A stretch of 64,000 nt of DNA from an uncultured Pseudokineococcus sp. (GTDB lineage Bacteria > Actinomycetota > Actinomycetes > Actinomycetales > Quadrisphaeraceae): NCBI RefSeq assembly GCF_947499845.1, contig NZ_CANMPM010000003.1, positions 124,001-188,000 on the forward strand, given 5' to 3'. A program made the position numbers and the translations under genes. Shown here one piece after another: positions 1 to 64,000 of this stretch. Positions within the stretch are counted from its first letter, which is position 1; every line of letters starts with the position of its first letter. Below the pieces are notes generated by a model. The model was not told the DNA's origin. It saw only the letters and a program-made list of their open reading frames with translations, and searched no databases.

Positions 1-46
1 GCGCTACGCGTTCTGACCGGGCGGCCGACGGACGGGCGCCCCTCGG

Positions 47-113
47 CATGTCAAGGATGCTTGACATGGGCACGCTGCGGGTGCAGGCTGCACGTGACAA
101 GCACGCTTGACAC
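47..113. promoter_or_regulatory. Tandem operator-like palindromes upstream of XRE gene
   Basis: Two copies of one inverted repeat lie just before the regulator. The first has perfect 9-bp arms (CATGTCAAG at 47-55, CTTGACATG at 60-68) around a 4-bp spacer. The second (94-101 and 106-113) has 8-bp arms with one mismatch, again with a 4-bp spacer. Their centres are 46 bp apart. The TTGACA at 61-66, inside the first repeat, could be a -35 box, so occupancy would block transcription. This fits autoregulation by the downstream XRE protein; that link is inferred. Confidence 0.6.
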
Positions 114-124
114 CGGAGGTGGCT

Positions 125-316
125 GTGCGGAACGACGTCCGTGAGCTGCGGCAGGCCGAGGGCCTGTCGCAGCGCGAGCTGGGGGAGGCCCTCGGGGTCT
201 CCCGCCAGACCGTGAACTCGCTGGAGACGGGGCGCTACGACCCCTCCCTGCCGCTCGCGATCGCCGTCGCCCGCCGCTTCCGCCGACCCGTGGAGGAGAT
301 CTTCCATGTCGACTGA
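125..316 (+). CDS. XRE-family HTH transcriptional regulator (small)
   Basis: A 63-residue protein that is almost entirely one helix-turn-helix: LSQRELGEALGVSRQTVNSLE is followed by the typical TGRYDPSLPLA loop and a final helix ending EEIFHVD. This is the compact single-domain XRE type that pairs with a small membrane protein in many Gram-positive bacteria. The GTG at 125 was chosen over the TTG at 107 because GGAGG at 115-119 lies 5 nt upstream, and because the TTG lies inside the second palindrome. The next gene starts inside its 3' end, so the two are co-translated. It likely binds the two palindromes upstream. Its ligand is unknown. Confidence 0.85.
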   Translation: MRNDVRELRQAEGLSQRELGEALGVSRQTVNSLETGRYDPSLPLAIAVARRFRRPVEEIFHVD

Positions 317-728
317 CCTGCGCACCGCCCGCCGCCGCTACCTCGTGGTCCTCCCCGTCGCGCTCGCCCTCGTGGTGGCGGTCGGCCTGCTGCTGCGCGA
401 CCGCGCCCCCGGAGGCATGGGGGACGGCTTCCTCGTCGGGGGCGGGCTCGCCCTCGTGGCGTGCGCGGCCATGGCCTGGCGCACCACCCGCGGCCCCGGC
501 CGGGCGACCACCTTCGAGCGGGGCTGGACGCAGACCGGGGACGAGCGCGACGACGCCGTCCTCACGCGCGCGCTGGCCGTCCTCGGCCTCGCGTCCCTGC
601 CGCTGACGGGCCTCGCGGGCGTCGCCCTCGGGCTCGGGGCCCGGCCCGAGGTCGTCGTCACGCTGCTGCTCGCCGCCGAGGCCGCGGTGCTCGTGGCGGC
701 CTTCGTCGTGCACGACCGCCGGGGCTGA
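306..728 (+). CDS. Four-helix integral membrane protein, partner of XRE regulator
   Basis: A 140-residue protein with hydrophobic stretches at about residues 12-29, 38-57, 90-108 and 112-134. A short charged loop (residues 60-84, RGPGRATTFERGWTQTGDER) lies between helices 2 and 3. I see no catalytic motif. The ATG at 306 overlaps the end of the XRE gene by 11 nt, so expression is coupled. XRE plus small-membrane-protein pairs are widespread; their role (often guessed as stress or antimicrobial response) is not settled. Function unknown here. Confidence 0.75.
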   Translation: MSTDLRTARRRYLVVLPVALALVVAVGLLLRDRAPGGMGDGFLVGGGLALVACAAMAWRTTRGPGRATTFERGWTQTGDERDDAVLTRALAVLGLASLPLTGLAGVALGLGARPEVVVTLLLAAEAAVLVAAFVVHDRRG

Positions 729-736
729 GGCCCCCG

Positions 737-1426
737 TCAGGAGGTCGTGGCCGTCGACGTCGCCGCGAGGGTGCTGACCATGACGGCGGTCATGACGACC
801 TCGTCGAGCGAGCGCTTGACCGCCGCGCCGGCCCACTCGCCCTCGGCCAGCTGCTCGAGGCGGCGGTCCGTCGCGCGGCGGTCCGCCTCGGGGAAGACCT
901 CGCGGCGCAGACTCAGGGCCTTCACCAGTGACGCCAGCGCCGCCGTCCGGGCGTCGGGCGTCGTCCCGACGACGACGGCGTCGTGGAGCCGCCCGCGCAC
1001 CCGGTCCTCCGGCCCGCCGTCGGCCTCCGGGTAGCGGGTGCGGGGGAGGACCCACAGGACCCTGTCGTCCTCGCGGTGCAGGACCCCTCGCTCGACGAGC
1101 CGCTCCAGCGCCGCGGCGCGCACCTCCCGGCCCAGCGGGCCCAGCCACCGCTTCGGCGGTCGCGGCCGTGACGTCGCGGCGACCTCGGCGAGCGCCCCGT
1201 CGAGGACCGGCTCCCTCGTCGGGGTCGCGTCGACGACGACGAGGTCGCCGTCGACCACGTCGACGCGGCCGCGCAGCGAGAGGTCCAGCTGCACGGCGCC
1301 CCCGAGGCCCGTGTCCAGCGACGTGCTCCACGTCGTGCCCTTCTCGTCGTCGTAGACGAGGAGGAGCAGCTCCTCCGGCAGCGTCAGCTCGTGCTCGACG
1401 TCCTCCACCGGTGCGCGCTCGGCCAT
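737..1426 (-). CDS. GPP34 family protein (Golgi phosphoprotein 3-like)
   Basis: A 229-residue soluble protein. It opens with the family hallmark TLPEELLLLVYDDEKG (about residues 15-30), followed by LDTGLGGAVQLDLSLRGRV, a central LGREVRAAALERLVERGVL segment and a helical tail. Length and order match bacterial GPP34 proteins, which share the fold of the eukaryotic phosphoinositide-binding GOLPH3. In actinobacteria these proteins are common, often in several copies, and have no established role; membrane association is presumed. It starts with ATG (MAERAP) and is separated from the upstream tetR gene on the same strand by a strong inverted repeat, so it probably has its own promoter. Confidence 0.85.
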   Translation of the reverse strand: MAERAPVEDVEHELTLPEELLLLVYDDEKGTTWSTSLDTGLGGAVQLDLSLRGRVDVVDGDLVVVDATPTREPVLDGALAEVAATSRPRPPKRWLGPLGREVRAAALERLVERGVLHREDDRVLWVLPRTRYPEADGGPEDRVRGRLHDAVVVGTTPDARTAALASLVKALSLRREVFPEADRRATDRRLEQLAEGEWAGAAVKRSLDEVVMTAVMVSTLAATSTATTS

Positions 1427-1489
1427 CCCCGCACGCTAGAGGCCGTCGGGTGCTGGCGGGTCCGGACGCCCGCACCCGCGGACCGCGCC

Positions 1490-1537
1490 GAGCGGTGCGC
1501 CCACGTCGCGGTGCACCGCGACCTCGGCGCACGGCTC
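1490..1537 (-). terminator. Nested inverted repeat downstream of tetR
   Basis: The outer arms GAGCGGTGCGCC (1490-1501) and GGCGCACGGCTC (1526-1537) pair with one mismatch. Inside them is an 18-bp perfect palindrome centred at 1513/1514 (1505-1522). It follows the tetR stop codon on the minus strand. A GC-only stem without a T tract is usual for actinobacterial terminators. A protein-binding role for the inner palindrome, which lies in the upstream region of the GPP34 gene, is the alternative. Confidence 0.55.
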
Positions 1538-1578
1538 CGGCTTCACGGCTCTGGGCGCCGGCTGCTGGGCGCCGGTCG

Positions 1579-2115
1579 TCAGCGCTGCCGGTCGAGGACG
1601 GGCGCCAGCGCCGCGAGCAGGTCGTCCACCGGCACCGGGCCGGCGTCGTCGGCGCCCGTGAGCGCCGACAGGTAGAGCCCGTCGCCGACGAGCTGCACGA
1701 GGCGGGCGCGCGCCGGGTCCCCGAGCTCGTCGAGCAGGGCGGCGAACCACCCCGCGTCGATCTCGGCGAAGACGGCGCGGGCGAGGTCGGCGGCCTCGTC
1801 GCCGCCCGCGATGCGCAGGGCGGCGACGTAGGTGCGGGACAGGCCGCTCTCGCCCTGCAGCGGCGGGGCGGAGCCGCGCAGCCACGTGGCGACCGCGCTG
1901 TCCGAGGCGCGCATCTCCGCGGCGTCCTCGAGGCCGCGCTGCCGCAGGCGCTCGAGGAGGCCGGTGACGAGCGCCTCCTTGCTGGGGAAGTGGTACAGCA
2001 GGCCGCCCTTGGACACCTGCGCCGCGGAGGCGACGGCGTCGAGCGTCGCCGCGGCCGGTCCCGCCTCGACGAGGAGGGACTCGTAGGCGTCGAGCACGCG
2101 GTCGCGGGCCGTCAT
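1579..2115 (-). CDS. TetR family transcriptional repressor
   Basis: A 178-residue protein with an N-terminal TetR DNA-binding domain: RDRVLDAYESLLVEAGPAAATLDAVA, then the recognition region AQVSKGGLLYHFPSKEALV (about residues 33-51). A helical ligand-binding C-terminal domain follows. ATG at 2115 was chosen because the HTH begins right after it; upstream in-frame sequence runs into the operator and the divergent gene. It faces a DHA2 exporter across a 217-bp gap that holds a 14-bp palindrome, the classic layout of a drug-responsive repressor controlling its pump. Inducer unknown. Confidence 0.9.
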   Translation of the reverse strand: MTARDRVLDAYESLLVEAGPAAATLDAVASAAQVSKGGLLYHFPSKEALVTGLLERLRQRGLEDAAEMRASDSAVATWLRGSAPPLQGESGLSRTYVAALRIAGGDEAADLARAVFAEIDAGWFAALLDELGDPARARLVQLVGDGLYLSALTGADDAGPVPVDDLLAALAPVLDRQR

Positions 2116-2145
2116 CCGGGCAGCGTAGCCAGCGGTCGGGAATAG

Positions 2146-2159
2146 ACCGTCCAGACGGT
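2146..2159. promoter_or_regulatory. TetR operator candidate
   Basis: Perfect palindrome ACCGTC-CA-GACGGT in the divergent tetR/exporter intergenic space, 31 bp upstream of the tetR start codon. TetR dimers typically bind 14-20 bp palindromes in this position. The exporter start lies 173 bp away, so the exporter mRNA would have a long leader. I see no other clear element in the rest of the 2116-2332 gap apart from the exporter RBS. Confidence 0.6.
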
Positions 2160-2332
2160 ACAGTTGACGACGGCAGCCCCCGCTCGTCCGTGCCCGCACC
2201 GGACGCCGGGGCCGCCACCCCAGAAGCACCCCCAGCACCCTGCGACGCCGACGTCCCGGGCCTCCCGCTCGCCGTCGGCGGCGGTCGGCCCGGCGCGCGG
2301 CGCGCCCGCAGCACGACCGTCGAAGGACCGCC

Positions 2333-3916
2333 ATGAGCACCGCCACGCACGACAGCCGCACCACCGGACCCGCCACCGGCCCGCTGCCCGTCCAGCGCCG
2401 CCGGTCCGGCGTCGTCGCGCCCCCGCGCGCCACGGCCCGGCAGTGGCTGGCGCTCGTCGTGCTCGTCCTGCCGACGCTGCTGACGTCCATGAACGGCACG
2501 ATCCTGTCCTTCGCGCTGCCGACGATCAGCACCTCGCTGCGCCCCACCGCCACCCAGCTGCTGTGGGTCGTCGACGTCTACCCGCTCGTGCTCGCCGGGC
2601 TGCTCGTCGCCATGGGTTCGTTCGGCGACCGCATCGGCCGCCGCCGCCTCCTGCTCGTCGGGAGCGCGGGCTTCGGCCTCGTGTCGCTGCTCGCCGCCTT
2701 CGCGCCGACGGCGGGCGCCCTCGTCGGCGCCCGGGCGCTGCTCGGCGTCTTCGGCGCGATGCTCATGCCGCCGACCCTCGCGCTGCTGCGCTCGGTCTTC
2801 CCCGACGGCGGCCAGCGCCGCCTCGCCGTGGCGGTCTGGGCCACCGGCTTCTCGGCCGGCGCGGCGGTCGGGCCGGTCGTCGGCGGGGTGCTCCTCGAGC
2901 ACTTCTGGTGGGGCGCGGCCTTCCTCGTCGCCGTCCCCGTGTCCGCGCTCATCGTCGTGGCCGGGCCGCGGCTGCTGCCCGAGTCCCGCGAGAGCGCGCC
3001 CGGGCCGGTCGACCTGCTCTCGGTGCTGCTCTCGCTGACGACGATGCTCCCGCTCGTCTACGCCGTGAAGGGCGCCGCGGAGCACGGGCTGACCGACGTC
3101 GTCGTGGCGGCCGCGCTGCTGGGGGCGGCCAGCGGCGTCCTCTTCGTCCGCCGCCAGCTGCGTCGGACCCGGCCGCTGCTCGACCTCTCCCTCTTCCGCG
3201 TGCCCGTCTTCAGCGCGTCCGTCGCGGCCAACCTCATGGGCATCTTCGCCTTCGTCGGCCTGCTCTTCTTCACCTCCCAGTACCTCCAGCTCGTCGTCGG
3301 CCTCTCACCGCTCGTGGCGGCGCTGCACCTGCTGCCGAGCATGGCCGCGACCATCGCGACGGGGCTCCTGGCGGTGCGGCTGGCCCGCCGGTGGGCGCTG
3401 CACGTCCTCGTGCCGGCCGGGCTGGCGACGTCGGCCCTCGGGTACGCCCTCGCGACGCAGCTGAGCGGCGCCCCCGAGGCCGGTCTGCTCGTGGCGGCGT
3501 CCGTGCTCGTCGGGGCGGGCGTCGGCCTGGCCGAGACGCTGACGAACGACGCCATCCTCACCTCGGCGCCCGCCGACCGGGCGGGCGCCGCGTCCGCGGT
3601 CTCCGAGACGGCGTACGAGGTGGGCGCGGTGCTGGGCACGGCCGTGCTCGGCAGCGTGCTCGGCGCCGTCTACCGCGCGCACCTGGCGGTGCCCGCGGGC
3701 GTGGACCACGCCACCGCGGACGCCGCGACCCAGACCCTCGGCGGCGCCGTCGAGGCCGCGGGCCTGCTCGGCGGGGCCGACGGCGCGGCGCTGCTGGCGT
3801 CCGCGCAGGGCTCCTTCGCCGCCGGCGTCGACGTGACGGCCGCCATCGGGGGCGGCGTCGTGCTGCTGGCCGCCGTCGTCGTCGCCCTGGCGCTGCGGCC
3901 GCGCGCCGGCCGCTGA
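2333..3916 (+). CDS. MFS transporter, DHA2 (EmrB/QacA-type) drug exporter
   Basis: A 527-residue membrane protein with about 14 hydrophobic segments, the size and topology of DHA2 proton-drug antiporters. The family motif between helices 2 and 3 is visible as GSFGDRIGRRRLLLVG (about residues 94-109), and helix 1 carries the acidic/polar pattern LLTSMNGTILSFALPTIS. The ATG at 2333 is preceded by a GAAGGA ribosome-binding site. The gene is divergent from a TetR regulator, so it is probably induced by a toxic substrate bound by that repressor. Substrate cannot be read from the sequence. Confidence 0.9.
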   Translation: MSTATHDSRTTGPATGPLPVQRRRSGVVAPPRATARQWLALVVLVLPTLLTSMNGTILSFALPTISTSLRPTATQLLWVVDVYPLVLAGLLVAMGSFGDRIGRRRLLLVGSAGFGLVSLLAAFAPTAGALVGARALLGVFGAMLMPPTLALLRSVFPDGGQRRLAVAVWATGFSAGAAVGPVVGGVLLEHFWWGAAFLVAVPVSALIVVAGPRLLPESRESAPGPVDLLSVLLSLTTMLPLVYAVKGAAEHGLTDVVVAAALLGAASGVLFVRRQLRRTRPLLDLSLFRVPVFSASVAANLMGIFAFVGLLFFTSQYLQLVVGLSPLVAALHLLPSMAATIATGLLAVRLARRWALHVLVPAGLATSALGYALATQLSGAPEAGLLVAASVLVGAGVGLAETLTNDAILTSAPADRAGAASAVSETAYEVGAVLGTAVLGSVLGAVYRAHLAVPAGVDHATADAATQTLGGAVEAAGLLGGADGAALLASAQGSFAAGVDVTAAIGGGVVLLAAVVVALALRPRAGR

Positions 3917-3927
3917 CGGTCGCCGGG

Positions 3928-4077
3928 GTGAAGGGGGCGTCACCTCCGCCCTCGTGAGGGGCGCCCGGGGCGAAGGGGGCGTCACCTTCGCGTCCTGGGA
4001 GCCTGTGACGGTGAAGGGGGCGTCACCTTCGCGTCCGGACGCTCCTCTCGCGTGGAGGAGGCGTCACCTCCGCGTCA
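3928..4077. repeat. Four phased intergenic repeats (about 41-bp period)
   Basis: Four copies of a 20-27 bp unit with a shared GCGTCACC core. The CGTC of each core begins at 3938, 3980, 4021 and 4062, giving spacings of 42, 41 and 41 bp. Each unit can fold on itself: GAAGG...CCTTC in copies 2 and 3, and GGAGG...CCTCC in copy 4. That compensatory change keeps the pairing. The array fills the space between the exporter stop and the VKOR start. It could act as serial terminators or as phased protein sites. Confidence 0.8.
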
Positions 4078-4133
4078 GGGCGCAGGGGTGACGTCCAGGC
4101 GGGTCCCAGGGAGCGCGGCCTACCCTGCGTGGC

Positions 4134-4814
4134 ATGTCGGCCACGGACCAGCGCGCCCCCGGTGACCGCCGCGACATCGAGCCGTACGACGAGGCGGAGG
4201 ACGTCGAGGACGGCCCGCTCGCGCCGGTCCTCGGCGACCGCCGCTTCGGCGCGTGGATGCTCGTCACCGGTCTCATCGGCTTCGTCGCCGCCTTCGTCCT
4301 CACGGTCGAGCGCTTCGAGCTGGCCCTCGACCCCAGCTACGTGCCGTCGTGCAGCATCAACCCGGTCCTGTCGTGCGGCAGCGTCATGGAGACCGAGCAG
4401 GCGGCGCTGCTGGGCTTCCCGAACCCGCTCATCGGCATCGCGTCCTTCGCCGTGCTGACGACGCTCGGCGTCGTCCTCCTCAGCGGCGCGCGCCTGCCGC
4501 GGTGGGTGCAGCTGGGCGTCCAGGTCGGCGTCACGGCCGGGACGGCCCTCGTCGTCTGGCTCATCAGCCAGAGCCTCTACGCGATCGGCGCCCTGTGCCC
4601 GTACTGCATGGTCGTGTGGTCGGTGATGATCCCGCTGTTCTGGACGACGACGGCGCGCTCGCTCGAGCAGGGCGCGATCCCCGCGCCGGCCGGTCTCGTG
4701 CGGGCCGTGGTCGACCTGCGGTTCCCCCTCGTCGCCCTGTCCTACGCCGTCGTCGTGGTGCTCGTCGCTGTCGAGTTCTGGGACTACTGGCGGACCCTGC
4801 TGCCCTTCGCCTGA
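4134..4814 (+). CDS. Vitamin K epoxide reductase (VKOR) family protein
   Basis: A 226-residue membrane protein with an acidic, soluble N-terminus of about 35 residues and then four to five helices. VKOR quinone reductases reoxidise DsbA-like thiol oxidases in actinobacteria, so it likely supports disulfide formation in exported proteins. The required cysteines are present: the loop pair in PSCSINPVLSCGS (C73 and C81) and the active-site CPYC (C155-C158) at the start of a helix. No thioredoxin-like partner is fused or adjacent. ATG at 4134 gives the usual family length. Repeats flank the gene on both sides. Confidence 0.92.
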   Translation: MSATDQRAPGDRRDIEPYDEAEDVEDGPLAPVLGDRRFGAWMLVTGLIGFVAAFVLTVERFELALDPSYVPSCSINPVLSCGSVMETEQAALLGFPNPLIGIASFAVLTTLGVVLLSGARLPRWVQLGVQVGVTAGTALVVWLISQSLYAIGALCPYCMVVWSVMIPLFWTTTARSLEQGAIPAPAGLVRAVVDLRFPLVALSYAVVVVLVAVEFWDYWRTLLPFA

Positions 4815-4832
4815 CCCCCGGCGCCCGCACGG

Positions 4833-4915
4833 CGACCTGCGGAAGGCACGCGTCGTCCGGCGTCGTCGCAGGTCGGGGCCTCGGCCCCCGGCGCGGGCGG
4901 CCGATGTGCAGGTCG
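4833..4915. repeat. Three-arm structured repeat (triad element 1)
   Basis: CGACCTGCG (4833-4841) pairs perfectly with CGCAGGTCG (4867-4875), and a direct copy GCAGGTCG recurs at 4908-4915. Inverted arm to partner is 34 bp; partner to direct copy is 40 bp. It sits between VKOR and purB, where the stem could end VKOR transcription and the third copy could form an alternative pairing. The same geometry appears at 6.48, 19.2 and 26.1 kb with other arm sequences. Confidence 0.6.
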
Positions 4916-4984
4916 CTGTGCGCCCGTCCGCCGTCGCCGGCGGCGCGGGCGAGGTGCGGGCCCGGCCTCTGGGACCATTCCGCC

Positions 4985-6421
4985 GTGACCGACGCCGCGC
5001 AGCCCCAGCCCGACGCCGCCCCCGCGGGCAGCCGCACCCCCCTCGCCGACGCCGGCATCCCCCTGGGCGCGCTGGACGGACGCTACCGAGGCGCCGTCGC
5101 CCCGCTGGTCGAGCACCTGTCGGAGGCGGCGCTCAACCGCGAGCGGGTCCACGTCGAGGTCGAGTGGCTGCTGCACCTCACGGACGTCGTCCCGGGCGCC
5201 CCGCGGCCGACCGAGGAGGACGTCGCGGCGCTGCGGGCGCTCGTCGAGCGCTTCGACGCCGACTCGGTGGCCGAGCTCGGCGCCCTGGAGCGGGAGACGG
5301 CGCACGACGTCAAGGCGGTCGAGTACTACGTGGCCCGCCACCTGGAGGGCACCTCCCTCGAGGGCGCCGAGGCCCTCGTCCACTTCTGCTGCACGAGCGA
5401 GGACGTCAACAACCTCGCCTACGCGCTCATGGTCCGCGGCGCGGTCACGCAGGTGTGGCTGCCGGCCGCGACGGCCCTCGTCGACCAGCTCGCGGCGATG
5501 GCGCACGAGAGCGCCGACGTGCCGATGCTCGCCCGCACGCACGGCCAGCCGGCGACGCCGACGACGCTCGGCAAGGAGCTCGCCGTCCTCGCGCACCGGC
5601 TGCGCCGCCAGCTGCGCCGCGTCGAGGGCGCCGAGTACCTCGGCAAGCTCAACGGCGCCACGGGCACCTTCGGCGCCCACGTCGCCGCGCTGCCCGACGT
5701 CGACTGGCCCGCGCAGGGCCGCGCCTTCGTCGAGCACCTCGGGCTGACGTGGAACCCGCTGACGACGCAGATCGAGTCCCACGACTGGCAGGCCGAGCTC
5801 TACGCCGACGTCGCCCGCTTCAACCGCGTGCTGCACAACCTCTGCACCGACGTGTGGAGCTACATCTCCGTCGGGTACTTCCGCCAGCAGCTCGGCGCCC
5901 ACGGCTCGACGGGCTCCTCGACGATGCCGCACAAGGTCAACCCCATCCGCTTCGAGAACGCCGAGGCGAACCTCGAGGTCTCGAACGCGCTGCTGGACGT
6001 CCTGGGGCAGACGCTCGTGACCTCCCGGCTGCAGCGCGACCTCACCGACTCCTCGATGCAGCGCAACATCGGCACCGCGCTCGGGCACTCGCTCCTCGCG
6101 CTCGACAACGTGCGCCGCGGGCTGCGCGGGCTCGACGTCGCCCCCGACGCCATGGCGCGCGACCTCGACGCCAACTGGGAGGTGCTCGGCGAGGCCGTCC
6201 AGTCCGTCATGCGCGCCCAGGCCGTCGCGGGGACGCCGGGCATGGAGGAGCCGTACGAGCGCGTCAAGGAGCTCACGCGCGGGCGCCGCGTCGACGGCGC
6301 GGCGATGCGCGACTTCGTCGCCGGCCTCGGCCTGCCGGACGACGTCGCGGCGCGCCTGGCCGCGCTGACGCCGTCGACGTACACGGGGCTCGCCGAGCAG
6401 CTGGTCGACGAGCTCCGCTGA
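4985..6421 (+). CDS. purB: Adenylosuccinate lyase
   Basis: A 478-residue enzyme that cleaves fumarate from adenylosuccinate and SAICAR in purine synthesis. It is the long Escherichia coli-type PurB: LGALDGRYRGAVAPL near the N-terminus, TSEDVNNLAYALM, RTHGQPATPTTLGKE, and the superfamily signature GSSTMPHKVNP at about residues 310-320, with the flexible catalytic-loop serines. The C-terminus YERVKELTRGRRVDG also matches. GTG at 4985 was chosen because the conserved start of the fold follows after a short proline-rich leader. It stands alone, not in a pur operon. A triad repeat lies on either side. Confidence 0.96.
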   Translation: MTDAAQPQPDAAPAGSRTPLADAGIPLGALDGRYRGAVAPLVEHLSEAALNRERVHVEVEWLLHLTDVVPGAPRPTEEDVAALRALVERFDADSVAELGALERETAHDVKAVEYYVARHLEGTSLEGAEALVHFCCTSEDVNNLAYALMVRGAVTQVWLPAATALVDQLAAMAHESADVPMLARTHGQPATPTTLGKELAVLAHRLRRQLRRVEGAEYLGKLNGATGTFGAHVAALPDVDWPAQGRAFVEHLGLTWNPLTTQIESHDWQAELYADVARFNRVLHNLCTDVWSYISVGYFRQQLGAHGSTGSSTMPHKVNPIRFENAEANLEVSNALLDVLGQTLVTSRLQRDLTDSSMQRNIGTALGHSLLALDNVRRGLRGLDVAPDAMARDLDANWEVLGEAVQSVMRAQAVAGTPGMEEPYERVKELTRGRRVDGAAMRDFVAGLGLPDDVAARLAALTPSTYTGLAEQLVDELR

Positions 6422-6479
6422 CGGCGGCCTCCCCCGCTCCCCGCCCGCTGCTGGCTCTCCCGCCCGCCCCTGCGGGGCG

Positions 6480-6575
6480 GTGTGTGGCCATGTCGCCCCT
6501 GGCAGGGGGGCTGGGAGGGCGATATGGCCACACATGGCCCTCGGGGGTGGGGTGAGGAGGGCGACATGGCCACAC
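6480..6575. repeat. Three-arm structured repeat (triad element 2)
   Basis: A 17-bp arm (6480-6496, GTGTGGCCATGTCGCCC) pairs with 6517-6533 with a single mismatch. A third, direct copy at 6559-6575 is the exact complement of the first arm. Spacings are 37 and 42 bp. Identity between copies 2 and 3 continues for about 10 bp further (ATGGCCCTCG). The 6422-6719 gap contains this element and then the subtilase promoter region, where I could not define boxes. Confidence 0.75.
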
Positions 6576-6719
6576 ATGGCCCTCGAGGGGCGGGATGGCC
6601 GAGCGAGGGGCGGTGGCGGTCTGACCGATCTCGTCCGCTCCGCCCCGCTTGTCGGTGCCCCGGCGTACGGTCACCCGCGGCCCTCGACCCGAGGGCCCGC
6701 CACCGACACGGGAGACCAC

Positions 6720-8252
6720 GTGACCCACGCACACCGTCGGGCCCGCCGCACCGCCGCGGCCGCGCTCGCCCTGGCGCTCACCGGCGCCGCCACCGCCACG
6801 GCCGTCGCCGGCCCGGCGTCCGCCGCGCCCCCGATCACCCGCCCCGCGCCGGGCGAGGGGGTCATGAGCTACGTCGTCAACACCGACGCCACGCCGGCCG
6901 CCGTCGCGCGCGTGCGGGTGGCCGTGGCCCGCGCCGGCGGCAGCACCGTCGTCGACTACCCCGAGATCGGGGTCGTCGTCGCCCGCTCCGCCAACGCGGA
7001 CTTCCGCGACGACGTCCTCGCCGGCCACTTCTCCTCGCTCGTCGACTCCGTGGGCCCGACCCGCACAGTGCCCGTGGTCGAGGGCGTCCCCGGCCGCTGG
7101 CGCGGCCCCGGCCGCGGTCCGCAGCGCCCGGAGATGCGCGATCTCCTCACGGGTGACGCGTCGGCGCTGGGCGGCGCCGCGGCGCTGGGCGTCGTCGACG
7201 CGACGGCGGTCGACGAGCCCGTCGAGGCCGTGCAGTGGGACATGGCCGCCATCGGCGCGGACGAGGCCAACGCGATCGAGCCGGGCAGCCCCGACGTCGT
7301 CGTCGGCGTCCTCGACGACGGCATCGACGACAGCCACCCCGACCTCGCGGGGCAGGTCGACCGCAGCCTGTCGGGCGACTGCACCGGCGGCGGCCGCTTC
7401 GACGGCAGCGAGGGCGCCTACCTGCCCTTCCCGAGCGGGTACCACGGCACGCACGTCGCCGGGACCATCGCGGCCAAGCGCGACGGGCAGGGCGTCGTCG
7501 GCGTCGCGCCGGGGGTGACCCTGGCGGCGGTCAAGGTCGTCAGCGCCGAGGGCTTCATCTACCCCGAGTCGGCCATCTGCGGCTTCATGCACGCGGCCGA
7601 GGAGGGCTTCGACGTCACGAACAACAGCTACTACGTCGACCCGTGGGAGTTCTGGTGCGACGACGAGGTGAGCCAGGCCGCCGCCCGTGAGGCCGTCACC
7701 CGCGCCGTCGCCTACGCCGAGTCCCAGGGCGTGGTGAGCGCGGCCGCCGCGGGCAACGCCGCCTACGACCTGGCGGACAAGACGACGAGCAGCTCGAGCC
7801 CCAACGACGGCAGCGGCGCGATCGCCGACCGCGACGTCCGCGGCTGCGTCGACATGCCCACCGAGCTGCCCGGCGTCGTCACCGTCTCGGCGACGCAGCA
7901 GGACGGCGCGCGCTCGACGTTCTCCAACTACGGCGAGGGCGTCATCGACGTCGCCGCCCCCGGGACGCGGGTCATCTCGACCATCCCGCAGAGCATCCTG
8001 CCCAGCGGCTACGCGGCGCTGTCCGGCACCTCGATGGCGTCGCCGCACGTCGCGGGCGTCCTCGCGCTGCTCACGACGACGCACCCGGACGCCACGCCCG
8101 CGGAGCTCCGCGCGCTGCTCGAGGAGCAGGCGACCGACGTGCCCTGCCCCGCGACGCCGTACGCCGGCCAGCCGTGCACGGGCTCGCCGGAGGACAACGG
8201 CTACTTCGGCGAGGGCCTCGTCGACGCCCTCGCCGCGGTGACGGTGAGCTGA
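6720..8252 (+). CDS. Secreted subtilisin-like serine protease (peptidase S8)
   Basis: A 510-residue exported protease. It starts with a signal peptide (HRRARR, hydrophobic AAALALALTGAATATAV, AxA-type cleavage near residue 36). A propeptide-like region of about 150 residues follows, then the S8 domain. The catalytic triad is complete: Asp in VGVLDDGIDDSHPDL (about D199), His in YHGTHVAGTIAA (H245) and Ser in LSGTSMASPHVAGVLALL (S438). The oxyanion Asn lies in AAAAGNAAYD. GTG at 6720 is preceded by GGGAGA. No C-terminal anchor is visible, so the mature enzyme should be released. A strong hairpin follows the stop codon. Confidence 0.95.
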   Translation: MTHAHRRARRTAAAALALALTGAATATAVAGPASAAPPITRPAPGEGVMSYVVNTDATPAAVARVRVAVARAGGSTVVDYPEIGVVVARSANADFRDDVLAGHFSSLVDSVGPTRTVPVVEGVPGRWRGPGRGPQRPEMRDLLTGDASALGGAAALGVVDATAVDEPVEAVQWDMAAIGADEANAIEPGSPDVVVGVLDDGIDDSHPDLAGQVDRSLSGDCTGGGRFDGSEGAYLPFPSGYHGTHVAGTIAAKRDGQGVVGVAPGVTLAAVKVVSAEGFIYPESAICGFMHAAEEGFDVTNNSYYVDPWEFWCDDEVSQAAAREAVTRAVAYAESQGVVSAAAAGNAAYDLADKTTSSSSPNDGSGAIADRDVRGCVDMPTELPGVVTVSATQQDGARSTFSNYGEGVIDVAAPGTRVISTIPQSILPSGYAALSGTSMASPHVAGVLALLTTTHPDATPAELRALLEEQATDVPCPATPYAGQPCTGSPEDNGYFGEGLVDALAAVTVS

Positions 8253-8268
8253 CCGGCACCCCAGCCCG

Positions 8269-8307
8269 CGACGGCGCCCGTCCCCGACCCGGGGGCGGGC
8301 GCCGTCG
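8269..8307 (+). terminator. Strong intrinsic-type terminator hairpin after subtilase
   Basis: Perfect 12-bp arms, CGACGGCGCCCG (8269-8280) and CGGGCGCCGTCG (8296-8307). The 15-nt loop can itself pair CCCC with GGGG. It begins 17 nt after the subtilase stop. There is no T tract, as is common in high-GC actinobacteria. It lies between converging genes and may serve both. Confidence 0.8.
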
Positions 8308-8351
8308 TCGTCGCGGGCCCGTGCCCCAGCGGGCTGCCGCGCCCGGGATCC

Positions 8352-9014
8352 TCAGGCGAGGGCGCCCTCGGCGTGGCGGCCCAGCGGCCCGGCGAGGACG
8401 TCGGCGAGGGCCCCGAGGCGCCACAGCTCCGAGCGGTGCAGCCCGAGGCCGCGCTCGCGCACGAGCAGGACGCCGACGCGGCGGCGTCCCGCGGGCAGCA
8501 GGGCCGCGCCGGCGCACGTGCCCGAGCCGTCGGGGCGGGGCAGCGTCGTGGCGGCGACGCGCGCGGGCGCGGACGGGCGGACGGCCTCCTCGCCGGGCCC
8601 GGGGTCGGTGACCGCTACGACGCCGTCGGCGCACCCGTGCCGGTCGAGGCGCACCACGGCGGCCCAGTCGACGTCGAGCGCGGCGGGCGCGCCGTCGACG
8701 AGGGTGCGCGCGGCGTGCTCGGGGCGGGCGAGGACCTGCGCCACCAGCCCGAGCTCGGGGGAACCGTCGGCGGGCAGCGCGGGCGCCCGGACGCCGGTGA
8801 CCTCCACGCCGGTCGTGCCGGCCAGCCGGCGCTCGAGCCGCCCGAGGTGGTCCTCGTCGCGGACCTCGACGAGGAGGTCGTCGGTGGCGCGGCCCGCCTC
8901 GCTGCCGAGGACGCGCAGGCCCGCGACGTCGGCGCCCGTGGCCCCCACGGCGGACGTCAGCACGCCGAGCGAGCCCGTGCGGTCCGGGACGACGACGCGG
9001 ACGCGTGCGAGCAC
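8352..9014 (-). CDS. ACT-domain protein with GAF-like C-terminal half
   Basis: A 220-residue cytoplasmic protein. Residues 1-75 look like an ACT domain, the small-molecule-binding fold (VRVVVPDRTGSLGVLTSAVGATGADVAG, then DDLLVEVRDEDHLGRLERRL). The remaining 145 residues have a GAF-like feel (a VARVAATTLPRPDGSGTCAGAALLPAG pattern with strands VGVLLVRE) but I am less sure of this. ACT domains usually bind amino acids and regulate; no enzyme is fused here, so this is a sensor of unknown output. GTG at 9014 has GGAGG 6 nt upstream. It stands alone between converging and diverging neighbours. Confidence 0.75.
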   Translation of the reverse strand: MLARVRVVVPDRTGSLGVLTSAVGATGADVAGLRVLGSEAGRATDDLLVEVRDEDHLGRLERRLAGTTGVEVTGVRAPALPADGSPELGLVAQVLARPEHAARTLVDGAPAALDVDWAAVVRLDRHGCADGVVAVTDPGPGEEAVRPSAPARVAATTLPRPDGSGTCAGAALLPAGRRRVGVLLVRERGLGLHRSELWRLGALADVLAGPLGRHAEGALA

Positions 9015-9095
9015 GGGGCACCTCCGGGGCGGGGCGTCGGGGCGGACGGTCCGGCGACCGACCCTGCGGAGATCCTGCCGGGGTCGTGCGTCGTC

Positions 9096-9193
9096 CGGGT
9101 GACGTGAGTGTCACCCGTCCGTGTCGGGGCGGCCAGCCGTGGGCCCCAGCGGTGGACGGAGGGCGCGGTCCGCCGCGCCGTCGGTCCACCGCT
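9096..9193. other. Two stacked inverted repeats in a 341-bp intergenic gap
   Basis: The 9015-9355 gap holds no gene I would defend. It contains a perfect 8-bp inverted repeat (CGGGTGAC at 9096-9103, GTCACCCG at 9110-9117). A nested hairpin follows: outer arms AGCGGTGGAC (9148-9157) and GTCCACCGCT (9184-9193), and inner arms GGCGCGG (9162-9168) and CCGCGCC (9173-9179). Since the flanking genes diverge, these are operator- or leader-type structures rather than terminators. A 29-codon frame from the ATG at 9270 to the epimerase start could be a leader peptide, without strong support. Confidence 0.5.
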
Positions 9194-9355
9194 CGCCTCC
9201 ACCCGCGCCGTCGCGGGCCCGCGGCGTCCCGGGGTGCGCGCCGTCGCCGGCGGTGCCACGGTCGCCGCCATGCCCACCCGCGACCCAGCCCCCGTCGCCC
9301 ACCTCGCCACCGCCACCACCGGCGCCGCGCCGTCCGCCCCCTCCGGGAGCGCCCG

Positions 9356-10213
9356 GTGAGCCGCGTCGTCGTCACCGGCGCCGCCGGCAAGCTCGGCCGC
9401 GCCGTGACGGCCGACCTGCGCGCGCACGGCTGGGACGTCCTGCCGGTCGACCGCGCGGCCGGCCCCGGCGCGCCCGAGGGCCTGCTCGAGGTCGACCTCA
9501 CCGACCAGGCGCAGGTCGTCGAGGTCGTCGCCGGCCGCACGGACGAGAGGGGCGGGCGCGTGGACGCCGTGGCCCACCTCGCCGCCGTGCCGGCGCCCGG
9601 GCGGGTGCCCAACTCGGCGACCTTCGCGAACAACATGACGGCGTCGTGGAACGTCCAGACGGCCGCGCGGGCGGCGGGCGTCCGGCACGTGGTCTGGGCC
9701 AGCAGCGAGACGGTCCTCGGGCTGCCCTTCGACGAGCCGCCGCCCTACGCGCCGGTCGACGAGGCCTACCGCGCCCGCCCCGGGTCGACGTACTCCCTCG
9801 TCAAGACGCTCGAGGAGGAGATGGCGCACCACCTGTGCCGCTGGGACCCCGAGCTGACGATGGTGGGGCTGCGCTTCTCGAACGTCATGGAGCCGCACGA
9901 CTACGCGGAGTTCCCCTCCTTCGACACCGACCCGATGCGCCGCAAGTGGAACCTGTGGGGCTACATCGACGCCCGCGACGGCGCCCAGGCCGTGCGCAGG
10001 GGCCTCGAGCTCGAGCGCCCCGGCGCCCACGTGGCGATCATCGCCGCCGCGGACACGGTGATGACCCGGTCCAGCGCGAGCCTCATGGCGGAGGTCTTCC
10101 CGGGCGTGGAGGTCCGCGGGGAGCTGGGCGAGCACGAGACGCTCCTCGGCATCGGCACCGCCCGCGAGCTCCTCGGCTACGAGCCGCAGCACTCCTGGCG
10201 CGACGAGGTCTGA
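9356..10213 (+). CDS. NAD-dependent epimerase/dehydratase (extended SDR)
   Basis: A 285-residue Rossmann-fold enzyme. The nucleotide-binding loop VVVTGAAGKLGRAV is at residues 4-17, an acidic residue follows beta-2 (LPVDRA), and the catalytic YxxxK is present as YSLVK with an upstream Ser in WASSETVLG. It belongs to the sugar-nucleotide epimerase type of extended SDRs, but the substrate is not evident. Start GTG at 9356 has GGGAG about 8 nt upstream. The gene is preceded by a structured leader and followed by an unrelated peptidase-like gene, so no pathway is suggested by context. Confidence 0.85.
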   Translation: MSRVVVTGAAGKLGRAVTADLRAHGWDVLPVDRAAGPGAPEGLLEVDLTDQAQVVEVVAGRTDERGGRVDAVAHLAAVPAPGRVPNSATFANNMTASWNVQTAARAAGVRHVVWASSETVLGLPFDEPPPYAPVDEAYRARPGSTYSLVKTLEEEMAHHLCRWDPELTMVGLRFSNVMEPHDYAEFPSFDTDPMRRKWNLWGYIDARDGAQAVRRGLELERPGAHVAIIAAADTVMTRSSASLMAEVFPGVEVRGELGEHETLLGIGTARELLGYEPQHSWRDEV

Positions 10214-10300
10214 GCCGCTCGCCGGGGCGGCGGCGGGTCGGGCGGGCGGCTCCGCCCGTCACGACCCCGTCCGCCCCGTTCCTCCGGCAGAGTCGACCCC

Positions 10301-11800
10301 GTGACGACAGCGCTGCCGCCCCTGCACCGGTCCGAGGTGGACGGCGTCCCCGTCCTGTGGCGCGAGGCGCCGGGGCCGCTGACCGCCGGCCTCGTCCTCG
10401 GCGTCGGCCGTCGCGACGAGACCTTCACGGGCGGCGGGACGACCCACCTCCTCGAGCACCTCGTCATGCACGAGGCGCGCCTGCCGAGGCTGGAGTGCAA
10501 CGCCTCGGTGGGGATCGCGTCCACCGAGCTGACGGTGACCGGTCGGCCCGACCGCGTCGTCGACTTCCTCGCGCGGGCCTGCCGCCTGCTCGCCGACCCG
10601 CCGGTCGAGCGGCGTGCGGTGGAGGCCCGGGTCCTCGCCGCCGAGGAGCGGGAGGAGGGCCCGGACCTCGTGGGCGCCCTCCTCGTGGAGCGGTTCGGGT
10701 ACCGCGGCCCCGGCCTCGTGGGCGCGGTGGAGCCGGCCCTGGGCGCCCTCTCCGCGGAGGCGGTGCGGGCGTGGTCCGCCCGCTGGGCGGTGCGCGGCGC
10801 GGCGGCGTGCTGGCTCACCGGCCCGCCGCCGGAGGGGCTGTCGCTGCCCCTGCCGGCCGGGCGACGGCCCGGCGCCGAGGACGGCCTGCCGGAGCAGGTG
10901 GCCCTCCCGGGGTGGACGCAGCTGCCCGGCCCGGTGCTCGCCGTGAGCGGCCTCGTGCCCGTGGGGCCGGCGGCCGGCGTCGCCCTGCACGTCCTGCGGG
11001 ACAGGCTGGAGGAGGAGCTGCGGCACCGCCGGGGGCTCACCTACGGCGTGGACTCGTCCCTCGACCGGCTGTCGGCCCGCGACCGGCACGCGCTGCTCGC
11101 CACGCAGGTGCGCGAGGGCGCCGAGACGGAGGCCTTCGGGGTGCTGCGCGAGGTGCTCGCGGCGCTCGCGGCCGAGGGGCCCACCGACGCCGAGCTCGCC
11201 GGTGAGGTCGAGTCCGCGGAGGAGACCCTGACGGACCAGCGCACGACCTCCGACGAGCTGTCGGCGCTCGCGGAGGCGGCGGTGCTCGGCTGGCCGGCGG
11301 AGGCGACCGAGGAGCTGCTCGCGTCGGTGCGGGACCTCACGGGCGAGGACGTGAGGGAGGCGGCGCGCCACCTCGAGCGGTCGGCGCTCGTCGCCGTCCC
11401 CGAGGGCGTCGACCTGGAGGTGCCCGGGCTCCCGCGGCTGGCCGACGGCTCCGGCGAGGTCGTCGAGGGACGGGTGCACCGCCCGCGGCTCCTCCGCGGC
11501 GTCCCGCGGGGCGCCCGCCTCGTCGTGGGTGGCAGCGGGGCGTCGCTCGACCTCGGGGGCGGGCAGGTGACCACCGTGCGGTGGGACGAGGTGGTCGGCC
11601 TCGTGGAGGCCGGCGACGCCGACGCCGACTTCACCCACCAGCTCGTCAGCGCGCGCGGTCTCAGCATCCCGCTCCAGGCCCGTGACTGGCGCGGCGGTGA
11701 CGAGGCGCTGCGGGCGGTCCTCGCCGCCGTGCCGGCGCGCCTCCACGTGCGGGGCGACCCGGAGGGGGCGTCGCAGCGGGCCGACCGGGAGCGCGCGTGA
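10301..11800 (+). CDS. M16 family metallopeptidase-like protein with C-terminal extension
   Basis: A 499-residue cytoplasmic protein. The inverted zinc motif of M16 peptidases is intact: HLLEH at residues 49-53, with candidate third-ligand glutamates about 60 residues on in VEARVLAAEEREEG. The second M16 half carries RHRRGLTYGVDSSL, the usual substrate-binding motif. About 110 residues after the M16 core (LVVGGSGASLDLGGGQVTTVRW onward) form an extra domain I read as a small beta-rich, perhaps PH-like, module. The protein is short for a two-half enzyme but complete. Its last codons overlap the VOC gene start by 4 nt, so the two are translationally coupled. Confidence 0.75.
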   Translation: MTTALPPLHRSEVDGVPVLWREAPGPLTAGLVLGVGRRDETFTGGGTTHLLEHLVMHEARLPRLECNASVGIASTELTVTGRPDRVVDFLARACRLLADPPVERRAVEARVLAAEEREEGPDLVGALLVERFGYRGPGLVGAVEPALGALSAEAVRAWSARWAVRGAAACWLTGPPPEGLSLPLPAGRRPGAEDGLPEQVALPGWTQLPGPVLAVSGLVPVGPAAGVALHVLRDRLEEELRHRRGLTYGVDSSLDRLSARDRHALLATQVREGAETEAFGVLREVLAALAAEGPTDAELAGEVESAEETLTDQRTTSDELSALAEAAVLGWPAEATEELLASVRDLTGEDVREAARHLERSALVAVPEGVDLEVPGLPRLADGSGEVVEGRVHRPRLLRGVPRGARLVVGGSGASLDLGGGQVTTVRWDEVVGLVEAGDADADFTHQLVSARGLSIPLQARDWRGGDEALRAVLAAVPARLHVRGDPEGASQRADRERA

Positions 11801-12213
11801 GCACCGGGTCGGACGGCGTGCCCCTGCGGCTGTCCGCGGCCGTCCTGGGCGGCCCCGACCCGGGCGCCCTCGCGGCGTTCTACCGCGCGCTGCTGGGGTG
11901 GGAGGTCCTGCTGGAGGAGCCGGAGTGGGTCATGCTCCGCCCGCCCGGCGGCGGTACCGGGCTGTCCTTCCAGCTGGAGCGCGACCACGTGCCGCCCGTC
12001 TGGCCGCAGGGCCCCGGGGACCAGCAGGTGCAGGTGCACCTCGACGTGGCCGTGGAGGTCCGTGGCGGCGACCCGGCGGCGTCGCTGGCGGCGGCGGCCG
12101 AGCGCGCCGTCGCCCTCGGCGGCCGGCTGCCCGAGCACCAGCCGCAGGAGGACGTCCGCGTCGTCCTCGACCCGGCGGGCCACCCCTTCTGCCTCTTCCT
12201 GCCGGAGGGCTGA
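11797..12213 (+). CDS. VOC (glyoxalase/bleomycin resistance) family protein
   Basis: A 138-residue protein with two beta-alpha-beta-beta-beta modules. Module 1 (LSAAVLGGPDPGALAAFYRALLGWEV) has the helix typical of the family. Module 2 (VQVHLDVAVEVRG, AVALGGRL, VVLDPAGHPFCLF) ends with the usual DPxGHPFCL. Metal-ligand candidates are His in VHLDV and the late strand. The family spans dioxygenases, glyoxalases and antibiotic-binding proteins, so the substrate is undefined. GTGA overlap with the M16-like gene suggests a shared transcript. Confidence 0.85.
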   Translation: MSTGSDGVPLRLSAAVLGGPDPGALAAFYRALLGWEVLLEEPEWVMLRPPGGGTGLSFQLERDHVPPVWPQGPGDQQVQVHLDVAVEVRGGDPAASLAAAAERAVALGGRLPEHQPQEDVRVVLDPAGHPFCLFLPEG

Positions 12214-12295
12214 GGGCCCTCGACGGGATGCGTGACCGGACGCGCGGGCGGCCGCCCCGTCCGGTGGTGCGCGCGGTGCGGCAGGGTGGGCCGTC

Positions 12296-13354
12296 GTGGC
12301 GGACCGCAGCGGCGTCGTGGTGGTGGGCAGCGCGAACCTCGACGTCGTCCTCGGCGTCGACGACGTCCCGCAGCCGGGGGAGACGGTCCTCGCCCGCTCC
12401 CGCGCCGAGCACGTCGGCGGCAAGGGGCTCAACCAGGCCGTCGCGGCCGCCCGGTGCGGGGCGGCGACGACCTTCGTCGGAGCGGTCGGTGACGACGCCG
12501 CCGGGCGGCGCCTGCGCGACGCGCTCACCGCCGCGGGGGTCGCGGTCCGCCTCCGCGCGCTCGAGCGCCCCACGGGGACGGCCTTCGTGACCGTCGCCGG
12601 GAGCGGCGAGAACGTCATCGTCGTCGACCCGGGCGCCAACGCGGGGCTCGTCGACCTCGCGCCGGCCGAGCTCGCCGCGGTGCGCGGCGCCGGCCACCTG
12701 CTGTGCCAGCTCGAGGTGCCGACGGCCACCGTGGCCGCCGCGGCGTCGGAGGCCTCGGCGGCCGGCGTCGTCGTGGTCCTCAACCCCTCGCCGGTGCAGC
12801 CCCTGCCCGCCGGGCTCCTCGCCGACGTCGACGTCCTGCTCGTCAACGAGCACGAGGCCGCGGCCCTCGCCGGGGACGGGGCGGGCGGGGCCGGGGCGGA
12901 CGGGGCCGGGGCGGACGGCGACGGGGCGGACGGCGACGGAGCGGCCGGGGCCGGTGGCGACGACGCGGACGTCGTCGCGCGCGCCCGCGCCCTGGCGCGC
13001 CGCCTGCTCGAGGTGGTGCCCCGCGTGGTCGTCACCCTCGGCGCGGCGGGCGCCCTCGTGGTCGTGCGGGGCGGGGCGGACGGCGGCGTCCACGTGCCCG
13101 GTCTCCCGGTGCCCGTCGTCGACACGACGGGCGCGGGCGACGTCGTCGCCGGGGCCCTCGCCGCGGCGCTCGAGGAGGCCCGGGCGGGCGTCGAGGGGCG
13201 AGGGGCGCCGGACGAGGAGCGGCTCGTCGCCGCCGCGCGCCGCGCGACGGCGGCCGCCGCGCTGTCGGTGCAGCGGCCGGGGGCGTCGGCGTCCGCGCCG
13301 CGGCGCGAGGAGGTCGAGGCGCTGCTGGCGGGGTGGTCGACCCCTCGTCCGTAG
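12296..13354 (+). CDS. rbsK: Ribokinase (PfkB family carbohydrate kinase)
   Basis: A 352-residue sugar kinase that phosphorylates ribose to ribose-5-phosphate. N-terminal GSANLDVVLGVDDVPQPGETV and the substrate glycines HVGGKGLNQAVAAARCGA match ribokinase. The catalytic/anion-hole motif DTTGAGDVVAGAL is intact near residue 277. It is longer than the usual ~305 residues because an Ala/Gly/Asp simple-sequence run of about 30 residues (roughly 195-225) is inserted before the ATP-binding lobe, after LLVNEHEAAALAG. The run is encoded by a degenerate GGGGCGGACGG repeat, probably expanded by slippage. No ribose transporter is adjacent. Another PfkB sugar specificity is possible. Confidence 0.88.
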   Translation: MADRSGVVVVGSANLDVVLGVDDVPQPGETVLARSRAEHVGGKGLNQAVAAARCGAATTFVGAVGDDAAGRRLRDALTAAGVAVRLRALERPTGTAFVTVAGSGENVIVVDPGANAGLVDLAPAELAAVRGAGHLLCQLEVPTATVAAAASEASAAGVVVVLNPSPVQPLPAGLLADVDVLLVNEHEAAALAGDGAGGAGADGAGADGDGADGDGAAGAGGDDADVVARARALARRLLEVVPRVVVTLGAAGALVVVRGGADGGVHVPGLPVPVVDTTGAGDVVAGALAAALEEARAGVEGRGAPDEERLVAAARRATAAAALSVQRPGASASAPRREEVEALLAGWSTPRP

Positions 13355-13391
13355 CGGCGGGCGCCCGACCGGGGGACGCCCGTGCGATCAC

Positions 13392-13407
13392 TCGAACACC
13401 TGTGCGA
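13392..13407. promoter_or_regulatory. LexA (SOS) box
   Basis: TCGAAC-ACCT-GTGCGA matches the mycobacterial/actinobacterial SOS consensus TCGAAC-N4-GTTCGA at 11 of 12 arm positions. It lies directly upstream of the small gene at 13418, with no other gene start nearby, so LexA-controlled, DNA-damage-induced expression of that gene is likely. Confidence 0.75.
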
Positions 13408-13417
13408 ACCTGCTCAC

Positions 13418-13783
13418 GTGGGTGGCGGGTGGTCGAGCAGCAGGGCGGCGGCCTTCCGCCGCTCGCTGGCCGACCGGCACGACGGCCACGAGGGGGCCGA
13501 GCACGAGGGGAGCGCTGAGCAGGTGGTGGACCAGCGCCGGGGCGAGGGGCGGCAGGAGGAGGGGCGGGCGCGCGGCGGGCGCGGCACGCACTGCTGGGTG
13601 CTCATCCCCGACACCGACCCCATGCCCGGCGTGGTCGCGGGCTGGCGCCGCGACCACGGCGGCGCCTGGGAGGCGCGGGTCGCCTACGCGCTCGGCGACG
13701 ACGGCAGCGCGGGCGCCGCAGGGACGGCGGGCGTCGTCACGGGGTGGCTGCCCGCCAGCTGCCTGCGCCCCTACCCGTCCTGA
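13418..13783 (+). CDS. Small conserved protein, likely SOS-regulated
   Basis: A 121-residue protein from this start. The N-terminal 50 residues are charged and low-complexity. The conserved-looking core is GTHCWVLIPDTDPMPGVVAGWRR, then WEARVAYALGDD and VVTGWLPASCLRPY at the end, a pattern I associate with small uncharacterised actinobacterial proteins. A LexA box lies 11 bp upstream of this GTG; an earlier GTG at 13382 would put the box inside the gene, so I rejected it. A later start at 13523 or 13526, behind GAGGGGAG, is also plausible and would leave just the core of about 86 residues. Function unknown; damage response is inferred from the box only. Confidence 0.65.
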   Translation: MGGGWSSSRAAAFRRSLADRHDGHEGAEHEGSAEQVVDQRRGEGRQEEGRARGGRGTHCWVLIPDTDPMPGVVAGWRRDHGGAWEARVAYALGDDGSAGAAGTAGVVTGWLPASCLRPYPS

Positions 13784-13835
13784 GCGCCCGGCCGCCCGAC
13801 GCCCTCGCCGTCCGACAGGGGCCCGGCCGGTCGCC

Positions 13836-14552
13836 TCACGACGCCGTCCACCGGTACTCCAACTCCGGGCGGCCCGCCCCGCCGTAGCGGGGGCGCCGGT
13901 CGGCGGCGCCCGTGCCCATGAGGTGCTCGAGGTAGCGGCGCGCCGTCACCCGCCCGACGCCGACCCGGGTGGCCACCTCCGCCGCCGACGACGGCGCCTC
14001 CCTCAGCACGGCCACCACGGCCGCCAGGGTCTCCTCCGCCAGCCCGCCCCCGCGGGGGGCCGGCTCGTCCCCGGGCACGAGGTGGCCGGACAGCAGGCGG
14101 TCGACCTCCGCCTGCGAGAGCGCCGCGCCGTCGGCGTCGGCCGGGCCGCGCGCCGCCGCGTACTGCCGCAGCCGCTCCCGCAGCGCCGCCCCGGCGAAGG
14201 GCTTGAGCAGGTACCCGACGACGCCGAGCGACGTCGCCGCCCGCACCGTCGACAGCTCCCGCGCCGAGGTGACGGCGAGCACGTCCGTCCACCGCCCCGC
14301 CGCGCGCAGGGCGCGGACGACGTCGAGCCCGGAGCGGTCGGGCAGGTGCATGTCGAGGAGCACGAGGTCGACGGCCGCGCCCTCCGCGCCGCGCAGCCGC
14401 AGCAGCGCCTCGGCGGCCGTGGCGGCGGGCGGCAGGGCCCGGAAGCCCGGGACCGCGTCCACGTGCCCCCGGTGGGCGGCGGCGGCGACCGGCTCGTCCT
14501 CCACCACGAGGACGACGAGGTCGCGGTCGCGCGGGCCCCCGGCCGTCGTCAC
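13836..14552 (-). CDS. Two-component response regulator, DcuR/CitB family
   Basis: A 238-residue regulator. The receiver domain (residues 10-130) has the acidic pair in VVEDEP, the phospho-acceptor Asp in DLVLLDMHLPDRSG and the late Lys in GYLLKPF. The C-terminal helix-turn-helix SSAAEVATRVGVGRVTARRYLEHL is the type seen in CitB/DcuR/DctR regulators of di- and tricarboxylate uptake. GTG at 14552 overlaps the kinase stop by 4 nt (GTGA), so it is co-translated with the sensor. Divergent dctA beyond the kinase is the probable target. Confidence 0.9.
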   Translation of the reverse strand: MTTAGGPRDRDLVVLVVEDEPVAAAAHRGHVDAVPGFRALPPAATAAEALLRLRGAEGAAVDLVLLDMHLPDRSGLDVVRALRAAGRWTDVLAVTSARELSTVRAATSLGVVGYLLKPFAGAALRERLRQYAAARGPADADGAALSQAEVDRLLSGHLVPGDEPAPRGGGLAEETLAAVVAVLREAPSSAAEVATRVGVGRVTARRYLEHLMGTGAADRRPRYGGAGRPELEYRWTAS

Positions 14553-16304
14553 AGCGCCGCCCGTCGTCCCTCGGGGACCACCTGCGCCGGCAGCAGCACG
14601 CGGAAGCGGGCGCCGCCGAGCACCGAGCGGTCGACCTCGACCCGCCCCCCGAGGCGCTCGACGGTCTGGCCGACGAGCGCCAGCCCCAGGCCGCGGCCGT
14701 GCAGGCGCCGCCCGTCGTCCTTGGTGGACCAGCCGCGCCGGAAGGCGGCCCCGGCCTCCTCGGCGGACAGCCCGCGGCCGGAGTCGCTCACCTCCACGGC
14801 GAGGCCCTCGGCGTCCAGACCGAGGTGGACCTCGACGAGGGCCCCGCCACCGTCCCCGTCCCAGGCGTCCCGCGCCGTCGCGGCGGCGTCGACGGCGTTG
14901 TCGAGCAGGTTGCCGAGCACCGTGAGCACGTCGCGCACGGGCGTGCCCGTGCGCTCCAGCGCGCCCTCGTCGAGGGCGCTGCCGGCGGCGACGACGAGCT
15001 CCACCCCGCGCTCGCCCGCCCGGGCGCTGGCGCCGAGGAGCAGCGCCGCCACGACGGGCTCGTCGACGGCCCCGACGACGTGGTCGGTGAGCGCCTGCGC
15101 CTCGGCCAGCTCGTCGACGGCGAGGTCGACCGCCTCGTCCACCCGGCCCATCTCGACGAGCTGCACGACCGTGTGGAGCCGGTTGGAGAACTCGTGGGCC
15201 TGGCTGCGGAGCGCCTCGGCGAGCGAGCGCGTCGTCTCGAGCTCGTCGGTCAGCGCCAGCAGGTCGGTGCGGTCGCGCAGCGTGACGACCCGCCCGGCGA
15301 CGGCGCCGGCGTGCGGCGTCCCCTCCACCGCCGCCTCCTCGGCCCCGCCGCCGTCCGGGCCGGCTCCCGGGGCGCGCGCCGCGCGGACGGACGCGACGAG
15401 CACGCGCCGGCTCGTGAGGAGCACCTCGTCGGCGGCCTCGTCGTCGGCCGTCAGCAGGCGCACGAGGGCCGCCGGGAGCGGCAGCTGCGCCACCGGCCGC
15501 CCGACGACGTCGTCGTCGGCGTCCGGCAGGTCGAGCAGCCGGCGGGCCTCGGCGTTGACCAGCTGCACCCTCCCGCCGGCGTCGACGAGCAGGAGCCCCT
15601 CGCGCACCGACCGGAGCACCGTGTCGTAGTAGGTGAACATCCGCGCGAGCTCCGGCCCCGCCAGGCCCAGCGTCAGCCGGCGCGCCCGGCGGGCCACGAG
15701 GTAGGAGCCGCCGAGCGCGAGGACGAGGACGGCGCCGCCGGCGACCGCGACGACGTGCACGTCGCGCGCGACCTCGCGGCCCACCGCGGCCACGGAGATG
15801 CCCGACGAGACGAGGGCGACGACGCGGCCGGTCTCCGCGCCGTCCGGGCCGTCGGCGCGCACGGGCACGACGGCGCGCACCGACGGGCCCAGCGTCCCCG
15901 TGTACGTCTCGAGGACCCGGCCGCCGGCCAGGGCCGCGGCGCGCGAGCCGAGGTAGGTGCGGCCGACCTGCGCCGGGTCGGGGTGCGTCCAGCGCGTGCC
16001 GTCCGGGGCCATGACGACGACGAAGGACGTCCCGGTCTCCGCCCGCACCCGCTCCGCGAAGGGCTGCAGGGCCGCCGTCCGCGCGGCGTCGTCGAGGTCG
16101 CCCGTCGCGGCGGCCAGCACCTCCGGGGCGTCGGCGACCGTATGCCACCGCGGACGCCCGCTCGCCCGCGCTGCGCTCGGCGTCGCGACGCGCGTCGACC
16201 CCCGCGAGCACCGCGCCGACGGCGACGACGACGAGGACGACGAGCACCTGCCACCACATGAGGTGCGCCGCGACGCTGCGGGGCCCCCGGCGGCTGCTCG
16301 GCAC
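14549..16304 (-). pseudogene. DcuS/CitA-type sensor histidine kinase with apparent frameshift
   Basis: The kinase reads in two frames. From GTG at 16304 the first frame gives a signal-anchor helix (MWWQVLVVLVVVAVGAVLAG) and ERASAVA. It must then shift near 16141-16144 to continue as TVADAPEVLAAATGD, the normal start of a CitA/DcuS sensor domain. Removing one base in the CATAC there restores a single 585-codon gene. Downstream everything is intact: periplasmic PAS-like domain, second helix, cytoplasmic PAS (REGLLLVDAGGRVQLVN), H-box SQAHEFSNRLH, N-box NLLDNAVDA, and G-boxes ending HGRGLGLALVGQ. It may be a sequencing error, a recent mutation, or the real start may be GTG at 16120, which would lose the first anchor. 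Confidence 0.75.
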
Positions 16305-16429
16305 GCCGCCAGTGTGGACCGCCGCGGACGCTAGGCACGCAAGGGTGCGCCGGCCGCGCACCGGGCCGCAGGCTGCCGCCCGGCTCGGCGCGCGTCGGCG
16401 CGCCGGCGACGCTCTCGACGAGGAGACCC

Positions 16430-17866
16430 ATGGCCACGCAGCCGCCGCCGGTGGACCGGCAGCAGACCCCTACCGCCGCCCCGGCCGGGCGGGACCGCAC
16501 CCACTGGCTCTACATCGCGGTCATCGTGGCCGTCGTCCTGGGCGCCACCGTGGGCCTCGCCTTCCCGGAGACGGGCGTCGCGCTCAAGCCGATCGGCACG
16601 GGCTTCGTGGACCTCGTGAAGATGATGATCTCGCCGGTCATCTTCTGCACCATCGTGCTCGGCATCGGGTCGATCCGCGCCGCCGCGCAGGTCGGCAAGG
16701 TGGGCGGCCTGGCCCTCGTCTACTTCCTCGGGATGTCGACCTTCGCGCTGGCCATCGGCCTCGTCGTGGGCAACATCGTCCAGCCCGGTGCGGGCATCGA
16801 CTACCCGAACCCGGGCTACGAGGTCCAGGACTCCGGCGAGGAGGGCGAGGGCGGGACGCTCGGCTTCGTCCTGTCCGTCATCCCGACGACGCTGGTCTCG
16901 CCGCTGACCGGCGACTCGGTGCTGTCCACCCTCTTCGTCGCCATCCTCATCGGCTTCGCCGTGCAGGCCCTCGGCTCGACGGGCCAGGCGGCGCTGCGCG
17001 GCATCGCGGTCTTCCAGAAGGTCGTCTTCAAGGTCCTCGCGATGATCATGTGGGTCGCGCCGGTCGGGGCCTTCGGCGCCATCGCCGGCGTCACGGGCGA
17101 GACCGGCTGGGACGCCATCCGCGGCCTCCTGCTCGTCATGCTCGCCTTCTACGTGACCTGCCTCATCCTCATCTTCGGCGTGCTCGGGACGCTGCTGCGC
17201 GTCGTCACGGGCCTGTCCGTCTTCTCGCTGCTGAGGTACCTGGGCCGGGAGCTGCTGCTCATCGTCTCGACGTCGTCGTCGGAGACCGCCCTGCCGCGCC
17301 TCATCGCCAAGATGGAGCACGCCGGCGTCGACCGCTCCGTCGTCGGCATCACCGTCCCCGTCGGCTACTCGTTCAACCTCGACGGCACGGCCATCTACCT
17401 GACGATGGCGTCGCTCTTCATCGCCGAGGCGACCGGGGCGCCCTTCAGCATCGGCGAGCAGGTCTCCCTGCTCGTCTTCATGATCATCGCGTCGAAGGGG
17501 GCGGCCGGGGTCACGGGCGCCGGCCTGGCGACCCTCGCCGGCGGCCTGCAGAGCCACCGCCCGGAGCTCGTCGGCGGCGTCGGCCTCATCGTCGGCATCG
17601 ACCGCTTCATGTCCGAGGCGCGCGCGCTGACCAACTTCTCCGGCAACGCCATCGCGACCCTGCTCATCGGGCACTGGACGAAGGCGCTGGACCGCGAGCG
17701 GGTGCGTCGCGTCCTCGCCGGCGACGACCCCTTCGACGAGCGGACCATGGTCGACGACCACGGCCCGACGACGACGGCGCCCAGCGCCGACCCCGTCGCC
17801 GTCACGAACGCCCGCACGCCGGAGGCCGGCACGCCCTCCGACCTCGAGTCCAGCGACCGGCGCTGA
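16430..17866 (+). CDS. dctA: C4-dicarboxylate transporter (DAACS family)
   Basis: A 478-residue proton/sodium-dicarboxylate symporter importing succinate, fumarate or malate. Family signatures are all present: the serine-rich reentrant loop STSSSETALPRL, the TM7 motif GYSFNLDGTAIYLT, the ASKGAAGVTGAG reentrant loop, and the substrate-binding NFSGNAIATLL late in the protein. About eight membrane segments. It diverges from a DcuR/DcuS-type two-component pair, the standard arrangement for C4-dicarboxylate induction. The ATG at 16430 has GACGAGGAGA upstream. Tandem hairpins follow the stop. Confidence 0.93.
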   Translation: MATQPPPVDRQQTPTAAPAGRDRTHWLYIAVIVAVVLGATVGLAFPETGVALKPIGTGFVDLVKMMISPVIFCTIVLGIGSIRAAAQVGKVGGLALVYFLGMSTFALAIGLVVGNIVQPGAGIDYPNPGYEVQDSGEEGEGGTLGFVLSVIPTTLVSPLTGDSVLSTLFVAILIGFAVQALGSTGQAALRGIAVFQKVVFKVLAMIMWVAPVGAFGAIAGVTGETGWDAIRGLLLVMLAFYVTCLILIFGVLGTLLRVVTGLSVFSLLRYLGRELLLIVSTSSSETALPRLIAKMEHAGVDRSVVGITVPVGYSFNLDGTAIYLTMASLFIAEATGAPFSIGEQVSLLVFMIIASKGAAGVTGAGLATLAGGLQSHRPELVGGVGLIVGIDRFMSEARALTNFSGNAIATLLIGHWTKALDRERVRRVLAGDDPFDERTMVDDHGPTTTAPSADPVAVTNARTPEAGTPSDLESSDRR

Positions 17867-17868
17867 CC

Positions 17869-17941
17869 CTCGGCCGGGGGGCCTTCGGACCCCCGGCCCC
17901 GAGCACCCGCCGCGGGCGTGACCCCGCCCGCCCGCGGCGGG
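17869..17941 (+). terminator. Tandem terminator hairpins after dctA
   Basis: Hairpin 1 (17869-17903) pairs CCGGGGG (17874-17880) with CCCCCGG (17890-17896), with outer CTCGG/CCGAG after a small bulge. Hairpin 2 has perfect 13-bp arms CCCGCCGCGGGCG (17906-17918) and CGCCCGCGGCGGG (17929-17941). Back-to-back stems right after the stop codon make termination the simplest reading. The rest of the 17867-18119 gap shows only a possible promoter and leader for the thioesterase. Confidence 0.8.
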
Positions 17942-18119
17942 CCCCACCCGGCGCGCCGGCCGACGGCGTCGGGCGAGGGCGCCGGAGGCCCTCCGGCGGT
18001 GGTCGCGGCTACGGTGCCCGCGGAGCTGTCGAGGAGGACGGGGCGGTGCGGATGTCGAGGGTCGGTGGCGGCGCGGTGGCGCTCGTGGAGGCCGGTCGGT
18101 CCGGCACGGGAGCGTCCGC

Positions 18120-21523
<3,404 letters not shown>

Positions 21524-21538
21524 CGACGGCGCTCGCCG

Positions 21539-21928
21539 TCAGAGGTCGCCCTCGAGGAACTGGGCGCGGCCCATGCCGAAGGACCAGTCCTCGGGGCTGC
21601 TGGCGACGACGCTGACGACGAGGTCGCTCGGCGCGAGCCCGCAGCGCTCCTCGAGGCGCTGGGCCAGCGCCGCGTAGAGGGCCTTCTTCTGCTCCGCCGA
21701 CCGGCCCTGCTGGGTCACCTGGAGCAGCACGAGGTCGTCCGTGCGGCGCAGGCCCAGCCCGGTGTCCTCGCAGATCACCTGGCCGGGCGGGTGCTCCGTG
21801 ACGACCTGGTAGCGGTCGTGCGGAGGGGCCGCGAAGACGCCCTCCAGCACCTCCTGCACCACGTCCGCGAGCTCGCGCAGGGCCTGCGGGCTGCGCCCCT
21901 TCGTCACGTCGATCCTCACCAGCGGCAC
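21539..21928 (-). CDS. Tautomerase family protein
   Basis: A 129-residue protein starting (M)PLVRIDVTKGRSP, so Pro is residue 2 and becomes the catalytic N-terminal base after Met removal, as in 4-oxalocrotonate tautomerase relatives. The middle (HDRYQVVTEHPPGQVI, RTDDLVLLQVTQQGRSAEQKKALY) and the end (PEDWSFGMGRAQF) match the longer Tautomerase_2-type proteins. GTG at 21928 was chosen because it places Pro second and has GAGGAGG upstream. It converges on ddaH. Substrate unknown. Confidence 0.88.
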   Translation of the reverse strand: MPLVRIDVTKGRSPQALRELADVVQEVLEGVFAAPPHDRYQVVTEHPPGQVICEDTGLGLRRTDDLVLLQVTQQGRSAEQKKALYAALAQRLEERCGLAPSDLVVSVVASSPEDWSFGMGRAQFLEGDL

Positions 21929-21965
21929 GTCGGCCTCCTCGTCCCGGGCCCGCGCCGGGCCCGCG

Positions 21966-21977
21966 GCAGGATCCTGC
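21966..21977. promoter_or_regulatory. 12-bp palindrome between tautomerase and cyclase genes
   Basis: Perfect palindrome GCAGGATCCTGC in the divergent gap between the tautomerase start (21928) and the cyclase start (22122). Position and symmetry suit an operator for either gene, but no regulator is adjacent and the assignment is speculative. Confidence 0.3.
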
Positions 21978-22121
21978 GCGCGCGGCCGCCGGGGGGCGAG
22001 CCGGGACGGTCCGGCGCCACCCCCGGGGGTGACGGCGACGGGGGCGGGGCTACCCGCCGGTATCCTCGGGCGTCCCGAGCCGCACTGCCGGCGGTCCGCC
22101 GTCGGCACCTGGAGGAGCTGC

Positions 22122-23279
22122 ATGAGCGCGACCGCCGACCCGATCACCGCCCGGGTGCACCGGACGAGCTTCGCCCTCGGCGAGGACGTCGTCCCCTACG
22201 CCTACGGCGACGGGTGCACGGACGAGCTGCTGCTCCTGCTCGCCCAGGAGGTCGCGGGCGCCGACCGCGTGCTCCTCGTCCACGACGCGGTGGCCGCCGA
22301 CCTGGCCCAGCGGGTCGTCGACGGGCTCTCCCCGCGGGCGAGCGTGCACCCGCTGCCGGTGAGCGCCCGCGAGGAGCTCAAGACCCTCGAGACGGTGCTG
22401 CACCTCGCCGAGGAGGCCGTCGCCGCCGGCGTCACCCGCGGCTCGGTGGTCCTGGCCCTCGGCGGCGGGCTCGTCGGCAACGTCGCCGGCATGGTGGCCG
22501 CCACGCTCTTCCGCGGCCTGCCGCTCGTCCACCTGCCGACGACCCCGGTGGCCGCCTTCGACGCGGTCCTCTCGGCCAAGCAGGGCGTCAACCTCTCGGC
22601 CGGCAAGAACATGGTGGGCACCTTCTGGACCCCCCGGTCGGTCTGGTGCGACCTCGACTGGCTGCGCGGCGTCGACGCCCGCCAGGTGCTCACCGGCACC
22701 GCCGAGATGGCGAAGAACGTGCTCGCCGTCCTGCCCGAGCGCGAGGACGACTACCTCGCCGCCGTCGACGGCCTCGGAGACCCGGGCTCGGACGCCCTGC
22801 TGCGCCTGCTGCAGATCGGCGTCGACGCCAAGACGGGGCCGCTGCGGGTGGACCCGCACGAGCGCAGTGAGGCCCTCGTCTTCGAGTACGGCCACACCGT
22901 GGGCCACGCCGTCGAGCTCGCCTCGCGCGGCGCCCTCTCGCACGGCGCGGCCGTCGGCTGGGGGATGCTCGCCGCCGCGGACGTGGCCGCGCGGCTCGGC
23001 CTCCTCGACGACGCGGCGGTCGCCGCGCACGCGCGGGTCCTCGCGCCGCTCGGCGTGCGGGTCGACGCCCCGCCGGTCCTCGACCGCGCCCTCGTGCACC
23101 GGTTGCTGCTGCGCGACAACAAGCGCGGCTACCTGCCGGGCATCGGCGACGACGTGATCCCCATGGTCCTGCTCGACCGGCTCGGCAGCGCCCGTCGCGG
23201 GGAGGGCGGGCGCCCGCTCGTCCCCGTGCCCACGGACGTCGTCCACGCGGCCGTCGACGAGGTCCTCCGCCCCGTCTGA
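22122..23279 (+). CDS. Sugar phosphate cyclase, 2-deoxy-scyllo-inosose synthase-like
   Basis: A 385-residue member of the dehydroquinate synthase fold. NAD site: LALGGGLVGNVAGMVAA. Metal ligands appear in GTAEMAKNV and EYGHTVGHAVE. The class-deciding segment reads FDAVLSAKQGVNLSAGKNMVG, which resembles the SLKQAVN of 2-deoxy-scyllo-inosose synthases more than the SSIGGKTGVN of true AroB or the motif of EEVS/valiolone synthases. It would convert glucose-6-phosphate to a carbocycle, the first step of 2-deoxystreptamine. No aminotransferase or other aminocyclitol genes are nearby, so the biological role is open. ATG at 22122 has GGAGGAG upstream. An AroB paralogue is the alternative. Confidence 0.75.
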   Translation: MSATADPITARVHRTSFALGEDVVPYAYGDGCTDELLLLLAQEVAGADRVLLVHDAVAADLAQRVVDGLSPRASVHPLPVSAREELKTLETVLHLAEEAVAAGVTRGSVVLALGGGLVGNVAGMVAATLFRGLPLVHLPTTPVAAFDAVLSAKQGVNLSAGKNMVGTFWTPRSVWCDLDWLRGVDARQVLTGTAEMAKNVLAVLPEREDDYLAAVDGLGDPGSDALLRLLQIGVDAKTGPLRVDPHERSEALVFEYGHTVGHAVELASRGALSHGAAVGWGMLAAADVAARLGLLDDAAVAAHARVLAPLGVRVDAPPVLDRALVHRLLLRDNKRGYLPGIGDDVIPMVLLDRLGSARRGEGGRPLVPVPTDVVHAAVDEVLRPV

Positions 23280-23292
23280 GCGGCCCGGCCGG

Positions 23293-24960
23293 TCAGTCCT
23301 CGGCCAGGCCCCCGCCGGGCTCGCCGTCGACCGGCCGGCCCCCTCCGGGCGCCGCACCGGGCTCTCCGCGCGGCAGGTCGTCGTCGAGGTCGCGCAGCGC
23401 CTCGAAGGCGCCCTCCAGCGCCTCGTAGAGCCCGGCGTGCACGGGCAGGAGCCGGGCGTAGACGGCCGAGGCCGCCGGGTCGGGCTCGACGACGTGGTCG
23501 ACCTCCACGCGGTCGGCCGCCACCTCGACGCTGGGGACGAGGCCGAGCGCCGTCATCGCGAGGACGGCCGCGCCGTAGCCGGACCCCTGCGTGCCGCTGG
23601 GGAAGGACACGGGCATGCCGAGGACGTCGGCGAGCATCTGCCGCCAGACGGCGGACCGGGCGAAGCCGCCGGTCGCCCGCATCTCGTGGATCTCGTGGCC
23701 CGCCTCGCGCAGGGACGCCAGCACGAGGGCCAGCTGCTGGCACACGCCCTCGAGGGCCGCCCGCAGGAGGTGCGCCCGGGTGTGGTGGCGCTGCAGCCCC
23801 ACGTAGGCCCCCCGCGGCAGGGAGGTCCAGTACGGCGCCCGCTCGCTCAGCAGGTAGGGGAGCATGAGGAGGCCCTCGGACCCCGCGGGGGCCTGGGAGG
23901 CGAGGTCGGTGAGCGACTCCTCGGGCTCGTCGCCCATCTCGTCCGCCAGCACCTCCAGGTCGGGCGCCAGCGCGTCGCCGGCCCACCGCAGCACGACCCC
24001 GCCGTTGGTGATGGCGCCGCCGACGGCCCACAGGTCGTCCGTGAGGGCGTAGCAGAAGGTCCGCCCGGCGGGGTCGACGCCGGGGCGGTCGACGACGACG
24101 CGCAGCGCGCCGCTCGTGCCGATGGACACGCTCGCCACCCCCGGCCGCACCGCGCCGACCCCGAGGTTGGCGAGCGGCCCGTCCCCGCCGCCGACGACGA
24201 GCGCGACGTCCTCGGCCAGGCCCAGGTCGGCCGCCACCTCGGGCCGCAGCCTGAGGCGGTGGGTCACGGGCACGGGCCGGGGCAGCTGGTCGGCGCGCAC
24301 GCGGGCCAGCTCGAGGGCCTCGGCGTCCCAGTCGAGGGCCTCCAGGTCGAGCAGGCCGTTGCCGGACGCCATCGAGTGGTCGACGACCCACTCGCCGGAC
24401 CAGTCGTGCAGGAGCAGCTCCTTGACGCCCACCCAGTGCGCCGCGCGCGCGGCGACGTCGGGGCGCTCCTCCGCGAACCAGGCGAGCTTCACGAGCGGGG
24501 ACATGGGGTGCACCGGCGTCCCGGTGCGCCGGTGCACGCCGGGACCGGGGCCGCGCCGGATCCGGTCGGCCTGCGGCGTCGCGCGCCGGTCGGCCCAGGT
24601 GACGACCGCCGTGAGGGGCTCGTCGTGCTCGTCGACGCCGATGACGCTGTGCATGGCGCCGCTGACCCCGATGCCGAGGACGCGGTGGCCGTCGCGGAGG
24701 GCGTGGCGGACGACGGCGCGGGCGGCGTCGCGCGCCGCGGCGAGGATCGCGGCCGGGTCCTGCTCGGCCCAGCCCGGCTCCGGCTCGTCGAGCGCGTACT
24801 CGACCTCGGCCTCGGCCACCGCGTCGCCGCCCCGGGTGAAGGCGGCGACCTTCGTCGCCGTCGTGCCCAGGTCGACGCCGAGGACGACGTCCTGGCCGCC
24901 CGCCGTGGTGGTCGCGAGGTCGGGGCTCGGGGCGTCGGGGGTCGGGGCGTCGTCAGGCAC
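23293..24960 (-). CDS. FGGY family carbohydrate kinase, gluconate kinase-like
   Basis: A 555-residue kinase with the actin/hsp70 ATPase fold: N-terminal phosphate loop LGVDLGTTATKVAAF, VSGAMHSVIGVD with the catalytic aspartate region TWADRRA, a second loop SIGTSGALRV, and the C-terminal FGGY signature region RATGGFARSAVWRQMLADVLG. The motif pattern fits gluconokinase/xylulokinase relatives. GTG at 24960 was preferred to GTG 24984 for its AGGA site. The C-terminus has a low-complexity tail rich in Gly and Pro. It converges on the cyclase gene, separated by only 13 bp, so a functional link is conceivable but unproven. Confidence 0.85.
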   Translation of the reverse strand: MPDDAPTPDAPSPDLATTTAGGQDVVLGVDLGTTATKVAAFTRGGDAVAEAEVEYALDEPEPGWAEQDPAAILAAARDAARAVVRHALRDGHRVLGIGVSGAMHSVIGVDEHDEPLTAVVTWADRRATPQADRIRRGPGPGVHRRTGTPVHPMSPLVKLAWFAEERPDVAARAAHWVGVKELLLHDWSGEWVVDHSMASGNGLLDLEALDWDAEALELARVRADQLPRPVPVTHRLRLRPEVAADLGLAEDVALVVGGGDGPLANLGVGAVRPGVASVSIGTSGALRVVVDRPGVDPAGRTFCYALTDDLWAVGGAITNGGVVLRWAGDALAPDLEVLADEMGDEPEESLTDLASQAPAGSEGLLMLPYLLSERAPYWTSLPRGAYVGLQRHHTRAHLLRAALEGVCQQLALVLASLREAGHEIHEMRATGGFARSAVWRQMLADVLGMPVSFPSGTQGSGYGAAVLAMTALGLVPSVEVAADRVEVDHVVEPDPAASAVYARLLPVHAGLYEALEGAFEALRDLDDDLPRGEPGAAPGGGRPVDGEPGGGLAED

Positions 24961-24986
24961 CGGGCCATCCTGACGGACGGCCACCT

Positions 24987-25080
24987 GGTGGCGGAGCCGC
25001 CGGTCGGGCTGGGTGGCGGAGCCGCCGGTCGGGCTGGGTGGCGGAGCCGCCGGTCGGGCTGGGTGGCGGAGCCGCCGGTC
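24987..25080. repeat. 25-bp tandem repeat, 3.8 copies
   Basis: Unit GGTGGCGGAGCCGCCGGTCG plus GGCTG, repeated at 24987, 25012, 25037 and partly 25062 with no mismatches. Each unit holds a GGCGG-AG-CCGCC stem. It fills most of the divergent space between the FGGY kinase and the CPBP gene, so copy number could influence one or both promoters. Perfect identity implies recent expansion. Confidence 0.9.
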
Positions 25081-25139
25081 ACGGGCCGCTCACAGCGCAC
25101 GTCCAGGGCCGGTCCGGGCGGCGCGCCTAGCCTGCGGGC

Positions 25140-25937
25140 ATGCCCGAGCCCGCAGCCGCGCCGGTCGCGCCCGGAACGGCGAGCGCCGGAGCTCCCGACC
25201 GGGGGCGCGTGCGCGTCGAGGTCTTCCTCGTCCTCGCCCTGAGCCTGGGCGCCTCGGCCGTCTACGCCGTGGTCAGCCTCGTCGCGACCTGGACGCGGGG
25301 GCCCCTGCGCGAGGCGACGGCGACGCTCAACGCCTCGCGCAGCGACCGGCCGTACCTGGACCTCACCTACCAGCTGCTGGCGAACGCGACAGCGCTCGTG
25401 CCGGTGGTGCTGGCCCTGGCCCTGCTGGGGTGGAGCGTCGGGGGAGGGGTGCGCTCGGCGGCCCGGTCCCTGGGGTTCGACCTGCGCGCGCCCGGCCGCG
25501 ACGTCCTCCGGGGCGTCGGCCTGGCGGCCCTCATCGGCATCCCCGGGCTGGGGCTCTACCTCGCCGGCCGGGCGCTCGGCGTCACGGCCGACGTCGTCCC
25601 GGCGGCGCTCGACACCTACTGGTGGACCGTGCCCGTCCTCCTGCTCGCGGCCGTCAAGAACGCGGTCCTCGAGGAGGTGGTCGTCGTCGGCTGGCTCCTG
25701 CGGCGCCTGCAGGACCTGCGCTGGGGGCCGGTCGCCGCCATCGCGGTCAGTGCTCTCCTGCGCGGCAGCTACCACCTCTACCAGGGCATCGGACCCTTCG
25801 TCGGCAACGTCGTCATGGGCGTCGTCTTCGCCCTCGTCTACCGACGCACGGGCCGGGTCATGCCCCTCGTCGTCGCGCACTTCCTCATCGACGCCGTCGC
25901 CTTCGTCGGCTACGCCGCGGTGCGCCCGCTCCTCTGA
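25140..25937 (+). CDS. CPBP family intramembrane glutamic endopeptidase
   Basis: A 265-residue membrane protein with about seven helices. The three CPBP/Abi motifs are visible: LEEVVVVGWLLRRL (motif 1, the catalytic Glu pair), LRGSYHLYQG (motif 2, His) and VVAHFLIDA (motif 3, His/Asp). Bacterial members are intramembrane proteases of the Rce1 type, linked to bacteriocin self-immunity or anti-sigma cleavage, though most are uncharacterised. ATG start at 25140. No neighbour suggests the substrate. Confidence 0.9.
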   Translation: MPEPAAAPVAPGTASAGAPDRGRVRVEVFLVLALSLGASAVYAVVSLVATWTRGPLREATATLNASRSDRPYLDLTYQLLANATALVPVVLALALLGWSVGGGVRSAARSLGFDLRAPGRDVLRGVGLAALIGIPGLGLYLAGRALGVTADVVPAALDTYWWTVPVLLLAAVKNAVLEEVVVVGWLLRRLQDLRWGPVAAIAVSALLRGSYHLYQGIGPFVGNVVMGVVFALVYRRTGRVMPLVVAHFLIDAVAFVGYAAVRPLL

Positions 25938-25984
25938 CGCCTCCTCCCGGGTCGCCGCCGGTGCGGGTGGACCTCGTGGGGCCG

Positions 25985-26002
25985 GGGACGGCGTGCCGTC
26001 CC
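25985..26002 (+). terminator. Hairpin after CPBP gene
   Basis: GGGACGGC (25985-25992) pairs with GCCGTCCC (25995-26002), within a longer set of complementary blocks (GTGGAC before, GTCCAC after at about 26008). It starts 48 nt after the CPBP stop and is the most likely terminator in the 25938-26381 gap, whose other contents are the 88-bp dispersed repeat and a possible gene remnant. Confidence 0.5.
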
Positions 26003-26056
26003 ACGCCGTCCACCACCGAGGTGCGCCGGCCCGCGGGGTCGACCAGCGATGGGGCC

Positions 26057-26144
26057 GCGGACTTCGCGGGTCGGCACGCCGCGGCGCGCGCACGAGCGCG
26101 GACTTCGAGGGGCGACGGACGGCGCGGCGGCCCTCGAAGTCCGC
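26057..26144 (-). repeat. 88-bp dispersed repeat, copy B (triad element 4)
   Basis: Reverse-complement copy of the 19205-19292 element. Arms GCGGACTTCGCGGG (26057-26070), GCGGACTTCGAGGG (26098-26111) and CCCTCGAAGTCCGC (26131-26144); the last two are perfect inverse complements. Spacing (33 and 41 bp) equals that of copy A, and the sequence between the arms is also conserved (for example CGCCGTCCG and CGCTCGTGC read on the minus strand). It lies between the CPBP gene and the GGDEF-EAL gene. Confidence 0.85.
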
Positions 26145-26381
26145 TGCCGACGGCGTCGGGACGACGTCCCGGTCGCCCACGCGCAGGTGCGCCACGAGGG
26201 CGAGGAGGAACCCCGCTCTCCACGGGTCGTGGAGGAGGAGGGCTACGACGTCCGGCCGGGGGCGCGGCTGCTCCGTCCGGGGGACCCCGGCGCCCCGGTC
26301 GCGTCCCGACCTCCCGCCACGCTGAGGCACCATGAGTCACTGGGGGTAGCAGGACTGGGCTGGACGGGGGAGGGTGCGCTC

Positions 26382-28124
26382 GTGCAGGGACGAGCAAGGG
26401 GACCACGGGCCACCGGGGCCGTCGACGGCGGCCCGACCCCCGTCGCGGGGGCGTCGGCCGGGGCCGTCCTCCTCCTCGGCTCCCTCTGCGCCCTCCTGTC
26501 GGCCCTCTTCCCGGCGGCCGGCCAGACGCCCGCGCTGCTGCTCGCCATCGCGGCCACCACGGCGGTCGGCGGGGCGGCGCTCGTGCTGCTGCGGGCCGTC
26601 GTCTCCTGGACCGTCCTCAACGCCGCCGTCATCGCCGGTGAGCTGCTGCTCGTCGTCGCCGCCGTCGACGCGGCGGGGGACCGCTCGCGGCTCGTCGCCG
26701 TCACCGGCCTCGCCGTCCTCGGGGTGCTGCCGTCCGCGCTGCTGCTGCGCCCGCGGCCGGCGGCGGTGCACCTCGGCGTCGTGGTCGCCGTCGCCGTCGC
26801 GCTGCGGCTCCTCGCGCCGGGGGGCGGCACCGTCGTCGAGGCCGTCTACGTGGCGGTCGCGCTCGTCGCCGTCGCCGTCCTCGGGGTCGTGCTGAGCCGG
26901 GCCGTCGCGCGCGCGGACGTCGACGACCTCACCCAGCTGCCCAACCGGCGGGCGCTCGCCCGGGCCCTCGACGCCCACGTGGCGGTCCCGCCGCCGGGGG
27001 CGACGAGCCTCGCCATGCTCGACCTCGACGGGTTCAAGGAGGTCAACGACACCCACGGCCACGGCGCGGGGGACGCCCGGCTCGTCGCCGTCGCCCGCCA
27101 CCTGCGGAGCCGGCTGCCGGACGGGCTCCTCGCGCGCATCGGCGGGGACGAGTTCGTGTGGGTCGTCGAGGCCGGCGGGGACGAGGCGCGCCGCCGCCTG
27201 GAGGAGGCCACCGCCGACGTCCCCGACGAGCAGCGCGTGTCCTTCGGCGTCGCGGTGCTCGACGCGAGCGACTCCGCGGCGACGTGGCGGCAGCGCGCCG
27301 ACGCCGACCTCTACGCCGCCAAGCGCCGCCGGCGCGGCCTGCTGCCCGCCAGCCTCGACACCCCCGAGGCCGAGGAGCTCCTCCGCGCCATCACCGACGG
27401 CGAGCTCGTGCTGCGCTACCAGCCCGTCGTGGACCTCGGGACAGGCGCGCTGAGCGGCGTCGAGGCCCTCGTGCGGTGGCAGCACCCCGAGCGCGGCCTC
27501 CTGCCGCCCAGCACCTTCCTGCCGCTGGCCGAGGCCACGGGCGTCGTCGACCTCCTCGGGGCGCGCGTCCTGCGGGCCGCCTGCCACGAGGTGCGCGCCT
27601 GGCAGCGCCGCACCGGCGCCACCGCGGGGGTCGCCGTCAACGTCTCGGGCGCGGAGCTCGCCTCCCCGGCCTACCCGGGGCGGGTGCTGCGAGCGCTGGC
27701 CGACAGCGGGCTGCCCGCCTCCGACCTCGTCCTCGAGGTGACGGAGACGGCCTTCGCGGAGGCGCCGACCATGACGGCGTCGCTCACCGCGCTGCGCGGC
27801 GCCGGCGTCCGGGTGGCGGTCGACGACTTCGGCACCGGCTGGTCGACGCTCTCCCGTCTGGACCAGCTGCCCGTCGACGTCCTCAAGCTCGACAAGTCCT
27901 TCGTCGACCGCGTGGTCCCCGGCGAGGGGTGCACGCCCGTCGTCGACGCCGTGCTGGCCATGGCGCGCGCCCTGGACCTCGAGGTCACCGCCGAGGGCGT
28001 CGAGACGGCGGAGCAGGTGGCCGCGCTGCGGGACGCCGGGTGCGACGCCGCGCAGGGCTACCACCTCCAGCGCCCCGTCCCCCTGGAGGACGTAGAGCTC
28101 AGCCGCCTGAGCTCGGCGGCCTGA
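26382..28124 (+). CDS. Membrane-anchored GGDEF-EAL c-di-GMP enzyme
   Basis: A 580-residue protein. Residues 20-180 hold five to six helices. The diguanylate cyclase domain follows, with DDLTQLPNRRAL and an intact catalytic GGDEF at about 254-258. The EAL domain has an intact EAL (361-363, GVEALVRWQHPERG), the metal/loop motifs DDFGTGWSTL and KLDKSFVDR, and AEGVETAEQ. Both active sites look competent, so it may make and degrade c-di-GMP. GTG at 26382, behind GGGGGAGGG, was chosen because upstream in-frame sequence runs through the dispersed repeat. It converges on the LOV-phosphatase gene, giving two signalling genes tail to tail. Confidence 0.9.
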   Translation: MQGRARGPRATGAVDGGPTPVAGASAGAVLLLGSLCALLSALFPAAGQTPALLLAIAATTAVGGAALVLLRAVVSWTVLNAAVIAGELLLVVAAVDAAGDRSRLVAVTGLAVLGVLPSALLLRPRPAAVHLGVVVAVAVALRLLAPGGGTVVEAVYVAVALVAVAVLGVVLSRAVARADVDDLTQLPNRRALARALDAHVAVPPPGATSLAMLDLDGFKEVNDTHGHGAGDARLVAVARHLRSRLPDGLLARIGGDEFVWVVEAGGDEARRRLEEATADVPDEQRVSFGVAVLDASDSAATWRQRADADLYAAKRRRRGLLPASLDTPEAEELLRAITDGELVLRYQPVVDLGTGALSGVEALVRWQHPERGLLPPSTFLPLAEATGVVDLLGARVLRAACHEVRAWQRRTGATAGVAVNVSGAELASPAYPGRVLRALADSGLPASDLVLEVTETAFAEAPTMTASLTALRGAGVRVAVDDFGTGWSTLSRLDQLPVDVLKLDKSFVDRVVPGEGCTPVVDAVLAMARALDLEVTAEGVETAEQVAALRDAGCDAAQGYHLQRPVPLEDVELSRLSSAA

Positions 28125-28183
28125 GGAGCGCCCGCCCGACCCGCTGCCCCCCGGCCCGCGGACGCCCGGAGGAGCGGCGGGGG

Positions 28184-30343
28184 TCACTCCGGGGCGTCGG
28201 GGCTGCGGCGCACGACGAGGACGCACGTGTCGTCCTCGAGGTCGAGGCCGCCGTCGGTGAAGCGGGCGACGACGAGGTCGCGCAGCGCCGCCGCGCTGCA
28301 CCCCTCGGGCGCCTGGGAGAGCACCTGCGCCAGCTCGTCGATGCCCTGCCGCAGCGGCCGGTCCCGCCGCTCGAGCAGGCCGTCGGTGTAGAGCACGAGC
28401 GCCGCGCCGGGGGGCATGGGCACCTCGGCCTGGTCGACGAGCGTGCGCGGGGCGGCGACCCCGATGGGGGTCGTGAGCGCCTGGTCGAGGCGCTCGACGG
28501 CGCCCCCGGGCAGCAGCAGCATCGGCGGCGGGTGGCCCGCCTTGGCGTAGGTGACCGCGCAGCGGCTCCCGTCCTCGGCGCAGGCCACGCGGGCGTACAC
28601 GCACGTCGCGAGGCCCGCCATGCCGAGGCCCCGCACGAGCAGGTCCAGCCGGCGCAGGACGGCGCCGGGCTCGTCGCCGCTCCAGGCGTAGGAGCGCAGG
28701 ACCGAGCGCAGCTGGCCCATGGCGGCGGCGGCCTGCAGGTCGTGGCCCATGACGTCGCCGATGGCGACGCCGAGGCCGCCGTCGGGCAGGTCGAGGACGT
28801 CGTACCAGTCGCCGCCGACCTCGGCGCCGACGGCCGCCGGGAGGTAGGTGGCCGCGACGTCGAAGTCGTCGAGCTCCGGCAGGTCGGGCAGGAGGCTGCG
28901 CTGGAGCGTCAGGGCGGCCGCGTGCTCGCGCTCGTAGAGGCGTGCGTTGTCGATGGCCAGGCCGGCGCGCACGCCGACGTCCGCCATGGTCGCCAGGTCG
29001 GTCGGGCCGGGGGCGCTGCCGTCGACGACGACGAGGCCGAGCACGGCCGTGGTGCGACCGCGCGCGCGCAGCGGCACGAGGACCACCCGCGTCATGCCCA
29101 TGGCCCGGACGGCCTCGCGGCTCTCCTCGCGCTCGAGGGGCCCGGCGGCCTCATCGACGTCGAGCTCCCAGGAGATCGGGTCGGTGACCGCGCCGGAGAG
29201 CAGCTCGGCCAGCTGCGGGCCGTGCGCGTACCGGTGCGCGTCCTCGGTGGCCAGCACCCGCGCGTGCTCGGCCATCGCCGGGTCGCCGTGGGCGACGTGG
29301 AAGGCCGACGGCCGCCCGGTGTCGTCGGTGCCGATGGCGAAGGCCCAGACCGCGAGGTCGGGCACGACGAGCCCCGGCAGCACCGCGAGGGCCTCGTGGC
29401 TGTCGAGGCGGCTGGACAGCGCGCTGCTCACCCGCGCCAGCGCCTCGAGCCGGGCGTTCGCGCGGCGGGCGGCCTCGAGCGCCCGGTCGCGCTCGGCGGC
29501 GGCCTCGACCCGCGCGGTGACGTCGGACTGGACGCCCACGTGGTGGGTGAGGCGGCCGTCGGCGTCGAACACCGGGCTGATGACCACCTCGTTCCAGAAG
29601 GCGGTGCCGTCGGCCCGGAAGTTGAGGAGGACCTCGGTGACGGGCTCGTCCTCGCGCAGGGCGCGGGAGATGCGGGCGACGGCCTCGCGGTCGGTGGCGG
29701 GGCCCTGGAGGAAGCGGCAGTTGCGACCGACGACGTCCTCGGAGGTGTACCCCGTGGTGCGCGTGAAGGCGGGATTGACCCACACGAGCGGGTCGTCCTC
29801 GCGGTGGGGGTCGCTGATGGTGAACGACAGGTCGCTCGCGACGACGGCGCGGTAGCGGAGGTCCCCGCCGTCCTGCAGCTCGGCGACGGCCTCCTGCTCG
29901 CGCAGCGGCAGCATGACGACCAGGGCCTGGCGCGCCAGCGGCGGCGGGGCGTCGGTGAGGGGGAAGCCGACCACCCACAGCGCCTCGCGGGCCGAGGTGG
30001 CGTCCGACCCGCGCTCGGCGGTCACGGCCTCGCCCGTGACGGGCTCGCCCGAGGCGACGCGGCGCAGCGGCGCGGGGCCGTCCTCCATGTCCTCGCCGGT
30101 GGCGTCGCGCAGGCCCGCGGCGCGGGACCACTCGGGGATGCCGACGGGCAGGCCCGTGCCGGGCGCCAGCTGGCGGGCGAGGTGGTTGGCGAAGACGACG
30201 TCGCCCTCGTCGAGGTCGACGAGCAGGACGGCGGCCGGGGTGTCGCGGACGACGGACGGCAGCACCGCGCCCGCGAAGGGCTGCACGGCGGTGAGCCCGT
30301 CGATGTCCGTCACGGCGTCGATAGTACGGACGCGGGCCGACAT
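28184..30343 (-). CDS. LOV-GAF-PP2C (SpoIIE/RsbU-type) photoreceptor phosphatase
   Basis: A 719-residue soluble protein. Residues 25-150: degenerate PAS. Residues 165-278: a LOV domain with the flavin signature GRNCRFLQG (photoactive Cys209), NPAFTRTTGY and VFDADGRLTHHVGVQSDVT. Residues 290-460: GAF. Residues 480-719: PP2C serine phosphatase with VGGDWYDVLDLPDGG, VAIGDVMGHD and TDGLLERRD, carrying the metal aspartates. Such proteins dephosphorylate anti-sigma-factor antagonists, so blue light would tune a stress sigma factor by partner switching. An RsbW-like kinase lies at 58.3 kb. ATG at 30343 is the earliest good start, though GTG at about 30313 is possible. A 34-bp palindrome lies upstream. 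Confidence 0.9.
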   Translation of the reverse strand: MSARVRTIDAVTDIDGLTAVQPFAGAVLPSVVRDTPAAVLLVDLDEGDVVFANHLARQLAPGTGLPVGIPEWSRAAGLRDATGEDMEDGPAPLRRVASGEPVTGEAVTAERGSDATSAREALWVVGFPLTDAPPPLARQALVVMLPLREQEAVAELQDGGDLRYRAVVASDLSFTISDPHREDDPLVWVNPAFTRTTGYTSEDVVGRNCRFLQGPATDREAVARISRALREDEPVTEVLLNFRADGTAFWNEVVISPVFDADGRLTHHVGVQSDVTARVEAAAERDRALEAARRANARLEALARVSSALSSRLDSHEALAVLPGLVVPDLAVWAFAIGTDDTGRPSAFHVAHGDPAMAEHARVLATEDAHRYAHGPQLAELLSGAVTDPISWELDVDEAAGPLEREESREAVRAMGMTRVVLVPLRARGRTTAVLGLVVVDGSAPGPTDLATMADVGVRAGLAIDNARLYEREHAAALTLQRSLLPDLPELDDFDVAATYLPAAVGAEVGGDWYDVLDLPDGGLGVAIGDVMGHDLQAAAAMGQLRSVLRSYAWSGDEPGAVLRRLDLLVRGLGMAGLATCVYARVACAEDGSRCAVTYAKAGHPPPMLLLPGGAVERLDQALTTPIGVAAPRTLVDQAEVPMPPGAALVLYTDGLLERRDRPLRQGIDELAQVLSQAPEGCSAAALRDLVVARFTDGGLDLEDDTCVLVVRRSPDAPE

Positions 30344-30363
30344 CGCGCCGTCGGACGCCGCTG

Positions 30364-30397
30364 CCGGTCGACGCGGTGTCGACACCCCGTCGACCGG
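30364..30397. promoter_or_regulatory. 34-bp near-perfect palindrome upstream of LOV gene
   Basis: Left arm CCGGTCGACG (30364-30373), a central 12-bp palindrome GGTGTCGACACC (30375-30386) and right arm CGTCGACCGG (30388-30397), with only one mismatched pair. It sits between the pheA stop and the LOV-phosphatase start on the minus strand, so it can end pheA transcription or act as an operator for the photoreceptor. The repeated TCGAC steps favour a protein site. Confidence 0.55.
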
Positions 30398-30426
30398 CCG
30401 GCGGTCCTCCCGCCCGGCAGGGGGGG

Positions 30427-31404
30427 TCAGGGCGGCGGTGCGCCCCGGCGGACCGCGTCGAGCCACGCCCGCGCGGCGGTGAAGTCGGCGTCGCCGGTGC
30501 CCGGGCGCACGGGCACCGGTCGCGCGTCGGCCCGGGGGTAGGAGCCGAGGAAGCGCACCTGGGGGCAGAAGCGGTGCAGGCCGAGGAGCGCCTCGGCGAC
30601 CCGGGCGTCCTCGACGTGGCCCTCGGCGTCGATGGCGAAGCAGTAGCGCCCGAGCGCGTCGCCGGTGGGCCGCGACTCGATCCGCGTGAGGTTGACCCCG
30701 CGCGAGGCGAACTGCTCGAGGATCTCGAGCAGCATGCCGGGGTGGTCCTCCGGCTGGAAGGCGACGACGCTCGTGCGGTCGGCGCCCGTCCGCGGCGGCG
30801 GGGCGGTGGGGCGGCCGACGAGCACGAAGCGCGTGACGGCGCCCGCCGTGTCGCCCACGTCGCGCGCGAGCACCTGCAGGCCGTAGCGCTCGGCGGCGAC
30901 CTCCGCGCACAGGGCGGCCTCGTAGCCGGGGGCGGGGGCGCCCTCGGCCAGCCCGGCCGCGGCCGCCGCCGTCGAGGCGCTCGGCACGTAGCCGGCCGCG
31001 GGGAGGTGCGCCGCGAGCCAGCCGCGGCACTGGGCGTGGGCGTGCGTGTGCGTGCTGACGACCCGGACGTCCTCCGCGCGGGTGCCGGGCCGGGCGGCGA
31101 GGACGAAGGAGACCGGCACGAGCGCCTCGGCCAGGACGACGAGCGGGTCGCCGCCGGCGAGCCCGTCGAGGGTGGCGGCGACGCCGCCCTCGACGGAGTT
31201 CTCCATCGGCACCATGGCGGCGTCGAGGTCGCCGGCGCGGACCGCCGCCAGGGCGGCGTCGACGCTCGGCGTGGCCACCTTCTCGGCGCCGCCCTCGCCG
31301 CGCGCCGCGAGGGCGCCGGCCAGGGCGGCGTCGGTGAAGGTGCCCTCGGGGCCGAGGTAGCCGTAGCGGCGGGCCCCCGGGCGCCCCTTCGCCTCGGGGC
31401 TCAC
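30427..31404 (-). CDS. pheA: Prephenate dehydratase
   Basis: A 325-residue enzyme converting prephenate to phenylpyruvate in phenylalanine synthesis. The catalytic domain starts YGYLGPEGTFTDAAL and ends with the TRF motif (GAVTRFVLVG, about residues 190-199). The C-terminal ACT domain carries NLTRIESRPTGDALGRYCFAID, the ESRP phenylalanine-binding motif for feedback control. GTG at 31404 overlaps the stop of the flotillin gene by 4 nt, so it is translationally coupled to it. No chorismate mutase domain is fused, as usual in actinobacteria. Confidence 0.95.
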   Translation of the reverse strand: MSPEAKGRPGARRYGYLGPEGTFTDAALAGALAARGEGGAEKVATPSVDAALAAVRAGDLDAAMVPMENSVEGGVAATLDGLAGGDPLVVLAEALVPVSFVLAARPGTRAEDVRVVSTHTHAHAQCRGWLAAHLPAAGYVPSASTAAAAAGLAEGAPAPGYEAALCAEVAAERYGLQVLARDVGDTAGAVTRFVLVGRPTAPPPRTGADRTSVVAFQPEDHPGMLLEILEQFASRGVNLTRIESRPTGDALGRYCFAIDAEGHVEDARVAEALLGLHRFCPQVRFLGSYPRADARPVPVRPGTGDADFTAARAWLDAVRRGAPPP

Positions 31405-33002
31405 GAGCCGTCGGTCCCGCTGCCGTCCTCGTCGCCGGAGCCGAAGCCGCCCGGGGCGGTGCTGCCGGGCGCGGGCGCGGCGGTGCGCACCGGGCGCACC
31501 GGCGCGCCGCCGCCCGAGCCCGAGCGGGAGCCGCCGAGCAGCGAGGTCAGGTCGATGCCCGTCGTGCGCCGCACCGTCTCGAGGGTCTCGTGCAGGTTGC
31601 CGGCGACCGAGCGGGAGAGCGCCCCGGCGCCGTCGTTGGAGATGACGGTGAGGTCGTCGATGGAGCCGAGCGGCTCGGCCAGGGCGCGGGCCATCTCGGG
31701 CAGGACGTCGACGACCATCTGCAGGCGGGCGGCGTCGCCGTACCCGGCGAAGGCCTCGGCGAGCTCGCGCCGCGCGGCGGCCTCGGCGCGGCCCTTGGCC
31801 TCGATCGCGGCGGCCTCGGACTCGCCCTCCAGGCGGCGGGCGTCGGCCTGCGCGGTGCGCCGGGCCAGCTCGGCCTCGGCGGCGAGGCGGACGGCGCGGG
31901 CCTCCGCCTCGGCGCTGATGCGCAGGCGCTGCGCGTCGGCGTCGGCCGACAGGCGGGTGCGCTCGGCGGCGGCCTTGGCGTCGGCGACGGACGACGCCGC
32001 CCGGCCCTCGGCCTCGTACTGGACGGCGCTGCGGCGCGCCTGCGCCTCCTGCTCGGTCTTGTACCGGGCGGCGTCGGCGGGCTTGCGCACGTCGGTGTCG
32101 AGCTGGGTCTCGGTCAGCGTGGCCTGCCGCTGGGCCACCCGCTCCTGGACGGTGAGGACCTCCTGGTCCTGGGCGGCCTTGGCGAGCGCGCCGGCCGCCT
32201 CCGCCTCGGCCTGCGCCCGGTCGGTGTCGGCGCGGAAGGTGGCCTGGCGCAGGGCCAGGTCGCGCTCGGCCTCGGCGACGAGCTGCTGGGCCGCGGCCTC
32301 GCGCTGGGAGGACTCGCGCTGGGCGTCGGCCTCGGCGATGGCCGCGTTGCGGGCGGCCGCGGCGGCCTCGGGGCGGCCGAGGTCGCGCAGGTAGTTGCTG
32401 TCGTCGGAGACGTCCTGGATCTGGAAGGTGTCGAGGACGAGGCCCTGGTTGTTGAGCGAGGAGACCGACTCGTCGGCGACCTGGCGCGCGAAGGCGGCGC
32501 GGTCGCGGATGATCTCGTCGACCGTCAGCGTGCCGACGATGGAGCGCAGCGAGCCGGCGAGGACCTCCTGCGTGAAGGACTCGATCTCGTCCTGCTGGTG
32601 CAGGAAGCGCTGCGCGGCCGCGCGCACGTTGTTCTCCGTGCCGCCCACCTTGACGATGGCGACGGCGTCGAGGTTGAGCCGGATGCCCTGCTGCGACACC
32701 GCGCCGCGGATCTGCACGCGGATGGAGCGCGAGGCCAGGGACAGCGCGTAGGCCTGCTCGACGAAGGGCTTGACGAAGACGCCGCCGCCCATGACGACGC
32801 GCTGGCCGGACAGGTCCATCGAGGACTCGCCCGTCTCGGGGTTGAGCACGGGCTTGCCGCCCTTGCGCCCGACGACGACGAGCGCCTCGGACGGGTTGGC
32901 GATCTTGTAGCGCCGCACCGCGGAGACGCCCAGGACCAGGAGGACGAGGACGACCACCCCCACGAGGACCAGGGCGATGAGCGTTCCGATTGCGATGTCC
33001 AT
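31401..33002 (-). CDS. Flotillin-like SPFH domain protein
   Basis: A 533-residue protein. A single N-terminal helix (about residues 5-27) anchors it. An SPFH/band-7 domain follows (to about 200, e.g. FLHQQDEIESFTQEVLAGSLRSI). A long Ala/Glu-rich coiled coil runs from about 210 to 430, with repeated AEAxA pattern. The tail is Gly/Pro/Ser-rich and disordered. Bacterial flotillins organise functional membrane microdomains. It is unusual that its stop overlaps the start of pheA (GTGA). No NfeD partner is adjacent. Confidence 0.9.
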   Translation of the reverse strand: MDIAIGTLIALVLVGVVVLVLLVLGVSAVRRYKIANPSEALVVVGRKGGKPVLNPETGESSMDLSGQRVVMGGGVFVKPFVEQAYALSLASRSIRVQIRGAVSQQGIRLNLDAVAIVKVGGTENNVRAAAQRFLHQQDEIESFTQEVLAGSLRSIVGTLTVDEIIRDRAAFARQVADESVSSLNNQGLVLDTFQIQDVSDDSNYLRDLGRPEAAAAARNAAIAEADAQRESSQREAAAQQLVAEAERDLALRQATFRADTDRAQAEAEAAGALAKAAQDQEVLTVQERVAQRQATLTETQLDTDVRKPADAARYKTEQEAQARRSAVQYEAEGRAASSVADAKAAAERTRLSADADAQRLRISAEAEARAVRLAAEAELARRTAQADARRLEGESEAAAIEAKGRAEAAARRELAEAFAGYGDAARLQMVVDVLPEMARALAEPLGSIDDLTVISNDGAGALSRSVAGNLHETLETVRRTTGIDLTSLLGGSRSGSGGGAPVRPVRTAAPAPGSTAPGGFGSGDEDGSGTDGS

Positions 33003-33158
33003 GCCTGAGCGGGCTCCCCGTCACGTCGTCGTCGCCCCGCCGCGGCGGGGGCTCGCGCCGGTTCCGGCGCGCGGGCGACAGTGTGGCCGACCGGGGCTCG
33101 CGGCGGGGGCGCCTGTGGACACCGCCACCGGACCGGGTGGTGGCGCTCCTCGCGGGGG

Positions 33159-33644
33159 TCAGCCGTCCGTCGGGCGGCGTCCGCGCGCGACGGCGTCGGC
33201 CGCCTCGTCGAGGAAGCGCCCGAGCAGCGCCAGCTCCTCGCCGTCGTAGCGCGCGAGGACGGCGCGCAGCTCGGCGGCCATGGGGGAGAAGACGTCGCGG
33301 CCGAGGTCGCGCGCGACGTCGGTGACCTCGACGACGACCCGGCGGCGGTCGGTGCCGCTGCGGGCCCGCCGGACGTGCCCGGACCGCTCGAGCCGGTCGA
33401 GCAGCGCCGTCGTCGCGGGCGAGCTGAGGCCGAGGTGGCGCGAGAGCGTGCCGGGGCTGTGCTCCTCGCCGCGGCGGTCGGCCTCGACGACGGCCGCGAC
33501 GGCCTCCAGGTCGGTGCGCGCCGAGCCGTGGCGCGCCCCGACCTCGTCGACGTAGCGGTCGGTCTCCTGCACCACGCGCTGCAGCGCGCGCAGCACCTCC
33601 GCCCGGGCGGTGCCGTCGGCGTCGTCGGGCGGGTGCGCGCTCAC
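33159..33644 (-). CDS. MarR family transcriptional regulator
   Basis: A 161-residue winged-helix regulator: HSPGTLSRHLGLSSPATTALLDRLERSGHVRRARSGTDRRRVVVEVT holds the recognition helix and the wing with the family DRR motif. It diverges from the TspO-like gene with only 24 bp between the start codons, so the two share a compact promoter and MarR probably represses both. The N-terminal helix starts near residue 14. The 33003-33158 gap downstream shows nothing clear. Confidence 0.9.
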   Translation of the reverse strand: MSAHPPDDADGTARAEVLRALQRVVQETDRYVDEVGARHGSARTDLEAVAAVVEADRRGEEHSPGTLSRHLGLSSPATTALLDRLERSGHVRRARSGTDRRRVVVEVTDVARDLGRDVFSPMAAELRAVLARYDGEELALLGRFLDEAADAVARGRRPTDG

Positions 33645-33668
33645 GGGGCCGAGGCTACTCTCTCCGCC

Positions 33669-34511
33669 ATGGAGACGTTCGCTCGTGGAAAGACCTCCAG
33701 CTCCGGCACGACGCCCCGCGACCGCACGCGGCAGCGGGTGGTGCTCGGCAGCGCGGTGCTCGCGCTCGTCGTCTCGACGATCGGCTCGGGGGCCCTCGGC
33801 GGCACCCCGATCGACGAGGCCGCGGACGGGACGCTGTCGGCGACGGCGACGCTCGTCGCCCCCGCCGGTCCGGCCTTCTCGATCTGGGGCGTCATCTACG
33901 CGGGCCTCGTGGCGTACGGCGTCTGGCAGCTCGTCGCGGCGCGGCCGGCGGACCCGCGGCAGCGGTCGGTGGGCTGGCTGCTGGCGGCGTCGATGCTCCT
34001 CAACGCGGCGTGGATCACCGTCGTGCAGCTCGGCTCGGTGACGCTCAGCGTGCTCGTCATCGTCGCGCTGGTCGCCGTGCTCGGCGTGGTGCTCGCGCGG
34101 CTGGCGCGGTCGTCGCCGTCCGGGTGGGCGGAGGCGCTGCTCGTCGACGGCGTCGCGGGCATCTACCTCGGCTGGGTCCTCATCGCCACCGTGGCCAACG
34201 TCTCGGCCTGGCTGTCCGGCCTCGGCGTCGGCGGCCTCGGGCTGGGGGAGAGTGCCTGGGCCGTCGTCGTGCTCGCCGTCGCCGCGGCGATCGGTGCGTG
34301 GCTGTCGCTGGCCTCCGGCCGGGTCGCCCCGGCCCTATCCCTCGGCTGGGGCCTCGCCTGGGTCGCCGTCGGGCGCTCGAGCGGCGAGGACTCCTCGGGC
34401 GTCGTGGTCGTCGTCGCGGCGCTGGCGGCCGTCGTCGTGCTCGCCGCGGGCGTCACGGGCCGCGTGCGCGGTCGCCGGTCCGCGCCGTCCCGCCCCGCCC
34501 GGGTCGTCTGA
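33669..34511 (+). CDS. Tryptophan-rich sensory protein (TspO/MBR-related) membrane protein
   Basis: A 280-residue membrane protein with seven to eight hydrophobic segments. AFSIWGVIYAGLVAYGVWQL and the later MLLNAAWITVVQLG and GIYLGWVLIATVANVSAWL resemble the FxxW..IY and N-W motifs of TspO-like proteins, in the longer form often annotated as tryptophan-rich sensory protein. Classical TspO binds porphyrins and is about 160 residues, so equivalence is not assured. It begins 24 bp from a divergent MarR gene, suggesting ligand-induced expression. Confidence 0.7.
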   Translation: METFARGKTSSSGTTPRDRTRQRVVLGSAVLALVVSTIGSGALGGTPIDEAADGTLSATATLVAPAGPAFSIWGVIYAGLVAYGVWQLVAARPADPRQRSVGWLLAASMLLNAAWITVVQLGSVTLSVLVIVALVAVLGVVLARLARSSPSGWAEALLVDGVAGIYLGWVLIATVANVSAWLSGLGVGGLGLGESAWAVVVLAVAAAIGAWLSLASGRVAPALSLGWGLAWVAVGRSSGEDSSGVVVVVAALAAVVVLAAGVTGRVRGRRSAPSRPARVV

Positions 34512-34551
34512 CCCGGCCGCTCCCGACCGGGGAGCCGCGGCGGCCCGACCC

Positions 34552-35148
34552 TCAGCCGATCAGCAGGGCGTCCACGAGCAGCCACGCCCCGATGAGCACG
34601 AACAGGACGCCGGCCCCGATGGCGACGGCGCGCTCGGGGAGCCGCTTGCCGAGGTGGTAGCCGAGGACGATGGCGAGGGCGTCGGCCGCGACCATGCCGA
34701 CCGTCGACCCGAGCCACGTGCCGGCGATCTCGGCGAAGCCGTCGTCGCGCGCGGCGAGGGTGATGGTCGCGAGCATCGTCTTGTCGCCGAGCTCGGCGAG
34801 GAGGAAGGCGACGGCGACCGTGAGGAAGACCGACCGGCCGGCGCGCTCGGCCTTCTGCTCCTCGTCCTCGTCGAGGGAGTCTCCCCGGAAGGTCCAGACG
34901 CCGAAGCCGATGAAGGCGAGGCCTGCGACCACCGCGATGGCGGTGGTCGGCAGGGCTGCGCCGACGGCGGCGCCGAGCAGGACCGAGGCGAGGTGCACGA
35001 GGGCGGTCGAGGCGGTGATCGCGGCGATGATCGGCCACGGGCGGTAGCGCGTGGCGAAGGTCAGCGCCATGAGCTGGGACTTGTCGCCCAGCTCGGCGGC
35101 GAAGATGACGCCGAAGCCGACGGCGGTCGAGACGAAGAAGGGTTCCAC
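34552..35148 (-). CDS. TMEM165/GDT1 (UPF0016) family cation transporter, likely Mn2+ exporter
   Basis: A 198-residue membrane protein made of two homologous halves of three helices each. Both halves carry the family signature: FAAELGDKSQLMA near residue 17 and LLAELGDKTMLATI near residue 110, which form the Mn2+/Ca2+ site. The cytoplasmic linker is acidic (DSLDEDEEQ). Bacterial members export manganese. GTG at 35148 puts the first helix at the N-terminus. The leader upstream contains a yybP-ykoY manganese riboswitch, which strongly supports this role and on-switch control by Mn2+. Confidence 0.93.
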   Translation of the reverse strand: MEPFFVSTAVGFGVIFAAELGDKSQLMALTFATRYRPWPIIAAITASTALVHLASVLLGAAVGAALPTTAIAVVAGLAFIGFGVWTFRGDSLDEDEEQKAERAGRSVFLTVAVAFLLAELGDKTMLATITLAARDDGFAEIAGTWLGSTVGMVAADALAIVLGYHLGKRLPERAVAIGAGVLFVLIGAWLLVDALLIG

Positions 35149-35221
35149 GGGTCCTCGGGGGCTCGTGCGCGCCCTCCCGGGAGCAGGTGCGCCTCCGGCC
35201 GGGCGCACAGGTGTGCGCGGC

Positions 35222-35340
35222 CGAAGGTCTCGCCCACCGGGCGCGCGCCGAGCGCGACGTCCGGTCCGCGGCACCGGGTGCACCCGCGCGAGCGGGGCGG
35301 CCAGTGTGTCGACGCCGCGGTTGGGGGCTACTCCCCTTCG
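35222..35340 (-). ncRNA. yybP-ykoY manganese riboswitch
   Basis: Read on the minus strand, the leader contains the two conserved blocks of this class: CGAAGGGGAGTAGC (ending at complement 35327) and, about 95 nt later, GGCGAGACCTTCG (complement 35222-35234). CGAAGG and CCTTCG form the closing P1 helix (35335-35340 with 35222-35227). Just downstream is a hairpin GCGCACA/TGTGCGC (35203-35218) that may be part of the expression platform. It precedes a TMEM165-type Mn2+ exporter, a known target of this riboswitch. Confidence 0.88.
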
Positions 35341-35426
35341 TGAACGCGGGGGAGGCTAGCAGGGGCGCCCGCCGGTCCTCCGTCGCCCCCAGGGGCGGTC
35401 CAGGCGCGGCCCCTACCCTCGGGCCC

Positions 35427-37748
35427 GTGCCGGCCCTCCTCGCGCTCGTCCTCGCCCTCCTCGGGGGGCTCGCCGGCGCCCCCGCCGCCCGGGCGGCCGG
35501 CGCCGCGGAGGAGCGGTCGGCCGGTGCGGGCGTGCCCGGTCCCGTGGTCCTCGTCGGCGTCCCCGGCCTCCGGTGGGGCGACGTCACGCCCGTCGACGGC
35601 GGTGGCACGCCCCTCGTCGAGGAGGCCGAGGAGGGCGACGGGCCCGGCGGCGAGCCGCAGGACGCCGCGCGGACGCCGGTGCTCGGCGCCCTCCTGCGCG
35701 ACGCGGGCGTCGGCGACGTCGCCGTCCGGTCGGTGACGGCCAGCGCGTGCCCCGCCGACGGCTGGCTCGCCGTCAGCTCGGGCTCGCGCGTCCTCGACCC
35801 GCGGCCCGGCATGGAGGTCGCGGCCGCCGACGGCGAGGCCGCCGAGCCGGACCCCCAGGAGGTGCTCACCCGCTGCACGACGGTGCGCGAGCCCGTGGAC
35901 GGCGCCCTGCCGCGCTGGCCGGTGTACGAGGCGGCGGCGGCCGAGCAGCCCTATGACGCCCGGCTCGGCCTGCTCGGCGACGCCCTCGCCGACGCGGGCA
36001 CCGCGACGGCGTCGGTCGGCCCCGGTGCCGCCGTGGCCCTCGCCACGTCGGACGGCGTGCTCACCGGGCCCCACGTGCCGCGGCCCCGCGAGCCGGAGGC
36101 GCTCGGCGAGGCCGTGGGCGGGCTCGTCGCGGACGGCGCGGAGCTCGTCGTCGTCGACGCCGGCAGCCTGCTCGCCGACGTCGACCCGGACGGCGAGGTG
36201 CCCGAGGAGGCCTCCGCCAGCACCGTCGAGCAGCTCGACGCCCGCGTCGGCGCCGTCCTCGCGGCGGTGGGGGACGAGGACGCCACCGTGCTCGTCGCGA
36301 GCCTGGCGGACGCCACGAGCACCGCCCACCTCGGCGCCTTCGCCGCGGTCGGGCCGGCCGCGGGCGGCGTCGCCGACGCCTACGGGGCCACCCTCGTCGG
36401 CTCCCTGAGCACCCGTCAGGACGGCCTCCTGCAGACCACGGACCTCGCGCCGACGCTGCTGGTGACCCTGGGCGTCGACGCCCCCGCCGGGCTCGTCGGG
36501 GCCCCGGTGCTGCCCGTCGACGCCTCCCTCGACGCCGCGGAGCGGCGGGCCGTCGTCCTCGACCTGGCCCGCGCGGCGCTCGAGGTGCGGCCCGTCGTCG
36601 GCCCCTTCTTCTACGCCCTCTACGGCTCCCAGCTCCTCCTCTACGGGGCGGCGATCGTCGCGCTGCGCCGCCGCTCGGGCGGGCCCCGGGGGCGCCGCCG
36701 CGTCCTCGCCTGGCTGCGCCGCGTCTCGGTCGTCGGGGCGTCGGTGCCGGTGGCGACCTTCCTCGCCGGGCTCGTCCCGTGGTGGCGGGCGGAGCCCTCG
36801 GCGCTCGCGCTCGTGGCGGCCGTCGCCGGGTGGACGGCCGTCGTCGCCGCGGTGGCCCTGCTGGGGCCCTGGCGCCGCAGCGTGGTCGGCCCGCTCGGCG
36901 CCGTCGCCGCGACGACGGCGCTCGTCCTCGCCGTCGACGTCGTCGGGGGCTCGACGCTGCAGCTGTCGAGCCTCATGGGGCCCAACCCCATCGTCGCGGG
37001 GCGTTTCTACGGGCTCGGCAACCCGCCCTTCGCCCTCTTCTCGACGGGGTGCCTGCTGCTCGCGACCGCGCTCGCCGCCCACCTCGTCGGGCGGGGCCGC
37101 CGGCGCGCGGCCGTCGCCGCCGTCGCCGTCCTCGGCGCCGCCTGCGCCGTCCTCGACGGGACGCCCGGCCTGGGCAGCGACTTCGGCGGGCCGCCGGCGA
37201 TCGTCCCGGCCTTCGCCGTCCTCGCCCTGCTCGTGGCCGGCGTGCGCATCACCTGGCGGCGCGTCCTGCTCATCGGCGGCGGGACGGCCGTGGTCATGGC
37301 CCTGCTGGCGACGCTCGACTGGCTGCGCGCGCCCGCGGACCGCACGCACCTCGGGCGCTTCGTCGAGACGGTGCTCGACGGCGGCGCGCTCGACGTCGTC
37401 GGGCGCAAGATCAGCGCGAACCTCAGCGTGCTGACGGGCAACCCGCAGGGCCTGCTCGTGCCGATCGCCGCGCTCTTCGTCGCCTTCGTGCTCCTGCGCC
37501 CCGGCGCCTCGGGGCCCCCGGCCCTCACCCGCGCTTTCGACCGGGCGCCGGCCCTGCGCGCCGGCTTCGCCGCGTGGCTCGTGCTCGTGCTCATCGGCTT
37601 CGCCGTCAACGACTCCGGCACCTCGATCCCCGCCGTCGCGGCGACGCTCATGGTGCCGCTGCTCACGGCGGCGGGGGCGCGGGCGCTCGAGGACGACGCC
37701 GCGGCCGTGCCGGGCGAGCGCGAGCCCGCGGCGGCGTCGTCCCGCTAG
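35427..37748 (+). CDS. Large membrane protein with N-terminal alkaline-phosphatase-like domain
   Basis: A 773-residue protein. It has a signal-type helix (PALLALVLALLGGLAGAPAARA), an extracytoplasmic domain of about 390 residues and then some ten helices (residues 400-750). The soluble part has features of the alkaline phosphatase/sulfatase superfamily (VVLVGVPGLRWGDV at the start, GLLQTTDLAPTLLVTLGV at the end) but I do not see a convincing set of metal ligands. GPNPIVAGRFYGLGNPPFALF between helices is striking and looks conserved. It converges on a GT2 gene 14 bp away, a pairing that suggests envelope glycopolymer work. Function unknown. Confidence 0.7.
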   Translation: MPALLALVLALLGGLAGAPAARAAGAAEERSAGAGVPGPVVLVGVPGLRWGDVTPVDGGGTPLVEEAEEGDGPGGEPQDAARTPVLGALLRDAGVGDVAVRSVTASACPADGWLAVSSGSRVLDPRPGMEVAAADGEAAEPDPQEVLTRCTTVREPVDGALPRWPVYEAAAAEQPYDARLGLLGDALADAGTATASVGPGAAVALATSDGVLTGPHVPRPREPEALGEAVGGLVADGAELVVVDAGSLLADVDPDGEVPEEASASTVEQLDARVGAVLAAVGDEDATVLVASLADATSTAHLGAFAAVGPAAGGVADAYGATLVGSLSTRQDGLLQTTDLAPTLLVTLGVDAPAGLVGAPVLPVDASLDAAERRAVVLDLARAALEVRPVVGPFFYALYGSQLLLYGAAIVALRRRSGGPRGRRRVLAWLRRVSVVGASVPVATFLAGLVPWWRAEPSALALVAAVAGWTAVVAAVALLGPWRRSVVGPLGAVAATTALVLAVDVVGGSTLQLSSLMGPNPIVAGRFYGLGNPPFALFSTGCLLLATALAAHLVGRGRRRAAVAAVAVLGAACAVLDGTPGLGSDFGGPPAIVPAFAVLALLVAGVRITWRRVLLIGGGTAVVMALLATLDWLRAPADRTHLGRFVETVLDGGALDVVGRKISANLSVLTGNPQGLLVPIAALFVAFVLLRPGASGPPALTRAFDRAPALRAGFAAWLVLVLIGFAVNDSGTSIPAVAATLMVPLLTAAGARALEDDAAAVPGEREPAAASSR

Positions 37749-37762
37749 GCCCCCGAGGAGGG

Positions 37763-38521
37763 TCAGCCGCGCGGCGGCAGGACGGCGCCGAGCTGCCCGC
37801 GCGCGGCGAGGGCGCGGACGACGTCGCGGTACTGCGCCGCGCGGTGCGCCTGCGCCCGCCAGCCGCGGCCGGAGACGCGGTGCTGCAGGTCGCACGGGAC
37901 CTCGACGACGCGCATCCCCGCGCGCAGCAGGTCGACGACCATCGCCGTCTCGACGCCCCAGCCGGGCGCGAGGGGGCGGGCGCGCTCGAAGGCCTCGCGG
38001 GTGAGGCAGCGCATGCCCGAGAGCGGCTGCGTCGGCGTCCACCCCGTCGCGGCGAGGATGCCGCGGCGGGCGAGGCCGACGACGAGCCCCCGGCCGCCGC
38101 CCGGGGAGGACTGCGGCGGCAGGACGGCGATGCTCGCGTCGGCCTCGCCCGCGAGCACGGGGACGGCCAGTGCGGCCGTGGCGGCGGCCGTCGCGCCGAG
38201 GTCGGCGTCGACGAGCAGCAGCGCACGGGGCTCGTCGGTCGCCAGCGCCCGTCCGGCCGCGTCGTGGACGACGCCGTCCGGCGGCTGCTCGAGGTCGCGC
38301 ACGAGGGCGGCGCCGCTCTCCAGCGCGGTCGCCTTGCCGCGGTTGCGGTGGTGGCGCACGACGCGGGCCCCGGCGGCGCGGGCGGTGACGGCGGTGCGGT
38401 CCGAGCTCCCGTCGTCCACGACGACGACGACGTCGACGCCCTCGATCGCGAGGGCGGCGCGGACCGTGGCGTCGATCCGCTCCTCCTCGTCCTTGGCGGG
38501 GATGACGACGGCGAGGCGCAC
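37763..38521 (-). CDS. Glycosyltransferase family 2 (polyprenyl-phosphate sugar transferase-like)
   Basis: A 252-residue GT-A enzyme: LAVVIPAKDEEERIDATV and VVVVDDGSSDRTAVTAR at the N-terminus, the metal-binding pair in LLLVDADLG, and a C-terminal VETAMVVDLLRAGMRVVEVPC acceptor motif. There are no transmembrane helices. The closest general match is to the dolichol-phosphate mannosyl/glucosyl transferase type. It is convergent with the large membrane protein; together they may build or modify a surface glycan. Confidence 0.85.
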   Translation of the reverse strand: MRLAVVIPAKDEEERIDATVRAALAIEGVDVVVVVDDGSSDRTAVTARAAGARVVRHHRNRGKATALESGAALVRDLEQPPDGVVHDAAGRALATDEPRALLLVDADLGATAAATAALAVPVLAGEADASIAVLPPQSSPGGGRGLVVGLARRGILAATGWTPTQPLSGMRCLTREAFERARPLAPGWGVETAMVVDLLRAGMRVVEVPCDLQHRVSGRGWRAQAHRAAQYRDVVRALAARGQLGAVLPPRG

Positions 38522-38565
38522 GGGGGGACGGTACCGAGCGGGGGTGCAGCGCGTGCCGTCGGCGC

Positions 38566-41500
38566 TCAGGCGGCGATGGCGCTGGCCAGCACCTCCGCTT
38601 GGCGCAGCACGAGCACGACGGCCTCGTCCTGCTTGTCCGGCGGGTACTTGTGCGTCGTCAGCAGGCGGCGGATCCGGCTGCGGAGGAGTGCGCGCACCTG
38701 CTCCCGCTTGTCCCAGTCGACGGTCGTGCTGCTCCTGACGACGGTGACGAGCTGACGGGCGATGGCCTTCAGGGTCTCGTCGCCCAGCTCCAGCACGGCG
38801 GAGTCGTTCTGGACGACGGCGTCGTAGAACGCCAGCTCGTCGTCCCGCAGACCGAGCTCCTCGCCCCGGCGTCGCTGCGCCGTCAGGTCCTTGGCCAGGT
38901 CGACCAGGGCACGGATGATGTCGGCGGCGTCGAGCGAGCGGTTGGTGTAGGAGCGCATCGCCTGCTCGAGCATCTCGCTGAAGGTGCGCTCGGCGACGAC
39001 GTTGATCTTCCCGACAGTGCGCAGCTCGGACTCCAGCAGTCGTCGCAGCAGCTCGACCTGCAGGTTCTTGTAGGGCTGCGTGGACAGCCGGTCGGCGAGG
39101 TCGTCGTCGATGATGCTGATGTCCGGCTTCTCCAGCCCCGCCTCGGCGTAGATGTCCACGACCCCGGACGCGCTCACGGCGTCGGAGACGACCTGGCGGA
39201 GGGCGGTCTCCGTCTCGGCGTCGTCGGCCGATCCGCCGCCGCCACGGCCGCCCTTCGGGAGTTGGGCGGCGACGGCCTGGAAGAAGGCGAGGTCGTCGCG
39301 GTACGCCTCCGCCGCGGGTTCGGTCGGGACGAGGGAGAAGGCCTGCGCCGCCAGGCGCGTGTGGTGCCGGAAGCGGTCGACCAGGTCCTCGCCGGGCGTC
39401 AGCAGGTGGTCAACCGCCAGAGCGATGGCGTGGAGCTTGGCCTTCGCGGTCCCGGACGTCAGCGCCTCGCGCCAGGCGCAGCCGTGGAGGAGCTGGGCGA
39501 TCACCTCGCTCTTCTCCGCGAGGAGGGCCAGCGCCTCCTCCACCGGGGCGCCCACCTCGCGGCCGGCGCGGTCGCGGTCGGTGTAGTCGGCGAGGGCCGC
39601 CTGCAGGGACTCGGCGATGCCGATGTAGTCGACGACCAGCCCGCCGGGCTTGTCGCGGAAGGTGCGGTTGACCCGGGCGATCGCCTGCATGAGGCCCGCG
39701 CCCTGCATCGGCTTGTCGACGTACATCGTGTGCATCGACGGCGAGTCGAAGCCCGTCAGCCACATGTCCCGGACGATGACGAGCTGCAGCGCGTCATCCG
39801 GGTCCTTCGCGCGGTCCTTGAGGTCCCGGAGCCCCTGCTTCGAGCGGACATGACGCGCCATCTCGGGGCCGTCGGCGGCCGACCCCGTGATGACCACCTT
39901 GAGCGCGCCGTCGGCGTCGTCGTCGCTGTGCCACTGCGGGCGCAGGGCGACGATCTCGTCGTAGAGGTCCACGCAGATGCGGCGTGACATGCACACGACC
40001 ATCGCCTTGCCGAGCATCTGCCCGCGGCGCGCCTCCCAGTGCTCGACGAGGTCGGCCGCGACCTGCCGGATGCGGTCACGGGCACCCACGACGGCCTCCA
40101 CCCGAGCCCACCGGTTCTTGAGGCGGTGGCGGGCGTCGTCCTCGGCGCCCTCGGTCGCCTCGGCGAAGGCGTCGTCCAGCGTGGAGCGCACCTCTTCGGG
40201 CAGCTCCACCTTCGCCAGACGGGCCTCGTAGTAGACGCGGACGGTGGCTTCGTCGCGCACCGCCTGCGTGAGGTCGTAGACGTCGATGTAGTCCCCGAAC
40301 ACCGCCCGGGTGTTGCGGTCGCCGGCCTCGATCGGCGTCCCGGTGAAGCCGATGAACGCCGCGCGGGGCAGCGCGTCGCGCAGGTTCCGCGCCAGTCCGT
40401 CGATGAGGTCGTACTGCGTGCGGTGCGCCTCGTCGGCGATGACGACGACGTTCCGCCGGTCCGACAGCATCGGGTAGCGCCGTCCGGCGTCGCGGTCGGC
40501 CTGCGTGAGCCCGAACTTCTGCATCGTCGAGAACACGATGCCCCCGGACGCGCGCGCACCCAGCAGCTGGCGCACGTGCTCCCGCGACTCGGCTTGCACG
40601 GGCTCCTCCGGGAGGGTCCGCGCGGGGGCGAAGACCTCGCTGTAGAGCTGGTCGTCCAGGTCGTTGCGGTCGGTGAGCAGGACGGCGGTGGGGTTCGCCA
40701 TCGCCGGCTCGCGCACGATCTTGCCGACGTAGAAGAGCATCTCCAGGCTCTTGCCGGAGCCCTGCGTGTGCCAGACGACACCGGCCCGGCCGTCCCCGCG
40801 CCCGACGGCGTCGAGCGTCGCGGCCACCGCCCGGTTGACCGCGTGCACCTGGTGGTACTTGGCGATGCGCTTGACGAGGCCCTCGCGCTCGTCGGTGAAG
40901 ACGACGAAGCTCCGCACGAGGTCGAGGAAGCGCGCAGGTGTGAAGACGCCGTGGACGAGCACCTCGAGCTCCGGCTGGCCTGCGGGCGGCGGCGTGCCGT
41001 CGACGGTCTTCCACGGCGCGTGGTGCTCGAAGCGGCCGCCGAGCGCCCCCAGTCGGGCCTCGAGCGCCGTGGAGATGACCGAGACGGCGGTGAAGCTCAT
41101 CAGCGCCGGGATCTGCGCGGTGTACGTGCCGAGCTGCTTCCAGGCGCCGCGCAGGTCGGCTCCCGGCTGGCCGGGGGCCTTGAGCTCCACCACGCCGAGC
41201 GGCAAGCCGTTGACGTAGGCGAGCACGTCCGGACGTCGGACGTGTTGGTCCTGCTCGACGCTGACCTGGTTGACGGCGACGAAGTCGTTGGCGAGGGCGT
41301 CGTCGAAGTCGACGAGGCGGGCGATGTCGTGCCGGAGCTCCCCGGCAGCGTCTCGGAAGTCGACCGGGACGCCCTGCGTGACGAGCCGGTGGACGCGCCA
41401 GTTCTCGGCCATGACGTCGGCGCTCTCGACGCGGCGCACCGTGGCGACGACGCGGTCGACGGCGTCGGCGGGGAGATGTCGGTTGAAGGCGGCCACGGCC

Positions 41501-41661
41501 TGGCGGAGCCGCCCCTCGAGCAAGACGTCGCGGAAGCTCGCACGCTCGGCCCGCGGCTGCCCCGGTCCGATTTCCGGGCCGTGGAGCACGTCCCAGCCGG
41601 CGTCGGAGAAGTACTCGAGGCACGCCTCCTCGACGCCCGACTCCGCGACGAACGCCCCCAT
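38566..41661 (-). CDS. hsdR: Type I restriction endonuclease subunit R
   Basis: A 1031-residue motor/nuclease subunit. The N-terminal PD-(D/E)xK nuclease has the acidic D in [14 protein letters not shown] and the ELK of GVVELKAPG (about residues 130-155). The SF2 translocase follows: Walker [18 protein letters not shown]-box variant [24 protein letters not shown], and [20 protein letters not shown] with the motif VI arginines RVNRTF. A helical C-terminal region binds HsdM. The gene is complete. It lies downstream of hsdM-hsdS, separated by a toxin-antitoxin-like pair. Confidence 0.96.
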
Positions 41662-41677
41662 GCCCGCCCCCGTGCGT

Positions 41678-41920
41678 TCAGGCAGCCCGGGGCTGCTCGG
41701 TGTCGAAGTGGCGGGTGGCCACCTCGAGGTCGGACGCGAGCATCCGCGTGAACATGGCGTCGAGCCGCTTCGCCGTCTCCATCGACAGCCAGACCTGCCC
41801 GCAGGCGTCGCAGACCTCCACGGGGACGCCGAGGACGAGCGCCGTCCGGCCGTCCTTCTCGGCGACCTGGGCGCGCCGGACGGGCCGGCGCTCGCCGTTG
41901 TCGCAGTGATCGCAGCGCAT
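41678..41920 (-). CDS. YgiT-type zinc finger protein (putative antitoxin)
   Basis: An 80-residue protein with a two-CxxC zinc knuckle: CDHC (C3, C6) and CDAC (C37, C40) in MRCDHCDNG and [15 protein letters not shown], the N-terminal half of MqsA-type antitoxins. There is no MqsA HTH; the rest is a single helix ([16 protein letters not shown]). Its ATG overlaps the stop of the DUF4258 gene by one base in an ATGA. DUF4258/YgiT pairs are described as MqsRA-like toxin-antitoxin systems, so it is the likely antitoxin. Confidence 0.85.
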
Positions 41921-42219
41921 CAGGCTCGCCTCCTGCGGAAGTCCGGCGACCACCTCGCCGGGTCGGGCTCGTACACGGTGACGATCCTCTCCTCCCGACG
42001 GCGCGAGTCGACGACCACGACGACGTGGAGCGGTCGGACCCAGTCGACCACGAGCAGGAGCTCCTTGACCTCCTCCTCGGCCAGGACGGTCTCCTCGATC
42101 ACCTCTCCGGTACCGAGCAGCTCTTCCAGCTCGGCGAGCGCCATGTCGAGGGCGCGGACCTTGTCGAAGACGTGCTGCGTGAGCAGGTAGGGCCACGGCC
42201 GCCCCGAGCCGTCGACCAC
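41920..42219 (-). CDS. DUF4258 protein (putative MqsR/RelE-like toxin)
   Basis: A 99-residue protein with an N-terminal helical half and a C-terminal beta sheet: LHVVVVVDSRRREERIVTVYEPDPARWSPDFRRRR. The VYEPDP-x-x-W-x-x-x-x-x-R ending is the DUF4258 signature, whose fold is like RelE/MqsR mRNA interferases. It starts two bases after the hsdS stop and overlaps the zinc-finger gene, so the pair is embedded in the restriction operon. Toxin first, antitoxin second is the MqsRA order. Confidence 0.82.
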   Translation of the reverse strand: MVDGSGRPWPYLLTQHVFDKVRALDMALAELEELLGTGEVIEETVLAEEEVKELLLVVDWVRPLHVVVVVDSRRREERIVTVYEPDPARWSPDFRRRRA

Positions 42220-42220
42220 C

Positions 42221-43429
42221 TCAGACCACCTCTTCGACGCGCTCTTCGGCCTCTCCCACGCGGATCTCGCCGGACATAAGACCGGGGAGCAGAGCGTCGC
42301 GGAGGCGGACGAGCGCCTCCGACTCCCGCTCGGCCGCCCAGGCCCGCTGCAGCAGCGCCTCGGCCTGCCGCAGGACCGGTGCGTCCGCCGGGAGGACGGG
42401 GATCTCGAGGTCGGTCAGGGCCTCCTTCGGGAGAGCAGCCACCGTCGTGCCGTGGGCCATGCCCTCCACCCGCTGGCGCGCCTCGGTCGTGAAGAGGTGC
42501 GCCCACACGGGCAGCCGGAGGTGCCGCCACTCGGGTGCGAAGTCGATGCGGGTGACGTGGTGGCTGAACAGCGCCTCCGGGACGTCGTCGGGGAGCAGCA
42601 TCGGCCAGCCGAGCGCCTCGAGCTTCCAGGTCAGGTCGGTGTTCGCCACCAGGAGATCACCGCCGTGGGCGACGTGGCGTGGCTGGTACGGGCCGGTGTA
42701 GTACTTCCAGCCTGTGCGCTTGAACCCGCCGAAGGTCGCCGCGTTGGCGAGGTTGACCATCGGCATGCCGGCGTCCGCGAGGTGTGCGCCCTTGTACGAG
42801 AGGCCCTTGTTGATCGCAGCCGTCTTGCTGAGAGGTATCTGCATTTCAGTGACCGACGCGTGCTGTAGCAAGCTGGCGCTGAGAGCGGTTGCTCTTGTCC
42901 GAACCACCTCAGTCCCATCCGCTGCGTCGTCAAGCGCCGCGAGTACCTCTGCAATGGCGTTCTGTGTGTCCCGCGCAGGTAGTCGAACGGTCCACTTGCC
43001 CATCTCGTTTAGGGGAATTCGATCGACTGTCGCGCCGCGCACCGCCCGCCGTTCAATGATCGCTTGGAACTGCGGCGACAGGTAGGCGTACAACAGGAAA
43101 CGAGGGTCGACGTGTGGATCGCGGAGCCTCAGCAGTCCCATTCGACGTCCCAAGCAGGCTAGGACGCCCTCAGGCATGAGCGCCGCCTCCCCGAGTCGCG
43201 TCTCGTAGGAGAAGAGAAGGTCGTTCCTTCGTGGTTGCACGCGACGAGTCCAGGTGGCGAAGTCCTCTTCGCCGACGTGCGCCGACTGGGTCAGGTCGAG
43301 TCGACCGTTGCGCAAGGACGAGATGCTGAGGAACCAGGGGCCAGTGGCTGTCTTCTGGGGCGTGGCGTGGGGGCCGTCGTAGATATCGACGACGTCGGAG
43401 AGGCGCACCTCCCGCCAGTCGTCACGCAT
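42221..43429 (-). CDS. hsdS: Type I restriction-modification specificity subunit S
   Basis: A 402-residue DNA-recognition subunit with two target-recognition domains (about residues 5-165 and 205-360), separated by conserved helices ([33 protein letters not shown] and [36 protein letters not shown]). The ATG overlaps the hsdM stop by 8 nt. The first recognition domain and junction (about 42830-43400) is clearly less GC-rich than the flanks, roughly 60% in places, and has rarer codons, a sign of recombination of the specificity domain. The target sequence cannot be predicted. Confidence 0.93.
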
Positions 43430-44999
43430 CAATTGTCGCCAGGGCGCGCTGGACGCGGTCTTGCGCGGAGGATGATTCGGCGAAGGCGTCCGCAAGCTCA
43501 CCTGTCAGCCGCTTGAGACGTTCCGCAAGTGGCTCCTCTTCGGGGCTCGCTGCCTCGGCGCCGACGTAGCGCCCTGATGTCAGCACGTAGTTGTGCTCAG
43601 CCACCTCATTCAGGTGCGCGGCGTAAGCAAAGCCAGGCTGGTCCGCGTAGGTGTGCGCGCCTGGTTCGCCGCGCCAGGCGTGGAAGACCTCGGCCATGCG
43701 AGCGGTGTCATTCTCGCTGAGGTCCTTATGGGTGCGACTCACCATCTGTCCTAGGCTACGAGCGTCCAAGAAGAGGATCTCGCCACGTCGATCACGCCAC
43801 CGCCGCGAGCCGCCGGGTGTCTTGTCACGGTTGAGGAACCACAGGCTGACGGGAATGCCGGTGCCGTAGAAAAGTTGTCCAGGGAGGGCGACGATGCACT
43901 CGACGAGGTCGGCCTCGACGAGCCGCCGGCGGATGTCGCCCTCGCCCGACTGCTGCGTCGACAGGGAGCCGTTCGACAGGACGACGCCGGCAGCCCCCCG
44001 TGGTGACAGGTGGCTGACCATGTGCTGCAGCCAGGCGAAGTTCGCGTTGCCCGCCGGAGGAGTGCCGTACTGCCACCGCGCGTCGTCGCGGAGCGACGCG
44101 CCGCCCCAGTCGGACACGTTGAAAGGGGGGTTCGCCAAGATGAAGTCGGCCTTGAGGTCCGGGTGCAATTCCTCGTGGAAGCTGTCGGCCCACCGCGGCC
44201 CGAGGTCCGCCTCGATCCCGCGGATGGCGAGGTTCATCTTGGCCAGCTTCCACGTCGTCGACGCCGACTCCTGCCCGTAGACGGAGAGGTCGGTGCGCTG
44301 CCCACCGTGCTGCTCGACGAAGCGCTCGGCCTGGACGAACATGCCGCCCGACCCGCAGCAGGGGTCATAGACGCGGCCGGTGTAGGGCTCGAGCATCTCG
44401 ACGAGCAGTCGGACGATCGACCGAGGCGTGTAGAACTCCCCGGACTTGCGGCCCTCGGCCGAGGCGAACTTGCCGAGGAAGTACTCGTAGACCCGGCCCA
44501 GGACGTCCTTGCCGCCGTGCTCGTCGGCGCCGAAGCCGATGCCGGAGACGAGGTCGACGAGCTGGCCCAGGCGACGGGCGTCGACGGTCGCAGCGGCGTA
44601 CTCCTTCGGCAGCACGCCGCGCAGGCTCGCGTTGTCGGCCTCGAGCGCCTCCATCGCCACGTCGATCCGCCGTCCGACGTCCGGCTGCTTGGCGGCGTCG
44701 CGGACGGCGTCCCACCGCGACGCCTCCGGCACCCAGAAGACGCCTTGCGAGGTGTACTCGTCGCGGGACTCGAGCAAGGGGAACGCGTCCTCACCGGTGA
44801 TGCCATCGGCCTCGAGCTCGACCGCGAGCGCCGCGCGTCGCTCGGCGAAGGCGTCGGAGATGTACTTGAGGAAGATCAGGCCGAGGACGACGTGCTTGTA
44901 GGAGGCGGCGTCCATGGACCCGCGGAGGGTGTCCGCGGCCTTCCAGAGGGTCTCCTCGAAGCCCAGGGGCTCGGCGGTCTTGCGGGCGCGGGGTGGCAC
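43422..44999 (-). CDS. hsdM: Type I restriction-modification methyltransferase subunit M
   Basis: A 525-residue N6-adenine methyltransferase. N-terminal helical domain ([36 protein letters not shown]), then the SAM-binding motif [20 protein letters not shown] and the catalytic NPPF ([14 protein letters not shown]). GTG at 44999 was chosen for its GAGGGAG site; a further upstream start would add a weakly related 40 residues. It is the first gene of hsdM-hsdS-DUF4258-YgiT-hsdR. The promoter must lie in 45000-45131, but I see no clear box there. Confidence 0.95.
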
Positions 45000-45131
45000 C
45001 TGGACGTCTCCCTCGTCGTGCGGACGAGCGCCACCGTAGTCACGTCGCTCAGGCTTGACGGAACACCAGAGGCCCTGCCGCTCGACCGCGTCGCCCTCTT
45101 GCGTCGGTGCGTCGACGGACAAGGAAGGGAC

Positions 45132-45767
45132 TCATCGACCGGGCGCGGCCGACCCGGCGAGCGCCTCGAGGACGGCGCGCGGCAGGAAGGCCAGGCGCGC
45201 GGTCTTGCCGGCGACGTCGACGACCGGCCCGATCTCGAAGCCGGTGCGGCGCAGCCGCTCGGCGGCCGCCTCGTTGCGGGCGTCGGGCTCGACGACGACG
45301 CGGCGGACGCCCGCGTTGCCCACCGCCAGCGGCGCGAGGGCCGCGGCGAGCAGGGCGGTGAAGCCGCGCTCCGGGTCCTCCGTCGGCGCGAGCAGCAGGT
45401 GGATGCCGAGGTCGCCGGGCTCGACGCCGTCGACCTCGCCCAGCGGGTCGGCCTGGGCGTCGTAGGTCTGCAGCAGCGCGACCGGCCGGCCGTCGAGGCG
45501 CAGCAGGTAGGCGTGGTGGGTGCTGAGGGAGTCGACGTAGGCGTAGACCTCGCGCACCTGCTCGACCGTGCGGTCGGCCATGCCCCAGTAGCGGGCCCGC
45601 GGCTCGACGACCCAGGCGTGGACGGTCGCGGCGTCCGCCTCCGGGTCGAGCCGGCGGACGTCGAGGACGCGCCCGTCGGGCAGCGGGCGCGGGCCCTCGG
45701 GCAGGCGGGCGTCGAGCGCGGGGGCGGCGGGCGCCCCCGCGCTCGCGGTCGTGCCGTCGGTGGTCAT
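45132..45767 (-). CDS. GNAT acyltransferase of siderophore cluster (second, IucB/RhbD-like)
   Basis: A 211-residue acyltransferase of the siderophore type: VHAWVVEPRARYWGM, HHAYLLRLDGRPVALLQTYD, GDLGIHLLLAP and VVVEPDARNEAAAERLRRTGFE, the same pattern as its paralogue at 49992. Such enzymes transfer acetyl, succinyl or other acyl groups to an N-hydroxylated diamine. It is the last gene of the operon, coupled by an ATGA overlap to the penicillin acylase. Having two acyltransferases suggests two different acyl caps on the product. Confidence 0.85.
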   Translation of the reverse strand: MTTDGTTASAGAPAAPALDARLPEGPRPLPDGRVLDVRRLDPEADAATVHAWVVEPRARYWGMADRTVEQVREVYAYVDSLSTHHAYLLRLDGRPVALLQTYDAQADPLGEVDGVEPGDLGIHLLLAPTEDPERGFTALLAAALAPLAVGNAGVRRVVVEPDARNEAAAERLRRTGFEIGPVVDVAGKTARLAFLPRAVLEALAGSAAPGR

Positions 45768-48034
45768 GCGGTCTCCTCGGGGGTGCGGGCGGCGGGCGGG
45801 CCGTCGTCGGCGTCGTCGGGCCGGTTCGGGGGAACGGGTGCGAGCCGGCCCGCGAGCCACAGCGGCAGCTGGTCGGCGGCGTGGGGCGCGCTCTGGACGC
45901 CGTCGGCGCCGAGCGGCACGACCCAGCGGCTCGCGCCGCGGTCGGCGAGGTCCCACACGTAGCGCGCGACGGGGCCGCGCAGGCCCGTGTCGCCGAGCCC
46001 GCCGGGCGAGACGCCGGGGACGCTCGCCGTCGCGAGGACGCAGTCGGTGTCCCCGGGCAGGGGCGAGCCCTCACCGGGGCGCTCGACGGCGTCGTGCCAC
46101 GGCGTCCCGTCGAGGCCGTGCACGGTGCGTAGGCGGTGCAGGCGGCCCCACGTCGCCGACGGGTCGCCGGCGGGGGTCGCGGCGGCGTCCTCGAGCGCGG
46201 CGAGGGCCAGCGCGTCGACGTCGACCCCGTGGGCCGGCAGCACGTCGAGGAGGCGGGGGAGCGCCGCGCCGACGCGCTCGACGGGGGACAGCCACGGGAG
46301 CAGCGCGGCCGGGACGGCGGGCGGCCGGTGCAGGGGTGCGAGCAGCGGGACGGCGACGACCCGTCGCACCAGAGCGGCCCGCCACGCGGCGGCGGCCGCG
46401 GCGCCGGTGCTGCCCGGGTCCGCGCGCCCGTCCCAGGCGAGGGCGCGCTCGAGCAGGTCGCGCGCCGGGCCCGCCGTCGGCGCCGCCCGCGCCACGCGCC
46501 GCAGGAGCGCCAGCAGAGTCGGCGCCGACCCGTGCGCGGTGTCGACGAGCGTCGCGGCGAGGTCGTCGACGGCGAGGCCCGTGCGGTCGCCGACGAGCGC
46601 GCGCAGCCGCCGGGCGCGGTGCGGTGGCGCGAAGGCGGTGCCGAGGTGGGCGACGTCGGGCCGCTCGTCGTTCGCGGTGACGACGACGCCGGCGTCCGCC
46701 TCGGGCGAGCCGCCCGCGCCGTCGCCGGCCACGCGCAGCGCCGGGTGCTCCTCCCAGCCGGTCCACGCCCACGCCGGGTCGTCGGCCGGCACGGGACGCC
46801 AGCGCGCCCGCTCCGCCCGCCGCGGCACGCGCCCGGCGACGAGGCGGCGGACGGCGCCGGAGGTGTCGGCCACGAGCACGCTGTTGACCGGCTCGACCCA
46901 CGCGCCCCAGGCGCGCTCGACGTCGTCGGCCGTCCGGGCCCGCAGCAGGGCGGGCAGGGCCGCGGCACCGGCGTCGGCGAGCACCCGGCTGGGCGCGCGC
47001 AGGGCCAGGCCCTCGACCTCCTCGCCGTCGGCCATGGCTGGGGCGGGGGCCAGGGCCGGGGCGTCGGGGTGCCGCCGGTCGAGCACGAGGAGGGGCCCGC
47101 GGGCGGTCTCGACGACGTCGACCCGGACGGGGTCGGCCCCCGCGACCTCGACGACCTCGGTGCCTCGGTCCACCGGCTCCCACCCCTCGGGCCCGCGGGC
47201 GAGCAGCCGTCCCCCTCCGTCCTCGACGCGCAGCCGCTCCACGAGGAGGTCCTGGTAGTCGGCCATGGCGTTGGTCACCGCCCACGCGACCGAGCCTGCG
47301 TGCCCGAAGTGGGGGACGCCGGGCACGCCGGGGAAGGCGAGGCCGACGACGTCGACGCCCTCGGCGGCGCACACGAGGTGCACCTGCTGGTAGACGCCGG
47401 GGCGCTCGAGGAGGCGGTGCGGGTCGCCCGCGACGAGGGGCAGGCCGCTCGCCGTCCGGGAGCCGGCGACGGCGAGGGCGTTGCTGCCGTCGGGCGGTCC
47501 GACGGCGAGGGCGGCCGCCAGGTCGGGCCCGAGGTCCGGACCCATGCCGCTCACCACGTGCTCGCGCCAGAGCTTCGTGCCGACCGACCCGAAGAGGAGG
47601 TGGTGGGAGAGCAGCACGGCGAGCGGCGTCCAGGGCTGCCACCCCGGGTCCCCGTCGCCGTCGAGGCCCGTGCCGACGTGAGCGCCGTCGAGGCCGAGGG
47701 CGCGCAGCTCCGGCGACCGCGCGGCGCCCTCGGGGAGACCCGCGGCGACGCCCTCGGCGTACGCCGCGACGAAGCGGCGCACGGGCGCCTCCAGCGCGGC
47801 GAAGCAGCGGCGGGCGGTGTCCTGCAGGCGCACCCGGCGGGCGAGCACGTCCCACGCGAGCCCGCTCGGGCCGACGTGCGCGGCGAGCACCCCCTCGGCG
47901 CGCCAGCGCTCGGACTCCAGCTGCCAGGCCCGGTCGTGCGCCGTCACCCGGCCCTGGGCGTGCGCCAGCTCCTCCAGCGAGCCGGCCTCGACCGTCGGCA
48001 CGCCGTGGGCGTCGCGCCGCACGCGAGGCGTCAC
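45764..48034 (-). CDS. Penicillin acylase family (Ntn) hydrolase in siderophore operon
   Basis: A 756-residue N-terminal-nucleophile hydrolase. The alpha segment begins RRDAHGVPTVEAGSLEELAHAQGRVTAHDR. The autocleavage site and Ser nucleophile lie in DGSNALAVAGSRTASGLPLVAGDPH (about residues 183-207), with TNAMADYQDL and the late VTANDERPDVAHLG as further active-site regions. No signal peptide is visible, so it may act in the cytoplasm. GTG at 48034 overlaps the NIS synthetase stop by 4 nt. An acylase-acyltransferase pair is known in some Streptomyces des clusters making aryl-acylated desferrioxamines, so it may deacylate or re-acylate the siderophore. Confidence 0.88.
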   Translation of the reverse strand: MTPRVRRDAHGVPTVEAGSLEELAHAQGRVTAHDRAWQLESERWRAEGVLAAHVGPSGLAWDVLARRVRLQDTARRCFAALEAPVRRFVAAYAEGVAAGLPEGAARSPELRALGLDGAHVGTGLDGDGDPGWQPWTPLAVLLSHHLLFGSVGTKLWREHVVSGMGPDLGPDLAAALAVGPPDGSNALAVAGSRTASGLPLVAGDPHRLLERPGVYQQVHLVCAAEGVDVVGLAFPGVPGVPHFGHAGSVAWAVTNAMADYQDLLVERLRVEDGGGRLLARGPEGWEPVDRGTEVVEVAGADPVRVDVVETARGPLLVLDRRHPDAPALAPAPAMADGEEVEGLALRAPSRVLADAGAAALPALLRARTADDVERAWGAWVEPVNSVLVADTSGAVRRLVAGRVPRRAERARWRPVPADDPAWAWTGWEEHPALRVAGDGAGGSPEADAGVVVTANDERPDVAHLGTAFAPPHRARRLRALVGDRTGLAVDDLAATLVDTAHGSAPTLLALLRRVARAAPTAGPARDLLERALAWDGRADPGSTGAAAAAAWRAALVRRVVAVPLLAPLHRPPAVPAALLPWLSPVERVGAALPRLLDVLPAHGVDVDALALAALEDAAATPAGDPSATWGRLHRLRTVHGLDGTPWHDAVERPGEGSPLPGDTDCVLATASVPGVSPGGLGDTGLRGPVARYVWDLADRGASRWVVPLGADGVQSAPHAADQLPLWLAGRLAPVPPNRPDDADDGPPAARTPEETA

Positions 48035-49995
48035 GGCGCGCCGCCCGCGGCCGGACCGCTCGCGGAGGCGCCGGTGCGACGCCGCGGGTCGTGCGGCGCC
48101 ACCGGGTTGTCCAGCTCGCCCGCCATGAGCAGGGAGGAGACCTGGTCGGCGAGGTCGACCATCTGGAGGGTGTTGCGCAGCTGCAGCCGGTTGAGGCAGG
48201 AGTGCGCGAAGGTCGGGGTGAAGACGTCGAAGCGCTCGTGCGCGGCCGGGTGGTCGCGGCGGTGGGCGTCGAGGACCTCGGCGAGCACCCGCCAGGACTC
48301 CTCCGCGGGCAGCAGCCCGTCGCGGTCGAGGATCGCGACGAGGTGGCGCAGCACCCCGTCGACGACGTCGGTGAACAGGGAAAGCAGCCGCACGCCCGGG
48401 TCGTCGGCCACGCGCACGCGCTCGACGCCGTCGGGCAGCGGCCGGTCGCCGAAGACGGCCACCTCCTCCCCGATGTCCTTGACGAGGACCCGCTCGACGA
48501 CGTCGTCGCGCAGCACGACGAGGACGTTCTCCCCGTGCGGCATGAAGGCCAGGTCGTGCACGAGCAGGCACTGCACGAGCGGGCGCACGTAGGCGCGCAG
48601 GTAGCGCTCGAGCCACGCGCGCGCCCCGAGGCCGGAGCCCTCGACGAGGGCCCCGACGAGGGAGCGGCCCTCGTGGTCGCGGTGCAGGAGCGCCGCCATG
48701 GTCATGGCGCGCTCGCCGTCGGCCAGCCGCGGCACGGGGCTCTCGCGCCACAGCGCCGCGACCATCCGCTGGTGCGCCGACCGGGGGCCCGGGCGCGCGC
48801 AGCGGTGGTAGGCGTCGCCGGTGTACCCGACGGCGGCGAGCTCGCGCAGGACGCCGAAGCCCGAGCCGCCGAGCTCGGGGTCGCCCGCGACGACGTCGGC
48901 GACCCAGTCGTTCACGGCCGGCGTGCTGGCCATGTAGGCGGGGGACAGGCCGCGGACGAAGCCCATGTTCTGCACCGCGAGCGCCGTCTTGACGTAGTGG
49001 CGCTCGGGGCGGTCGACGTCGAAGAAGGTGCGGATCGACTGCTGGGGCACGTACCGGTCGGGCCCGCGGCCGAGGAGGACGAGGTCCCGGCGGGCGAGGT
49101 CGGGCGCGAAGGTGACGGCGACCTTGGCGTCCCACTGCCACGGGTGCAGGGGCAGGAGCACGTAGCCCACTGGGTCGCAGCCGAGGTCGCGCAGCCGGTG
49201 CGCGAAGGCCGCCCGGACCTCGGGCCCGAGCTGGCCGTCGAGCAGCCCGTCCTCGTCGACGCCCGCGCCGAGCGCGAGGACGGCGCGGTCGCGCCGGGCG
49301 GCCACCCACACGAGGCGGGCGGGCTGCCCGGCCTCGGGGGCGTACCGGGCGGCGTCGTCGAGGCCGAAGCCGATGCGGCCGTTGTTGGCGAGGAAGCCCG
49401 GGTGGCCCTCGGTCATCGACCGCTCGACGGTCTGCAGGTCGGCGCGCGCCAGGACCCGGGCGTCGGCGCGGCGGTGGTGGAGCTTCCACGCGGCGCCGGC
49501 GAGCGTCGCCGCCAGCTCCTCGAGGTAGGTGTGCAGCAGGGCGTCCGGCACGCCGAGCCACGGGGCGAGCTCGACGACGAGGTCCTGCACGTCGAGGTCG
49601 GCCGGCGCGCCGTCGACCGTGCGGGTGACCGACGCCGCGTCGACGTCCCAGTGCTCCAGGGGCAGCACCCGGGCGCGGTAGCGGTACTCCGCGGTGCCGG
49701 GCGCGCGGTCGTGGTGGGGCGCGGCGCCGGGCGTGCGCAGCGACCACGTGCGCCACGGGCTGCGCCCGTCCGCCGTCCCCGGGCCGTCGGTCCCCGTGCC
49801 GTCGGTCGGGACCTCGTCCACCGGGGCGCCGTCGAGGGGCTCGGGGCGGAGGAGCCGCTCGTGCGCGAGCTCCGAGAGCGCCTTGGTGACGAGGTGGCGC
49901 TGCGCCGCCGCCATGGCCGTGGGCTCGAGGTGCTCGGCGCCCCCCACGGCGAGGTCGGCGAGATCGGCGGGGTCGAGCCCGGCGCCGGCCGTCAC
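48031..49995 (-). CDS. desD: NRPS-independent siderophore synthetase (IucA/IucC family, DesD-like)
   Basis: A 654-residue ATP-dependent synthetase joining hydroxamate units. Motifs include EGHPGFLANNGRIGFGLDD, LPLHPWQWDAKV, PQQSIRTFFDVDRPERHYVKTAL, MGFVRGLSPAYM, FMPHGENVLVVLRD and KDIGEEVAVF, all typical of type C NIS synthetases such as DesD. GTG at 49995 overlaps the upstream acyltransferase stop by 4 nt. Position after lysine decarboxylase, N-hydroxylase and acyltransferase fits oligomerisation and cyclisation of N-hydroxy-N-acyl-cadaverine. Alcaligin/bisucaberin-type products are alternatives. Confidence 0.92.
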   Translation of the reverse strand: MTAGAGLDPADLADLAVGGAEHLEPTAMAAAQRHLVTKALSELAHERLLRPEPLDGAPVDEVPTDGTGTDGPGTADGRSPWRTWSLRTPGAAPHHDRAPGTAEYRYRARVLPLEHWDVDAASVTRTVDGAPADLDVQDLVVELAPWLGVPDALLHTYLEELAATLAGAAWKLHHRRADARVLARADLQTVERSMTEGHPGFLANNGRIGFGLDDAARYAPEAGQPARLVWVAARRDRAVLALGAGVDEDGLLDGQLGPEVRAAFAHRLRDLGCDPVGYVLLPLHPWQWDAKVAVTFAPDLARRDLVLLGRGPDRYVPQQSIRTFFDVDRPERHYVKTALAVQNMGFVRGLSPAYMASTPAVNDWVADVVAGDPELGGSGFGVLRELAAVGYTGDAYHRCARPGPRSAHQRMVAALWRESPVPRLADGERAMTMAALLHRDHEGRSLVGALVEGSGLGARAWLERYLRAYVRPLVQCLLVHDLAFMPHGENVLVVLRDDVVERVLVKDIGEEVAVFGDRPLPDGVERVRVADDPGVRLLSLFTDVVDGVLRHLVAILDRDGLLPAEESWRVLAEVLDAHRRDHPAAHERFDVFTPTFAHSCLNRLQLRNTLQMVDLADQVSSLLMAGELDNPVAPHDPRRRTGASASGPAAGGAP

Positions 49996-50618
49996 CACAC
50001 GAGCTCCCCGAGCTCGCTGCGCGCGAAGGCCTCCCACGTGCACGTCGAGAGCACCGCCGTCTTGCCGGGCAGCGCGAGCAGGCCGTGCTCGACGAAGCCG
50101 GCGGCGAGGTTCTTGGCGCGCACGGCCGTGTTCTGCTCGTCGGGCTCGACGACGACGCGCCGCGCCCCCGGCTGCGCGAGCGCGAGGCGGACGACGGCGG
50201 CCACGGCCGTCGCCGTCAGCCCGTGGAGCGGGGGAGCGCCGGGCTCGGGCGGCGCGACGAGCACGTGCATGCCGACGTCGCCGGCCTCGGCGTCCCAGTG
50301 GCCGGCGAGCACGCGCTCGCGCGGGTCGTAGGTCTCCGCCAGCACGAGCGGGCGGCCGTCGAGGTGGCCCAGCCACGCGTGGTGGCAGGGGTCACCGGCG
50401 ATGGTGGCGTGCTCGGCGCGGACGTCCTCGGTCGTGGCGCCCTGCATCTGCCAGAACACCGATCGCGGCGCGGTCACCCACGCGTGCAGCCGCACCAGCG
50501 TCGGGTCGTCGAGGGGCGTCGTGCCGTCGACGGGCAGCGGCGCGAACGTCCACGTGCCCAGCGCGGAGCGCGCCGTCACGCCGGCGACCGGCGCCGTCGT
50601 CGGGCCCGCGGCGGTCAC
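49992..50618 (-). CDS. desC: Siderophore N-acyltransferase (GNAT, DesC-like)
   Basis: A 208-residue acyltransferase located between the N-hydroxylase and the synthetase, the DesC position. Motifs: VRLHAWVTAPRSVFWQMQGA, HHAWLGHLDGRPLVLAETYD, GDVGMHVLVAPPEPGAPPLHGLT and VVVEPDEQNTAVRAKNLAAGF. It would acylate N-hydroxycadaverine with succinyl- or acetyl-CoA. Start GTG at 50618 and its stop each overlap neighbours by 4 nt. It is a paralogue of the last gene in the operon (45132-45767). Confidence 0.9.
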   Translation of the reverse strand: MTAAGPTTAPVAGVTARSALGTWTFAPLPVDGTTPLDDPTLVRLHAWVTAPRSVFWQMQGATTEDVRAEHATIAGDPCHHAWLGHLDGRPLVLAETYDPRERVLAGHWDAEAGDVGMHVLVAPPEPGAPPLHGLTATAVAAVVRLALAQPGARRVVVEPDEQNTAVRAKNLAAGFVEHGLLALPGKTAVLSTCTWEAFARSELGELVW

Positions 50619-52018
50619 CGGGGGGCCCCCGCCGGCGCCGGCTCGGACGCCGGGGTCCCGCCGCGCGCACCGCCGTCGGGAGGGCCGCCGGCGGGGCTCC
50701 CGAGGCCGAACTGCTGGTAGGCGATGTGCTCCTCGACGGGGTAGACCTCGCGCCCGCACATCGCGTTGATCATCACCGAGGCGCGGAACGCGCCCATGCC
50801 GAGGTCGGGGGCCGCGATGCCGTGCGTGTGCTCCTCGCCGTTGAGCACGAAGACCTCCCGGTCGTCGTGGTCGACGGTGTAGCCGAGGGCGACGTCGTAG
50901 CGGCCCTGCGCGTCCCACCGGACGCGGTGGCGCACGGGCTCGAGGAAGGCGGGCACCTCGGCGCGGTACCCGGTGGCGAGGACGAGGCCCTCCGTCTCCC
51001 GGGTCGTGCGGCCGCCCGTCTCGGCGTGGTGCAGGTCGAGGGCGTACGTGCGCCGCTCGGCGTCCCAGCGCGCCCCCGTGAGCTCGACGCCGGTGAGCAG
51101 CTCCGTCGGCACCTCACCGCGGGCGCCGAGCCGGTAGAGCGTGTCGTAGATCGCGTCGACGAGGTCGGCGCTGATGCCCTTGTGCAGCTGGCGCTGCTCG
51201 CGGGCCAGCTCGTCGCGGCGGCGCGGGGGGAGCGCGTGGTGGTAGCGCACGTACTCCGGCGAGGTCATCTCGAGCGTGAGCTTGGTGTACTCCATGGGGA
51301 AGAAGCGGGGCGAGCGCGTCACCCAGTCCACCCGGTACCCGTACCGGCGGGCGTCGGTGAGCAGGTCGAGGTAGACCTCCGCGGCGCTCTGGCCGCTGCC
51401 GACGACGGCGACCGAGCCCAGGCGCTGCAGCTCGTCCTTCCGGTCGAGGTAGGAGGCGCTGTGCAGCGCGGGCCCGGGCAGGTCGCGGGCGACCTCGGGG
51501 ACCGACGGCCGCGTGCCGACGCCGAGGACGAGCCGGCGCCCGCGGTGGGTCTCGGTGGCGCCCGTGCGGGTGCAGCGGGCCGTGACGACGTAGCGGCCGC
51601 CGGCCCCGTCGTCCTCGTGGTCGACCCGGACGACCTCGCGGCCGAAGCGCAGGCCCGGCACGCGGCCCGCGACCCAGCGGCAGTAGGCGTCGACGTCCGA
51701 GCGCAGCGGGTAGAAGGACTCGCGGATGTAGAAGGGGTACAGGCGCCCCGTCGCCTTGAGCCAGGCGAGGAACGAGAACTCCGACGTCGGGTCGGCCATC
51801 GTCACGAGGTCGGCCAGGAAGGGCACCTGCGTCGTCGCGCCCTCGAGCATCATCCCGGGGTGCCAGGAGAACTCCTCCTTGGCGTCGAGGAAGACGCCGG
51901 AGAGGTCGGGCACCGGGGCGACGAGCGCCGCCAGCCCGAGGCCGAAGGGGCCGATCCCGACGGCGACGAAGTCGTGGACGGGGCCCTCGGGCGCGCCCGC
52001 GCCGGCCGGGGCGCTCAC
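50615..52018 (-). CDS. desB: Lysine/cadaverine N6-hydroxylase (IucD/SidA/DesB-like)
   Basis: A 467-residue flavin monooxygenase. FAD loop VAVGIGPFGLGLAAL (about residues 19-33), FSWHPGMMLEGATTQVPFLADLVTMADPTS substrate region, NADPH loop VAVVGSGQSAAEVYLDL and the C-terminal ATGYRAEVP motif. It N-hydroxylates a primary amine, here probably the cadaverine made by the preceding decarboxylase. GTG at 52018 overlaps the decarboxylase stop by 4 nt. The C-terminal 25 residues are a Pro/Gly-rich tail. Confidence 0.93.
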   Translation of the reverse strand: MSAPAGAGAPEGPVHDFVAVGIGPFGLGLAALVAPVPDLSGVFLDAKEEFSWHPGMMLEGATTQVPFLADLVTMADPTSEFSFLAWLKATGRLYPFYIRESFYPLRSDVDAYCRWVAGRVPGLRFGREVVRVDHEDDGAGGRYVVTARCTRTGATETHRGRRLVLGVGTRPSVPEVARDLPGPALHSASYLDRKDELQRLGSVAVVGSGQSAAEVYLDLLTDARRYGYRVDWVTRSPRFFPMEYTKLTLEMTSPEYVRYHHALPPRRRDELAREQRQLHKGISADLVDAIYDTLYRLGARGEVPTELLTGVELTGARWDAERRTYALDLHHAETGGRTTRETEGLVLATGYRAEVPAFLEPVRHRVRWDAQGRYDVALGYTVDHDDREVFVLNGEEHTHGIAAPDLGMGAFRASVMINAMCGREVYPVEEHIAYQQFGLGSPAGGPPDGGARGGTPASEPAPAGAPR

Positions 52019-53601
52019 GCCGCGCTCCCCGCGGCCGCCGCCACCGGGGCGGGCAGCGGCGCGAGCAGGTCCTCGCCGGCCTCGCGGACGAGGCGCAGGA
52101 CGTCGGCGACGTCGGCGCGCGTCGTCGCGGGGTCGAGGAAGGTCATCTTCAGCCAGGGCCGCCCGTCGAGGACCGTGCGGGCCACGGCGGCCGCGCCGTC
52201 GGCGGCCAGCCGGTCGCGCACCCCGCCGACGAGCGCGTCGGCGGTGCCGTCGTCGACGGGCGTCGGGACGCCGTCGGGCCCGGCCACCAGCGGGCGCAGC
52301 CGGAAGAGCACGGTGCTCAGCTCCGGCGTGCTGTGGAGCTCGACGTCGGGCTGGCGGGCGAGGTCCTCGGCGACGTCGGCCGCGAGGTCGACGCACGCGT
52401 CGACGGCGTCGCCGAGCGCGTCGGCGCCCATCACCCGCAGCGTCAGCCAGAGCTTCACGGCGTCGAAGCGCCGCGTCGTCTGCAGGCTCGTGTCGACGTG
52501 GTTGGGCACGCCCTCCTCGCGCGGGTTGAGGTAGGCGGCGTGGTGGGCCACGAGGTCCATCGCCGCGCCGTCGCGCACGAGCACCGCCGAGGAGGCGACC
52601 GGCTGGAAGAAGGTCTTGTGGAAGTCGACGGTCACCGACGACGCCCGCTCGACGCCGTCGAGCAGGTGCCGCCGTCGGCGCGAGACGAGCAGGCCCCCGC
52701 CGTACGCGGCGTCGACGTGCAGCCACAGGCCGCGCTCGTCGCAGACGTCCGCGACGGCGGCGAGGGGGTCGACGCGGCCGAGGTCCGTCGTCCCGGCAGT
52801 GGCGACGACCGCCGCGACGACGTCGCCGGCCGCCCGCACCTCGTCGGCGACCCGGGCCAGCGCGGCGGGGTCGAGGCGGTGGCGGGCGTCGGTGGGCACC
52901 CGCACGACCGCGTCGGCGCCCAGGCCGAGGAGCCGCGCGGCGCGCGTGACGCTGAAGTGGGCCTGGTCGCTCGCCAGCACGCGCAGGCGGCCGGGCAGGA
53001 GCTCGTCGGGCCGCGCGAGACCGCGCGCCGCCAGCGCCGCCTCCCGGGCGAGCAGCAGCGCGTGGGTGTTGGACTGCGTGCCGCCGCTCGTGAAGACGCC
53101 GCGCGCGCCCGGCCCGAGGCCGGCCCGCTCGGCGGCCCAGTCCAGCAGGCGCCGCTCGAGGAGGGTGGCCACCCGGGACTGGTCGTAGGTGTCCATCGAG
53201 GTGTTCACCGCGGAGGCCAGCAGGTCCGCCGCGAGCGCCGGCAGCGCCACGGGGCAGTTGAGGTGCGCGACGTAGCCGGGCGCGTGGAACCACACGGCGT
53301 GGTCGAGCCACACCCGCGAGAGCTCCTCGAGGGCCGCGGGGGTGTCGCCGAGGGGCGCGTCCAGGTCGACGGCGTCGACGAGCTCCTGCAGCTCCTGCTG
53401 CGGGGCGCCGGTGTGCGGTCGCCGTGCCCCGCGGACCGAGCGGCTCAGCACGTCGACCGCCGCGGACATCGTCGCCACGTAGGCGTCGGCGGTCGTCTCG
53501 CGCAGGAAGGCGTCGGCGGTCGGGGCGGGGCGACGGGCGCTCCCGACCACGGGAACCTCGACGGCGGCGCGGTCGCGCGGTCGGGCGGAGGACGGCGTCA
53601 C
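52015..53601 (-). CDS. desA: PLP-dependent group II decarboxylase (lysine decarboxylase, DesA-like)
   Basis: A 528-residue decarboxylase. PLP-binding features: TSGGTQSNTHALLLARE, HVDAAYGGGLLVS (the Asp for the pyridine nitrogen) and Schiff-base Lys in VTVDFHKTFFQPVASSAV. First gene of a run of six linked by 4-nt overlaps. In desABCD operons this enzyme makes cadaverine; a diaminobutyrate specificity cannot be excluded by eye. GTG at 53601 follows GGGAG. Upstream lies an iron box shared with the divergent reductase gene, so it should be repressed by iron. Confidence 0.92.
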   Translation of the reverse strand: MTPSSARPRDRAAVEVPVVGSARRPAPTADAFLRETTADAYVATMSAAVDVLSRSVRGARRPHTGAPQQELQELVDAVDLDAPLGDTPAALEELSRVWLDHAVWFHAPGYVAHLNCPVALPALAADLLASAVNTSMDTYDQSRVATLLERRLLDWAAERAGLGPGARGVFTSGGTQSNTHALLLAREAALAARGLARPDELLPGRLRVLASDQAHFSVTRAARLLGLGADAVVRVPTDARHRLDPAALARVADEVRAAGDVVAAVVATAGTTDLGRVDPLAAVADVCDERGLWLHVDAAYGGGLLVSRRRRHLLDGVERASSVTVDFHKTFFQPVASSAVLVRDGAAMDLVAHHAAYLNPREEGVPNHVDTSLQTTRRFDAVKLWLTLRVMGADALGDAVDACVDLAADVAEDLARQPDVELHSTPELSTVLFRLRPLVAGPDGVPTPVDDGTADALVGGVRDRLAADGAAAVARTVLDGRPWLKMTFLDPATTRADVADVLRLVREAGEDLLAPLPAPVAAAAGSAA

Positions 53602-53654
53602 GGTGGCTCCCGGGGGGACGGGCGGGCGGGGCGGGGACGGGCAGCGCGAGGGCA

Positions 53655-53673
53655 GTAGGTAAGGCTGCCCTCA
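53655..53673. promoter_or_regulatory. Iron box (DtxR/IdeR/DmdR type)
   Basis: GTAGGTAAGGCTGCCCTCA matches the actinobacterial iron-box consensus TTAGGTTAGGCTAACCTAA at 14 of 19 positions. It is centred in the 158-bp gap between the divergent desA (start 53601) and siderophore-interacting reductase (start 53760) genes, the expected place for iron-dependent repression of both arms of the locus. Confidence 0.8.
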
Positions 53674-53759
53674 GCGCCGGGTACGGTACACACCCCGGCC
53701 GAGGCCGGACCGGCGTGCGGCCCTCCCGGGCCGCGGCCGCCCGAGGCGAGGAGGCGCAC

Positions 53760-54488
53760 GTGCAGCACGGCTGGCAGGGCGCGGTGATCAAGGCGCTGCG
53801 CGGACGGGACTTCACCCTCGAGGTGCTCTCGGCGCAGGACGTGGGCGGCCGCTGCCGGAGGGTGCGGGTGCGCGACGGCGGCCTGCTGGCGGCCTGCCCG
53901 CCGCACCCGACGATGTGGGTGCGGCTGTGGTTCTCCGACGGCGGGCGCCCGCACCAGCGCGCCTTCACGGTCGTCGACCCCGACCCGGCGGCGGGCTCCT
54001 TCGACCTCGAGTTCGCCCTCCACGACGGCGTCGCGGCGGCGTGGTCCCTGGCGGCCCGGCCGGGGGACCGCCTCGACGCCACCGTCTACGGCACCCGCTT
54101 CGACCCGCTGCCCGAGCCCGTCCGACGCCTCCACCTCGTGGGTGACCCGGCCTCGCTGCCGGCGGTGAACTCGGTGCTCGACGCGCACGCCGGGACGCCG
54201 GCGACCGTCGTCCTCGAGGAGGGCCACCCCGACGACCGGGCGCTGCCCGTGCGCGCGCGGGCCTGCCACGACGTCACGTGGGTGCCCCGCGGCGAGGGGG
54301 CGGCGGCGGGCGGGGCCCTCGTCGACCGGGTGCGGTCGGGCTGGGCCGACGCCGACGCGCGCGCCGACTGGTTCTGGCTGGGCTGCGAGGCCGCGAGCAC
54401 CCGGGCGCTGGTGCGCCACCTGCGCCGCGAGCTCGGCGTCCCGAAGGAGCGCGTCTCCGCGCTCGGGTACTGGCGGGACGAGGCGTGA
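53760..54488 (+). CDS. Siderophore-interacting protein (ferric-siderophore reductase)
   Basis: A 242-residue FAD-dependent reductase of the ViuB/SIP family. It has the FAD-binding RAFTVVDPDP (R-x-x-T), the beta-barrel DLEFALHDGVAAAWSLAARPGD, and LHLVGDPASLPAVNSVLD of the NAD(P)H half, ending ALGYWRDEA. It would release iron from the imported siderophore, the role of DesF in Streptomyces, where it also sits next to desABCD. GTG at 53760 follows GAGGAGG. Its stop overlaps the importer start by 4 nt. It shares the iron box with desA. Confidence 0.92.
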   Translation: MQHGWQGAVIKALRGRDFTLEVLSAQDVGGRCRRVRVRDGGLLAACPPHPTMWVRLWFSDGGRPHQRAFTVVDPDPAAGSFDLEFALHDGVAAAWSLAARPGDRLDATVYGTRFDPLPEPVRRLHLVGDPASLPAVNSVLDAHAGTPATVVLEEGHPDDRALPVRARACHDVTWVPRGEGAAAGGALVDRVRSGWADADARADWFWLGCEAASTRALVRHLRRELGVPKERVSALGYWRDEA

Positions 54489-55834
54489 GCCGGCCGGCCG
54501 CGTCGGCGCCCGCCGTCGTCGGCGCCGCGCCCGCCGACCCCGTCGTCGCCCCTCCGGCCGACCTGCGGGGCGGCGCGGGCGGCGCCCGACCCCCCTGGCT
54601 GCTGCTGGGGTCGCTGTGGGTGACGCAGTACATCGGCATCGGCTTCCTCACCGTCGGCCTGGTCGCCGTCCTGCGGGAGGCGGGGACCTCGCTCGACACC
54701 CTCGGCCTGCTCTCGCTGCTCGGGCTCGTGTGGCCGCTCAAGCTGCTGTGGGCGCCGCTGCTCGACCGCTACGGCTCCCGCCGCCTCGGGCACTACCGCT
54801 CGTGGCTGCTCGTGCTCCAGAGCGGCATGGTGCTGGCCCTGCTGGGGATGCTGCCGCTCGACGACCCCGCTGCGGCCCTGGGGCCGCTGGCGGCGCTCTC
54901 GGCGGTCTTCGTGCTGCTGTCCGCGACCCAGGACGTCGCGGCCGACGCCCTCTCGGTGCGGCTGCTGCGCCCGGCCGACCGCGGGGTCGCCGGCGGCGTG
55001 CAGGTGGCCGCCAGCTACCTCGGGACGGTGCTCGGCGGCGGCGTCTGCGTCCTCGTCTACGACCGCTGGGGCTGGCACGCCGCCGTCCTGCTGCTCGCGG
55101 CGCTCACGCTCGCGGCCCTCGTCGTCGTCGCCGCCTTCCGCGAGCCCCCGCGCCCGGAGGACGGCGGTGCCGCGGGCAGCTCCGCGGACGGGTCCGGGGG
55201 AGGCGTGCCGTGGGGCGCGGTCGTGTCGGTCTTCCGCCGGCCGGGCGTGCCGGCGTGGGCGCTCGTCGTCGTGCCCCTGCTCTACGGGGGCGTGGCCGGC
55301 GTCTGGGCGCTCACGAGCCCGGCGCTCGTCGACGCCGGCTGGTCCCTCGCCCGCATCGGCGTCGTCAGCGGCGTGGTCGTGAGCGTCCCGGCGCTCGTGG
55401 CCGGGCTCGTCTCCGGGTGGCTCGTGCGCCGGCTGGGCCGCGCGGCGGTGCTCGTCGCCGGCGGTGCCGTGCTCGTCCTGTCCACCGCCGGGCTCGCGCC
55501 GCTGCTGCTCGGCGCGGCGCCGCTCGTCGGCACGGTCTCGGCGCTGTCGGGCTTCCTCGTCGCCTACACGGCGCTCAACGTCGTCATCTACACCGTGAGC
55601 ATGGACCTGTCGCGCCCCGCCACCGGCGGCAGCGACTTCACGGCCCTGACGACCGTCGCGCTGCTCGTCTCCTTCGCGGCGGGCTCCCTCGCGCTCCTCG
55701 TCGCCGGTCTCGGCGGCTACGTCCTCTCCGCGGTCCTCTTCGCCGGCCTGGCGCTCGTCGGGGTCGGCTTGGGGCTGCGGTGGTTGCGCTCGCCGGCGGG
55801 GCGCGCCGCGGCGTCCGGCGCCCTCACGGCCTGA
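54485..55834 (+). CDS. MFS transporter, RhtX/FptX-type siderophore importer
   Basis: A 449-residue transporter with twelve helices. After a 35-residue Ala/Pro-rich leader come LLLGSLWVTQYIGIGFLTVGLVAVLREAG and PLKLLWAPLLDRYGSRRLGHYRSW, and mid-protein ATQDVAADALSV, the AmpG/RhtX/FptX pattern of single-protein siderophore (or muropeptide) import. GTGA overlap with the reductase gene makes a two-gene uptake-and-release operon. Export of the siderophore is the alternative reading. Confidence 0.82.
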   Translation: MSRPAASAPAVVGAAPADPVVAPPADLRGGAGGARPPWLLLGSLWVTQYIGIGFLTVGLVAVLREAGTSLDTLGLLSLLGLVWPLKLLWAPLLDRYGSRRLGHYRSWLLVLQSGMVLALLGMLPLDDPAAALGPLAALSAVFVLLSATQDVAADALSVRLLRPADRGVAGGVQVAASYLGTVLGGGVCVLVYDRWGWHAAVLLLAALTLAALVVVAAFREPPRPEDGGAAGSSADGSGGGVPWGAVVSVFRRPGVPAWALVVVPLLYGGVAGVWALTSPALVDAGWSLARIGVVSGVVVSVPALVAGLVSGWLVRRLGRAAVLVAGGAVLVLSTAGLAPLLLGAAPLVGTVSALSGFLVAYTALNVVIYTVSMDLSRPATGGSDFTALTTVALLVSFAAGSLALLVAGLGGYVLSAVLFAGLALVGVGLGLRWLRSPAGRAAASGALTA

Positions 55835-55871
55835 GCGCCCCGGAGCCGGACCGCGCGGCTAGCCTCCGCCC

Positions 55872-57116
55872 ATGCCGAGCCAGCCGCCTGCGCCGCACGG
55901 GGTCACGAGCGAGGTCGGGCCGCTGCGCTCGGTCGTGCTGCACCGCCCGGGCGCCGAGCTCGCGCGGCTGACCCCGCGCAACAACGACCGCCTGCTCTTC
56001 GACGCGATCCCCTGGGTGGCGCGCGCGCAGGACGAGCACGACGCCTTCGCCGAGCTGCTCCGCGGCCGGGGGGTCGAGGTGCTCGAGCTCGCCGACCTCA
56101 TCGCCGAGGCCCTCGAGGAGCCCGCCGCCCGCGAGGAGTCCGTCGCCGCCGTCCTCACCGACCCCTCGCTCGGGCAGGTCCTCGGGGCGCGGGTCGCGGA
56201 GCACCTGCACGGGCTCGCGCCGAAGGACCTCGCCGACGTGCTCGTGGCCGGCCTGCGGCTCGACGAGCTCGACCTGGCGCGCCCGGCGCGCGAGCCGGGC
56301 CTCGTGGCCGCGCTGCGGGAGGCCGGCGACTTCGTCGTCGAGCCGCTGCCCAACCTCCTCTTCACGCGCGACTCGTCGGCCTGGGTGGGGGACTCCGTCG
56401 TCGTGTCGTCGCTGGCGATGCCCGCGCGGCACCGGGAGACGTCGCTGACGCGGGTCGTCTACGCCCACCACCCGCGCTTCGCCGGCACCGAGCTGCTCTA
56501 CGAGCCCGGCCTCGAGCACGTCGAGGGCGGCGACGTCCTCGTGCTCTCCGACGGCGTCCTCGCCGTCGGAACGGGGGAGCGGACGACGCCCGCCGGCGTG
56601 GAGCGCCTGGCCGAGAGGGCGTTCCGCAGCGGACGCGCGCACACCGTCCTGGCGGTGCCCGTGGCGCAGGAGCGGGCGACGATGCACCTCGACACGGTCT
56701 GCACGATGGTCGACGTCGACCAGGTCGTCATGTACCCCTCGATCGCCCACTCGCTGACGGCGTACGCGCTCACGCCCGTCGACGCGGCCGACCCGTCGGC
56801 CGGCGTGCACGTCGGCGGGGCCAGGCCCTTCCTCGCCGCGGCCGCCGAGGCCATGGGCATCGACGAGCTCCGCGTCGTCGACACCGGCCTCGACGAGGTC
56901 ACGGCCGAGCGCGAGCAGTGGGACGACGGCAACAACACCCTCGCCCTCGCGCCCGGCGTCGTCGTCGCCTACGAGCGCAACACCCGGACCAACGCCCGCC
57001 TCGAGGCCCACGGCGTCGAGGTGCTGCCCATCAGCGGCTCCGAGCTCGGGTCGGGCCGCGGCGGTCCGCGGTGCATGAGCTGCCCCGTCTCCCGGGACCC
57101 GCTCCCCCCACGCTGA
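55872..57116 (+). CDS. arcA: Arginine deiminase
   Basis: A 414-residue enzyme hydrolysing arginine to citrulline and ammonia. Motifs are complete: [18 protein letters not shown] at the start, [30 protein letters not shown], catalytic His in [29 protein letters not shown] and the C-terminal nucleophile in [10 protein letters not shown] (C401). Length matches the family. No arcB, arcC or arcD lies next to it, so the full deiminase pathway is not clustered here. ATG at 55872. Confidence 0.95.
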
Positions 57117-57131
57117 CCCGCGCCTCCCCTC

Positions 57132-57195
57132 GGAAGAAGGCTACGAACTCCGTCGCCGGGCGCCCCCGGCGCGGAGAAGGGCTACGAAGTCCGTC
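57132..57195. repeat. Paired intergenic repeat, 41-bp spacing
   Basis: Two direct copies of GAAGGCTACGAACTCCGTC-like sequence. The GCTACGAA cores start at 57140 and 57181, exactly 41 bp apart; one position differs (ACTCCGTC versus AGTCCGTC) and the lead-in differs (AAGAAG versus GAGAAGG). It lies after the arcA stop and before the convergent DUF5926 gene. No inverted arm was found. Confidence 0.75.
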
Positions 57196-57251
57196 CGGGA
57201 GCGCCTCGCGGGCGGATGACGAAGGCCGAGCGGCGGTGACGGCGGGCCGGG

Positions 57252-58208
57252 TCAGCGCAGGGTCACCTGGCGGGAGACGACGCCGGCGCGGGCTCGCCGC
57301 TCGTCGGCCGTCAGCGGGTCCGTCGTCGCGAGCGCCTCGTCGAGCGCGGCGCGGAAGGCGGCCGCGGGCTCCTCGACGTCGTCGGCGACGGCGTCCTCCG
57401 CGAGGTCCCACACGGGGACGACGAGGCCCTGGGCGCGGAAGGCGCCGACGTACTTGGTGCCCTCGCCCAGGCCCGCCCGACCGGCCGCGTGGAGGCGCGC
57501 GAGGGCGTCGAGCAGGGGCTCCTCGTCCTCGACCATCGCCCACCTCAGGTGCGTGCGCTCCCCGATGCGGCACCAGTAGGCGCCGTCCACGGTGCGCAGG
57601 CGCTCGGTGGGCACGACGGCCTCGTCGGCGCGCTCGAGGGAGGCGGCCACCTCGGCGTCGGCCTCGGCGCCCTCGGGCAGCCAGAAGTCGAAGCCCTCGT
57701 GCACGCGCACCTCGAAGGGCTGCGACACGTCGAGGACGTCCTGCAGGCGCGGGGTGGCGGGGGTGACCGCGGGCCGCTGCTCGAGCGGCTGCCCGGGCTC
57801 GCTCGCGACGACGGCGAGGAGCGCCGCGGCGAGGTCGCGGCTCGGGTCGCCGCTCGAGCCGGGCGCCTGCAGGCCGACGAGGCGCTCGCCGTCCGCGCGG
57901 TGCAGCCCCGGCCACGCCAGGGGGAGCACGGTCGCGACGGTGACGTCGACGCCCCCGTGCTCGGGCGTCGTCCGCACGGAGGCGGTGGCCGCCGGCACGA
58001 CCTCGCGCAGGCAGACCCAGTCGGCCTCGCCGGGCAGCCCGGCGAAGGGGCGGCGGACGATCTCGGTGGCCGCCGCACGGGCGGCGCGCCCGTGGCACAC
58101 CTTGTAGCGCTTGCCGGAGCCGCAGGGGCAGGGCTCGCGCGGGCCGACGACGGGCACGTCCTCCACGGCGGTGGCGGCGGGACGACGTGCGGGGGACCTC
58201 TTCGCCAT
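57252..58208 (-). CDS. SEC-C motif / DUF5926 protein
   Basis: A 318-residue actinobacterial protein. It opens with a SEC-C zinc motif, [15 protein letters not shown] (about residues 26-40), of the type found at the C-terminus of SecA. The remainder matches the conserved DUF5926 body ([64 protein letters not shown]). Function unknown; the zinc knuckle may bind a protein or RNA partner. It is downstream of an RsbW-like gene on the same strand, separated by tandem repeats. Confidence 0.88.
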
Positions 58209-58273
58209 GGCGCGACCCTACGCAGCCGCCTGGGCCCGCCGCGTCCCACCGCCGGGCCTACGGGCGCCGTCGG

Positions 58274-58335
58274 GGCGTCGGGCGACCGGCGGAGGCGTCA
58301 GGCGACCGGTCGGCGGCGTCAGGCGACCGGTCGGC
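58274..58335. repeat. 21-bp tandem repeat at the 3' end of RsbW-like gene
   Basis: Units GGCGTCAGGCGACCGGTCGGC at 58294-58314 and 58315-58335, with a degenerate 20-bp first copy at 58274-58293. The last unit covers the stop codon of the RsbW-like gene, so the repeat supplies its final codons. Each unit contains the palindrome GACCGGTC. Period 21 bp is two helical turns. Confidence 0.85.
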
Positions 58336-58786
58336 GACGGCGCGTCGGGCCGCCGAGCGCGGCCCACACGGTGCGCCGGCCGTCGTCCTCCTCGACGACG
58401 CCCCACTCGTGCGCCAGGGCGCGCACGATGCGCAGCCCGCGGCCGGAGGTCGCCATCGGGGCCGGCCGCTGGGGCCGGACCTCACCGGGGGACCCGCCGT
58501 CGGTCACCTCGACGTCGACGACGTCGCCGCGGACCTGCCAGCGCAGCAGCACGCGCCCGGAGTCGTCGGGGCGGGCGTGGCGCAGGGCGTTGCCGAGCAG
58601 CTCGCTGACGACCACGCTGACCTCGTGGACCAGCTCGTCGTCGACCCGTTCGGCGACGTCGGCGGTGATCGTCCGCCGCGCCACGGGCACGGCCCCGGGC
58701 CGGTGCGCCACCGCCACCGCCCGGGCGTCCCCGCGCTGGCGGGAGTCGAGCACCTCGGGTGCCGTCGCGGTCGTGGCCACCTGCAT
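58319..58786 (-). CDS. RsbW-like anti-sigma / ATP-binding (HATPase_c_2) protein
   Basis: A 155-residue protein of the GHKL ATPase fold: VSVVVSELLGNALRHARPDD (N-box), VDVEVTDGGSPGEVRP (G1) and TSGRGLRIVRALAHEWGV (G2 region). Actinobacteria carry many such proteins; they phosphorylate antagonists or bind sigma factors. ATG at 58786 has GGAGGAG upstream. It is divergent from an ECF-type sigma factor gene, which may be its partner, and is a candidate partner in the network served by the LOV phosphatase at 28-30 kb. Confidence 0.85.
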   Translation of the reverse strand: MQVATTATAPEVLDSRQRGDARAVAVAHRPGAVPVARRTITADVAERVDDELVHEVSVVVSELLGNALRHARPDDSGRVLLRWQVRGDVVDVEVTDGGSPGEVRPQRPAPMATSGRGLRIVRALAHEWGVVEEDDGRRTVWAALGGPTRRRRPVA

Positions 58787-58954
58787 CGCTCCTCCAGACG
58801 TCCTGCACGCACGGGGCAGCGCCCCGCCGGGGACCTCGGTGCTCCGGCGCACGCCCCGTCCCCCGTGGCACAGCCTGGACCCCTGTGCCCGCGCGGGTCC
58901 AGCCCCCGGGCGCTGCGGCCCTGCGCCGGTCGCCCGGCGCACCCCTCGGCGTCC

Positions 58955-59002
58955 CCCTCCGCCGACCCCTCCGCCGACCCCTCCACCGGCCCCTCCGCGG
59001 GT
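58955..59002. repeat. 12-bp tandem repeat upstream of sigma factor gene
   Basis: Four successive 12-bp units: CCCTCCGCCGAC twice, then CCCTCCACCGGC and CCCTCCGCGGGT. They lie in the 278-bp divergent gap between the RsbW-like gene and the sigma gene, about 60 bp before the sigma start, and may affect its promoter spacing or leader. I see no other clear element in this gap. Confidence 0.7.
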
Positions 59003-59064
59003 CCTCCCGGCCGTCCCCGGACGGGCCGCCCTCACACGCGGGCGACCCCGCGCGTCCTCCTCCC

Positions 59065-59577
59065 GTGAGCGCACCCCCCTTCGCCCTCCTCGTCGAGGAG
59101 CACTGGCGCGACGTCGCCCGGCTGGCGCGCGCCCTCGCCGGCCCGGTGGACGGCGACGACGTCGCCCAGCAGGCGTGGGCGCAGGCGCTGGCCGCCTACC
59201 CGCCGCCCGGGGGGCTGCGCGACCCGCGCGCCTGGCTCCTCGTCGTCACGAGCCGGTGCGCCACCGACGTGCACCGAGCGCGGGCGCGGCGTCCCGTGCC
59301 GGTCGAGGAGGTGCCGGAGGCCCCGGCGGGCGGGGACCCGGCCGACGGCGAGCTGGCCGGCGCGGACCCGGCCGTGTGGGCCGCCGTGCGGGCGCTGCCC
59401 GAGCGGCAGCGGACGGCGCTGGCCCTGCGCTACGTCGTCGACGCCGACCACGCGACCGTGGCGCGCGCCCTGGGGACGACGCCCGGCGCGACGCGGCGGC
59501 TCGTCAGCGACGCGCTCGCGGCGCTGCGCCGGGAGCTCGGGGCGGCCGGGGACGGCGACGAGGGAGACGGGCGATGA
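59065..59577 (+). CDS. ECF-type RNA polymerase sigma factor
   Basis: A 170-residue sigma-70 family protein. Region 2 is PFALLVEEHWRDVARLARALAG...DDVAQQAWAQALAAY with DPRAWLLVVTSRCATD, and region 4 is ALPERQRTALALRYVVDADHATVARALGTTPGATRRLVSDAL. There is no extra C-terminal domain. GTG at 59065 puts region 2 directly at the N-terminus. Its stop codon is inside the first of three tandem repeats, each carrying ATGA, that lead into ogt. The pairing suggests that this sigma factor controls a DNA-alkylation response. Confidence 0.88.
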   Translation: MSAPPFALLVEEHWRDVARLARALAGPVDGDDVAQQAWAQALAAYPPPGGLRDPRAWLLVVTSRCATDVHRARARRPVPVEEVPEAPAGGDPADGELAGADPAVWAAVRALPERQRTALALRYVVDADHATVARALGTTPGATRRLVSDALAALRRELGAAGDGDEGDGR

Positions 59578-59615
59578 CGAGGGAGACGGGCGATGACGAG
59601 GAGACGGGCGATGAC
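59560..59615 (+). repeat. 19-bp tandem repeat carrying triplicated ATGA start/stop motif
   Basis: Units GAGGGAGACGGGCGATGAC at 59560-59578 and 59579-59597, then an 18-bp version (GAGGAGACGGGCGATGAC) at 59598-59615. Each holds a Shine-Dalgarno-like GAGGGAG or GAGGAG and an ATGA. Unit 1 contains the sigma stop codon. ATGs are at 59574 (a different frame), 59593 and 59611 (both in the ogt frame). The repeat therefore duplicates a translation re-initiation signal. Confidence 0.85.
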
Positions 59616-59628
59616 GAGGAGGCGGGTC

Positions 59629-60273
59629 GTGGGCGAGCAGCGGGTGGCGGACGAGCGGAGCGGCGACGAGGGCGCGGCGGTGGGTCGCCTGCGCGCCGCG
59701 ACGTCGGAGGGGCTGCGCCGCCCCGTCCTGCCGACGACCGCGGGAGCCGGGGCCGACGTCGGGTTCTCCGTGCGGGAGACCGTGATCGGCCGCGTGCTGC
59801 TCGCGGACGGGCCGGGCGGCGCGCTCGTCGCGTCGACCTTCGTGCCGGACGACGCCGCCCTCGAGCGGGCTCTGCGGCGCCTGGCGGCGGGGGTGTCCCC
59901 GCGCGTCGTCGAGGCCCCGGGGCGGACGGCGCGCGCGGCCGACGAGCTGGAGGAGTACCTCGCCGGGCAGCGGCGGTCCTTCGACGTCCCGGTCGACCTC
60001 GCGCTCGCGACGCCCTTCCAGCGGTCGGTGCTCGGCCGGCTCGCCGCCGTCGGGTACGGGCGTCGGACCACCTACGGCGCGCTGGCCCGCGACCTCGGGC
60101 GCGCCAGCGCGTCGCGGGCCGTCGGGGCGGCCCTGGGCGCGAACCCGGTGTGCGTCGTCCTGCCCTGCCACCGCGTGGTCGCCGGCAGCGGGGCGCTCAC
60201 CGGCTACGCGGGCGGCCTCGACGCCAAGCGGCGGCTGCTCGAGCTGGAGGGCGCGGCCCCGGACGCCGGGTGA
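59629..60273 (+). CDS. ogt: Methylated-DNA--protein-cysteine S-methyltransferase
   Basis: A 214-residue suicide repair protein that removes O6-methylguanine lesions. The C-terminal domain is complete: TPFQRSVLGRLAAVGYGRRTTYGALARDLG, SRAVGAALGANPV and the acceptor-Cys motif VVLPCHRVVAGSG, ending YAGGLDAKRRLLELEG. GTG at 59629 was chosen because GAGGAGG lies 6 nt upstream; the in-frame ATGs at 59611 and 59593, inside the tandem repeat, are alternatives that add Arg-rich residues. It is directly downstream of an ECF sigma gene, presumably one transcript. Confidence 0.92.
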   Translation: MGEQRVADERSGDEGAAVGRLRAATSEGLRRPVLPTTAGAGADVGFSVRETVIGRVLLADGPGGALVASTFVPDDAALERALRRLAAGVSPRVVEAPGRTARAADELEEYLAGQRRSFDVPVDLALATPFQRSVLGRLAAVGYGRRTTYGALARDLGRASASRAVGAALGANPVCVVLPCHRVVAGSGALTGYAGGLDAKRRLLELEGAAPDAG

Positions 60274-60284
60274 GCGGCCGACGG

Positions 60285-60362
60285 GGAGGACGAACGCGTC
60301 CTGCGGTCGCGTCACCGCAGGTCAGCGGCCCGACGGATCGCGGGACCGGACGTTCGTCCTCC
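60285..60362. other. Nested inverted repeat after ogt
   Basis: Perfect 12-bp outer arms GGAGGACGAACG (60285-60296) and CGTTCGTCCTCC (60351-60362) enclose a second perfect hairpin CCTGCGGT (60300-60307) / ACCGCAGG (60314-60321). A cloverleaf-like RNA or a terminator for the sigma-ogt transcript is possible. The rest of the 60274-60503 gap holds nothing else I can support beyond the RBS of the next gene. Confidence 0.65.
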
Positions 60363-60503
60363 TCGGCGGACCGCCGCTCCGCGTCGCGGCCACCGTCGTC
60401 CGAGCCACGGGCCGTCCACCGGATGTTCACCCGGCCCGAGCGGCGGGGCGAGGGGCGCGTGCCTAGCGTGCGGGAGCACCCGCCGGCGGACGAGGAGACG
60501 ACC

Positions 60504-60827
60504 GTGAGCCACCACCCCCACGACGAGCAGCCCGACGAGCAGTCCGACGTCCGGCCCGACCCGGACGCGGAGCCGTCGGCCGCCGTCACCCCCGGCGCGA
60601 GCGCCGACCCGCCCCCCGAGGCGTCGGACCCGGGCGCGCGCCCCGTCGACGAGGACGCCCCCGGCATCACCCAGCACGTCGGGCAGGACGAGTCGACGCA
60701 GCGGGCGGACGACGGCGAGGACGCCTACGAGGAGGCGCGCAGCCGCGCCGAGGCGAGCGGCGCGACGAGCCTCTCGGTGACGACCCGCCGCGAGGGCGAC
60801 GAGGGGGGCGTGCCGGGGGCTCGCTGA
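60504..60827 (+). CDS. Small acidic, probably disordered protein
   Basis: A 107-residue, strongly acidic protein rich in Asp, Glu, Pro and Ala (HHPHDEQPDEQSDVRPDPD at the start, DESTQRADDGEDAYEEARSRAEASG near the end). No hydrophobic core or known motif is visible. GTG at 60504 has GAGGAGA 7 nt upstream, and GC at third positions is high, which supports coding. It is followed by a 19-bp perfect hairpin. Function unknown. Confidence 0.65.
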   Translation: MSHHPHDEQPDEQSDVRPDPDAEPSAAVTPGASADPPPEASDPGARPVDEDAPGITQHVGQDESTQRADDGEDAYEEARSRAEASGATSLSVTTRREGDEGGVPGAR

Positions 60828-60857
60828 CGCCCCCGGCAGCGCCGGCCGGCCACGACC

Positions 60858-60908
60858 GGGGACGCGCGGCCGTGCGCGGGACGGCCCCTCGCACGGCCGC
60901 GCGTCCCC
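60858..60908. terminator. Bidirectional terminator with 19-bp perfect stem
   Basis: GGGGACGCGCGGCCGTGCG (60858-60876) pairs without mismatch with 60890-60908 around a 13-nt loop. It stands between the converging acidic-protein gene and the GH172 gene and ends 6 bp before the stop of the latter, so it can serve both directions. Confidence 0.88.
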
Positions 60909-60914
60909 CGTCCG

Positions 60915-61991
60915 TCAGGGCAGGCGCTCGGCCACCGGCGGGATGCCGAAGGGCGCGTGCGGCAGCTCCTGGTACCAGTACGCCACGGACGACAGGTCGT
61001 CGCTGCGGCGGTTGGCGTGGCCGTGCTCGATGCTCACCCGGATCGAGCGGGTGAAGGGCACCGGGTCCTCGACGTGGAACCGGTAGACCGAGACCTGCCC
61101 CGCCCAGTTGGGCCCGCCCGGCAGCGTGATGCCGTGGTAGGGCGCGCTGTAGGTCTCCGACGGGCACCAGGCCGTGTTCACGTAGTCCTCGGTGCCCGTG
61201 CCGTGCAGGGACGGCGGGAAGGGCTCGTCGTCGACGAAGATCATGTCGTCGCCCTCGCCGTACCAGTTGCCCTCGTCGGTCTCGCGCAGGTTCGTGATGT
61301 TGAGCACGCACCCCACGTAGTGGCCACGACCCGACGCCTCGAGGATCGTGTAGTTGTCCGCGCCGGTGAGGTTGGTCCCGCCAAACTGGAGCTCGTCGTT
61401 GCTCAGGCCGTCCTCGGAGATCCCGGGGGTCGGGTTCACCCGGCGGAACTGCGCGTGGAAGCGGCCGAGCCCCCCCTCGAGGACGTCCAGCTCGTCGTAG
61501 TCGACGTAGTAGTAGACCCACATGTCCCGCTCCTCGCACTCGCTGAGGAGCTCGACGCGCGCGCCGTCGGAGAAGGGCATGTGGAACCAGGAGTTGAACC
61601 CCTTGCCGTCCTGCGGGCTCATCTGCAGCGGCGCCGAGACGAAGTTCGTCGTCCGGGCGTGCCCGACGCCGAAAAAATCGCCGAGCGGCACCAGCACGCT
61701 GGGGTGCTCCGCGCCGTCCCAGGTGATGCGCAGCACGAGGCGGCGCAGGTGGTCGGCGTCCGCCCCGGCGTCGAACCCGGCGGGGGCGACGGTCATCCAG
61801 ATGTGGTTGACCGATCCGGCGCCGGTGATGTCGGCGAGCGTGATGGTCTCGCCGGGGCGCACGGTCACGCGGTCGTCGTTGCCGCCGGTGCGGTCCCAGC
61901 TCGACGCGCGGCGACGCCGCGAGGTCCGGAGCCGCGGCAGGTCGCGCAGACTGCTCCCGAAGTCCCCGTAGCCTCCGTGTGCGGTCGTCAT
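60915..61991 (-). CDS. GH172 (DUF2961) glycoside hydrolase-like protein
   Basis: A 358-residue protein spanning the DUF2961 domain, now classed as glycoside hydrolase family 172. That family includes difructose anhydride-forming and D-arabinofuranosidase/arabinanase enzymes. Visible conserved parts: GSVNHIWMTVAP, LGDFFGVGHART, SWFHMPFSDGARVEL, GNWYGEGDDMIFVDDE, HGTGTEDYVNTAWCP and PYHGITLP. The Glu residues in GEGDD and GTGTED are the expected catalytic candidates. No signal peptide, so a cytoplasmic role on small oligosaccharides is likely. It starts just after the sulfatase stop, one operon. Confidence 0.88.
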   Translation of the reverse strand: MTTAHGGYGDFGSSLRDLPRLRTSRRRRASSWDRTGGNDDRVTVRPGETITLADITGAGSVNHIWMTVAPAGFDAGADADHLRRLVLRITWDGAEHPSVLVPLGDFFGVGHARTTNFVSAPLQMSPQDGKGFNSWFHMPFSDGARVELLSECEERDMWVYYYVDYDELDVLEGGLGRFHAQFRRVNPTPGISEDGLSNDELQFGGTNLTGADNYTILEASGRGHYVGCVLNITNLRETDEGNWYGEGDDMIFVDDEPFPPSLHGTGTEDYVNTAWCPSETYSAPYHGITLPGGPNWAGQVSVYRFHVEDPVPFTRSIRVSIEHGHANRRSDDLSSVAYWYQELPHAPFGIPPVAERLP

Positions 61992-61992
61992 G

Positions 61993-63483
61993 TCAGCTGC
62001 TCCTCTCGTCGGTGCGCCCGTCGGCGATCCCGGCGGGGACGGGCTGGCTGGGATGGGGGACGTCGCCCAGCTCGTGCTGGCGCCGCCACATGCGGACCTC
62101 GAGGTCGCGGCGGACCTCGGCGTAGGCCGGGTCGTCGGCCACGTTGCGCACCTCGTCGGGGTCCTCGGCGAGGTCGTAGAGCTCCCACTCGGGCGGGAAG
62201 GTCCCCGGGCCGCTGCCGGGCAGGCCCATGCCGTCGTTGTAGAAGTAGATGAGCTTGTAGCGCTCCGTGCGGAACCCGTAGTGCGCGAGCGCGTGGTGGA
62301 TCGGGTCGTCGTTCTCGTAGTACCGGTAGTACATGCCGTCGACCTCGGGCTCGGGGGCGCCGCCGGTGAGGTCGGGCCAGAAGCTGCGCCCGTGCATCCG
62401 GGGGTGGGCGTCCACGCCCGCCGCCGCGAGGATCGTCTGCGCGAGGTCGACGTTCGTGACCGTGCCCGGGTGCACCGTCCCCGCCGGGACCGCGCGCGGG
62501 TAGCTCAGCACGAACGGCATCCGCAGGGACTCCTCGTACATGAAGCGCTTGTCGTACCAGCCGTGGTCGCCGAGGAAGAAGCCCTGGTCGGAGGTGTACA
62601 TCAGCAGCGTGTCGTCGAAGAGGTCGCGCTCGCGCAGCCAGTCCGTGACGCGCCCGACGTTGTCGTCGACGGACGCGACGCACGCCAGGTAGTCCTCCAT
62701 GTAGCGCTGGTACTTCCAGAGGGCGAGCTCCTCGCCCTCCAGGCCCTCCGGCGGGTCCTGCTTGAGGTCCACAGGGTGCAGGTGGTCGGCGATCGTCATG
62801 GCCTGGTGGCGCGCCGCGAGGGACCTCGTCGCCCAGCCCGTGTCGCCGTCGTGGAACGTCGAGGGCACCGGGATCGGGTCGGCGTACATGCCGGCGTGCT
62901 CCTCGTCCGGGAACCACGAGCGGTGCGGGGCCTTGTGGTGCACCAGCACGCACCAGGGCGCGTCGCCCTCGAGTCCCTCCAGCCACTCGAGCGCGAGGTC
63001 CGTGATGACGTCGGTGGCGTACCCGGGTCGGGTGACCAGGCCCTCGGGCGTGAGGAAGCGGGGGTCGAAGTACTCGCCCTGGTCGACGAGCACCTCCCAG
63101 CGGTCGAAGCCCTGGGGGTCGTGGCCCTCGCCGTGGCCGAGGTGCCACTTGCCGAACACCGCGGTGCGGTACCCGGCGGCGCGCAGCCGGGAGACGAAGG
63201 TGGGCTGGCTCGCGTCGATCGGCGTCGACAGCGTCGTGACGCCGTTCACGTGGCTGTAGGTGCCGGTGAGGATCGAGGCTCGGCTCGGCGTGCAGATCGA
63301 GTTCGTGCAGAAGCAGTTCTCGAGCAGCGCTCCGGCGCGGGCGATCTCGTCGATCCGGGGGGTCGTGTTCACCACGGAGCCGTACGCGCCGACGGCGTGC
63401 GAGGCGTGGTCGTCGGTGAGGACCAGGACGACGTTCGGGCGGTGCGGCGGAGCGCCGCGGGTGGGACGGTCGGGCTCGGTCAT
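61993..63483 (-). CDS. Sulfatase (type I, formylglycine-dependent)
   Basis: A 496-residue arylsulfatase-family hydrolase. The N-terminal metal site is PNVVLVLTDDHASHAVG, and the modification motif CTPSRASILTG puts the formylglycine precursor at Cys64. FGKWHLGHGEGHDPQGFDRW and LLMYTSDQGFFLGDHGWYDKRFMYEESLRMPF supply the other metal ligands and catalytic His/Lys. No signal peptide is visible. ATG at 63483 follows AGGAGA. It forms an operon with a GH172 enzyme and is divergent from a LacI regulator, so it likely desulfates an imported sulfated sugar. Confidence 0.93.
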   Translation of the reverse strand: MTEPDRPTRGAPPHRPNVVLVLTDDHASHAVGAYGSVVNTTPRIDEIARAGALLENCFCTNSICTPSRASILTGTYSHVNGVTTLSTPIDASQPTFVSRLRAAGYRTAVFGKWHLGHGEGHDPQGFDRWEVLVDQGEYFDPRFLTPEGLVTRPGYATDVITDLALEWLEGLEGDAPWCVLVHHKAPHRSWFPDEEHAGMYADPIPVPSTFHDGDTGWATRSLAARHQAMTIADHLHPVDLKQDPPEGLEGEELALWKYQRYMEDYLACVASVDDNVGRVTDWLRERDLFDDTLLMYTSDQGFFLGDHGWYDKRFMYEESLRMPFVLSYPRAVPAGTVHPGTVTNVDLAQTILAAAGVDAHPRMHGRSFWPDLTGGAPEPEVDGMYYRYYENDDPIHHALAHYGFRTERYKLIYFYNDGMGLPGSGPGTFPPEWELYDLAEDPDEVRNVADDPAYAEVRRDLEVRMWRRQHELGDVPHPSQPVPAGIADGRTDERSS

Positions 63484-63597
63484 GGCATCTCCTCGTCGAG
63501 ACGGGTGGGGCGGGGACGGGCGGCCCGGTGGCGCGCGCGCCGGGGCGGCGCGGCACACTCCCTGGCGGACGGACGCCGAGAGCGGGAGGAGGCCGAC

Positions 63598-64000
63598 GTG
63601 GTGGTGGTCCCCCCGACCGGCGTCCCGGAGCGCTCCCGGGCGACGGTCTACGACGTGGCCGAGCGCGCCGGCGTCTCCATCGCGACCGTCTCGCGCGTGC
63701 TGCGCCGCCCCGAGGCCGTGTCGCGGGCGACGACCCAGCGCGTCCTCGACGCCGTCCGGGAGCTGGGGTACGTCCCGAGCGGCAGCGCGCGCGGCCTCGC
63801 CGCTCGTCGCTCGGGGGCCGTGGGGCTCGTCTTCCCCGACTTCGACGACGTCGAGGAGATCGACCCCGTCTGCCTGTCGGACGAGCCCGTCACCGTGCGC
63901 CCGGACCCACCGGGCGGCGCCGAGCCCGTCACCAACCTCTACATGGGCGAGGTGATGCGCGGCGTCGAGATCGAGGCGTGGCGCCACAGCCTCTCCGTGA
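63598..64000 (+). CDS. LacI family transcriptional regulator (3' end outside window)
   Basis: The first 134 codons of a LacI-type repressor. ATVYDVAERAGVSIATVSRVLRRPEAVS is the HTH, followed by the hinge helix region YVPSGSARGLAARRSGAVGLVFPDF and the start of the sugar-binding domain. An unusual acidic/proline-rich stretch (DEPVTVRPDPPGG) follows LVFPDFDDVEEID. GTG at 63598 has GGGAGGAGG 5 nt upstream. It is divergent from the sulfatase-GH172 operon, its probable target. A 12-bp GC palindrome at 63530-63541 is a weak operator candidate. Confidence 0.9.
   Translation, partial: MVVVPPTGVPERSRATVYDVAERAGVSIATVSRVLRRPEAVSRATTQRVLDAVRELGYVPSGSARGLAARRSGAVGLVFPDFDDVEEIDPVCLSDEPVTVRPDPPGGAEPVTNLYMGEVMRGVEIEAWRHSLSV

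Follow-up and report, generated by a model that had tools for sequence, protein, structure and literature searches.

We analysed a 64,000-nucleotide stretch of DNA (the window) from an uncultured Pseudokineococcus sp. that carries, on its minus strand, a gene for a protein combining PAS, LOV, GAF and SpoIIE/PP2C domains. The reading frame, 28184–30343, is open throughout and encodes 719 aa when read from ATG 30343. The preliminary description had placed the start at this ATG; the frame stands, but translation probably begins ten codons further in, at GTG 30313, which gives a protein of 709 aa (28184–30313). A −10-like box, TACTAT (30321–30326, minus strand), which is a predicted promoter element, lies 7 bases before the GTG in three genomes of the genus, and genome G004 has TAGGAT 6 bases before it. 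The box precedes GTGACGGA in all four genus genomes, where the conserved stretch reads GTGACGGA(C/G)ATC, and DNA similarity among the four drops upstream of the box. We prefer the GTG because box and following sequence are conserved up to the point at which similarity falls off, and the spacing of the box suggests a leaderless transcript from GTG 30313.

Upstream on the same strand is pheA, encoding a prephenate dehydratase (PDT-ACT; 30427–31404), and on the other side a gene for a GGDEF-EAL protein (26049–28124, plus strand, start uncertain) converges on the phosphatase gene. Three other genus genomes contain orthologues with 97, 84 and 75% identity, and the order of pheA, LOV phosphatase gene and convergent GGDEF-EAL gene recurs in those three, one contig (G005) starting within pheA. 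No STAS, anti-sigma (HATPase) or sigma gene adjoins 28184–30343, the neighbours being pheA and the GGDEF-EAL gene.

An AlphaFold2 model computed with 43 family sequences (mean pLDDT 85.6) resolves the protein into a PAS domain, the LOV domain, a helix (residues 276–310), a GAF domain, a second helix (residues 447–484) and the PP2C domain. Conservation was read from an alignment of P0001 and 46 of 60 relatives; excluded were L012, which is this very gene, a further 12 rows that duplicate retained genes or are pieces of them, and L143, a PAS of 35% identity in which the Cys motif is missing. A 43-row alignment leaves out L034, L011, L026 and L027 as well, and alignment A3 omits L075 from its 43 references.

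The LOV domain (residues 170–278; 29510–29836, minus strand) is recognized by Pfam PAS_9 at residues 182–277 (E 1.2e-20), its nearest solved chains by sequence are LOV domains, and its part of the model superimposes on the YtvA LOV domain (2pr5) with Z 20.8 and rmsd 1.6 over 127 aligned residues. Residues of the LOV motif and flavin positions are present (N208, Cys209, Q213, N241, N251 and Q272), and we take N208, Q213, N241, N251 and Q272 to be flavin contacts. The adduct-forming cysteine, Cys209 (codon 29717–29719, minus strand), sits in the motif GRNCRFLQG. Like N208, R210, N241, R243, N251 and Q272, it is invariant in all 47 aligned members, which were themselves collected for their similarity to a protein carrying these residues. 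Q213 is kept in 46 of the 47 and is R in one, and N190 is replaced by S in one member. The earlier proposal of an intact LOV domain with a photoactive cysteine agrees with motif, conservation and YtvA-like fold alike.

The protein ends in a SpoIIE/RsbU-type PP2C domain (residues 490–713; 28205–28876, minus strand), as had been proposed. PF07228 (SpoIIE) matches residues 520–713 with E 7.5e-43 and 147.1 bits against a cut-off of 25, and this part of the model aligns with 3ke6, the RsbU-RsbW part of Rv1364c, with Z 28.2 and rmsd 2.8 over 227 residues. Four sites, which we take to be the PP2C metal ligands, are Asp512 in EVGGDWYD (codon 28808–28810), Asp530 in GDVMGHD (28754–28756), Asp654 in YTDG (28382–28384) and Asp704–Asp705 in EDDT (28229–28234), all on the minus strand. 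The first three are D in 47 of 47 members, and the last pair is DD in 44 with gaps in three (L018, L020 and L021), rows that had been cut 8 residues past the end of the BLAST match. The alignment thus shows no loss of these ligands, which the preliminary description had named as a result that would count against a phosphatase. G533, G655 and E658 are likewise invariant in all 47, and D515 is E in three. The N-terminal RsbT-binding domain of RsbU gave no Pfam hit anywhere in the protein at E 0.001, and the protein ends after PP2C with neither a STAS nor a HATPase domain by Pfam.

Between the two lies a GAF domain (residues 313–446; 29006–29407, minus strand). In this protein alone the GAF match falls below the Pfam cut-off (GAF_3, E 0.0098, 16.7 bits against 27), but of the 43 relatives in the alignment 32 match PF01590 with E no higher than 0.01, and the model has a GAF-like order of elements, which bears out the earlier assignment. 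The N-terminal domain (residues 30–150; 29894–30256, minus strand), previously called a degenerate PAS, has a PAS-like fold when modelled separately (mean pLDDT 82.3): the best 50 rows of a VIA-align fold comparison have Z 8.5–10.2, a middling range, and we take all 50 to be proteins with PAS domains; a Foldseek search gave a single row with E of 0.001 or below. Alone the domain matched no Pfam family at E 0.1, its profile found no sequence match among solved chains, and PAS_8 is matched by the N-terminal domain of 8 of 42 members. The PAS and GAF domains together probably add a second cue.

The two helices that join these domains differ in how their lengths vary. In the model the LOV-to-GAF signalling helix (residues 276–310; 29414–29518, minus strand) is a single helix of 35 residues, and the GAF-to-PP2C helix (residues 447–484; 28892–29005, minus strand) is one of 38. 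The latter shows no variation, the span from R459 to Q481 being 23 residues in 43 of 43 proteins. The distance from Q272 at the end of LOV to L302 at the start of GAF takes the values 24 (n=2), 31 (27), 38 (13), 45 (10), 52 (4), 59 (1) and 73 (1), so that 58 of 58 automatically anchored proteins, out of 62 tried, follow 31+7n. The four that could not be anchored (L231, L232, L233 and L235) measure 48, 41, 48 and 41 when counted by hand from a guessed anchor, and with that anchor they are off 31+7n but seven residues apart from one another. L239, also counted by hand, has 38 and fits, and L164, which has no GAF domain, was excluded from the count.

The PP2C tree requires at least 11 changes of linker length. 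In the 43-row alignment, 19 of the 19 rows that depart from the commonest linker length do so by a multiple of seven, whereas in eight control segments multiples of seven account for 1/25 (PAS-LOV), 0/32, 2/12, 0/9, 0/22, 0/30, 1/25 and 0/31 departures. If any whole-residue change were equally tolerated, we estimate the chance of eleven independent changes all being multiples of seven at roughly (1/7)^11. The total distance from LOV to PP2C was also considered as the length under rule, and no rule was seen there because the body of the GAF domain varies; the LOV-GAF part alone shows it. Because linker lengths step by whole heptads, unlike those of other segments, the pattern suggests that the LOV-GAF helix forms an in-register dimeric coiled coil that passes the signal to the phosphatase.

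Whole-heptad steps could instead reflect mutational bias, with slippage of 21-base repeats producing the lengths and no selection for coiled-coil register. The linker of L073 contains an exact 21-base tandem copy that adds one heptad, its sister on the tree, L187, keeping the shorter form, so duplication can supply heptad steps; of the five longer linkers compared, that of L028 also contains an imperfect copy (identity 0.86 at a lag of 21). The other three have no clear excess at that lag (0.67–0.76), the process needs heptad repeats to exist beforehand, and no other step size occurs in the 58 anchored proteins. We consider mutational bias quite improbable as the whole account, and a register constraint on the coiled coil would explain why whole heptads alone are seen.

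Proteins matching this one at E 1e-60 or better occur in 47 of 198 sampled genomes of the order, counting both of the classes described below, and among GTDB genomes named relatives turn up in Kineococcus and in a Quadrisphaera MAG. No more than five candidates were scored in any genome, and the loci fetched are a part of the rows listed. Relatives fall into two classes: stand-alone proteins that, like this one, end after PP2C, and proteins with a C-terminal HATPase added. Among 91 phosphatase-first rows, a divergent STAS gene lies beside 26 of 26 HATPase-fused members and beside 0 of 65 others, the latter including neighbouring plain phosphatases and GAF-only ones. The search for STAS genes extended to 2500 bases wherever the fetched sequence was long enough; upstream sequence reached at least 800 bases in 60 of the 65 non-fused rows and less than 800 in 5, and STAS gaps in the fused class run from 144 to 1136. 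A tandem STAS gene was found in 1 of the 65, L239 (L239:3147-5614, in G050:C263), a stand-alone LOV phosphatase with the STAS gene 72 bases upstream and the only HATPase-less case with a STAS neighbour. Loci L264–L279 were fetched for their STAS hits and are counted apart: 10 of 16 have a fused phosphatase and six have STAS alone, three of these (L265, L271 and L273) near contig ends. In two related genomes (L264:2895-3870 and L270:2494-3765) the two STAS genes adjoin one another and no phosphatase gene intervenes, which means that one has been gained or lost there. The gene alongside the STAS pair in both is presumably that of fructose-bisphosphate aldolase.

Of the 26 fused proteins, 7 have the LOV Cys motif and 19 do not; among fused members lacking the Cys six were scanned, and five of them have a Pfam PAS match. 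A broader survey turned up three stand-alone relatives (L236, L237 and L241) with a LOV-like domain but no cysteine there; in the same survey L239 retains it as GRSCSFLQG, and the HATPase-fused L240 has Pro in its place. Ten motif-negative rows were aligned individually, the remainder of the motif-negative rows being called by motif search. A Pfam scan covered ten such rows; of the nine that lack the Cys, eight have a PAS match and one (L258) has none. Judged by these residues, the LOV slot is not always photoactive across relatives, since L236, L237 and L241 lack the Cys and L240 has Pro. On a tree built by a rapid search and carrying a single support value, from which L164, L280 and L281 are absent, the HATPase-fused class requires one change and the LOV motif at least five gains or losses (with L239 counted as LOV). 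Because the fused class arose by one change, the LOV motif changed at least five times, and Cys-less fused members carry PAS, the sensor seems to have been exchanged while the STAS-phosphatase-ATPase cassette stayed.

Such turnover also speaks for a reading in which the LOV domain is folded and flavin-bound but its main work is redox sensing or constitutive dimerisation, with PAS and GAF carrying the signal and light of minor importance in vivo. Light-independent effects of YtvA have been reported, according to the accessible part of a review (PMC4844311). Against this, Cys209, N208, R210, N241, N251 and Q272 are without exception in the 47 aligned members, and a purely structural role does not demand them, although the members were chosen by similarity to a protein bearing these residues. 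We judge a redox or dimerising role improbable and retain a light-gated LOV domain as the preferred reading.

The genome that the window belongs to has ten SpoIIE matches, three of them with LOV: the gene described here, one on contig C16 and one on contig C10. The C16 gene (L162:6526-9690, in G000:C16) encodes a LOV-GAF-PP2C-HATPase paralogue and has on each side a STAS gene carrying the motif DSTG. Its locus is a compact candidate for a light-gated partner switch, with a context stronger than that of 28184–30343. The C10 gene (L164:4407-5885, in G000:C10) encodes a short LOV-PP2C protein without GAF in which the photoactive Cys motif is present.

Two STAS models agree on eight places in the genome. 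The motif is DSTG in three (a BldG-like gene on C27 and both C16 genes) and DSMG in one (C3:113822), and at the position of the RsbV serine there is Ser in four, Cys in two and Thr in one of the eight. On contig C7 an RsbW-like ATPase adjoins a gene matching SigBFG at 249.8 bits (cut-off 234.35). RsbV-like, RsbW-like and SigB/F/G-type genes are thus all present in the genome, the names BldG-like, RsbV-like and RsbW-like being putative and assigned from motif and context. Closer to the phosphatase gene, an RsbW-like HATPase_c_2 match in the window (58361–58705, minus strand), about 28 kb away, is a possible partner kinase, and the DSMG-bearing STAS gene (G000:C3:113822-114082), outside the window on the same contig and about 38 kb away, is a candidate substrate. 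Light control of sigma-factor partner switching by the product of 28184–30343, which the preliminary description predicted, is plausible on this gene content.

The STAS proteins of C16 were considered as the obligatory substrate. Three genomes that each have a stand-alone LOV phosphatase (G058, G099 and G164) contain no member of the C16 STAS family at E 1e-12; that STAS therefore cannot be a universal substrate, and the idea that this phosphatase must act on it is weakened.

A light-gated phosphatase might instead have a target outside sigma control, for example a STAS-type regulator of c-di-GMP enzymes. In this and three other genus genomes the gene that converges on the phosphatase gene encodes a GGDEF-EAL protein, a GGDEF-EAL match lies within the fetched stretch of 6 of 17 other loci (L180 and L182–L186 among L176–L192), and the Cys- and Thr-bearing STAS places could be read in the same sense. 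The neighbour is convergent and not co-transcribed, distances and orientations differ in distant relatives, where such genes may simply abound, and four STAS places in the genome bear Ser. Being opposite in direction and not constant outside the genus, the GGDEF-EAL gene was set aside as a functional partner and is kept only as part of this alternative, which we regard as rather unlikely. A STAS antagonist acting in trans, followed by a sigma factor, is from family and genome the most likely output.

The accessible part of one review (PMC4844311) names LOV with SpoIIE output among typical LOV-associated functions, so by its domains the protein belongs to an annotation class already published. 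Among the matches listed in the open-licence PMC literature, judged by title and start of abstract, none was an experimental study of a LOV phosphatase. The present protein shares with that class, as outlined there, the joining of LOV to a SpoIIE/PP2C output and differs from it in the PAS and GAF domains that flank LOV and in linkers that step by heptads. Comparison with YtvA of Bacillus subtilis rests on the LOV domain (127 residues at 39% identity) and on the idea of blue light entering partner switching; the output of YtvA is a STAS domain and here it is a phosphatase, and the NCBIfam YtvA_fam score is 132.8 bits against a cut-off of 250.

Rv1364c of Mycobacterium tuberculosis is, from the portion of PMC12143880 available, a PAS-RsbU-RsbW-RsbV fusion. 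It resembles our protein in the PP2C fold and in a PAS sensor ahead of the phosphatase, but our protein has LOV and GAF and is without HATPase and STAS, the C16 paralogue having a HATPase. With RsbP and RsbU of B. subtilis, as presented in the same portion (PMC12143880), it shares the plan of a sensor, a helical linker and a PPM phosphatase; by Pfam it has no RsbU N-terminal domain, and unlike theirs its gene does not adjoin a sigma gene. Heptad periodicity has been reported for other LOV and phytochrome receptors, and YF1 and PadC share linker lengths seven residues apart in the accessible parts of two papers (PMC6798134, PMC9587094), with outputs that are kinases or cyclases where here GAF and then a phosphatase follow. 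Coiled-coil control of PPM phosphatases was proposed in a 2025 paper on RsbU (PMC12143880), in whose main text the words heptad and register are absent.

Taken together, we think it rather probable that 28184–30343 encodes a dimeric Ser/Thr phosphatase gated by blue light and acting in trans on a STAS/anti-sigma partner switch. Its light-sensing and phosphatase halves are as secure as sequence and modelling can establish, and their coupling by an in-register coiled coil has good support. From its residues and fold, the LOV domain would form a flavin-Cys209 adduct in blue light. The resulting strain would pass into helix 276–310, which, to judge from the heptad-quantised lengths, probably forms an in-register coiled coil with that of the second subunit. 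As the model and the published RsbU mechanism indicate, the signal could then travel through GAF and the fixed-length helix 447–484 into the PP2C dimer interface. PP2C activity on a phosphoserine STAS antagonist would change, most likely upward in light, and we lean towards light raising phosphatase activity. The dephosphorylated antagonist may then free a sigma factor bound to an RsbW-like anti-sigma protein. We infer the sigma link in trans from family and genome; at the locus itself no STAS, HATPase or sigma gene adjoins.

A broader reading can be advanced tentatively, as possible rather than probable when taken whole. In Actinobacteria of this order a family of partner switches would be gated by light, with a LOV-GAF coiled coil of heptad-quantised length driving PP2C; LOV and ordinary PAS domains would have been swapped at one position several times, in stand-alone proteins and in HATPase fusions with divergent STAS genes; and the three LOV phosphatases of this genome would share one pool of STAS antagonists. 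Were that pool shared, light would have several simultaneous points of entry into the sigma network.

How a sensor domain acts on a PPM phosphatase by way of a helical linker is left unanswered in the accessible part of the RsbU paper (PMC12143880), and this family offers a natural series in which to ask it. With linkers that change by whole heptads and a LOV motif that comes and goes at one position, both register and sensor become directly testable. If it works as proposed, a member of the family would also give bacterial optogenetics a serine/threonine phosphatase that is naturally under light control.
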